Assembly: GCA_022823765.1 (NCBI GenBank)
Contig: JAJEHK010000128.1
Span: 1-35,890 of the forward strand
DNA length: 35,890 bases
Direction of reading: 5' to 3'
Source of the DNA: Alphaproteobacteria bacterium
GTDB lineage: Bacteria; Pseudomonadota; Alphaproteobacteria; SP197
Shown: positions 1 through 35,890 of the stretch, one piece after another
How the letters are laid out: each line of letters opens with the position of its first letter
Position numbering within the stretch: the first letter of the stretch is position 1
Notes under the pieces: model-generated
Seen by the model: the letters and a program-made list of their open reading frames with translations, nothing else
What the model was told of the DNA's origin: nothing
Databases searched by the model: none
Translations under genes and position numbers: made by a program

Positions 1-266
1 TTGCGGATGAAGTGCCGGGCCGTGGGTGTGATCGCATCATCAAGCAGATGCGCCGGCGTCTCGGCATTGACCGGCCAGTCGTTCAACAACGTCAGCCCGT
101 CCTTGCCAACCAGCACATCGTCGGAGGCAAGGGCGGCCGGCATGCCGGAATGAAAGGGGATCGTCAGGCCGAGCAAGCCGGCGCCGGCGACAAATCCCCG
201 TCGGCTCAATCCCACAGCGGATTCGAAAGCTTGCCCGTGCGAATCCCTCGGCATGTCGTTCGTCAT
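1..266 (-). CDS. Sulfite oxidase-like molybdopterin oxidoreductase, N-terminal part (truncated by window edge)
   Basis: Only the first 88 codons lie in the window; the gene continues past position 1. The start chosen is the ATG at 266–264. A twin-arginine signal is visible: Ser-Arg-Arg-Gly-Phe-Val at residues 21–26, followed by a hydrophobic stretch and a small-residue region ending near AALA, so export by the Tat pathway with a bound cofactor is likely. The mature start contains GKDGLTLLNDWPVNAETP and then a DDAITPTARHFIRN segment, which I recognise as the entry of the sulfite oxidase/SorA-type molybdenum domain. The catalytic Cys would be outside the window, so the reaction (sulfite oxidation or another oxidation in the periplasm) cannot be confirmed. 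It follows the GhrA-like gene by 18 bases on the same strand, so it probably belongs to the same transcript. Confidence 0.65.
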   Translation of the reverse strand, partial: MTNDMPRDSHGQAFESAVGLSRRGFVAGAGLLGLTIPFHSGMPAALASDDVLVGKDGLTLLNDWPVNAETPAHLLDDAITPTARHFIR

Positions 267-284
267 GATTCGATGTGTGCCTGC

Positions 285-1223
285 TCAGTAGCCCTTTTGG
301 GGATCGGCGAGATTGATGAGGGGGCGGCCCTGGAGGAGGCGCTGCCAGTTTTCGGCGATGTCCGGGAGCGAGCCGTCGAGGCGGCCGGCGGATTCGTGGG
401 GCGTGACCGTGACCTTGGGATGGGACCAGAAGGGATGGTCCGCCGGCAAGGGCTCGGTGCGGAAGACGTCAAGGGTGGCGCCTGACAGATGACCGCTCTC
501 CAGGGCGTCGAGGAGATCCTCCTCGACGACGGTGGCGCCACGGCCGATGTTGATGAAATGGGCGCCCTTCTTCATGGCAGCGATGGTGGTGGCGTCGACG
601 AGGTCACTCGTTTCACGGGTAAGCGGGAGCGTCGAGACGCAGTAGTCGAGATCGCCCAGGAAATCGGCGAGGGCGTCCCGGCCATGGAGACACCTCACGC
701 CTTCGAGGTCATGGGCGCTCTTCGCCCAGCCCGACACCCTGAAACGCAGATCCGCGAGAGCACGGGCGATGGCGCTGCCTGTCGAACCGAGTCCCATGAC
801 GCCGACATGCACTTGCCTCGCGAGGCGGGGCAGGTGCTGGTGCCACTCACGCGCCTGCTGCTGCGCACGGTAGAGCGGCTCCATTCTGAAATCGCGCAGG
901 ACGTGGAGGATGACGTATTCCACCATGGCGCCGATCAGGCCCGGATCCTTCAGCCGGACGACGTCGACGCCTTCAGGCATGGCCGGATGGTCGAGGAGGT
1001 CGCCGGCGCCGTGGCCGAGAAAGACGATGCAGCGAAGGTTGGGAAAACCATCGAAGAGCTCTCCGGAGATGTCGTCGTAATCGATGGCGATCATCGTCAC
1101 GTCGCCGGGATCGGCAGAATCGGGCCAGACGCGAAAGTCCATGCCCGGCACCAGGGCGAGGAGCTCCCGCCGCCATTCGGCGGCGTCCTCATAACGGCTG
1201 ACAAGGAGGAAGGCCGAGCTCAT
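285..1223 (-). CDS. ghrA: Glyoxylate/hydroxypyruvate reductase A-like D-2-hydroxyacid dehydrogenase
   Basis: A 312-residue protein, the same length as E. coli GhrA. It carries the Rossmann signature GVMGLGSTGSAIARAL at about residues 141–156, the substrate Arg in NIGRGATVVEEDLL at about 226, the acidic partner in the LDVFRTEPLP segment, and the catalytic His in TPHESAGR near residue 276. The family reduces glyoxylate or hydroxypyruvate with NAD(P)H in the cytosol. The start codon overlaps the stop of the NAD-glutamate dehydrogenase gene in an ATGA, so translation is probably coupled. No strong Shine-Dalgarno sequence is seen, in line with coupling. The family assignment is firm; the true substrate is inferred and another 2-ketoacid is possible. 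Confidence 0.82.
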   Translation of the reverse strand: MSSAFLLVSRYEDAAEWRRELLALVPGMDFRVWPDSADPGDVTMIAIDYDDISGELFDGFPNLRCIVFLGHGAGDLLDHPAMPEGVDVVRLKDPGLIGAMVEYVILHVLRDFRMEPLYRAQQQAREWHQHLPRLARQVHVGVMGLGSTGSAIARALADLRFRVSGWAKSAHDLEGVRCLHGRDALADFLGDLDYCVSTLPLTRETSDLVDATTIAAMKKGAHFINIGRGATVVEEDLLDALESGHLSGATLDVFRTEPLPADHPFWSHPKVTVTPHESAGRLDGSLPDIAENWQRLLQGRPLINLADPQKGY

Positions 1224-4200
1224 TCCGCGAGGGAGGCGAGAGCACGGGAGGCGACCGACGCCATGGCGAAGCTGCCGGGGGAACCGGCGCTCTTCAGATC
1301 ATTCATGATCGCGCCCGCCCGGGCGACGCGGGCCTGGTTGTCCCTGATCCAGCGGGCCGTGGCCGCAGGTGCAGGCTCGCCCGTGGCCAGGACGGCGAGG
1401 CTGATGCGGCGCTGCTTGAGGTAGCTGTCCTCGAAGAGAGCCTGCTGGGCAAGGCGATCCCAGCGGTTGTCCACCGGCAGGCGCGCCAGCGCATCGCGCA
1501 TCCAGTCGGCGCCAAAGATTTCTCCGACCTCGAAGAAGACCGTGGCGGCATCGATCACGTCGATCTCCATGACATTGGCCGTCTCGATGACGTCACACGC
1601 CGATGCGAGCGTACGCAGGTTCGCCACCGGCGCGGCGATGTCGTCGGGCACTCCTTCCTTGGCAAAGCGCTTGTAGGCCCGCCCGATCGACTTCCGGCGC
1701 CGCTTGCTGACCAGATCGGGAAGATTGTCCTTCAGCGCCATGACCTGAGGGCGAAAGGCGCGTGTCGTCTCCCCGATCGCCATCGGATGCTGGCGGTGAT
1801 GGAGCATCCATACCGTGACCCGCTCGATGAGGAAAATGGTCTCGTTCAGCATCGCCGACTGGACGTGGGCGTGAACCTGGTTGTCGAGCGTCTCGATTCC
1901 GACCCAGATCTCGCGCAGCGAGAAGGAATCGCGGGCCACCGTGTAGGCACGGGCGATATCGGCAAAGTCGTGACCCGTTTCCTCCGCCAGGCGGCGCACG
2001 AAGGTGATACCGGCGCGATTGATGATGGAATTGGTGGTGAGCGTGGCGACAATCTCGCGGCGCAGCCTGTGATCGAGGATGTGCTCGCGGTGATCCTTTC
2101 TCAGCAGAACCGGAAAATAGGTCACCAGATCATCCTGAAGGTCCGGATCATCAGGCAGATCCGATGCGAGCAGCTCCGCATAGAGATCCATCTTGGCCCA
2201 GGCCAGCAACACGGAAAGTTCGGGACGTGTGAAATGCCGGCCCCTGGAGCGCCATTCGCCCAGTTCCTCGTCGTCGGGCAGGCCCTCGATCCTGCGGTCG
2301 AGAAGGCCCTCGTGCTCCAGCGCCCGCATCAGGCGCACCAGTTCGTCGGTCAGCGCCGGCCCCTGGACTTCGGCAATCGACAACGCCTGGGTCTGCAGGT
2401 AGTTGCTGCGCAGGACGAGACCGGCAACCTCCCCGGTCATCCTTTCGAGGAGGCGGTCACGCTGCTTCACCGTCATGTCGCCTGCCTCGACGACATCGCC
2501 CAGCAGGATCTTGATGTTGACCTCGTGGTCGGAACAGTCGACACCACCGGAGTTGTCGATGGCGTCCGTGTTGATGCGGCCGCCGGCGAGCGCGTACTCG
2601 ATGCGGCCCGCCTGGGTAGCGCCGAGATTGCCGCCCTCGCCCACCACCCTGGCGCCCACCTCGCGGCCATTGACGCGAACGCTGTCGTTGGCCCGGTCGC
2701 CGACTTCGGCGTCGCTCTCCTGGGCGGCCTTGATGTAGGTGCCGATGCCACCGTTCCACAACAACTCGACATCGGCCTTCAGCATGGCATGGATGAGTTC
2801 CGCGGGCGTCAGCGTCTCCTCGGCAATGCCAAGCGCCTTGCGAGCCTGGGGCGACAGGGTGACCGACTTGGCACTGCGCTCATAGATGGCGCCGCCTTCG
2901 CTCAGGCAGGCCGTGTCGTAGTCGGCCCAGGTTGACCGGGCAAGATCGAACAACCGTTTGCGTTCCTTCCAGCCCGCTTCGGCATCCGGATCCGGATCGA
3001 TGAAGACGTGCATGTGGTTGAAGGCGCCGATGAGGCGGATGTGACGGGACAGCAGCATGCCGTTGCCGAACACGTCACCCATCATGTCACCGATGCCGAT
3101 CACCGTGAAATCCTCGCACTCGACATCCTTGCCTATCTCGCGGAAATGGCGGCGGACGGCCTCCCAGGCCCCCTTGGCCGTGATTGCCATCGCCTTGTGG
3201 TCGTAACCTGCCGATCCTCCCGATGCGAAGGCGTCACCGAGCCAGTGGCCATAGCGTGCAGCCACGTCGTTGGCGATATCCGAGAAGGTTGCCGTGCCCT
3301 TGTCGGCGGCAACCACGAGATAGGGATCGTCGTCGTCATGGCGGACCAGCCGCTCCCTCGTGACAACATGGCCACCGGAGATGTTGTCGGTGACATCAAG
3401 CATGCCTGCCATGAAGGTCCGGTAGCAGGCGATGCCCTCGGCCTGCAGTGCGTCACGCCCCGCGCTGGCCGGGGGCGGCCTCTTGACGACAAAGCCTCCC
3501 TTGGATCCCACAGGCACGATGACCGCATTCTTCACCATCTGCGCCTTCACCAGGCCCAGGACCTCGGTACGGAAGTCCTCGAGGCGGTCGGACCAGCGGA
3601 TACCGCCCCTTGCCACCGGTCCGCCGCGCAGGTGAACGGCCTCGACCCTGGCCGAATAGACAAAGATCTCCCGCCAGGGCCTCGGTTCCGGCAGACCGTG
3701 AATCATCTGGCTGTCGAACTTGAAGGAAACGTAGGGCCTGACGGCGCCGGCGGCATCCGTCTGGTAGAAGTTGGTGCGCAGTGTCGACTCGATCAGGTTG
3801 AGATAGCGGCGCAGGATGCGGTCCTGGTCCAGCGACTCGACGCCGTCGAGTGCTTCGATGATGCGGTCGCGCAAGGCAATGCCGCGAACGTGTGCCCGTG
3901 CCTGATTGTCGGGGTCGAACCGCGTCTCGAAGAAATCGACGAGAAGGCGCACGATGGCGGGATTGGCCGCCATGGTCTGCTCGACATAGGCCTGGCTGAA
4001 GGGCGCGTTGGTCTGCATGAGGAACTTGGCATAGGCGCGCAGGATGACCACTTGGCGCCAGTCGAGGCCGATGAGGACGAGATCGTTGAAGTGGTCATCC
4101 TCGACTTCACCCGACCAGACCCGCGCGAAAGTCTCGTGGAAGCGCTGACGCACCTCCGCAACGTCAACCTGCCAACCGTGTTCGAGTTGGACCCGGAAAT

Positions 4201-6013
4201 CATGAATCCAGATCACAGTCCCGTCGTCGGGACGGATCTCGTAGGGTGCTTCCTCGATGACCACCAGGCCCATGTGTTCGAGCATGGGCATGATCCCGGA
4301 CAACGGCACCGCCGTCCCACGGTGATAGACCTTGAAGTTGAGGTTGCCCTCGGCGGCGTCGACACGGCGATAGAGGTTCATCGCGATATCATCGTCGTCC
4401 ATGGACTCCATGCGCTGGATATCGGCGACCGCAAGGCGGGTGCTGAACATCTCCTTGTAGCCACCGGGGATCGCTGGACGGTAGCGGTGGAAGAGGACAG
4501 CCCCCCGGCCCTCGCCGAATTCCTCGGTCAACGCATCCTGGAGATCGTCGTCCCAGGTTCTCGACGCTGCGGTGAGTCGCCTTTCGATGGCATCGGGTTC
4601 GCCCTCGACCCTGTCCTTGTCCGGGGTGTGGACAATGAACTGGGCCCGGGCCATCGGCGCATCGGACACCTGGGTCTGAACGTCCACCGAACTGCCGTTG
4701 AGTTCCTCGAGAAGGATGGCCTCCATCCTGTGGCGCAAATCGGTGGAATAGCGTTCACGGGGAATGTAGACGAGGCAGGAAACGAACTGGCCATAGGAAT
4801 CCCGTCTCAGGAAGAGGCGGATGCGCTGGCGATGCTCAAGATGCAGGATACCCCGGGAGAAGGTTTCCAGGGTGTCGACTTCGATCTGGAACAGTTCGTC
4901 ACGCGGAAACGTGTCGAGGATGTGTTCAAGCGCCTTGGCATTGTGGCTGCCCGGAGTCGCTCCCGAACGCTCCATCACCATCGCAACTTTCCGGCGCAAC
5001 AGGGGGATCTGGGTTGGCGAGGTGTTGTAGGCGGACGATGTCAGCAGACCGAGGAAGCGGTACTCACCAACGACCTCGCCCGCATCGTTGAATCGGCGCA
5101 GGCCGATGTAGTCCATGAAGACCGGCCGATGGACGTCCGAGCGTGTCCATGCCTTGGAAATGATGAAGAGTTCCCGGTGTTCCAGGTACCGCACGAAGTG
5201 TTCGGGCAACGCGTCTTCGTGACGCTTGCGGCTTTCCTCGGTGATCTCACGCAGGATTCCGCGATTTTCCTCCTCGACGATATGGGCAAACACCGCGCCA
5301 TCACGCCGTTCGAAACGGTACTCCCGGTAGCCTAGAAAGGTGAAATGGTCGTCCAGCAGCCACTTCAGAAAGGCAAGGCCTTCCTCAAGTTCTCCGGCCG
5401 ACACGGGTGGCGGCGCGGTCTCGAGTGCCGCCATGTGCCGTTCGAGACATGTCACCATGGGACGCCAGTCCTCGACCGCAGCACGCACCTGGCCAAGAAC
5501 GTGGTGCAGTCGTTTAACGATCTCCCGGTGACGTTCCACGGGCTGCTGGGTGATCTCGACGTGAAGAACCGACTCCGCCGATCCGCTGTCAATCCCAGTC
5601 AGGACGCCCTCATCGTCGCGGGTAACGTGAATCACCGGGTGTATGAGCAGGAGCACCGGGATCCCGAGCACATTGAGTGCCGCGACGACGGAGTCCACGA
5701 GGAACGGCATGTCGTCGTTGACAATCTCGATCACCGTGTGGGTCGACTGCCAGCCGTCCTCTTCGGGATCCGGATCGAACACCCGGACCTTCGCCCCGCC
5801 GGCGCGGCGGTGGCGGAAGAACTGCCACAGGGAAGCCACCTCTCCGTAGAGGTTCTCCGTCGACATGCCGTCGATGTCTTCGGCGATGACGCCGCCAAGG
5901 AAATTCTCCGTGAACCGGGCCACGTGATCGGCCTCGGCCGCGAATCCGCTACGGACCAGGCGCACCACTTCGTCGATGCGTTCAGTCAACTGATGGTGAT
6001 CCCGCTGCCGCAT
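1220..6013 (-). CDS. gdh2: NAD-specific glutamate dehydrogenase, large (GDH_2) type
   Basis: A protein of 1597 residues, the size of the 180-kDa class of NAD-glutamate dehydrogenase (glutamate to 2-oxoglutarate plus ammonia, catabolic direction). The long N-terminal part (about 1–700) has the regulatory ACT-like regions of this class. The catalytic core carries GGPVARGGIRWSDR and then PVGSKGGF with the catalytic Lys at about residue 838. The dinucleotide domain shows EGGNLGATQAGRIEYA and DNSGGVDCSDHEVNIKI. I place the start at the ATG at 6013 because GGAGGGGG lies 6 bases before it; a GTG five codons upstream (6028) is also in frame but would put that ribosome site inside the gene. Downstream, its TGA overlaps the ATG of the GhrA-like gene. 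Several long open frames on the opposite strand are GC-driven shadows. Confidence 0.95.
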   Translation of the reverse strand: MRQRDHHQLTERIDEVVRLVRSGFAAEADHVARFTENFLGGVIAEDIDGMSTENLYGEVASLWQFFRHRRAGGAKVRVFDPDPEEDGWQSTHTVIEIVNDDMPFLVDSVVAALNVLGIPVLLLIHPVIHVTRDDEGVLTGIDSGSAESVLHVEITQQPVERHREIVKRLHHVLGQVRAAVEDWRPMVTCLERHMAALETAPPPVSAGELEEGLAFLKWLLDDHFTFLGYREYRFERRDGAVFAHIVEEENRGILREITEESRKRHEDALPEHFVRYLEHRELFIISKAWTRSDVHRPVFMDYIGLRRFNDAGEVVGEYRFLGLLTSSAYNTSPTQIPLLRRKVAMVMERSGATPGSHNAKALEHILDTFPRDELFQIEVDTLETFSRGILHLEHRQRIRLFLRRDSYGQFVSCLVYIPRERYSTDLRHRMEAILLEELNGSSVDVQTQVSDAPMARAQFIVHTPDKDRVEGEPDAIERRLTAASRTWDDDLQDALTEEFGEGRGAVLFHRYRPAIPGGYKEMFSTRLAVADIQRMESMDDDDIAMNLYRRVDAAEGNLNFKVYHRGTAVPLSGIMPMLEHMGLVVIEEAPYEIRPDDGTVIWIHDFRVQLEHGWQVDVAEVRQRFHETFARVWSGEVEDDHFNDLVLIGLDWRQVVILRAYAKFLMQTNAPFSQAYVEQTMAANPAIVRLLVDFFETRFDPDNQARAHVRGIALRDRIIEALDGVESLDQDRILRRYLNLIESTLRTNFYQTDAAGAVRPYVSFKFDSQMIHGLPEPRPWREIFVYSARVEAVHLRGGPVARGGIRWSDRLEDFRTEVLGLVKAQMVKNAVIVPVGSKGGFVVKRPPPASAGRDALQAEGIACYRTFMAGMLDVTDNISGGHVVTRERLVRHDDDDPYLVVAADKGTATFSDIANDVAARYGHWLGDAFASGGSAGYDHKAMAITAKGAWEAVRRHFREIGKDVECEDFTVIGIGDMMGDVFGNGMLLSRHIRLIGAFNHMHVFIDPDPDAEAGWKERKRLFDLARSTWADYDTACLSEGGAIYERSAKSVTLSPQARKALGIAEETLTPAELIHAMLKADVELLWNGGIGTYIKAAQESDAEVGDRANDSVRVNGREVGARVVGEGGNLGATQAGRIEYALAGGRINTDAIDNSGGVDCSDHEVNIKILLGDVVEAGDMTVKQRDRLLERMTGEVAGLVLRSNYLQTQALSIAEVQGPALTDELVRLMRALEHEGLLDRRIEGLPDDEELGEWRSRGRHFTRPELSVLLAWAKMDLYAELLASDLPDDPDLQDDLVTYFPVLLRKDHREHILDHRLRREIVATLTTNSIINRAGITFVRRLAEETGHDFADIARAYTVARDSFSLREIWVGIETLDNQVHAHVQSAMLNETIFLIERVTVWMLHHRQHPMAIGETTRAFRPQVMALKDNLPDLVSKRRRKSIGRAYKRFAKEGVPDDIAAPVANLRTLASACDVIETANVMEIDVIDAATVFFEVGEIFGADWMRDALARLPVDNRWDRLAQQALFEDSYLKQRRISLAVLATGEPAPAATARWIRDNQARVARAGAIMNDLKSAGSPGSFAMASVASRALASLAE

Positions 6014-6117
6014 GACGACCCCCTCCACGGGCCAGCCTATCAGTCCGCGACGTCACAGCAAAACACGGACGGTGGCACCCTGTCGATCACTCTGATAGAC
6101 AGACCACGCTGACGAGG

Positions 6118-6194
6118 GCACCCGTAGCTCAGCTGGATAGAGCACAGGATTCCTAATCCTGGGGTCGCAGGTTCGAGTCCTGCCGGGTGCGCCA
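6118..6194 (+). tRNA. tRNA-Arg (anticodon CCT)
   Basis: A full 77-base cloverleaf. The acceptor arms GCACCCG (6118–6124) and CGGGTGC (6184–6190) pair perfectly, the anticodon stem CAGGA/TCCTG encloses a 7-base loop with CCT at 6152–6154, and the T arm has GGTTCGAGTCC. Discriminator G is followed by an encoded CCA (6192–6194). It reads the AGG codon. It lies between the start of the glutamate dehydrogenase gene and the end of the Nudix gene. Confidence 0.97.
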
Positions 6195-6237
6195 CCTGGT
6201 GCCGGGTCCCGGGTTCACCGACACGTCACGGCGGCAC

Positions 6238-6711
6238 TCAGGGTGGGGCGACCATGCCGCGGAGCACCGTGACGGCCCAGCGATGGCTTTCGAAGGTCAG
6301 TGTCGCCACCAGTTCCCCGGGATCAAGCCAGACCGGGACGTGATCGGCCTCCACCGGGGACGGTCGCGTGCCGGCGATGTCCATCGTGAAGAAGTGACAA
6401 TGCTTGTTGGCCGGCGGCTTGGCATAGCGGTTGTTGTGATACTGCCAGGCCCGGCACAGCGAGCGGGCGGCGAGAACTTGGTAACCTGTCTCTTCGGCGA
6501 CTTCCCGCCGGAGCGCATCCTCTTCGCCCTCTTCCTCCTCAAGGCCGCCCCCTGGAAGCACCACCCGGTCACCGCCCCGCCGGCAGGCCAGGATTCGTCC
6601 TTCGCGATCCGATGCCAACCCGTATACGCTCGCCCGCTCTTGGTAGACGACTCCAGGCAGGCACCTTCCCATCTGGGGTATGGCGGCGTTGTGCGAAATG
6701 AGGAACACCAT
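6238..6711 (-). CDS. Nudix hydrolase
   Basis: A 157-residue protein with a complete Nudix box, GX5EX7REUXEEXGU: the segment runs from the glycines after VLP through GEEDALRREVAEETGY at about residues 53–75. The box binds the metal and hydrolyses a nucleoside diphosphate linked to another moiety; which one cannot be told from sequence. The frame stays open to 6825, but that would run into the divergent agmatinase gene that starts at 6785; the ATG at 6711 gives a normal Nudix N-terminus (MVFLISHNAAIPQMGRCLPG) and leaves a 73-base divergent intergenic space. The C-terminal part has WLDPGELVATLTFESHRWAV, usual for helix packing in this family. Confidence 0.85.
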   Translation of the reverse strand: MVFLISHNAAIPQMGRCLPGVVYQERASVYGLASDREGRILACRRGGDRVVLPGGGLEEEEGEEDALRREVAEETGYQVLAARSLCRAWQYHNNRYAKPPANKHCHFFTMDIAGTRPSPVEADHVPVWLDPGELVATLTFESHRWAVTVLRGMVAPP

Positions 6712-6784
6712 GGCGATTGATCGATGGCGACAGGCCCGATCCGCATGAATACTATGGCGGGAATCGTGGAACAGGAAGAATGCC

Positions 6785-7786
6785 ATGAGTGACACCACGG
6801 ATGACGGGGTACCCGAAGCGCGCAAGCTCGCCTGGGGAGCGGTGTTCCGCCACCGCTATGCAGGCGTGGCGACGTTCATGCGCCAGGAGTTGCGGGAGGA
6901 CCCCGATACCTGGGGCGATATCGACATCGGAATCGCGGGCGTCCCCTTCGACGGGGCTGTGACGAACCGTCCCGGAGCCCGCCACGGACCCCGGGCCCTG
7001 CGCGAGCAGTCCACCCTCATGGGCCGCATCAACCACAAGACCGGCGTACGTCCCTTCGACACGGCAAGGGTCGCCGATATCGGCGACGTCATGATCGAGG
7101 GAGTCTACGCACTCGAACGCGCCATGGGTGACATCGAGTCGTTCTACGACCGAGTGGCGGCGGCCGGCGTGATGCCGCTTACCGCAGGCGGAGACCACTC
7201 CATCACCCTGCCGATCATGCGGGCACTGAAGCACTCGCGGGGTGAACCGATGGGACTCATTCACTTCGATGCCCATTGCGACACCGGCCCCGAACTGTTC
7301 GGCCACAAGCACCACCACGGCGGTCCCTTCCGGGTTGCCGTGGAAGACGGGGCCCTCGACCCGAAACGCACCATCCAGATCGGAATCCGCGGACCCGCGG
7401 AAGTCCTTTGGGACTTCAGCTACGAGAGTGGCATGACCGTCATTCATATCGAGGAGTTCTATGCCATGGGCATCGAGGCCGTCATCGCCCGGGCGCACGA
7501 GGTCGTGGGCGATGGTCCGGTCTACGTCAGTTTCGATGTCGACGGCCTCGACCCCGTCTACGCACCGGGGACGGGCACGCCTGAAGTCGGCGGTTACACG
7601 ACATGGGAGGCCCAGCAGGTGCTGCGCGGGCTGATGGGCATCGATATCATCGGCGCGGACGTCGTCGAGGTGTCGCCTCCCTTCGACAGCGCCTCCATCA
7701 CCTCGCTCAACGGTGCCCAGATGATGTGGGAACTGCTCTGCCTCATGGCTGACCGGGTGGAACGGCGGGAGAATTCCACCGGTTGA
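6785..7786 (+). CDS. speB: Agmatinase/ureohydrolase family protein
   Basis: A 333-residue ureohydrolase (arginase fold) with all manganese ligands: GGDHSI, HFDAHCDTG, and SFDVDGLDPVYAPGTGTPE. These enzymes split the guanidino group of agmatine, guanidinobutyrate or related compounds to give urea and an amine. Agmatine is the commonest substrate for this subgroup but guanidinobutyrate is a real alternative, so the symbol is tentative. AGGAAG lies about 9 bases before the ATG. Divergent from the Nudix gene. Its stop is followed within 60 bases by an SOS-box promoter for the next gene, so the two probably do not form one operon. Confidence 0.85.
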   Translation: MSDTTDDGVPEARKLAWGAVFRHRYAGVATFMRQELREDPDTWGDIDIGIAGVPFDGAVTNRPGARHGPRALREQSTLMGRINHKTGVRPFDTARVADIGDVMIEGVYALERAMGDIESFYDRVAAAGVMPLTAGGDHSITLPIMRALKHSRGEPMGLIHFDAHCDTGPELFGHKHHHGGPFRVAVEDGALDPKRTIQIGIRGPAEVLWDFSYESGMTVIHIEEFYAMGIEAVIARAHEVVGDGPVYVSFDVDGLDPVYAPGTGTPEVGGYTTWEAQQVLRGLMGIDIIGADVVEVSPPFDSASITSLNGAQMMWELLCLMADRVERRENSTG

Positions 7787-7812
7787 ACCTGCGTCCGGAC
7801 ACACCATGTTAT

Positions 7813-7827
7813 GTTCCGGCAATGTTC
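7813..7827 (+). promoter_or_regulatory. LexA (SOS) box, GTTC-N7-GTTC
   Basis: GTTCCGGCAATGTTC is a perfect match to the direct-repeat operator GTTC-N7-GTTC known for alphaproteobacterial LexA. It sits 26 bases after the agmatinase stop and 18 bases before the ATG at 7846. A possible -10 element TATGTT (7810–7815) overlaps its left half, the geometry expected of a repressor site. I infer SOS control of the following small gene. Confidence 0.6.
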
Positions 7828-7845
7828 CGGAGGCCACCCTGCGTC

Positions 7846-8172
7846 ATGCATGGTACCAGACAGCGTTTCATCGAGGCGTCGGACACGGAATGGGACAGGG
7901 TGACGGAACTGGCGCGGATCGCCGGTGAATCCGTCAGTCGCTTCCTCATCAGGAAGGCGACCGCACGGGAAGTGGTGCCGGCAGCGGTCCTGCGACGGGC
8001 CATGCGGGAAATCCTCATTCTCTCCAGCCTCGAGGAACATCGCACACGGGAACTTGGCGCCGGAGAGCGGTTCGACCATGTTGCTCATGCCGTGGACACC
8101 TGGCTGGAGAGGGAAGACGACCTTGCGCATCTTGCCGATCCTGGCGCCGCCAACAGATGGCGGGCCCGATAA
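7846..8172 (+). CDS. Small ribbon-helix-helix-like protein, probably SOS-regulated
   Basis: A 108-residue protein of unknown function. The N-terminus (about residues 4–38) reads like a MobC/CopG-type ribbon-helix-helix: a short strand RQRFIEAS, helix TEWDRVTELARIAG, then ESVSRFLIRKA. The remainder is helical and charged, including a basic helix VLRRAMREILIL. There is no nuclease, kinase or toxin motif and no partner toxin gene beside it. The frame is open back to a TTG at 7783, but I choose the ATG at 7846 because a LexA box at 7813–7827 would otherwise lie inside the gene, and GGAGG (7829–7833) falls between box and start, at a somewhat long spacing of 12. A DNA-binding or damage-response role is inference only. 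Confidence 0.6.
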   Translation: MHGTRQRFIEASDTEWDRVTELARIAGESVSRFLIRKATAREVVPAAVLRRAMREILILSSLEEHRTRELGAGERFDHVAHAVDTWLEREDDLAHLADPGAANRWRAR

Positions 8173-8253
8173 GCGGAGACAGCGAAAATCTGCTTGCCCG
8201 CCGACTGTACCCGTAACAGACTGTCCAACCATCCCGACAGGGCAGTTCCGACC

Positions 8254-8814
8254 TTGCGCACACTCCGAACACGCCTCAGTTTTCCTGCATCCTGCTGCGC
8301 CGTCCTGATGGCGGGGCTTCTTGCCGCCTGCGGCGGAGAGGACATTTCCTACGAAGGTGTCGAGGATACCATCGTGACGCCTCAGGGCCGCTTCGAACCG
8401 GACATTGACGATCCCGATCGCGAGACCATTTTCGGCAGCGGCGGCATCAATTCCCTGTGGTCCGGCGGAGAAAGCGACGAACCGGGCGGCGGACTCGGAG
8501 TCAATGCCTTCCTGTGGCGCGCTTCACTCGACACGCTGTCCTTCCTGCCACCGCTATCCGCTGATCCCTTTGGCGGCGTCATCATCTATGACTGGTACAG
8601 GCCGCCCGAATCGCCCGAGGAGCGGCTCAAGGTGGCGGTTTACATTCTCGACACCAGGCTGACAGCCTCGGCGTTGCGCGTTGCCGTCAACCGGCAGGTC
8701 CAGGGCACCGACGGATGGCAGGACGCGGCCGCCTCGGAAGACACGGCCACGGCGCTCGAAAACGCCATCCTGACGCAGGCACGGCTGTTGCGCATTGCCT
8801 GGCTTGGCGAGTGA
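8254..8814 (+). CDS. DUF3576 family lipoprotein
   Basis: About 186 residues from a TTG start at 8254; a longer form from a TTG at 8194 is possible. The shorter form gives a clean lipoprotein signal: Arg-rich n-region, hydrophobic core [11 protein letters not shown] and lipobox Cys at residue 26. The mature part holds the DUF3576 pattern: a Gly/Ser-rich linker, [35 protein letters not shown] split over two segments, [21 protein letters not shown], and a C-terminal helix with [10 protein letters not shown]. The family is typical of alphaproteobacteria and is often found before leuS and the lptE gene, which is the arrangement here. It likely acts in the periplasm at the outer membrane. No enzyme residues are evident and the function is not known. 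Confidence 0.8.
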
Positions 8815-8849
8815 ACGGATCACGGACGATCCCCTCGGGGGCGCCAGCG

Positions 8850-11408
8850 ATGGACACCTACGACTTCCACGAGGCCGAAACCCGCTGGAGACAGGTCTGG
8901 GAGGAACGAGAGACTTTTGTCGCCGTCGAGGATGACGCGCGACCGAAGGCCTATGTCCTCGAGATGTTTCCCTACCCCAGTGGCCGCATTCACATGGGGC
9001 ATGTGCGCAACTACGCCATGGGGGACCTCGTCGCCCGCTACAAGCGGGCCCGGGGATTCAATGTCCTGCACCCCATGGGCTGGGACGCCTTCGGTCTTCC
9101 GGCAGAGAATGCCGCCATGGAGAAAGGGGTCCACCCTCGCGAATGGACCCTGGCCAACATCGCCACCATGCGCCGGCAGCTGCAGTCCATGGGACTGTCG
9201 CTGGACTGGTCGCGCGAAATCACCACGTGTCTCCCCGAGTACTACCGGCACCAGCAGGAACTCTTTCTCGACTTCCTCGAAGCCGGACTCGTCGACCGCC
9301 GGGACACCATGGTCAACTGGGATCCGGTCGATCTCACCGTTCTCGCCAACGAACAGGTGATCGACGGCAGGGGATGGCGATCCGGAGCCCTCATCGAAAA
9401 GCGGCGTCTCAACCAGTGGGTGCTGAAAATCACGGAGTTTGCCGACGAGTTGACGGATGCCCTGGAGGGACTGGAACGCTGGCCGGACAAGGTCCGCATC
9501 ATGCAGTCCAACTGGATCGGCCGCTCCGAGGGCCTGAAAATGCTGTTCCCGGTCAAGGGACACGCCGACACGCTCGAGGTCTTCACGACCCGTCATGACA
9601 CCATCTTCGGCGCCAGCTTCATGGCCATTTCCCCGGAACACCCGTGGAATGCGGACCTTGTCCGCACGGTGCCCGGACTGGACGACTTCATCGAGGAATG
9701 CCGGCGCACGTCCACCGGCGAGGAAGCCATAGAACGAGCTGACAAGAAGGGCATCGACACCGGACTCGTCGCGATCCACCCCTTCGACGGCCGGGAACTT
9801 CCCGTCTTCGTCGCAAATTTCGTGCTGATGGACTATGGATCCGGGGCAATATTCGGATGTCCCGCCCATGACCAGCGCGATCTCGAGTTTGCCAATGCCT
9901 ATGGCCTCGACGTGCTTCCCGTGGTCGTGCCGCGGGAGAGCGACGCAGCCGGTTTCCAGGTCACGTCCGAGGCTTTCATGGGCGATGGCGTGCTCGCCAA
10001 CTCGGCCTTTCTCGATGGCCTTTCGGTCGCCGAAGCCAAGGAGGCGGTTGCCTCGAGAATGGAGGCGGATGGCACCGGACGCCGCGAGATCAACTACAGG
10101 CTGCGGGACTGGGGCGTGTCGCGCCAGCGTTACTGGGGTTGTCCCATTCCGGTGGTTCACTGTCCCGATTGCGGAATCGTCCCGGTACCGAAGAACGACC
10201 TTCCCGTCCGGCTTCCCGACGACATCGATCCCGGGCGCCCGGGCAATCCGCTTGATCATCATCCCACGTGGAAACACGTCGCCTGCCCGCAATGCCACGC
10301 GCAGGCGCTGCGCGACACCGACACTCTCGATACCTTCGTCGATTCGAGCTGGTATTATCTGCGTTTCTGTTCGCCCCATGCCGTGACACCGGCCACACGC
10401 GATGCAATCGACTACTGGATGCCGGTCGACCAGTACATCGGCGGTATCGAACATGCCGTGCTGCATCTCCTCTACTCGCGCTTCTTCACGCGTGCTCTCA
10501 GGCGCTGCGGCTACCTCGACTTTGATGAGCCTTTCGCCGGTCTCTTCACGCAAGGCATGGTGGGACACGAGACCTACCGACTGACCGACGGCTCGTATCT
10601 CGAACCGCGGGAGGTCATCAGGGATGATGACGGTGGTGTGCGCTCCCGCGAGACAGGCGAGGCCGTTACCGTCGGACGCTCGGAGAAAATGTCCAAGTCC
10701 CGCAAGAACGTGGTTGATCCGGAGAGCATCATCCAGGACTACGGAGCCGATACGGCCCGCTGGTTCATGTTGTCGGATTCGCCTCCCGACCGTGGCCTTG
10801 AATGGACCGACAGCGGTATCGCCGGAGCCCACCGGTTCGTCCAGCGCATTGCCCGCATGACGAGCGAGATGCTGGACCTGCTGCCTCCACCGGGAACATC
10901 CGTGCCGAAGGTCGAGGGAGAGACCCTCGAACTGCGCCGTGTCGTCCACAGGACAATCGCCGGCATTACCGCGGATATCGAGAAGTTTCACTTCAACCGG
11001 GCGGTGGCGCGCATTCACGAGCTCGCCAACGCCATCGCCGGTGTCCAGGCGGCACAGCCGGGGGCTCCGGAGGCGTTGCGCGAGGCCATCGAGATGCTGG
11101 TGCGCCTGATCGGACCAATGATGCCGCACCTGGCCGAGGAGATGTGGAATCGCCTCGGTCACGAGACCCTGATCGCCGACACGCCATGGCCCGAGGCCGA
11201 CCCGGTTCTCGCCACCACGGAAACAGTGACCATTCCCGTCCAGGTCAACGGCAGGCTGAGAGCGCGGCTCGACATGCCCCGGGATGCGGCCAATGACAAT
11301 GTCGAATCGGCAGCGCTTGGCGAGGACAACGTCAGGCGGGCCATTGGCGACCGGCCCATCCGCAAGGTGATCGTGGTCCCCAACCGCGTCGTCAACATCG
11401 TGGTCTGA
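8850..11408 (+). CDS. leuS: Leucyl-tRNA synthetase
   Basis: An 852-residue class I aminoacyl-tRNA synthetase that charges tRNA-Leu. The HIGH motif appears as HMGH at residues 48–51 and KMSKS at 613–617. The CP1 editing domain (about 220–410) carries the [20 protein letters not shown] segment. [19 protein letters not shown] leads into the zinc-type insert with Cys pairs, and the C-terminal domain has [18 protein letters not shown]. The ATG at 8850 ([10 protein letters not shown]) matches the usual start for the family; the open frame upstream is not conserved. It follows the DUF3576 gene by 35 bases and is followed by lptE after 4 bases. A long open frame on the opposite strand is a shadow. 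Confidence 0.97.
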
Positions 11409-11412
11409 CAGC

Positions 11413-11949
11413 ATGAATCACTCGCGCCGCAGATTTCTCGCGTACTTGCCGGTGGCGGCCCTCATCCCGGCCTGTGGCTTCGAGCCACTCCTGGCCGAAC
11501 GCGAGAACTCGCCATCGATTCAGGCGATGCTGGCGGCGATCCAGGTCAATCGCATCGGTGATGGCCGGAGTCGCCGTCTCGGCCAGGTCATGCGCAACGA
11601 ACTCATCGACCGGTTCTCCGCGGGCAGCGGCCTGCAGCCCCCGCGCTTCGTTCTCGATGTCAGCTTCACCCGGCACTTCACGCCTCTGATCATCGAGAGT
11701 TCCAACACCGTGACCCGTTCCAACCTTGTCATGACGGCGGCGTTCACGCTGCGGGATATCGAGAGCGGAGAGGTGCTCTACCAGTCGACGGCACGGTCCA
11801 CCGGAAGTCACGATGTCGTCGTCTCGGAGTACTCCTCCCAGGTGGCGCGGCAGGATACGGCCCGCAAGGCGGCGAGAGACCTTGCCAACACCATCGCCTA
11901 TCTCCTGTCATTCCACTTCCACCGTGAGTACGATGCTGCCGAATCCTGA
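11413..11949 (+). CDS. lptE: LPS-assembly lipoprotein LptE
   Basis: A 178-residue lipoprotein. A basic n-region (NHSRRR) is followed by the hydrophobic core FLAYLPVAALIPAC and a lipobox Cys at residue 21, then GFEPLL, the usual CGF(E/R)PLY-like start of mature LptE. Internal segments such as QVMRNELIDRF and LVMTAAFTLRDIESGEVLY fit the family. LptE plugs the LptD barrel that inserts lipopolysaccharide in the outer leaflet, so this implies a normal LPS outer membrane. It begins 4 bases after leuS with no clear ribosome site, which suggests coupled translation. Order leuS–lptE–holA supports the call. Confidence 0.88.
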   Translation: MNHSRRRFLAYLPVAALIPACGFEPLLAERENSPSIQAMLAAIQVNRIGDGRSRRLGQVMRNELIDRFSAGSGLQPPRFVLDVSFTRHFTPLIIESSNTVTRSNLVMTAAFTLRDIESGEVLYQSTARSTGSHDVVVSEYSSQVARQDTARKAARDLANTIAYLLSFHFHREYDAAES

Positions 11950-12011
11950 TTCATGATCGACGTGCTGTGGTCCTCACCGCTCGCGATTCGTCGGTGCCGG
12001 ACACCTCAACC

Positions 12012-13049
12012 ATGGTGAAGATTCCGGTACGGGAGATCGACAGTTTCTGCCGTGCTCCAGGCAATGCCATCCGGGCGGTTCTGATCTATGGAGCAGACCA
12101 GGGCCTTGTCAGGGAACGCAGCAATCTCCTGCTCGGCGGCGTGGTTGATGATCCGCGTGACCCATTCAGGGTCTGCGACCTTGCCGCAGATGAAGTGGCA
12201 AGGGATCCGGCTCGACTCATGGAAGAAGCGGTGTCGCTCTCCATGACCGGTGGGCGCAGGGTCGTCAGGGTACGCGGCGCGGCGGACGGGGTCGCGGCGA
12301 CCATGGCAGAAGTCCTGACACTGCCGACAGGCGACACCCTGATCCTGGTCGAAGCCGGCGAACTCGCCGCCCGCTCGAAACTGCGCACGGCCTTCGAGAA
12401 AGCGAAGGATGCCGCCGCCCTGGCGTGCTATCGCGACGAAGGACCGATGCTCGGGGAGGTGATCGCGGATGAACTCTCCAGGCAGGGCATCACCGCCGAC
12501 GGCGATGCAAGGCGTCTTCTCGAATCCTGTCTTGGCGGCGACCGCATGCAGACCCGCAACGAGATTGCCAAGCTCGCCCTCTACGTCGGGCCTGGCCAGA
12601 AGGCAACGACAAGGGATGTCGAGAACGCGGTAGCGGACAGTTCCTTTCTCTCCCTGGACCGCATCGCCCAAAACGTGTCGTCCGGTAACCTTGAAGACCT
12701 TGACCGCAGTCTCGAGAGGGCGCTGGCCAACCGGGAGGCGCCTGCCGCCATCCTTGCCGCGGTGCGCCGCCATCTGACCCAGCTTGAACTTGTCCTCGGG
12801 CTGAAGGAGCGAGGCGTCAATGAGGCCCAGGCCATGAAGTCGGCGGGCGTGCGCCATTACCGAGCCGAGAATGCCCTGAAGTCCGCTGGCCGACGGTGGA
12901 ATGCACCTCTCGTCCACCGCGCCCGCGACTACCTCTTCGATGCCGAGGCACAATGCCGCATGACCGGCATGCCCGACACCACCATTTGCCGGCGGACGCT
13001 GTTCGACATCGCCAGAACGGCGGCCGGCAACACATCACGGGGACGCTGA
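12012..13049 (+). CDS. holA: DNA polymerase III subunit delta
   Basis: A 345-residue clamp-loader subunit that opens the beta sliding clamp. The N-terminus MVKIPVREIDSFCRAPGNAI followed by RAVLIYGADQGLVRERS is the usual alphaproteobacterial form, which decides the ATG at 12012 over an upstream GTG frame. Later segments include GDTLILVEAGEL, ALACYRDEGPMLGEVIADEL and, in the C-terminal domain, ILAAVRRHLTQLELVLGLKERG and NAPLVHRARDYLFDAEAQCR. The gene is third in the DUF3576–leuS–lptE–holA run. Its TGA overlaps the ATG of the following peptidase gene. Confidence 0.92.
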   Translation: MVKIPVREIDSFCRAPGNAIRAVLIYGADQGLVRERSNLLLGGVVDDPRDPFRVCDLAADEVARDPARLMEEAVSLSMTGGRRVVRVRGAADGVAATMAEVLTLPTGDTLILVEAGELAARSKLRTAFEKAKDAAALACYRDEGPMLGEVIADELSRQGITADGDARRLLESCLGGDRMQTRNEIAKLALYVGPGQKATTRDVENAVADSSFLSLDRIAQNVSSGNLEDLDRSLERALANREAPAAILAAVRRHLTQLELVLGLKERGVNEAQAMKSAGVRHYRAENALKSAGRRWNAPLVHRARDYLFDAEAQCRMTGMPDTTICRRTLFDIARTAAGNTSRGR

Positions 13050-14305
13050 TGGCCGATCTCAAGCAGCAACTTCTCGACTGGATCGAGGAAGACCGCCGGA
13101 CGCTGGAGGGATTCTTCAGCGACTTCGTTGCCACGCCGACGCCCAATCCGCCCGGCGACACACGCAAGGCGGTGGCGCACATCCGCCGGTTTCTGGACGA
13201 ACACGGCCTGGCGCATCGGGTGATCGACCCGGAGCCGATGTTTCCGAATGTCGTCGCCAGTTTCGACGGCTCCGGCGAAGGGCGCCACCTTGTACTCAAC
13301 GGTCACATTGACGTGTTTCCTGCCACACCCGAACCGTGGACCCACGGGTCACCGTGGTCGGGCGCCATCGAGGACGGCGCCCTGTGGGGCCGGGGTTCCG
13401 CAGACATGAAGTGCGGAACGTCCGCGTCGATCTTCACCTACATGTACCTCTCCAGGCTCCGCGAGCATCTCAACGGCCGCCTCACCCTGACGTGCGTCTC
13501 CGACGAGGAGACATTCGGTCCCTGGGGTGCACGCTACCTGATGGAACATCATCCGGAAGTCCACGGCGACTGTTGTCTCAATGGCGAGCCATCGAGCCCC
13601 TACTCCATCCGCTTTGCCGAGAAGGGACCGTGGTGGGTGACGTTCCATGTCACAACCAAGGGCGCCCATGGCGCCTACACCCATGCCGGTGACAGTGCCA
13701 GCCTGGTGGCGATGGACTTCTGCCGGGATCTCCAGACGTCGGTCGACGCCATTCATGTCGATCCTCCCCACAACATCGGCCGTGCCATCGAGGAGGCGCG
13801 CGACACCCTCGACCGGGCCATGGGAGCGGGAGCCCACGCCATCATCCAGAAGGTTACGTGCAACATCGGCGTCATCGAGTCCGGACTCAAGGTCAACGTG
13901 ATTCCCGGCTCGGCGACGATCGAGGCCGACTTTCGCCTGCCTGTCGGCTGCGACAGGGAGACCGTTCAGCGTGTCGTGGAAGAAGTCCTGGCGCGCTGGC
14001 CCCAGGTCACGATGGAGGAACAGAACTACATGGGTCCCTCATGGTGCGATCCCCATGGAGCGATGGTCGGCATTCTCCAGGACAACGTCGAGGCCCTGGT
14101 GGGGTACCGGCCTCAACCCGTCGTCAGTCTCGGCGGAACCGATGCGAGGCTGTGGCGCTACCGGGGTATCGATGCCTACGTCTACGGTCCCTTCCCCACC
14201 GGCATGGGCCAGCGTGACGAACACGTTCCCCTCGATGACTTCTTCCATGTCATACGCAGCCACGCCCTCTCCGCCTTCGACTACCTCAACGGCGCGCGTT
14301 CGTGA
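13049..14305 (+). CDS. M20 family metallopeptidase (ArgE/DapE/CPG2-like)
   Basis: A 418-residue zinc amidohydrolase of the ArgE/DapE/carboxypeptidase G2 family. Metal and catalytic residues are in place: LNGHIDVFPA (His, Asp), WGRGSADMKCG (bridging Asp), DEETFG (general base Glu and ligand Glu), LNGEPSS, and the last ligand His in RDEHVPLDDF. A dimerisation domain lies at about residues 190–300. The start is the ATG at 13049, which overlaps the holA stop as TGATG; the frame open farther upstream lies inside holA. The substrate is unknown; it could be an N-acyl amino acid or small peptide. Its link to the holA operon is not the usual order, so it may be a local insertion. It converges with the aminotransferase gene, leaving only 6 bases between stops. 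Confidence 0.85.
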   Translation: MADLKQQLLDWIEEDRRTLEGFFSDFVATPTPNPPGDTRKAVAHIRRFLDEHGLAHRVIDPEPMFPNVVASFDGSGEGRHLVLNGHIDVFPATPEPWTHGSPWSGAIEDGALWGRGSADMKCGTSASIFTYMYLSRLREHLNGRLTLTCVSDEETFGPWGARYLMEHHPEVHGDCCLNGEPSSPYSIRFAEKGPWWVTFHVTTKGAHGAYTHAGDSASLVAMDFCRDLQTSVDAIHVDPPHNIGRAIEEARDTLDRAMGAGAHAIIQKVTCNIGVIESGLKVNVIPGSATIEADFRLPVGCDRETVQRVVEEVLARWPQVTMEEQNYMGPSWCDPHGAMVGILQDNVEALVGYRPQPVVSLGGTDARLWRYRGIDAYVYGPFPTGMGQRDEHVPLDDFFHVIRSHALSAFDYLNGARS

Positions 14306-14311
14306 CCCGCT

Positions 14312-15637
14312 TCAATCCATGGCAAAGAGGTGGCTGTGCTCACCGAGAACGTCCCCGAAGGCCTCGCAGAAGGCCTCAAGGTCGCCGTCGGTCATGGGCA
14401 GGCACATCAGCAGTGAATTGCGCCACGTCATGCGCTGACCCCGGGCAAGGAGTTCGTGGAAGAGGAGTTGCGACTTGAGATCGTCTTCGCTTGCGGCGTC
14501 GGGCTCGTCCCTCAACGGTCCTTCACAGCAATGGATCTGCATGATGGAGCCAAGGCCGGTCACCACCATGGGCAGACGATGGCGAGCGATGATGGCGTTC
14601 AGGTTCTCGCGGAACGAATCGCCCCGGGCATTGAACGTCACGGCGACGTCAGGCGTGTAGATTCTCGTCATTGCCGTCGCCCCGGCGGCGTGGGTGATGA
14701 CGTTGTTGTTGAAAGTGCCGGCATGGGCCACCGCCTTCGGCGACCGCGGATCGAAACGCGCCATGATGTCGGCGCGGCCACCAAAGGCGCCAAATGCGGC
14801 GCCACCGCCGATGTACTTGCCCAGGGTTGTCATGTCGGGCGTCACGCCGAGGACTTCCTGGAGCCCGCCGCCCGAGAGCCGGCTTGTCACGACCTCGTCA
14901 AAGATGAGGATGATGCCGTGACGGCTGGTGACATCCCGCAAGGCCGCAAGAAAGTCCCTGTCTGCCGGGATCATGCCGCCCGAACCCTGCATCGGCTCGA
15001 TGACGACACAGGCAAGCTCATCGGCATGGCGTTCGACAAGATCGACGGTCGCGTCCGTATTGTTGAAGGGCGCCATGACATAGTCGAAGGGAGCGTTGAT
15101 GGGGGACCCACCGTGACCGAAGAGGAAGACACCGCCATGGTATGCGCCCTCGAACACCATCACCTTCGACCGCCCGGAGACCACCCGGGATATGCTGATG
15201 GCCATCAAGTTGGCCTCGGTGCCCGAGTTGGTGAACCGGATCCTGTCGATGGAAGGAAAGCGCTTGACGAGTTCGGCGGCCAGAATGCGCTCGTAGCGGT
15301 TGGGACCGCCGAGCACCCATCCGTCCGAGACCGCACGTCCTATGGCGGCGGCAATGTCGGCATTGGAATGACCGAAGAGTCCGGCGCCGAACTCGCCGAC
15401 AAAGTTCGTGTATCTGTTGTGGTCGATGTCCTCGACATACTGGCCTTCACCTCTGGCGATGGTCAGTGGGAAGGGAGGATGGAAAATCACCGTGCGGGTG
15501 TTGCCTCCCGGCATGTAGTCCGCGGCCTTCAGGTCCTCTTCCCTGCTTCGCGGATTGAGCGCCGTGTACCTGGAAAACGAGTCTGCAACCGCCTTTTCGA
15601 GATCGGCCTTCCGGGCCGTGTTTCTGCGTGTCGCCAT
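14312..15637 (-). CDS. Class III aminotransferase, glutamate-1-semialdehyde aminomutase-like
   Basis: A 441-residue PLP enzyme. FTNSGTEANLMAI marks the phosphate-binding turn, FDEVVTSRLSGGG gives the Asp that holds the PLP nitrogen, and TLGKYIGGG gives the Schiff-base Lys at residue 274. YHGG and HAGTFNNNV are also typical. It resembles glutamate-1-semialdehyde 2,1-aminomutase but its setting among catabolic genes rather than haem genes makes a catabolic aminotransferase or mutase more likely than HemL itself; substrate unknown. The ATG at 15637 is preceded by GGAGGGGGAG, part of which can fold into a hairpin (15648–15665). A degraded copy of this gene's first about 38 codons and leader lies at 19104–19250. 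Confidence 0.85.
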   Translation of the reverse strand: MATRRNTARKADLEKAVADSFSRYTALNPRSREEDLKAADYMPGGNTRTVIFHPPFPLTIARGEGQYVEDIDHNRYTNFVGEFGAGLFGHSNADIAAAIGRAVSDGWVLGGPNRYERILAAELVKRFPSIDRIRFTNSGTEANLMAISISRVVSGRSKVMVFEGAYHGGVFLFGHGGSPINAPFDYVMAPFNNTDATVDLVERHADELACVVIEPMQGSGGMIPADRDFLAALRDVTSRHGIILIFDEVVTSRLSGGGLQEVLGVTPDMTTLGKYIGGGAAFGAFGGRADIMARFDPRSPKAVAHAGTFNNNVITHAAGATAMTRIYTPDVAVTFNARGDSFRENLNAIIARHRLPMVVTGLGSIMQIHCCEGPLRDEPDAASEDDLKSQLLFHELLARGQRMTWRNSLLMCLPMTDGDLEAFCEAFGDVLGEHSHLFAMD

Positions 15638-15987
15638 GATGTCTCCCCCTCCGGACCTGCGGAGGCTAACCCGAGTGGACCAGGCGGGGCAAAGGGCCGC
15701 CCGGCAGAATTCCGGAAGCACTCCGGCGGACGAGACAGTCCCGGCGATTCCCGTGCGTCAATCCATCATCGGAACCCGCAGGGCGGGACGCCCTACATTC
15801 TGCCAGCGGGTTATCATGGCCGTGGGCGAGAGCCAAGAAGCCGTTCCGCACAGAACTGATCGCAACGTCGATGTCAGCGACAGGGACGCACTCTGCCATG
15901 TGATCGGCCGGACGTGATGGCGGTCGGCACGAAACTCCTGACTTCTATCCATCGGGTCGAGAGCGGGTGGTAGAATGAGGCAGCGCG
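15638..15987. other. 350-base stretch without a recognised gene
   Basis: Between the start of the aminotransferase gene and the 3' end of the interrupted sulfatase. Apart from the leader hairpin at 15648–15665 I see nothing I can name. Short open frames exist on both strands (for example minus 15666–15899 and 15758–15952), but none has a ribosome site or a familiar motif. It may hold the promoter of the aminotransferase gene and decayed coding sequence. Confidence 0.5.
15648..15665 (-). promoter_or_regulatory. Hairpin covering the Shine-Dalgarno site of the aminotransferase gene
   Basis: On the minus strand CCTCCG (15665–15660) can pair with CGGAGG (15653–15648) around a 6-base loop, a perfect 6-bp GC-rich stem that would cover GGAGG 10 bases before the ATG at 15637. 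A second purine-rich stretch (GGGGAG) just downstream stays single-stranded, so sequestration would be partial. Function is inference. Confidence 0.3.
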
Positions 15988-17634
15988 TCAGTCGCGGGAA
16001 TTGCGCGCGGCCTCATAGGCTGTTCTTTTCCTCTTTTCGTGGTCCAGTTCTGCCTCGTCCCAGTAGCCGATCACGAAGCCCTGCATGGCGCATTCGTCGT
16101 AGTGCCGCATCCGGTCGCCATAGTCTTCGAGCACGTCCAGAGGCGTGCATATGTTGCTGCGCGGGTTGCGAGCCCAGCGAAACAGGCATTCATGAAGCTG
16201 CTCCAGCACTCCGCGGTGTTCAGGGCTGGTCGCCAGGTCATGCACCTCGTCCGGGTCCGCCTCCCTGTCGAAGAGCAGGGGCGGCGCGTGTTCGAACTGC
16301 ATCAATTTCCAACGCCTGTCGGCGACCATTCTGGCCATGCTGGTCGCGATTGGATGACCGAGCCCCCAGCCGGCCCGGTCCTCGGCGTAGTGATACTCCG
16401 AGAAGACATGATTGCGCCCCGACCCGCCGCGTCCTTCGATGAGCGGCAGAAGACTGCACCCTTCAAGCACGTGCTCCCTGGGCGCCGCCCCGTAGAAATC
16501 CAGCAACGTAGGCGCGATATCGATCATCTCGACCAGCGCATGAGAGACTTTTCCCCGGGTACCGTCCGCTGCGGACCGCGGGTCGCGAACTATCAAGGGC
16601 ACGCGCACCGAAGGGTCGTGAAACAACTGCTTCTCACCCATCCAGTGGTCGCCCAGATAGTCGCCGTGATCCGACGTGAAGACGATCATGGTCGTCTGGT
16701 AACGACCGGAATCCTTGAGATATCGAACGATGCGCCCGATCTGGTCGTCGACTTCAGCAATCAGGCCCATGTAGGTCGGGATGACCGTCTTGCGGACCTA
16801 CTCCCGGGAAAATGCCAGCGCGTAGCGTTCCGCGCGGAACGCCGCCAGCACCGGGTGCCGATGGGTGCGTTCCCGTTCGGTGCGCACGGCGGGAATCACG
16901 TCCTCGGCACCGTACATGGCGTGATAGGGGGCAGGAGCGATGTAGGGCCAGTGTGGCTTGATGTAGCTGAGATGGCATACCCAGGGGCGCTCATCCTCCA
17001 CATCAGCCAGGAAATCCAGCGCCCGGTCGGTCAGATAGGCGCTTTCGGAGAGGTGGGCGGGGACCCGGGCCGGCTTTCGGGCATGTCGCAGAAACCAGCC
17101 GCTGACGGTTTCGCCGTTGTCATCCTGAGCCGAGTTGGCAAAGGCCTCCCAGGGATTGTCGGCCTCAAGCCCATGGGCCCGCAGATGAGCAAAGTACTCG
17201 ATGTCCGGGTCAGCCGGCTCCGGGTGCACGCCCTCGTCTCTCACAAGGGGACGAAAGCCGCATTCAGCGCTGCGCACGCCTGTCAGACTGTCGACGGCGA
17301 TCCCGAGCCGTCGCATTCCTTCCGTGTCGGCATTCATGTGCGTCTTGCCGAGCAAGACCGCGTCGACACCAATCTCGTCGAGATGATCGCCCAGGGTCGG
17401 TTCGCCCACGCGCAGTGGCGATGCGTTGGTCGTCGAGCCGTGCGAACGCACATAGCGTCCGGTATAGGCGCTCATGCGCGAGGGTCCGCAAATGGGCGAC
17501 TGAACGTAAGCCTGTGAAAACAGGACGCCGTCGGCTGCCAGAGCGTCAATATTCGGGGTTCTGATGCGGGGATGGCCCGTGCAGCCCAGATAGTCATGAC
17601 GCAACTGGTCGCACATGATCCAAAGGACGTTCAT
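15988..17634 (-). pseudogene. Type I (formylglycine) sulfatase/phosphonate monoester hydrolase-like, interrupted by an amber codon
   Basis: Two halves in the same frame make one sulfatase of about 547 residues, split by a single TAG at 16800–16798 (codon 279). The N-terminal half starts MNVLWIMCDQLRHDYLG with the metal-binding Asp, and has PICGPSRMSAYTGRY, in which Cys49 of CGPSR is the residue converted to formylglycine in CxPxR sulfatases. The C-terminal half resumes at once with VRKTVIPTYMGLIAEVDDQIG and then TSDHGDYLGDHWMGEKQLF with further metal ligands. No bases are gained or lost at the break. GGAAGAGAGA precedes the ATG. The family hydrolyses sulfate, phosphonate or phosphate monoesters. 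A GAG-to-TAG change would explain the stop. Without suppression the enzyme would lack half its active site; a sequencing error is the other explanation. Confidence 0.85.
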
Positions 17635-17906
17635 TCTCTCTTCCGCGCCACTTCTCGATCAGCGGAGGTGACGGTATCACAACCTGTCGCAGGTTGCGGG
17701 TGGCGACCATGGACGCCTGACGGGCACTTCGATGCGCTGACATCCGCGACAGTCACGTCGCCGAAGCCCTGATCACCTGAACTCGAGTGCCGATGAGGCC
17801 GGATTGCGGCATCGGCCGTGAGGGTTGGTGCCTCCTGGAGCGCGGATCGGGAGGGCCTTGGCGAATTCGGGCGGATGACGGGGCTCACCCCGGGGGCCTG
17901 ATTCGA

Positions 17907-19022
17907 TCAGCGGTATTCGGCCACCGGAGCGCCGAGAATGTCCATGAAGGGTTCCACGCCCAGACCCGGTTCGCCGGAGGCGCGCATCACGGTGCCCGCC
18001 ACGCCGCGGTCTTCGCGGACAAGGCCTCGCCCCGTCTCGATCGTGTTCATGTTCGTGCAGTCCCAGGCGTGGATCATCAAATGCGGCGGCGTGCTGTGCG
18101 CGAGGTGCATGGTCGACGCGGCGTTGAACTCGCTGCCCGCGGTGTCCTGGATGTACACGGGAATCCCCAACGTGACGCACAGGTCGCGCATCTGGCGCGA
18201 TCGAGTCAGGCCTCCGATGCGCCCGATCTTGAGGTTGAGCTGATCGATCGCCCGGTCCGCATGCGCGCGCAGAAGATCCTGGACCGTGTGCACGCATTCG
18301 TCGAGGCTGACGGGGTGGTCGATGGCGTGCTTGACCGCACGGCACTCCTCGTAGGTCCTGCAGGGCTGTTCGAAGATGCAGGCGACGTCACCGGCGCGCT
18401 TCGAAATCAGGATGGCCTGATCGACACGCCAGCCCTCGTTGACGTCGACCTTCAGGCGGTCGTGGGGCCGCATTGCCGCGCCGATGGCCTGGATCATGGC
18501 AAGATCGGTCGCGGTATCCCCGCTGGCCTTGAACTCGAACTGTTCTGCGCCCGCCTCCTGGAGCAACGGCATCAGATGCGGCACGTCGTCGATCTGGTGG
18601 AGCGCGAAGAAGCCGCCCACGTTGTTGCTTTCGATCAGGCGTCCGCCCAGGAGGTCGCACAGGGGGCGCCCGGCCACGCGTGCGGCAATGTCCCAGCACG
18701 CGATGTCGAGAGCGGTCTTGGCGTAGCCATGGCCGTAGAGAGCCTCGTCCATTGCCCGGTTCACCGCCAGGAGGCCAACCGGATCGACGCCGATGAGAGC
18801 GGGACCGAGAAGACCGAGCGAGGCCCGCACGCCGCCGGCAAACGCCGGAACGTAATTCGGCCCGAAGGGGCAGGCTTCGCCCCAGCCGCTCACACCCTCA
18901 TCGGTGTCGACCCTGACGATGGTGCTGTCGAGCGTGCGCCACACCCGCCCTCCGGACTGGCGAAAGCCGCCGTCGCGAACTGGCAGGTCCACCTGGTACA
19001 CGGTAATGCCGCTGATCCTCAT
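17907..19022 (-). CDS. Enolase-superfamily (mandelate racemase/muconate lactonizing) protein
   Basis: A 371-residue barrel enzyme. The capping domain begins MRISGITVYQVDLPVRDGGF. The barrel has FEFKASGD (candidate catalytic Lys), LKVDVNEGW (first metal Asp), IFEQPC (Glu), SLDECV (Asp), QLNLKIGRIGGLT (second Lys) and IQDTAGSEFNAASTMHLA. The presence of both Lys positions points to the MLE-type subgroup, which abstracts a proton next to a carboxylate (dehydratases, racemases, epimerases). The look is closest, from memory, to hydroxyproline/hydroxyproline-betaine epimerases or dehydratases; this is a weak inference helped by the demethylase-like flavoprotein at 21174. GAGGAGAGGG lies just before the ATG at 19022; the longer open frame upstream is the duplicated aminotransferase fragment. 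Confidence 0.8.
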   Translation of the reverse strand: MRISGITVYQVDLPVRDGGFRQSGGRVWRTLDSTIVRVDTDEGVSGWGEACPFGPNYVPAFAGGVRASLGLLGPALIGVDPVGLLAVNRAMDEALYGHGYAKTALDIACWDIAARVAGRPLCDLLGGRLIESNNVGGFFALHQIDDVPHLMPLLQEAGAEQFEFKASGDTATDLAMIQAIGAAMRPHDRLKVDVNEGWRVDQAILISKRAGDVACIFEQPCRTYEECRAVKHAIDHPVSLDECVHTVQDLLRAHADRAIDQLNLKIGRIGGLTRSRQMRDLCVTLGIPVYIQDTAGSEFNAASTMHLAHSTPPHLMIHAWDCTNMNTIETGRGLVREDRGVAGTVMRASGEPGLGVEPFMDILGAPVAEYR

Positions 19023-19103
19023 CACCCTCTCCTCAACCGCCCAGGCGTATCGGGGAACTGCGCCCCACCCCTGACCGCACTCTTCATCAGGAAGGAATGA
19101 TCG

Positions 19104-19250
19104 GCGGTCGGCAGGTCTTCTTCCCTGCTTCGCGGTTTGCGCGCCGCCTTCTGGAGAACGAGTCCGCAACCGCCTTTTCGAGAATGGCCTTCCGGGCCGC
19201 GTTTCCGCGTGTCACCATGATGACCTCCCCCGGCTTCCTCCGGCAGGCTG
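19104..19250 (-). pseudogene. Duplicated 5' end and leader of the class III aminotransferase gene, frameshifted
   Basis: The minus strand from the ATG at 19218 encodes MVTRGNAARKAILEKAVADS then FSR, against MATRRNTARKADLEKAVADS then FSR at the aminotransferase start (15637): 19 of 23 residues match. One base is missing after that point compared with 15566–15571; in the shifted frame the match resumes as PRSREEDL, then ends near 19104. The match also extends upstream through the leader to about 19250. As it stands the ATG opens a 43-codon frame ending at 19087, 64 bases before the enolase-superfamily gene. So this is a relic of gene duplication, or a captured promoter/leader now serving the downstream gene. 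Confidence 0.75.
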
Positions 19251-19374
19251 ACATGAACTGTCCCGCTACACTGGCACAGCTTCAATCCATCCTCACTTCG
19301 TTTCGAGGCACAGGGAGCGTGGCGCCAGTTGCGGCAGGTTGCCGGGACCGGGTGGCGCTGCATCGGAGTGCAAG

Positions 19375-20988
19375 ATGATGACCAGGAGACGGGTGTTCAC
19401 GGGTGGGCGGGTGTTCACGGCAGATCCCGAGCGGCCATGGGCAAGGGTCGTCGTCACCGATGGTGACCGGATCCTCTTCGTCGGTGACACCCTGCCAGCC
19501 GGCTTCGACGACCTGGCGGAGACCATCGACGTCGCCGGCGGACTGGTGCTCCCAGGTTTCATCGATGGTCATGTTCACGTGGCCATGACCGGCGCCGCGA
19601 TGCTGAAGGCGCAACTTCGCGGTTCCGGAAGTCTCGAGGAAATTCAGCGACGCGTCAGGGCATGGGCGGATCAGCATCCCGACGAACCCAGGGTGCTGGG
19701 CACCAACTGGGTGCATTCGGATGTTCCGGATGCGAAGCCCACCAGGCAGATGCTGGATGGCATCGTCCCGGAGCGGCCGGTCTATCTCGATGCACACGAC
19801 TTTCACTCGTCATGGGTGAACTCCGCAGCCCTTGCCGAACTTGGAATCGACAACGACACGCCGGACCCGGTTGGCGGAAAGATCGTGCGTGACCCCGATA
19901 CCGGAGAGGCGACCGGCCACTTGCTGGAAAGCGCCACTGCCATGTGGGTCTGGCCCCTGCTTGCGGATGTCGGAGACCACGCACGTGAACAGCACGTCGT
20001 CACCGCCCTCGATGCGTTCGCCCGGGCAGGCATCACTAGCGCGGTGGAGATGGCGCTGGAAGAACCGGTTCTGCGGACGATGCAGGCACTGCACGAAACC
20101 GGACGTCTCACGGCGCGAATCGTGGCACACATGATAATCTACAGGACAGGCGACCCGGAGACGGAACTTGCCCAGGTGAGCCGCGCCAAGGAACTGGCGA
20201 AGACGTACCGCGGAGACCGGCTGCGTGTGGGCGGCATCAAGATCATCGCGGACGGCACCATCGATGGCTGCACGGCCGCCCTGAGCGCACCCTACACCAA
20301 CGGGGAATTTGCCGATCCAATCTGGGATCGCCAAGCGCTGGACCCTGTTGTCAGAACCGCCGATGCCGCCGGTCTGCAGGTTGCCATCCACGCCATCGGC
20401 GACGAGGCCATACGGATTGCGGTCGACTCCCTGGAGAATGCGATGCAGGTGAACCGCACGGCAGGCAGGCGTCATCGCATCGAACACCTGGAGTACGCTC
20501 AGGAGGAAGAGATCTCCCGCATGGGCGTGCTCGGCATCACCGCCTCAATGCAACCGGTCCACCTGGATCCGGCGATGCTTGACAACTGGCTCAAGGTGCT
20601 GGGTCCCGAACGCGCCAATCAAGGCTTCGCCTGGCCGCTCTATCTCGCCGCCGGAGCCGCTCTTGCCTTCGGCACCGATACGCCCACCGCGCCACACGAA
20701 GCGCTGCCCAACATGTACCTGGCGTCGACGCGAAAGTCGCCCACCGACGACTCGCTGCCGGCGCTCAGGCCCGACTGGGCGCTGCCGCTGGAAGAGGCCA
20801 TCGTGCACGGCACACGCACGTCGGCGTGGGCAGCGTGGCTGGATCACGAGACCGGCATGCTGAGGCCGGGCCTGGCGGCCGATCTCGTCGTGCTCGACCA
20901 GGACTTCTTCGCCGGCGGACCAACGTCGCTGCTGAAGACCGGCGTGCGGCTGACGATGATGAACGGCACCGTCGTCCACTCCGGTTGA
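19375..20988 (+). CDS. YtcJ-type amidohydrolase (amidohydrolase family 3)
   Basis: A 537-residue metal-dependent hydrolase. The N-terminal beta-sandwich strand (VFTGGRVFTADPERPWARVVV) leads to GFIDGHVHV with metal ligands His66 and His68. Later motifs are VGGIKIIADGTIDGCTAAL with the Lys region, IHAIGDEAIRIAVDSLE, HRIEHLEYAQ and FGTDTPTAPHEALPNMYLA with the final Asp. The C-terminal strand returns as GLAADLVVLDQDFF. The family cleaves C–N bonds in cyclic amides and formamides; the natural substrate here is unknown. GGAG lies 6 bases before the ATG at 19375; a second ATG follows directly. It is divergent from the enolase-superfamily gene and shares with it a 350-base spacer that holds the duplicated fragment. 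Confidence 0.85.
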   Translation: MMTRRRVFTGGRVFTADPERPWARVVVTDGDRILFVGDTLPAGFDDLAETIDVAGGLVLPGFIDGHVHVAMTGAAMLKAQLRGSGSLEEIQRRVRAWADQHPDEPRVLGTNWVHSDVPDAKPTRQMLDGIVPERPVYLDAHDFHSSWVNSAALAELGIDNDTPDPVGGKIVRDPDTGEATGHLLESATAMWVWPLLADVGDHAREQHVVTALDAFARAGITSAVEMALEEPVLRTMQALHETGRLTARIVAHMIIYRTGDPETELAQVSRAKELAKTYRGDRLRVGGIKIIADGTIDGCTAALSAPYTNGEFADPIWDRQALDPVVRTADAAGLQVAIHAIGDEAIRIAVDSLENAMQVNRTAGRRHRIEHLEYAQEEEISRMGVLGITASMQPVHLDPAMLDNWLKVLGPERANQGFAWPLYLAAGAALAFGTDTPTAPHEALPNMYLASTRKSPTDDSLPALRPDWALPLEEAIVHGTRTSAWAAWLDHETGMLRPGLAADLVVLDQDFFAGGPTSLLKTGVRLTMMNGTVVHSG

Positions 20989-21173
20989 TCCAGGCCACCC
21001 CAACGCTGCGGCGCCGGGAATGAGGCGTTGACGATCCCGTTGGTCGCCGTGGTGGCATGGCATTGGGGAAGAGGTGAATCCTGTTCGCCTTCCGGGACCA
21101 ACCGCTTGTTGGGGCGTGTCTCGCCGGAGCCTTTGATGTTTGCTATGTATCGGCTGGCTCCCTGGAGGTCTCG

Positions 21174-23135
21174 ATGTCCACCATGTTCCCTCAACTCTTC
21201 TCGCCGCTTTCCATCCGGAATGTGACCTTCAGGAACCGGATCTTCTCGACCGGTCACATGACGACTCTCGTCACCGGTTACAAGCCCAACGAGGAACTGG
21301 CGGCCTATCACGAGTCCCGCGCCAGGGGCGGGGCCGGGCTGGTGATCATCGAAGTAGCGCTGGTCCACGGCTCGGCGGTCTACACCTCCCACACCATCAT
21401 GGCCAACACCGACGACTGCATCCCCGGCTACCGGAACATCGCCCAGCGTGTGCACCGCCATGACTGCCGTGTCTTCGGGCAGCTCTTTCACCCGGGCCGC
21501 GAGATATTCGAATCGATCGATGGCAGTCTGCCGGTCGCCTGGGCGCCATCGTCGGTGCCCAACGAGCGCTTCCACATCATGCCCCGCGCCATGCCGCGCG
21601 CCATGATCCACGATGTGATCGACGGCTATGGAGATGCCGCCGTCAGACTCCGTGAAGGCGGCCTCGACGGGGTCGAGATCGTCGCCAGTCACGGATATCT
21701 CCCGGCACAGTTTCTCAATCCCCGGGTCAACGTGCGCGAGGACGAGTACGGCGGAACCCTGGAAAACCGCGTGCGATTCCTGCGTGAGATTGTCGACAAC
21801 ATTCGCGCCAAGGTGGGCAGCGACTATGTGGTCGGCCTCAGGATCACCGGCGACGAGCGTTCCCACGACGGCCCCGACGTAGAGACGGTAACCGCGGCCA
21901 TCAGCATGCTCGACGCCGGCGGCGGTCTCGACTACTTCAATGTCATCGCCGGCTCGTCGTCGTCACTCGGCGGATCCATCCACATCGTTCCGCCGATGTT
22001 CATCGAAAATGCCTACGTGGCGCCCTACGCCGCCACCATCCGCCAGAAGGTGTCGGTGCCCGTGTTTGTTGCCGGCAGGATCAACCAGCCACACCAGGCC
22101 GAGGAGATCGTCGCCAGCGGCCAAGCCGACATGGTGGGCATGACGCGGGCACAGATCTGCGATCCGCAACTGGCCAACAAGGCCCGGGAGGGACGCGTTG
22201 ACGACATCCGCGCCTGCATTGCCTGCAACCAGGCCTGCATCGGCCACATGCACATGGGAGTCGGCATCTCGTGCATCCAGCACCCCGAATCAGGCCGCGA
22301 ACTCGTCTATGGCAAGCGCAAGCCGGCAGCCGGCACGAAGAGGGTCCTGGTGGCGGGAGGCGGACCCGGCGGCATGAAGGCGGCAGCGGTGGCCGCGGAG
22401 CGCGGTCATCGGGTGACACTCTTTGAAGCGACGGACCGCCTGGGCGGACAGACGCTGCTGGCGCAGTCGCTCCCAGGCCGGGCTGAATTCGGTGGCATCG
22501 TCACCAATCTCTCACGGGAAATGGAACTGGCCGGCGTCGAGGTCATCAGGAACCGCAAGGTGACGCGCGAACTGGTCGACAGGGAGGCTCCCGATGCGGT
22601 CATCGTCGCCACGGGAGCGGTGCCGGCGCCGGTCGACATCGAGGGAGGCGACGACGCCCATGTCGTCGAGGCCTGGTCCGTGGTCAAGGGCGAGGCGAAC
22701 GTCGGTGGCAACGTGGTGATTGCCGACTGGCGATGCGACTGGATCGGCCTCGGTCTGGCCGAGCACCTAGCGCGCAATGGCTGCAACGTCACCCTGGCGG
22801 TTGACGGATACATGCCCGGCCAGACGATCCAGATGTATGTCCGCGATCACTGGGCCGGCATTCTCCAGAAACTGGGGGTGAAGGTCATTCCCTACGCCCG
22901 CCTCTTCGGCGCCGATTCCGACAGCGTCTACCTGCAGCACGCCACGAGTGGCGAAGCGATGATCGTCGAGGATGTCGACACGCTCGTCACGGCTCTCGGC
23001 CATCATTCCGTGACCGACCTTGCCGACGACCTGGAGGACTGGACGGGGGAGCTCCACCTTGTCGGGGACTGCCTTGCACCCAGAACCGCCGAGGAGGCTG
23101 TTCTCGAGGGGCTCAAGATAGCTGCGGAGATCTAG
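21174..23135 (+). CDS. FMN/4Fe-4S/FAD NADH:flavin oxidoreductase, N-methylproline (or trimethylamine) demethylase-like
   Basis: A 653-residue Old-Yellow-Enzyme type flavoprotein with two parts. The N-terminal TIM barrel (to about 340) has FSPLSIRNVTFRNRI, FGQLFHPGREI, ASHGYLPAQFLNPRVN (active-site His region) and YGGTLENRVRFLREIV. Cysteines 348, 351, 355 and 367 (CX2CX3CX11C) bind the 4Fe-4S cluster. The C-terminal part has a dinucleotide fold RVLVAGGGPGGMKAA and LFEATDRLGGQTLLAQ, and a late FAD segment LHLVGDCLAPRTAEEA. This layout is that of trimethylamine/dimethylamine dehydrogenase, 2,4-dienoyl-CoA reductase and the StcD-type N-methylproline demethylase; I favour the last but cannot prove it. 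GGAGG lies 6 bases before the ATG. The DUF924 gene follows after 3 bases. Confidence 0.82.
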   Translation: MSTMFPQLFSPLSIRNVTFRNRIFSTGHMTTLVTGYKPNEELAAYHESRARGGAGLVIIEVALVHGSAVYTSHTIMANTDDCIPGYRNIAQRVHRHDCRVFGQLFHPGREIFESIDGSLPVAWAPSSVPNERFHIMPRAMPRAMIHDVIDGYGDAAVRLREGGLDGVEIVASHGYLPAQFLNPRVNVREDEYGGTLENRVRFLREIVDNIRAKVGSDYVVGLRITGDERSHDGPDVETVTAAISMLDAGGGLDYFNVIAGSSSSLGGSIHIVPPMFIENAYVAPYAATIRQKVSVPVFVAGRINQPHQAEEIVASGQADMVGMTRAQICDPQLANKAREGRVDDIRACIACNQACIGHMHMGVGISCIQHPESGRELVYGKRKPAAGTKRVLVAGGGPGGMKAAAVAAERGHRVTLFEATDRLGGQTLLAQSLPGRAEFGGIVTNLSREMELAGVEVIRNRKVTRELVDREAPDAVIVATGAVPAPVDIEGGDDAHVVEAWSVVKGEANVGGNVVIADWRCDWIGLGLAEHLARNGCNVTLAVDGYMPGQTIQMYVRDHWAGILQKLGVKVIPYARLFGADSDSVYLQHATSGEAMIVEDVDTLVTALGHHSVTDLADDLEDWTGELHLVGDCLAPRTAEEAVLEGLKIAAEI

Positions 23136-23138
23136 CCG

Positions 23139-23735
23139 ATGTCGCTTCCCGAAGATGCCGCCAAGGTTCTCGATTTCTGGTTCAATCAGTTGACGCCGGA
23201 AGAGTGGTTCCAGCCCGGCGATGATCTCGACGAGAACATTGCCCGGAAGTTCGGCGGATTGCACGCCCGCCTGGGGCGTGAGGGCGTCCCCTCATCATGG
23301 CGCGCCACGCCGCGCGGACGACTCGCCGCCATCATCGTGCTCGACCAGTTCCCGCGGAACATCTACCGGGGCAAGGCCGCCGCCTTTTCGACGGATGACG
23401 CGGCTCTGGCACTGGCGAGGGAAACTGTCGACGGCGGATTTGCCGACGGGCTTGAAGCCGTCGAACGCAAGTTTGTCTATCTTCCCTTCGAACACTCGGA
23501 GGATCCCGAAGTCCAGGAGCGGAGTGTCCGGCTCTTCGCCACCCTGGATGACGCTCGCTCCCTTCATTTTGCGGAAGCCCACCGGGATGTCATCAGCCGG
23601 TTCGGCCGATTCCCTCACCGCAACAGGATGCTGGGGCGGGTCTCGACGGCCGACGAGGAAGCCTATTTGGCCGAACCCGGTGCCGGATTCGGCTGGCTTC
23701 CGCCCGATGATCCAGGCGACGGGGACAGTTCCTGA
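23139..23735 (+). CDS. DUF924 family protein
   Basis: A 198-residue protein of the DUF924 (YP-like TPR) family: VLDFWFNQLTPEEWF at the start, then LAAIIVLDQFPRNIYRGKA, AVERKFVYLPFEHSED and FPHRNRMLGRVSTADEEAYL near the end. These are the conserved blocks of the family, which is all-helical and without a known reaction. It sits in a tight run: 3 bases after the flavoprotein and with its TGA overlapping the ATG of the CysQ-like gene, so it is probably co-expressed. It has no signal peptide. Confidence 0.9.
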   Translation: MSLPEDAAKVLDFWFNQLTPEEWFQPGDDLDENIARKFGGLHARLGREGVPSSWRATPRGRLAAIIVLDQFPRNIYRGKAAAFSTDDAALALARETVDGGFADGLEAVERKFVYLPFEHSEDPEVQERSVRLFATLDDARSLHFAEAHRDVISRFGRFPHRNRMLGRVSTADEEAYLAEPGAGFGWLPPDDPGDGDSS

Positions 23736-24496
23736 TGACGGCCAGCCTTCTTGACGAACTGGTGGCCGTCGCGGGGAGGGCGGGCTCCGTCATCATGGAC
23801 CACCATGGCCGTGCCTCTGCACGGCTGAAGGCGGACAGATCCCCGGTCACGGACGCTGACGAGGCTGCCGAGGCCCTCATCGTCGCGGCACTCGAACGGC
23901 TTACGCCGGATATCCCGGTGATCGCCGAGGAGATGATGGCCGGCAAGTCCCCGGTCACGGAAGCGGGAACCCGGTTCTGGCTCGTCGATCCTCTGGACGG
24001 AACGCGGGAGTTCCTCGGCGGCAACGGCGAATTCACCGTCAACATCGCGCTCGTCGAGGAACGCCGGGTGACGCTGGCCGTTGTCGGCGCTCCCGCAAGG
24101 GACCTCATCTATGCCAGTGACGGTACGCGTTCCTGGTGTCGTAAAGCAGGCGGCGAGACGGTCGCCATCCGCACCAGACAGCCACCGCGAAACGGCATGA
24201 CGGCGGCCATGAGTCGCTCTCACCGGGACGGGGCCTCCGAGGCCTTTCTGGAATCCCTACCCGTTACCGACGAGATCACCGGCGGCAGTTCGCTCAAGTT
24301 CTGACTCCTGGCCGAAGGCAGGGCCGACGTCTACCCGCGCTTCGGCCGCACCATGGAATTGGATACCGCGGCCGGACACGGCATCCTCGAGGCCGCCGGA
24401 GGTGCGGTAACGGAGCCGGACGGCAGCGCGTTCCTCTATGGCAAGCCGGGATTCGTCAACCCGCCCTTCGTGGCCTGGGGCAGTGCGCCTCCATGA
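23735..24496 (+). pseudogene. cysQ: CysQ-like 3'(2'),5'-bisphosphate nucleotidase with in-frame UGA
   Basis: An inositol-monophosphatase-fold protein of about 253 codons, interrupted by TGA at 24302–24304 (codon 190). The first part has SPVTDADEAAEALI, VIAEEM and the metal site FWLVDPLDGTREFL. After the stop the same frame goes on with LLAEGRADVYPRFGRTMELD, then the second metal motif (DTAAGHGILEAAGG) and a normal end GSAFLYGKPGFVNPPF. Family members read SSLKFC(L/V)xAEG here, so the UGA stands exactly where a Cys codon (UGC/UGU) is usual. The usual Trp in TMEWDTAAG is Leu (TTG). CysQ removes phosphate from 3'-phosphoadenosine 5'-phosphate in sulfate assimilation. If UGA terminates, the product of 189 residues lacks the second metal motif. 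Start and end overlap the neighbours as ATGA. Confidence 0.85.
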
Positions 24497-25923
24497 ATCC
24501 CGCCGTCCTGGACCGACTCAAGGCGATTACCGGGCCGGCGGGCTGGCTCACCGGAGCGCATGACATCGCGCCCTATGTACGGGACTGGCGCAGGAAGTGG
24601 TCGGGCGCCGCGCCGATCGTCCTGCGCCCGGCCACCGTGGAGGAAGTCTCGGCAATCGTCAGGACCTGCGCCGAGGCCGGGATCGGAATCGTGCCGCAAG
24701 CCGGCAACACGGGCCTGGTCGGAGGCGGCATTCCCGATGACAGCGGCCATGAGGTCATTCTCAGCGTCAACCGCATGACGAGGGTGCGCGCCATCGATCC
24801 GCAGAACAACACCATCACGGTCGACGCGGGCTGCATTCTCCAGGATGTCCAGGAAGCGGCGCGCGATGCTGGCCGACTCTACCCGCTCAGCCTTGCCGCC
24901 GAGGGAAGCTGCCGCGTCGGCGGCACCCTGTCGACCAACGCCGGAGGCACCAATGTCCTGCGCTACGGCAATGCCAGGGACCACGTCCTCGGCCTGGAAG
25001 TGGTGCTCGCCGACGGCCGGGTCTGGAACGGCCTCAGGGGACTGCGCAAGGACAACACGGGGTATGACCTCAAGCAGCTCTTCCTCGGCACCGAGGGAAC
25101 CCTCGGCATCATTACCGCGGCAGTCCTGAAGCTCTGGCCGCTGCCACGCGACGAGGTCACCGCATGGCTCGGCCTGGCCGGTCCCCGCGAGGCCCTGGCC
25201 ATGCTCCAGCGCCTTCAGGACCGCACCGGCGGCCAGGTGACGGGTTTCGAATACATGTCGGCAGGCGCCCTCGAGATGCTCTTCTCGCAACTTCCCGCGA
25301 ACCGGTCACCGTTCTCGAGGGAGTATCCTGCCTGTGTGCTGATGGAAGCCGCTTCGGGCTCGCCGGATGGCGACCTGAGACGGGCGGTCGAGGACGAACT
25401 GGCCGGGGGACTCGACGAGGGGCTGCTGGCCGATGCCGTCATCGCGGAATCGACGGCACAGGCCCGGGCATTCTGGCAGATCCGCGAGGACATGCCGCAG
25501 GCCCAGACGATGATGAGCGGCAGCATCAGTCACGATGTCGCCATTCCCGCAGGCTCCATCGCCGACTACCTCGATGAGGTCGGCGAAGAGATCGCAGCCA
25601 GGGTGCCCGAGGCCCGGATCATCCCCTACGGGCACCTCGGCGACGGCAACATGCACGTCAACCTCTTTGCGGCGAACCCCGAAGATGGCGCCGCGCTCCT
25701 CGCCCGGGCCGCTGACGTCAATGACATCGTCGAATCACGCGCCGTCGCCTTCGGTGGCTCGTTCAGCGCCGAACACGGCATCGGCCGCCTGCGCATGCGT
25801 CAGCTGGACGCCTACAAGGACGCCACTGAACTCGCTCTCATGGCGACGCTCAAACGGGCCCTCGACCCCGCCAACACACTCAATCCCGGAAAGGTGATCG
25901 CGCGGGATCGTCTTTCCCGATGA
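24493..25923 (+). CDS. FAD-binding oxidoreductase of the GlcD/D-2-hydroxyglutarate dehydrogenase type
   Basis: A 476-residue flavoenzyme. The FAD-binding domain (about 35–220) has VPQAGNTGLVGGGIPDD for the pyrophosphate, TVDAGCILQDVQEAA, LSTNAGGTNVLRYGNARDHV and LFLGTEGTLGIITAAVLKL. The C-terminal cap carries the metal/substrate sites PYGHLGDGNMHVNLF and the FSAEHGIGRLR block. Members oxidise D-2-hydroxyacids (2-hydroxyglutarate, lactate, glycolate) and pass electrons to a flavoprotein or quinone. A single-chain protein without GlcE/GlcF neighbours suggests D-2-hydroxyglutarate or D-lactate dehydrogenase rather than glycolate oxidase. The ATG overlaps the end of the CysQ-like frame, closing the 21174–25923 run. 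Confidence 0.87.
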   Translation: MNPAVLDRLKAITGPAGWLTGAHDIAPYVRDWRRKWSGAAPIVLRPATVEEVSAIVRTCAEAGIGIVPQAGNTGLVGGGIPDDSGHEVILSVNRMTRVRAIDPQNNTITVDAGCILQDVQEAARDAGRLYPLSLAAEGSCRVGGTLSTNAGGTNVLRYGNARDHVLGLEVVLADGRVWNGLRGLRKDNTGYDLKQLFLGTEGTLGIITAAVLKLWPLPRDEVTAWLGLAGPREALAMLQRLQDRTGGQVTGFEYMSAGALEMLFSQLPANRSPFSREYPACVLMEAASGSPDGDLRRAVEDELAGGLDEGLLADAVIAESTAQARAFWQIREDMPQAQTMMSGSISHDVAIPAGSIADYLDEVGEEIAARVPEARIIPYGHLGDGNMHVNLFAANPEDGAALLARAADVNDIVESRAVAFGGSFSAEHGIGRLRMRQLDAYKDATELALMATLKRALDPANTLNPGKVIARDRLSR

Positions 25924-26004
25924 CCCCGTCGCCAGGGGGTGACTTCGCTGTCCGGGCCAGGAGTGCCTCCGAGGCGGAATGCCCGGCAGAGGTGCCTGTC
26001 GTGA

Positions 26005-26868
26005 TCAGCCCTTGCCGCGCCACGGGATGAGCCACTGCTCGAGGCGGCGCATGATGAGTTCGATGATGTAGCCGATGATGCCGATCAGGATGATGCCGAT
26101 CACCACGGTGTCGGTCTGCAAGAAGTTCTTGGCAATCATGATCATCGAGCCCAGCCCCTTGTCGGCAGCCACCAGTTCGGCGGCAACGACCGTGCCCCAG
26201 CACACACCCATGGATGTTCTAAGCCCGGTAAAGATCTCCGGCAGGGCGTTGGGCAGGATCACATGGCGCAGGATCTGCAGCTTCGAGGCGCCCAGTGAAT
26301 AGGCCGCATGGACCTTCGTGATGCGCACGCTCGACACGCCTGAGCGCGCGGCGATGGTCATGATGAAGAGCGAGGCGAGGAACAGCAGGAAGATCTTTGC
26401 GAACTCGTCGATGCCGAACCACAGGATGATGAGCGGGATCAGCGCCAGGGGCGGAATCGGCCGCATGAATTCGACCACGGGGTCGAAGAGACCCCTGCCG
26501 ATGGAGGAAAGCCCCATGGCAAACCCGAGTGGAATGCCAACCAGTGCCCCGTAGAACACGCCCGACAGCACCCGGTAGACGCTTATCCCCACATGGTCGT
26601 GAAGCGCTGTATTGCGAAATCCCTCGCCGAGGATCTTGACGAGGCGCTCCCAGGTCCCGGAAATCGACGGCCAGTAGAAGGGCTCGATGAGCTCGAAGGC
26701 GGACGCAACCACCCACGCCACGATGAGAACCGCCAGGGTCAGCAGCGAATAGAACCGTCCCGAATTGACGGCTGCGGCATCGCCGAACTTGACGGTCTTC
26801 TGGCGGGTGAACGAATTGTCCGACAGGCCTAGCCAGATCGCCAGGCCGGAAGGCTTTTGCCGTGACAT
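26005..26868 (-). CDS. tauC: ABC transporter permease, taurine/nitrate (TauT/NitT) family
   Basis: A 287-residue membrane protein with about six helices (for example SLLTLAVLIVAWVVASAFEL and the last, VVIGIILIGIIGYIIELI). The BPD_transp EAA loop is visible as YSLGASKLQILRHVILPNALPEIFTGLR, split here into its two parts, which contacts the ATPase. It imports a small sulfonate-like or amine-like solute with the two genes upstream. GGGGAGGGGATCC lies directly before the ATG at 26868. The substrate is not provable from the permease. The symbol is by analogy to TauABC. Confidence 0.8.
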   Translation of the reverse strand: MSRQKPSGLAIWLGLSDNSFTRQKTVKFGDAAAVNSGRFYSLLTLAVLIVAWVVASAFELIEPFYWPSISGTWERLVKILGEGFRNTALHDHVGISVYRVLSGVFYGALVGIPLGFAMGLSSIGRGLFDPVVEFMRPIPPLALIPLIILWFGIDEFAKIFLLFLASLFIMTIAARSGVSSVRITKVHAAYSLGASKLQILRHVILPNALPEIFTGLRTSMGVCWGTVVAAELVAADKGLGSMIMIAKNFLQTDTVVIGIILIGIIGYIIELIMRRLEQWLIPWRGKG

Positions 26869-26892
26869 GGATCCCCTCCCCCTCTGGCGGTC

Positions 26893-27696
26893 CTATCCGT
26901 TGTCGCCCATGATCTCTTCCTCCATGTCCCAGATCATGGAGAGGATCTCCTCGCGGGCCGCCACGAACTCGCTGCCGGCCTTGACGTCCCGAGCCGGCTT
27001 CTCGAGAGCCTCATCGGCAAACGGCAGGCGAAACTCCTTTTCGATACGCCCAGGCCGGGGCGCCATGACGATCAGGCGCTCGCCGAGAAAGAGGGCTTCT
27101 TCCACCGAGTGGGTGATGAGAAGGATGGTCTTTCCGGTGTCCTTCCACAGCCTGAGCACCAGACCCTGCATCTTTTCGCGGGTCAGGGCATCAAGTGCGC
27201 CCAGCGGTTCGTCCATGAGAATGACGTCGGGATCGTTGGCGAGGCAGCGAGCCAGGGCCACACGCTGCTGCATGCCACCCGAGAGCTGATAGACCGGCTT
27301 GTCGGCAAAGTCCACCAGACCGACGATACCCAGAAGGCGCTGCACGGTGTCTGCCGTTTCCGCCCGGTCCTTGCCGCACATTCTCGGCCCGAAGGAGATG
27401 TTCTGGGTCACGGAAAGCCATTCGAACAGCGCTCCCTGCTGGAACACCATGCCACGCTCGGCGCCCGGACCCTTCACCGGCTTGCCGGCAACGCGAACCT
27501 CACCTCTGGTGGGGGAAAGGAAACCCGCGATGATGTTGAGGAGCGTGGTCTTGCCACATCCCGACGGTCCGAGAACGCTCATGATCTCGCCCTTGCCGAT
27601 GTCCAGCGACACGTCGTTGAGCGCGTCAACCTCGGAATCGGGCAGGGTGTAAACCATGGAAATCCGATCGATCGCAATCTCAGCTGTCTCTGCCAT
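26893..27696 (-). CDS. tauB: ABC transporter ATP-binding protein, TauB/SsuB-like
   Basis: A 267-residue ATPase with Walker A GPSGCGKTT, Q-loop in VFQQGALFEWLSV, signature LSGGMQQR, Walker B VILMDEPLGALD and the switch His in ITHSVEEALFL. The start is the ATG at 27696, since GAGGAGGAGATCC lies just before it and the residues encoded farther upstream are not family-like. It energises the permease encoded 24 bases downstream. Length and the ALTREKMQ segment after Walker B are usual for the nitrate/sulfonate/taurine group. Confidence 0.87.
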   Translation of the reverse strand: MAETAEIAIDRISMVYTLPDSEVDALNDVSLDIGKGEIMSVLGPSGCGKTTLLNIIAGFLSPTRGEVRVAGKPVKGPGAERGMVFQQGALFEWLSVTQNISFGPRMCGKDRAETADTVQRLLGIVGLVDFADKPVYQLSGGMQQRVALARCLANDPDVILMDEPLGALDALTREKMQGLVLRLWKDTGKTILLITHSVEEALFLGERLIVMAPRPGRIEKEFRLPFADEALEKPARDVKAGSEFVAAREEILSMIWDMEEEIMGDNG

Positions 27697-27789
27697 CCGG
27701 ATCTCCTCCTCAGGTCCGCCACGAACGGGCGAACCGCCCGCAACGGGTCGGGAACCGGGCAACGCCATGCTGCCCGGTTCCCGGATTAC

Positions 27790-28773
27790 TCAAAGGAAAC
27801 TGTCGTCGACGAACTCTGAATAGTCGTCGAGACCGGTTTCCATGTTGCCTGCCTCGACCATGACGTCGGCGACACCCTTTGTCATCGCCTGCACGCCACC
27901 ACCAAGCCAGTTGGCGCCCTTCTGGTCAGCTGCACTCGGGAAACCGAAGTTGGCGAGCATGGACCTGGCTCCATCCTCGTCCATGCCTGCCGCGCCGGCG
28001 ATGGTCGCAAGAGCGGCGTCCGGATCTGCCTTGTAGGCGGCGTTGGCCTCCTCGGTGACATCCATGAAGGCCTGTACCAGTTCCGGATGCTGGCTGGCAA
28101 AGTCCTCGGTCACCGTGATGATGTCGAAGGTGTTGATGCCAACCGCTTCCTGTTCGGCCCCTGTCATCAACGGGAAACCGACTTCCTTCATGCGATCGAT
28201 GGCGCCGCCGAAGGCACAACCCATGACGACGTCGCCACGGATCAGGGCAATGGCGGCATCGGCCGGATTCATCTGCACCAGGTCGACCTTCGATGCATCC
28301 ACACCGAGATGTTCAAGGGTGCGCAGCAACTTGTAGTGGGTGACATTGCCGATGGGCGTCGCCACCTTCATGCCCTCGAGTTCGGAAGCATTGTCCTGAG
28401 TGATGCCGGCGTCCTCGCGGATGATGCACAGGTCGTTCTCGGCATAGGTCACGGCAATCCCCACCAACTTCAGTGGAGCTCCATTGGAAACGCCGACCAC
28501 AAACGGCACAAAACCCTGGCTGTAGGCGATCTGCACGTCGCCGGAAACCATGGCCTGGGTCATTTCGTTGCCGTTGCCAAAGGCGCGCCATTCGACATCG
28601 ACACCCATTGCCTCGTCATAGGTCTTGTCGATCTGGGCCACCTGGTTGGCGGTCGGCCATTCGAGGAAATAGGCCACTGTCACCGTATCGCCGTGCTCGG
28701 CGAATGCCGGGGCGGCAAAGGTAAGGGCCATCGCGGCGCCGGCAATGGCGCCTGTCACTCTGGCTGGAATCAT
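27790..28773 (-). CDS. tauA: ABC transporter periplasmic substrate-binding protein, TauA-like
   Basis: A 327-residue secreted binding protein. The signal peptide MIPARVTGAIAGAAMALTFA ends at APAFA before EHGDTVTV. The mature protein has VAYFLEWPTANQVAQIDKTY, WRAFGNGNEMTQAMVSGDVQ and IAYSQGFVPFVVGVSNGAP, the pattern of the alphaproteobacterial TauA-type binding proteins, and MNPADAAIALIRGDVVMGCAFGG in the second lobe, split over two segments. AAGGAGG precedes the ATG at 28773. It heads the three-gene operon, with 93 bases between it and the ATPase gene. Taurine is a plausible ligand, and a sulfite-oxidase-like gene at the left end of the window would fit taurine sulfur oxidation, but the ligand is inferred. 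Confidence 0.8.
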   Translation of the reverse strand: MIPARVTGAIAGAAMALTFAAPAFAEHGDTVTVAYFLEWPTANQVAQIDKTYDEAMGVDVEWRAFGNGNEMTQAMVSGDVQIAYSQGFVPFVVGVSNGAPLKLVGIAVTYAENDLCIIREDAGITQDNASELEGMKVATPIGNVTHYKLLRTLEHLGVDASKVDLVQMNPADAAIALIRGDVVMGCAFGGAIDRMKEVGFPLMTGAEQEAVGINTFDIITVTEDFASQHPELVQAFMDVTEEANAAYKADPDAALATIAGAAGMDEDGARSMLANFGFPSAADQKGANWLGGGVQAMTKGVADVMVEAGNMETGLDDYSEFVDDSFL

Positions 28774-28895
28774 GGGAATCCTCCTTAGTCTGCCCGCAAA
28801 CGGAGCGTTTTGGTGCAACAGCCCCTTCTCGCAACAAGTGACCGGGGGCGCTTCACCACTCTACGCAAACAGGGCACCGGTCCTCAACAACGGAT

Positions 28896-29498
28896 TCACC
28901 GTTGAAGAAATCCGCCAAACCACCGTGCGACATCCTCAACCGTGTCGACATCCCCCAGGGTCCCGATCAGGGACGTCGTGCACGCCGCCGGGATGTTCTC
29001 CAGCGTGTCGGCCAGGGCGTGGCGCGTGGACCAGCGGACCCGGGAGAAAATGTCGGACTCGCGCAGACCCGGAGCCAGTCCGACAAGCCAGTACCCGCCA
29101 TCGTATGCCGGCCCGAAGACTGCCTCATGACGTCGAAGGGCCCTGAAGGCGCGACTGATGTGATGGCGATGCAACCCGGGAATGTCCGTGCCGACCATCA
29201 CCACAGGCCCCGGAGGCATGGCGGCAAAGGCGTTGTGCATCCTCTCGCCAAGGTCACGACCGGACTGGGCCATGGTCTCGAGCCCGCCAAACCGGCGCCG
29301 GCGCCTTTCCCCTCCCGAGGGCGCGACCGCGACCACGGTCGTCCACGGCCCCCTGGCCACGCGCCGGAGCGTACGCCGGAGCATGAGCCTGTAGACCGCA
29401 AGGGCGAAGCGGTCGCCGCAGGCTTCGGCCAGGCGGGTCTTGACCTCGCCGGCGACCGCCGGGCGGGCCATCACGACAACGCTGCGCGTCGCCTTCAT
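28896..29498 (-). CDS. TIGR04282 family glycosyltransferase (DUF2064)
   Basis: A 200-residue nucleotide-transferase-fold protein of the TIGR04282/DUF2064 family named after arsenosugar biosynthesis. Visible blocks are VVVMARPAVAGEVKTRLA at the start, GRDLGERMHNAFAAM, VVMVGTDIPGLHRHHI and the active-site block FGPAYDGGYWLVGL. The ATG at 29498 overlaps the stop of the upstream partner gene as ATGA; the open frame upstream of that ATG lies within the partner and is a shadow. The pair is almost always found together. Many pairs occur without arsenic genes, so arsenosugar synthesis is not implied here. The likely setting is the cytosol. Confidence 0.88.
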   Translation of the reverse strand: MKATRSVVVMARPAVAGEVKTRLAEACGDRFALAVYRLMLRRTLRRVARGPWTTVVAVAPSGGERRRRRFGGLETMAQSGRDLGERMHNAFAAMPPGPVVMVGTDIPGLHRHHISRAFRALRRHEAVFGPAYDGGYWLVGLAPGLRESDIFSRVRWSTRHALADTLENIPAACTTSLIGTLGDVDTVEDVARWFGGFLQR

Positions 29499-30175
29499 CC
29501 GTACATCCTCGCGATGAGCGAAGGTGGCACGCCGCAGAAGTAACAGGCAAGACAGAAGGCGTTCCTGATCACCCGGACGCCGTATCCGCCCCGACGGTAG
29601 CGGACAGCGCTGGTGTGAGCGTCGCAATCCAGGGTGACCAGCCTTCGGCGACCGATGCGCCGCACCATGTCGACATCCTCCATGATCGCCATGGACCTGA
29701 ATCCGCCCAGTGACTCGTAGAAGTTCGCGGAGATCAGCAGTCCCTGGTCTCCATAGGGCAACCCCAGGATGCGGCTTCTCAACCCGGCACACCGCTCGAC
29801 AAACCGGGCCCATGGCGCCGGATCGTCCAGGCGCAGGCGAAACACGCCGACGCGCCGGTCACCGTCAGGGCTGGCCATCAGATCCACAACAGCCTCTCGC
29901 CAGGCCGGCCCGAGAACCGTGTCGGCATGAAGAAACAGCAACCAGTCGCCCTTCGCCACGGCAGCGCCGGCCGCCAACTGGATGCCGCGGCCGCGCCGCG
30001 CCGACATCACTGTCGCGCCCCTCGAGCATGCCACATCGGTTGTACCGTCGCCCGATCCCCCGTCGACGACGATGATCTCGCCCGGAGCAGCACCACCGCG
30101 GTTCAGCCGGTCGATGACGCCTCCCAGACCGGCTGCGGCGTCGAGAGCGGGAATGATGACGGAAAGTCTCTTCAT
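29495..30175 (-). CDS. TIGR04283 family glycosyltransferase (GT2)
   Basis: A 226-residue family 2 glycosyltransferase: LSVIIPALDAAAGLGGVIDR at the start, IIVVDGGSGDGTTDVA for nucleotide-sugar binding, LLFLHADTVLGPAW with the DxD-like HAD motif, and LPYGDQGLLISANFYESLGG and IMEDVDMVRRIGRR as the acceptor and base region. It ends ACYFCGVPPSLIARMY, typical for TIGR04283. I use the ATG at 30175, since the conserved part begins there; ATGs at 30184 and 30187 are possible. It lies divergently from the SplB-like gene, and the SOS box (30220–30234) is in their shared spacer. Confidence 0.85.
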   Translation of the reverse strand: MKRLSVIIPALDAAAGLGGVIDRLNRGGAAPGEIIVVDGGSGDGTTDVACSRGATVMSARRGRGIQLAAGAAVAKGDWLLFLHADTVLGPAWREAVVDLMASPDGDRRVGVFRLRLDDPAPWARFVERCAGLRSRILGLPYGDQGLLISANFYESLGGFRSMAIMEDVDMVRRIGRRRLVTLDCDAHTSAVRYRRGGYGVRVIRNAFCLACYFCGVPPSLIARMYG

Positions 30176-30219
30176 CCGCGCCATCATAGCCCAATCGGAC
30201 TCTTGCCGGGGCCATGTTT

Positions 30220-30234
30220 GTTCTGGTATTGTTC
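30220..30234 (+). promoter_or_regulatory. LexA (SOS) box, GTTC-N7-GTTC, over the promoter of the SplB-like gene
   Basis: GTTCTGGTATTGTTC is a perfect match to the alphaproteobacterial LexA operator. It overlaps a candidate sigma-70 promoter: TTGCCG at 30203–30208, 18 bases, then TATTGT at 30227–30232. Transcription would begin about at the ATG at 30239, so the message may be leaderless. LexA binding here would block that -10 element. Confidence 0.7.
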
Positions 30235-30238
30235 TCAC

Positions 30239-31309
30239 ATGACCGACACCCGCCATCACAAGGGTCGTGCGGCCGTGACCAACCGGACCGGTCGCTTTGA
30301 AGCCATGCAGCGAGAAGCGTTCGATGACGGCTGGAACACCGGCGAGCAGGATCTTCCCCCGTTGCGGACTGAAGTGGCCGTCGATTCGAGCCGCAGCATT
30401 CTCACCCGCAACACGTCACCGGACATTCCCTTCGAGCATTCGATCAATCCCTATCGCGGATGCGAGCACGGGTGCATCTACTGCTATGCGCGCCCGTCCC
30501 ATGCCTGGCTCGGTCTTTCTCCCGGCCTTGATTTCGAAACGAAACTCGTGATGAAACCGGACGCCGCCCTCCTGCTGCGCCGACACCTGGCACGTCCCTC
30601 CTACCGGCCGAAGGTCATTTCTCTGGGCAGCAACACGGATCCCTACCAGCCGATCGAGCGCCGTTTCCGCATCACGCGTCAGATTCTCGAGGTCTTGAGC
30701 GAATGCCGACACCCGTGCGGCATCGTCACCAAGTCGTCCCTCATAGAGCGGGACCTCGATGTGCTGGCCCCCATGGCAGGAATGAACCTCGTCCGCGCCT
30801 TCATCTCCATCACCACGCTCGACCGCGCCCTTGCAAGACGCATGGAACCCCGCGCGCCCACGCCCCTGGTGCGCCTCAGGGCCATTGAGAGCCTGAGCGG
30901 GGCGGGGATTCCCACCGGAGTCATGGTGGCGCCGGTCATCCCTGGACTGAATGACCACGAGATCGAAACCATCATCAGGGACGCCGCCGCCGCCGGTGCG
31001 ACGAGCGCCAGCCATGTCCTGTTGCGCCTGCCGCTCGAGATCAGGGATCTGTTCCAGGAATGGCTGGCCACCCACGAGCCGGGCCGGGCTAAGCGGGTCA
31101 TGTCACTCATCAGGCAGTGCCGAGGCGGCAGGGATTACGATTCAGGATGGGGCAGCAGAATGACGGGAACGGGACCTGTTGCGGACCTCGTGTCACGCAG
31201 GATCTCAATGGCGTGCAAGCGATACGGTCTCGAACGACGTTCCTGGTCCCTCGACACGACACAATTCATTCGCCCGTCCGCCGATCCCCGGCAGCCGTCG
31301 CTCTTCTGA
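30239..31309 (+). CDS. PA0069 family radical SAM protein (SplB-like)
   Basis: A 356-residue radical SAM enzyme. The cluster motif CX3CX2C is in GCEHGCIYCYARPSHAWLGL at about residues 77–96, followed by LDFETKLVMKPDAALLLRR, VISLGSNTDPYQPIERRFRI and VTKSSLIERDLDVLAPMA. These blocks are those of the PA0069 group, related to spore photoproduct lyase (SplB), which repairs a UV thymine lesion in spores; non-spore-forming bacteria carry this relative with unknown substrate. The C-terminus ends RQPSLF. The start codon (ATG 30239) lies only 4 bases after a perfect LexA box and has no Shine-Dalgarno sequence; a GTG at 30275 is an alternative. The frame open upstream is a shadow. An SOS-induced repair role is inferred from family plus operator. 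Confidence 0.85.
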   Translation: MTDTRHHKGRAAVTNRTGRFEAMQREAFDDGWNTGEQDLPPLRTEVAVDSSRSILTRNTSPDIPFEHSINPYRGCEHGCIYCYARPSHAWLGLSPGLDFETKLVMKPDAALLLRRHLARPSYRPKVISLGSNTDPYQPIERRFRITRQILEVLSECRHPCGIVTKSSLIERDLDVLAPMAGMNLVRAFISITTLDRALARRMEPRAPTPLVRLRAIESLSGAGIPTGVMVAPVIPGLNDHEIETIIRDAAAAGATSASHVLLRLPLEIRDLFQEWLATHEPGRAKRVMSLIRQCRGGRDYDSGWGSRMTGTGPVADLVSRRISMACKRYGLERRSWSLDTTQFIRPSADPRQPSLF

Positions 31310-31370
31310 CACAGCGTGAAACGTGGCTGCCCTGCCTTATCGCCCGCCCGTTACGTGGTAGAGTCAAGCC

Positions 31371-32690
31371 ATGGATCACGGTGACCAGCTGACCGACATC
31401 ACGATCGTCGTGACTGCCGCACTCGCCTGTGGTCTGCTGCTGGGACGGTTTCGCCAGCCGGCCATCGTCGGCTACATCCTCGCCGGTGTCGTTCTCGGCC
31501 CGTCTGTGATGGGATTCGTCGAGGACCGGGAACAGATCAACTTCCTTGCCGAACTCGGCGTTCTGCTTCTCCTGTTCAGCATCGGCATGGAGCTCGATGT
31601 CTCGAATTTCCGCTCCGTCATCAGGTTTTCCTTCATCGTCACCGGCCTGCAGATCGCCATCGCAACGACGGTCATCCTGCTCTGCTCGTGGCCACTGGGA
31701 TGGCCGTGGGAGCTGAGCGTTCTGGTGGGGTTTGGCGTGGCGCTGTCGTCTACCGCCGTCACCATCAAGCTCCTCGAGGACGTCGGCGAAATCGACAGCG
31801 AGACCGGTCGCCGGGCCGTTGGAATTCTCATTGCCCAGGATCTGGCATTCATTCCGATGATGCTGTTCGTATCGGCCATGGGCACGGAGGAGGACATCAC
31901 GTTCAACTCCGTCATGCCGGTGATCGGGTCCGTCCTGATCCTGCTTGTCCTGCTGTGGTTCCTTGCCCGCAGACGCGGCATCAATTTTCCCGTCGAGGCC
32001 CTGGCCCGCGGGCAGGCGGACCTGATCGCAGTCGGCGTGATGGCCCTGTGCTTCGGGGCAGCCGCGATCAGCGGTCTCTTCGGCATTTCCACAGCCTATG
32101 GCGCCTTCCTTGCCGGCCTTGTGCTCGGCGCCAGCACGGACCGGGCGACCCTTCTGCGCGTCACCCTGCCCCTCCAGGGCGTGTTGCTCATGGTGTTCTT
32201 CCTGTCGATCGGCCTCCTGATCGACGTCACGTTCATCCTCGAGAATCTCGAGGCCATCTTCCTCATGCTTCTTCTCGTGACCCTGGGCAAGACGGCGATG
32301 AACGTCGGCATCCTGAGGCTCCTCAAGGAACCGTGGCCACGCGCGTGGCTGGGCGGTGTCGCCCTGGGGCAGGTCGGGGAATTCTCCTTCGTCCTGGTAG
32401 CTCTCGGCCTTTCGACGGGGGCCGTCGACCAGGAGGGATATCGCCTGTTCATCGCCGTCATCGCGCTCAGCCTCATCATCTCGCCGGTGTGGCTCAACAG
32501 CGCCCGCAGAATCCAGTCCCTCGCCTCCAACGCCGAAACGTTGCGTGAACTCATGGAGCGGCTCTATCCCTTTGCCGGCGTCAGCGCAGACCGTGGCATG
32601 GCATGGGTGCGCAGGACGCAAGCTGCCGTGCGTCGCCGCAAGCGTTCTCCGGCACTCCAGGACAAGAGGAACGATGGGCCCGGTTCCTGA
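31371..32690 (+). CDS. CPA2 family cation:proton antiporter
   Basis: A 439-residue membrane protein with about 12–13 helices. Recognisable blocks are LLGRFRQPAIVGYILAGVVL, ELGVLLLLFSIGMELDV, GFGVALSSTAVTIKLLEDVG, GRRAVGILIAQDLAFIPMM and FGISTAYGAFLAGLVLGAS, ending with a short basic cytoplasmic tail. It belongs to the monovalent cation:proton antiporter 2 group (KefB/YbaL-like), but it lacks the C-terminal TrkA-N/RCK regulatory domain that many of them carry. It probably exchanges K+ or Na+ for protons across the inner membrane. Its 3' end overlaps the rnhB start by 17 bases. It starts 62 bases after the SplB-like gene. Confidence 0.88.
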   Translation: MDHGDQLTDITIVVTAALACGLLLGRFRQPAIVGYILAGVVLGPSVMGFVEDREQINFLAELGVLLLLFSIGMELDVSNFRSVIRFSFIVTGLQIAIATTVILLCSWPLGWPWELSVLVGFGVALSSTAVTIKLLEDVGEIDSETGRRAVGILIAQDLAFIPMMLFVSAMGTEEDITFNSVMPVIGSVLILLVLLWFLARRRGINFPVEALARGQADLIAVGVMALCFGAAAISGLFGISTAYGAFLAGLVLGASTDRATLLRVTLPLQGVLLMVFFLSIGLLIDVTFILENLEAIFLMLLLVTLGKTAMNVGILRLLKEPWPRAWLGGVALGQVGEFSFVLVALGLSTGAVDQEGYRLFIAVIALSLIISPVWLNSARRIQSLASNAETLRELMERLYPFAGVSADRGMAWVRRTQAAVRRRKRSPALQDKRNDGPGS

Positions 32691-33279
32691 CTTTGACCGG
32701 GAACAACGGTTGCCGCAGCCTGTCGCCGGCGTCGACGAAGCCGGCCGCGGGAGCTGGGCCGGCCCGGTGATCGCAGCGGCGGTGATCCTTGATCCGGGGG
32801 GAATTCCGGACGGCCTCAATGATTCGAAGAAGCTCTCGCCGGTGCGCCGGTCGAAGCTCATGGCGCGATTGATGGATGCGGCCTGGACGGGTGTCGGCTG
32901 TGCCGATGTCGGAGACATCGATCGTCTCAACATCCTCGAAGCCACCATGCTCGCCATGGCAAGGGCCGTGGACGCTCTCCCGGTGGCACCGGCACACGTT
33001 CTGATCGACGGCAACCGGGCCCCGACGCTGGCCTGTCCCGCAACAGCCGTCGTCAGGGGCGATGCCGCGAGCCTTTCCATCGCCGCGGCTTCCATCGTCG
33101 CCAAGGTGACACGGGACCGGATCATGGCCGATCTCGCCCGCTCGTACCCGGACTATCAATGGCAACGCAACGCCGGATACGGAACACGTGAGCACGCGCG
33201 CGCGCTCGAGCGCCACGGGCCCACACCCCATCACCGCCGCTCGTTCTCTCCCGTCTCCCGCCTGGCGGCGTCGACGTGA
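32674..33279 (+). CDS. rnhB: Ribonuclease HII
   Basis: A 201-residue RNase HII that cuts RNA in RNA–DNA hybrids and removes single ribonucleotides misincorporated in DNA. The active site is present: VAGVDEAGRGSWAGPVIAA (Asp, Glu), LNDSKKLSP, VLIDGNRAP (Asp), and SLSIAAASIVAKVTRDRIM, then the Tyr-Gly region YGTREHARAL and HRRSF at the end. The ATG at 32674 overlaps the antiporter gene by 17 bases and gives the normal family start. The last 49 bases overlap, in the opposite direction, the 3' end of mutY. Confidence 0.95.
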   Translation: MGPVPDFDREQRLPQPVAGVDEAGRGSWAGPVIAAAVILDPGGIPDGLNDSKKLSPVRRSKLMARLMDAAWTGVGCADVGDIDRLNILEATMLAMARAVDALPVAPAHVLIDGNRAPTLACPATAVVRGDAASLSIAAASIVAKVTRDRIMADLARSYPDYQWQRNAGYGTREHARALERHGPTPHHRRSFSPVSRLAAST

Positions 33280-34298
33280 TCGATGATCTTCCAGGTCATG
33301 GCGGGCAGCGCCAGAGCCGGGAATGCGTCGCGTTCGTGCCAGTGATCGCCGGCGGCCGGCACGAAACCCTGGTGACAGGCAACGCGGAAGGTGACGGCGA
33401 CGTGGGTGAAAGCGTGGTCCACGGACCCGGCAAGGAGCGACCAGCTGCCCGCCCGGGGTGCATGGGCAAGCGCCTCTCCCAGGGTCCAGGCATCGTCGCG
33501 CCAGGGCGTCGACGGGACTTCGAGCATGTCTCCCAGGAGGGACTGTCCCCTGCGCCTGGTCAGCATCACCCGGCCATCGGCGCTCTCCAGCCAGAAGGCC
33601 ATGGCCTGTCGCAGGGGGCGACGCTTGCGGGGACTCCGGCGGGGCAGGCTGTCGACGAGACCGCGCTGTCGCGCCCTGCATTCCCCGTCGAGGGGACACG
33701 CGCCGCAGCGAGGTGCGCGGGGTGTGCACACCATGGAACCGAGATCCATGAGGGCCTGGGCAAAGTCGCCGGGCCGATGACGCGGCACCATGTCCGAGAC
33801 CGCCTCCGCGACGATTCTCCGCAGGCGGTGGGCGGGTTCGTCAACGGCAAGGTAGCGGGCCATCACCCGTTCGACATTGCCATCGACCGCGGCCTCCGGC
33901 CGATCGAAGGCAATCGCCGCGATGGCCCCGGCGGTGTAGGTGCCTATTCCCGGCAGACCCTTCAGTTCCGCCACGGTCCCGGGAAACCGTCCCGCGTGGT
34001 CGCGCACGACCACGCGGGCACACTCGTGAAGCCGCGTGGCACGGGCGTAGTAGCCAAGACCCGCCCACAGGGCGAGAACGTCGTCACGGTCCGCAGCGGC
34101 CAGGGCGGCGAGCGTCGGCCAGCGTTCGAGGAATCGGCGATAGTATGGAATGACGACCGGCACCGTGGTCTGTTGCAGCATGACCTCGGCAAGCCAGACG
34201 CGGTAGGGATCGCTGGCGCCCCCGGTGCGCCACGGCAGTTCCCTGGCGTGGCGGTCGTACCACGCCAGCAGGCGGTCAACGGGGTTCATCGCGTCCAT
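33231..34298 (-). CDS. mutY: A/G-specific adenine glycosylase
   Basis: A 355-residue DNA glycosylase that removes adenine paired with 8-oxoguanine. Seen: LPWRTGGASDPYRVWLAEVM then LQQT, the helix-hairpin-helix LKGLPGIGTYTAGAIAAIAF, the catalytic Asp in AAVDGNVERVMARYL, and the 4Fe-4S ligands CX6CX2CX5C in CTPRAPRCGACPLDGEC. The C-terminal Nudix-like domain (about 230–350) recognises 8-oxoG. An ATG three codons in (34289) is an alternative start. It is divergent from the DciA-like gene by 19 bases, an order common in alphaproteobacteria. The 3' ends of mutY and rnhB overlap on opposite strands. Confidence 0.95.
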   Translation of the reverse strand: MDAMNPVDRLLAWYDRHARELPWRTGGASDPYRVWLAEVMLQQTTVPVVIPYYRRFLERWPTLAALAAADRDDVLALWAGLGYYARATRLHECARVVVRDHAGRFPGTVAELKGLPGIGTYTAGAIAAIAFDRPEAAVDGNVERVMARYLAVDEPAHRLRRIVAEAVSDMVPRHRPGDFAQALMDLGSMVCTPRAPRCGACPLDGECRARQRGLVDSLPRRSPRKRRPLRQAMAFWLESADGRVMLTRRRGQSLLGDMLEVPSTPWRDDAWTLGEALAHAPRAGSWSLLAGSVDHAFTHVAVTFRVACHQGFVPAAGDHWHERDAFPALALPAMTWKIIDHVDAARRETGENERR

Positions 34299-34317
34299 AC
34301 CCCACGGTCATCACGTC

Positions 34318-34842
34318 ATGTCTGACAGGAAGAAACGGGCGCGCAGCGCACAAGGACGTTTCGTCCATCTGGGAAAGATCCTGCCGCACGCCGCGGGACG
34401 CGCCTTCCGGCGCAAGGGCTTCGCCCGTGCCCGTGTCTTCACCGACTGGGCCGACATCGTCGATCACGACACCGCCGAGAACAGCCGTCCGGCGAGGATC
34501 TCCGGCAGCACCCTTACCGTCGTCGTCACACCGTCCCACGCCCCCACGATGCAGGTCCAGGAGCCGGTCATTCTGGATCGCATCAACACCTACCTCGGCA
34601 CGGGAAGCGATCCCGTCATTGACCGCATCAGGCTGAAGCAGGGTTACATCGACGCTCCCCGACCGGCGCAGCGGCGGCGGGAGCAGCGGACGCTGGATGC
34701 CGCGGAGACGGCCCATCTCGAACGTCTTGTCGCACCCGTGCGGGATCCTGCGCTGAGAAAGGCCCTTCTCGATCTGGGACGCGCCGTCATCGCATCGGAC
34801 AACGTTCGGACACGGGGAGGTGGTAGCGGAGGAGGGACTTGA
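34318..34842 (+). CDS. DUF721 (DciA-like) protein
   Basis: A 174-residue DUF721 protein; the family includes DciA, which helps load the replicative helicase in bacteria that lack DnaC. The conserved block is visible: LGKILPHAAGRAFRRKGF, ARVFTDWADIVDHDTAENSR, LTVVVTPSHAPTMQVQEP and ILDRINTYLG followed by DRIRLKQGY. The ATG at 34318 gives the usual basic start (MSDRKKRARSAQGRF). The last eight codons (GGSGGGT plus stop) are read from DNA that is also the 3' part of tRNA-Met on the other strand, so the tail is accidental rather than conserved. In related genomes a DsbA-like gene and smc often follow; here they do not. Confidence 0.87.
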   Translation: MSDRKKRARSAQGRFVHLGKILPHAAGRAFRRKGFARARVFTDWADIVDHDTAENSRPARISGSTLTVVVTPSHAPTMQVQEPVILDRINTYLGTGSDPVIDRIRLKQGYIDAPRPAQRRREQRTLDAAETAHLERLVAPVRDPALRKALLDLGRAVIASDNVRTRGGGSGGGT

Positions 34843-34896
34843 ACCCCCGACCCAGGGATTATGATTCCCCTGCTCTACCAACTGAGCTACTCCGCC
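34821..34896 (-). tRNA. tRNA-Met (anticodon CAT)
   Basis: A 76-base cloverleaf on the minus strand from 34896 to 34821. Acceptor arm GGCGGAG pairs with CTCCGCT (a G-U pair at 1–72), the D arm is GCTCAGTTGGTAGAGC, the anticodon loop ATCATAA has CAT at 34863–34861, the T arm is GGGGGTTCAAGTCCCTC, and A plus CCA are encoded at the 3' end. The G1–U72 pair rather than the unpaired C1/A72 of initiators marks an elongator type. tRNA-Ile with modified CAT cannot be fully excluded by eye. The 3' 22 bases overlap the end of the DUF721 gene. Confidence 0.93.
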
Positions 34897-34936
34897 CGAG
34901 AAGGCCCGGAGCATATACGGTCGGCATCCGGCAAAG

Positions 34937-35890
34937 TCAAGGCGCTCGCGATGCAACGCGCCGCGACGTGAACCGGCATGGCAACCGCTGCATGCCGTTG
35001 ATGAACAGGCCGTGTTGGGCGCGCGCGCCGTCGAGATCGATGTCAAGATCGGGCATGGTCTCGAAGAGAACCCGGAAGAGGTTGTGCATTTCGCGACGGG
35101 CGAGGTGAATGCCGAGACAGTGGTGCGGACCGCCACCGCCGAAGCCGACGTGATCGTTGGGGGAGCGGCGGATGTCGAAGCACTCGGGGTTCGCGAAGAC
35201 GGTCTCGTCCCGGTTGGCCGAAATGTACCAGAGGACGACCTGGTCACCGGCGGCGACCGGCTGGCCACCGATGACGACATCGCGCTCCACCCGGCGACCG
35301 AAGTGGACGACCGGACTGGCGTAGCGCACGATCTCCTCGATCGCCGTTCCCGCCAGTTCCTCGTAGTGTTCCCGCCAGTCGCACCACTGCGCCGGATGGC
35401 AGGCGAGAAAGTACATGCCCTGGGCCAGTGAACTCGACGTGGTTTCGATGCCCGCGGTGATGAGAAGCTGGAAGTAGATGCCGATGTCGCGGTCGGTGAG
35501 TCTGGCGCCATCGACCTCGGCGGCGACCAGGCGGCTCATGAGATCGTGACCGGGCGCCCGGCGGCGCTTGCGGGCAAGATCCTCACCGTAGAGATTGAGG
35601 GCGCGGAAGGCCTTCAGCGACTCCGAGGCCTCCACGGGATCGAGCGCCTTCAGGGTGAGCCGCGCGAGTTCATCGCGTTCGTCCCCGGCGGGAACCGACA
35701 GCATGTCGCAGATCACCGTCAGGGGCATGCGATTGGCGATGTCGACGGCAAAGTCGCAGCAACCGTGCTCGCTGACAGCACCCACCACCGAGCGGGCCGC
35801 GGCATCCATGTCCTGCTCCATGCTCTCCAGGAACCGCGGCGTGAACACCTTCACCAGAATGCGCCGAAGAGCCGGATGCAGCGGCGCGTC
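34937..35890 (-). CDS. Cytochrome P450 (N-terminus beyond the window)
   Basis: The last 317 residues of a P450; the first part (roughly 90–120 residues) lies past 35890. The frame enters with DAPLHPALRRIL then VKVFTPRF, the usual segment before helix C. Helix I has LLITAGIETTSSSL with the oxygen-activating Glu-Thr pair, helix K has EEIVRYASP (ExxR), and the heme loop has HVGFGGGGPHHCLGIHLARRE with the thiolate Cys. Bacterial P450s of this shape are soluble and take electrons from a ferredoxin; none is encoded in the window. It resembles the CYP125/124-like group that hydroxylates steroid or fatty side chains, but the substrate is not determinable. It is separated from tRNA-Met by 40 bases. 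Confidence 0.92.
   Translation of the reverse strand, partial: DAPLHPALRRILVKVFTPRFLESMEQDMDAAARSVVGAVSEHGCCDFAVDIANRMPLTVICDMLSVPAGDERDELARLTLKALDPVEASESLKAFRALNLYGEDLARKRRRAPGHDLMSRLVAAEVDGARLTDRDIGIYFQLLITAGIETTSSSLAQGMYFLACHPAQWCDWREHYEELAGTAIEEIVRYASPVVHFGRRVERDVVIGGQPVAAGDQVVLWYISANRDETVFANPECFDIRRSPNDHVGFGGGGPHHCLGIHLARREMHNLFRVLFETMPDLDIDLDGARAQHGLFINGMQRLPCRFTSRRVASRAP

Follow-up and report, generated by a model that had tools for sequence, protein, structure and literature searches.

The window analyzed here, a stretch of 35,890 nucleotides of α-proteobacterial DNA, contains a gene for a radical SAM protein of the PA0069 family, with a LexA operator directly upstream of its start codon and a glycosyltransferase gene divergent to it. 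The features at this locus, in positions of the window, are as follows.

29495 to 30175, minus strand: divergent gene for a TIGR04283-family glycosyltransferase (207 bits, cut-off 182)
30203 to 30208, plus strand: candidate -35 hexamer TTGCCG (4/6 matches to TTGACA), identical in three other species, L008, L011 and L017
30220 to 30234, plus strand: LexA operator GTTCTGGTATTGTTC (GTTC-N7-GTTC), an exact match to the α-proteobacterial box
30224 to 30232, plus strand: candidate extended -10 element TG-G-TATTGT, within the operator (TG at 30224-30225, hexamer TATTGT at 30227-30232)
30239 to 31309, plus strand: gene for a PA0069-family radical SAM protein of 356 amino acids with a predicted fold like that of spore photoproduct lyase (SPL) (NF033668; Radical_SAM, PF04055)

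The radical SAM protein matches NCBIfam model NF033668 (rSAM_PA0069) with 521 bits (cut-off 360) over profile positions 1-348 of 348. It is a full-length and ordinary member, with no difference found from the family, and the assignment made in the earlier note therefore holds. The Rv2578c family of radical SAM proteins (NF038135) is homologous over residues 51-292, with a score of 230 bits that falls below the cut-off of that model (430 bits). The cluster motif is C75-x3-C79-x2-C82, and its three cysteines are invariant in 195 members of the PA0069 family. Two other start codons were considered and rejected. An upstream ATG at 29927, suggested by open reading frame calling, would give an extension that overlaps the divergent glycosyltransferase gene. 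An in-frame candidate 42 bases before the start of the profile match is ATG in L008 and L011, TTG in the window, and is not a start codon in L017.

The operator is separated from the ATG at 30239 by 4 bases; its sequence, its coordinates and this gap are exactly those given in the earlier note. It is identical in L008, L011 and L017, which are species of the same genus. The operator overlaps the candidate extended -10 element of the promoter of the radical SAM gene, as had been claimed. The two candidate hexamers are separated by a spacer of 18 bases, and the distance from the final base of the -10 hexamer to the A of the ATG is 7 bases. The -10 hexamer is kept in L008 and L011, and in L017 it is found one base farther from the ATG. 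A scan for consensus promoters returned none above threshold in this region, the hexamer pair being a weak match, and conservation in the three related species supports the candidate promoter.

Four exact GTTC-N7-GTTC sequences occur in the window, compared with 1.10 expected (sd 0.87). The three other matches lie at 4678-4692 (minus strand), 7813-7827 (plus strand) and 21987-22001 (plus strand). The first and last of these are within long open reading frames and the second is within minus-strand open reading frames (6752-7837 and 7594-8232); all three probably reflect chance. The whole genome (3.5 Mb) holds 144 matches to the pattern versus 46 to its reversed form, and a lone match in the window is therefore weak evidence.

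Much stronger evidence comes from related genes. When 300 bp upstream of PA0069-family genes were scanned at 30 loci, the window's own included, perfect GTTC-N7-GTTC boxes were found at 29, and the remaining locus carries a box with one mismatch. In a wider survey, a perfect α-proteobacterial box is present upstream of 78 of 84 α-proteobacterial members, representing 30 of 32 families, whereas only 3 of 525 control pieces (300 bp each, taken from gene bodies and downstream DNA) contain one. Among 80 named genomes taken as a second set, 68 have a perfect box and another 6 a box with a single mismatch; the two sets share at least one contig (L148, which agrees with G010:C38 in both length and range). 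The enrichment upstream of orthologues that direct SOS control would call for is seen in both sets.

Members of the family outside the α-proteobacteria carry other boxes. The α-proteobacterial box is found upstream of none of the 31 non-α members. A perfect CTGT-N8-ACAG sequence precedes 22 of these 31, compared with 0 of 155 control pieces, and is found upstream of none of the α-proteobacterial members. A perfect TTAG-N6-TACTA sequence, which we take to be the Xanthomonas-type LexA motif, is found upstream of L120, a member of family f69. Seven non-α members (L118, L125, L129, L130, L135, L139 and L147) have none of the tested LexA motifs upstream; these may have lost SOS control or may use a different LexA motif.

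The host carries the same box upstream of its own lexA gene (GTTCTAGTAAAGTTC, contig C137) and its own recA gene (GTTCACATAATGTTC, contig C197). Because the motif upstream of PA0069-family genes tracks the LexA specificity of each group, LexA control is indicated, and other explanations are hard to sustain. Direct SOS control of the gene, as proposed in the earlier note, is therefore strongly supported by these comparisons, and LexA would be expected to bind the operator. The operator is real and functional-looking, and the gene is otherwise ordinary.

The position of the operator relative to the start codon bears on how the gene is translated. In the window and in L008, L011 and L017, the operator and the ATG are 4 to 5 bases apart, and a Shine-Dalgarno sequence is lacking. 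This form, with the box upon the -10 element, occurs in only these four species among those surveyed. In many families the distances peak with the operator beginning 38-40 bases before the ATG, a spacing at which the TTG within GTTCTTG could serve as a -35 element. A TANNNT hexamer is located 12 bases before the ATG at 49% of loci (family-averaged), compared with 4% on average at other offsets. Within the second set, loci at a distance of 37-41 bases (n = 34) have this hexamer in 71% of cases and a Shine-Dalgarno sequence in 3%, whereas those with a distance of at least 70 bases (n = 17) have a Shine-Dalgarno sequence in 94% and never a TANNNT hexamer at that place. Most f23 genomes have an operator-to-ATG distance of 27, and in these we read the operator as lying between the -35 and -10 hexamers. 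For part of the f50 loci it is uncertain which of several in-frame ATGs is the start codon.

The fixed spacing of 38-40 bases, the TANNNT hexamer at 12 bases and the lack of a Shine-Dalgarno sequence together imply leaderless mRNAs. For the window gene, the end of the candidate -10 hexamer 7 bases before the ATG predicts that transcription begins at the start codon. The earlier suggestion that the gene is possibly leaderless is thus backed by geometry, by conservation and by the absent Shine-Dalgarno sequence, and we regard a leaderless start as well supported at the sequence level. In Sinorhizobium meliloti, 171 transcription starts were assigned to leaderless transcripts that begin at AUG (PMC3616915), which makes this mode plausible in α-proteobacteria. 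We infer that during evolution the operator has occupied various promoter positions while the ATG stayed at +1.

A different arrangement is found at several α-proteobacterial loci, where the leader is longer or a Shine-Dalgarno sequence occurs, even within the same genus. A second promoter form was observed at five loci of the window's genus (L003, L005, L007, L009 and L010), where the box lies ~21-22 bp before the ATG and a GGAG-type Shine-Dalgarno sequence is present; taken over the other species of the genus with such a sequence, the spacing is ~21-27 bp. The window gene could accordingly be bound by LexA and yet have a short leader, or initiate a few bases away from the 5' end, and so not be truly leaderless. 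The weakness of the promoter hexamers and the evident ability of this lineage to use a leader are compatible with such an arrangement. However, the short operator-to-ATG gap without a Shine-Dalgarno sequence is found both in the window and in the three species closest to it, and within the family the two classes, distinguished by spacing and by the presence of a Shine-Dalgarno sequence, hardly overlap. We therefore consider a short leader doubtful, and favor a leaderless transcript.

The function of the protein was approached through its predicted structure. An AlphaFold2 model of the window protein (pLDDT 86.7) was compared with known structures, and the best Foldseek match is SPL (E 1.6e-9). 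In structural alignment, SPL entries (PDB 4fhc and 4fhf) rank first with Z scores of 19.3-19.8, and the next entry scores 15.1. The best alignment (Z 19.8) covers 272 residues at an rmsd of 3.7 and 14% identity and extends over model residues 1-335. The predicted fold therefore resembles SPL over nearly the whole chain, including the N-terminal part, and the two proteins have the CxxxCxxC motif in common.

Residues Cys140 and Tyr98 of SPL act in hydrogen transfer, and the titles of SPL entries in the PDB name C140 and Y98 mutants. SPL has a conserved catalytic cysteine at position 140, whereas the PA0069 family has no counterpart: among 195 members, conserved cysteines are confined to the cluster motif, the best other column reaching 74/195. 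Cys140 aligns with Asn132 of the window protein or, one column off, with Ser/Thr131. When profiles were compared using a fragment of SPL, the alignment was limited to the C-terminal half of the barrel, so this residue equivalence rests on the sequence alignment; the argument from conserved cysteines is independent of the exact alignment of Cys140. At the position of Tyr98, adjacent to the last cysteine of the cluster motif, the window protein has Tyr83, and 149 of 195 members have Phe. SPL was absent from the matches listed when PDB sequences were searched, whether the query was the window protein by itself or the alignment.

The family might nonetheless be a true lyase of the spore photoproduct type, repairing 5-thyminyl-5,6-dihydrothymine in vegetative cells. 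The clear margin by which SPL is the best structural match, N-terminal part included, and the presence of the radical SAM cluster motif fit this assignment. SOS control would suit the repair of UV damage, and splB is interpreted in this way in a previous study (PMC3323433). Set against it are the lack of any additional conserved cysteine, the predominance of Phe at the Tyr98 position and the failure of sequence profiles to reach SPL in the PDB. Furthermore, spore photoproduct forms mainly in dry, spore-state DNA. The PA0069 family also differs from SPL in being found in proteobacteria, which make no Bacillus-type spores. We consider a true lyase improbable. Because the scaffold is the same but one defining feature is missing, the name SPL is unwarranted without an assay.

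We prefer the reading in which an enzyme with the SPL fold acts on DNA, probably by a chemistry other than that of SPL. It probably does not use the cysteine-based hydrogen transfer of SPL, in which case either its substrate or its radical-quenching step should differ. The earlier note had proposed a lesion-repair activity outside spore formers: the predicted SPL fold speaks for this proposal, the likeness to the lyase does not extend to its catalytic cysteine, and repair itself would follow from regulation and fold taken together. On these two grounds a role in DNA repair is likely, and it is our best guess, with DNA as the presumed substrate.

The neighboring genes offer a further way to account for the operator. 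The operator lies ~45 bp from the start of the glycosyltransferase gene, in an intergenic region common to both genes, and could affect the glycosyltransferase too. More than 20 relatives (including L001, L003-L013, L015, L017, L018, L020 and L027-L030), belonging to many α-proteobacterial families, have this divergent gene in the corresponding place. Such persistence of the pair around a common intergenic region would fit an operator that mainly served the glycosyltransferase, with the radical SAM gene a bystander. However, the spacing between the operator and the start codon of the radical SAM gene is fixed, so an operator for the glycosyltransferase only is unlikely, and genomes outside the α-proteobacteria also have a box upstream of the radical SAM gene, with other LexA motifs. 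We judge a bystander role very improbable. A chance match, for which the commonness of single matches in this genome might argue, is refuted by the near-universal conservation of the box upstream of orthologues (78/84; 68/80).

On the other side of the radical SAM gene, 61 bases after its stop codon, is a gene for a CPA2/MagA-like antiporter (31371-32690, plus strand). An antiporter gene is also located downstream in L008, L011, L017 and L009. The antiporter gene might be on the same SOS transcript.

SOS control of such genes is known in kind. PA0069 itself presumably belongs to the SOS regulon, and radical SAM enzymes are not light-driven. LexA control of splB was predicted for α- and β-proteobacteria in 2012 (Sanchez-Alberola 2012, PMC3323433), in a study that labels the function of splB as photoreactivation. 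COG1533 splB is also placed in the SOS network of Bacteroidetes (PMC8565304), and the authors state that splB is SOS regulated in several species, citing Cirz 2006 on Pseudomonas aeruginosa. As described there, a LexA operator likewise directly precedes the COG1533 radical SAM gene in these systems. The passages on splB in the two papers do not discuss a leaderless architecture, the position of the operator or the missing lyase cysteine. Literature searches combining PA0069 with LexA or radical SAM, whose coverage stopped short of the original descriptions of the Pseudomonas and Caulobacter regulons, found no paper. A search for leaderless transcripts combined with LexA in the present sense also found none, and an earlier report is possible. 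The leaderless geometry and the missing lyase cysteine seem to be the less known points.

Our account of the locus as a whole, which we consider probable, is that of an ordinary SOS gene with a leaderless mRNA, encoding an SPL-fold enzyme that most likely acts on a DNA lesion. LexA bound at 30220-30234 would cover the -10 region and block RNA polymerase. RecA on damaged DNA would trigger LexA self-cleavage, whereupon the gene would be transcribed from a start at the first base of the ATG (30239) or no more than one base away. The resulting leaderless mRNA would be translated without a Shine-Dalgarno sequence, and its radical SAM product would most likely reverse or process a DNA lesion without light.

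More tentatively, the family may represent a radical SAM enzyme, SOS-induced and widespread among proteobacteria that form no spores, in many of them made from a leaderless mRNA, that acts on a DNA lesion other than the spore photoproduct or by a cysteine-free route; we regard this as possible, at somewhat less than even confidence. If so, a direct-reversal repair pathway would have gone unrecognized in a gene family that is under LexA boxes almost everywhere surveyed. Because the operator tracks the LexA motif of each group and the family lacks the catalytic cysteine found in its only characterized relative, the question of which lesion is involved becomes concrete and testable. The fixed distance between operator and ATG would also make these genes a clean example, across the whole family, of leaderless promoters that incorporate a repressor site.
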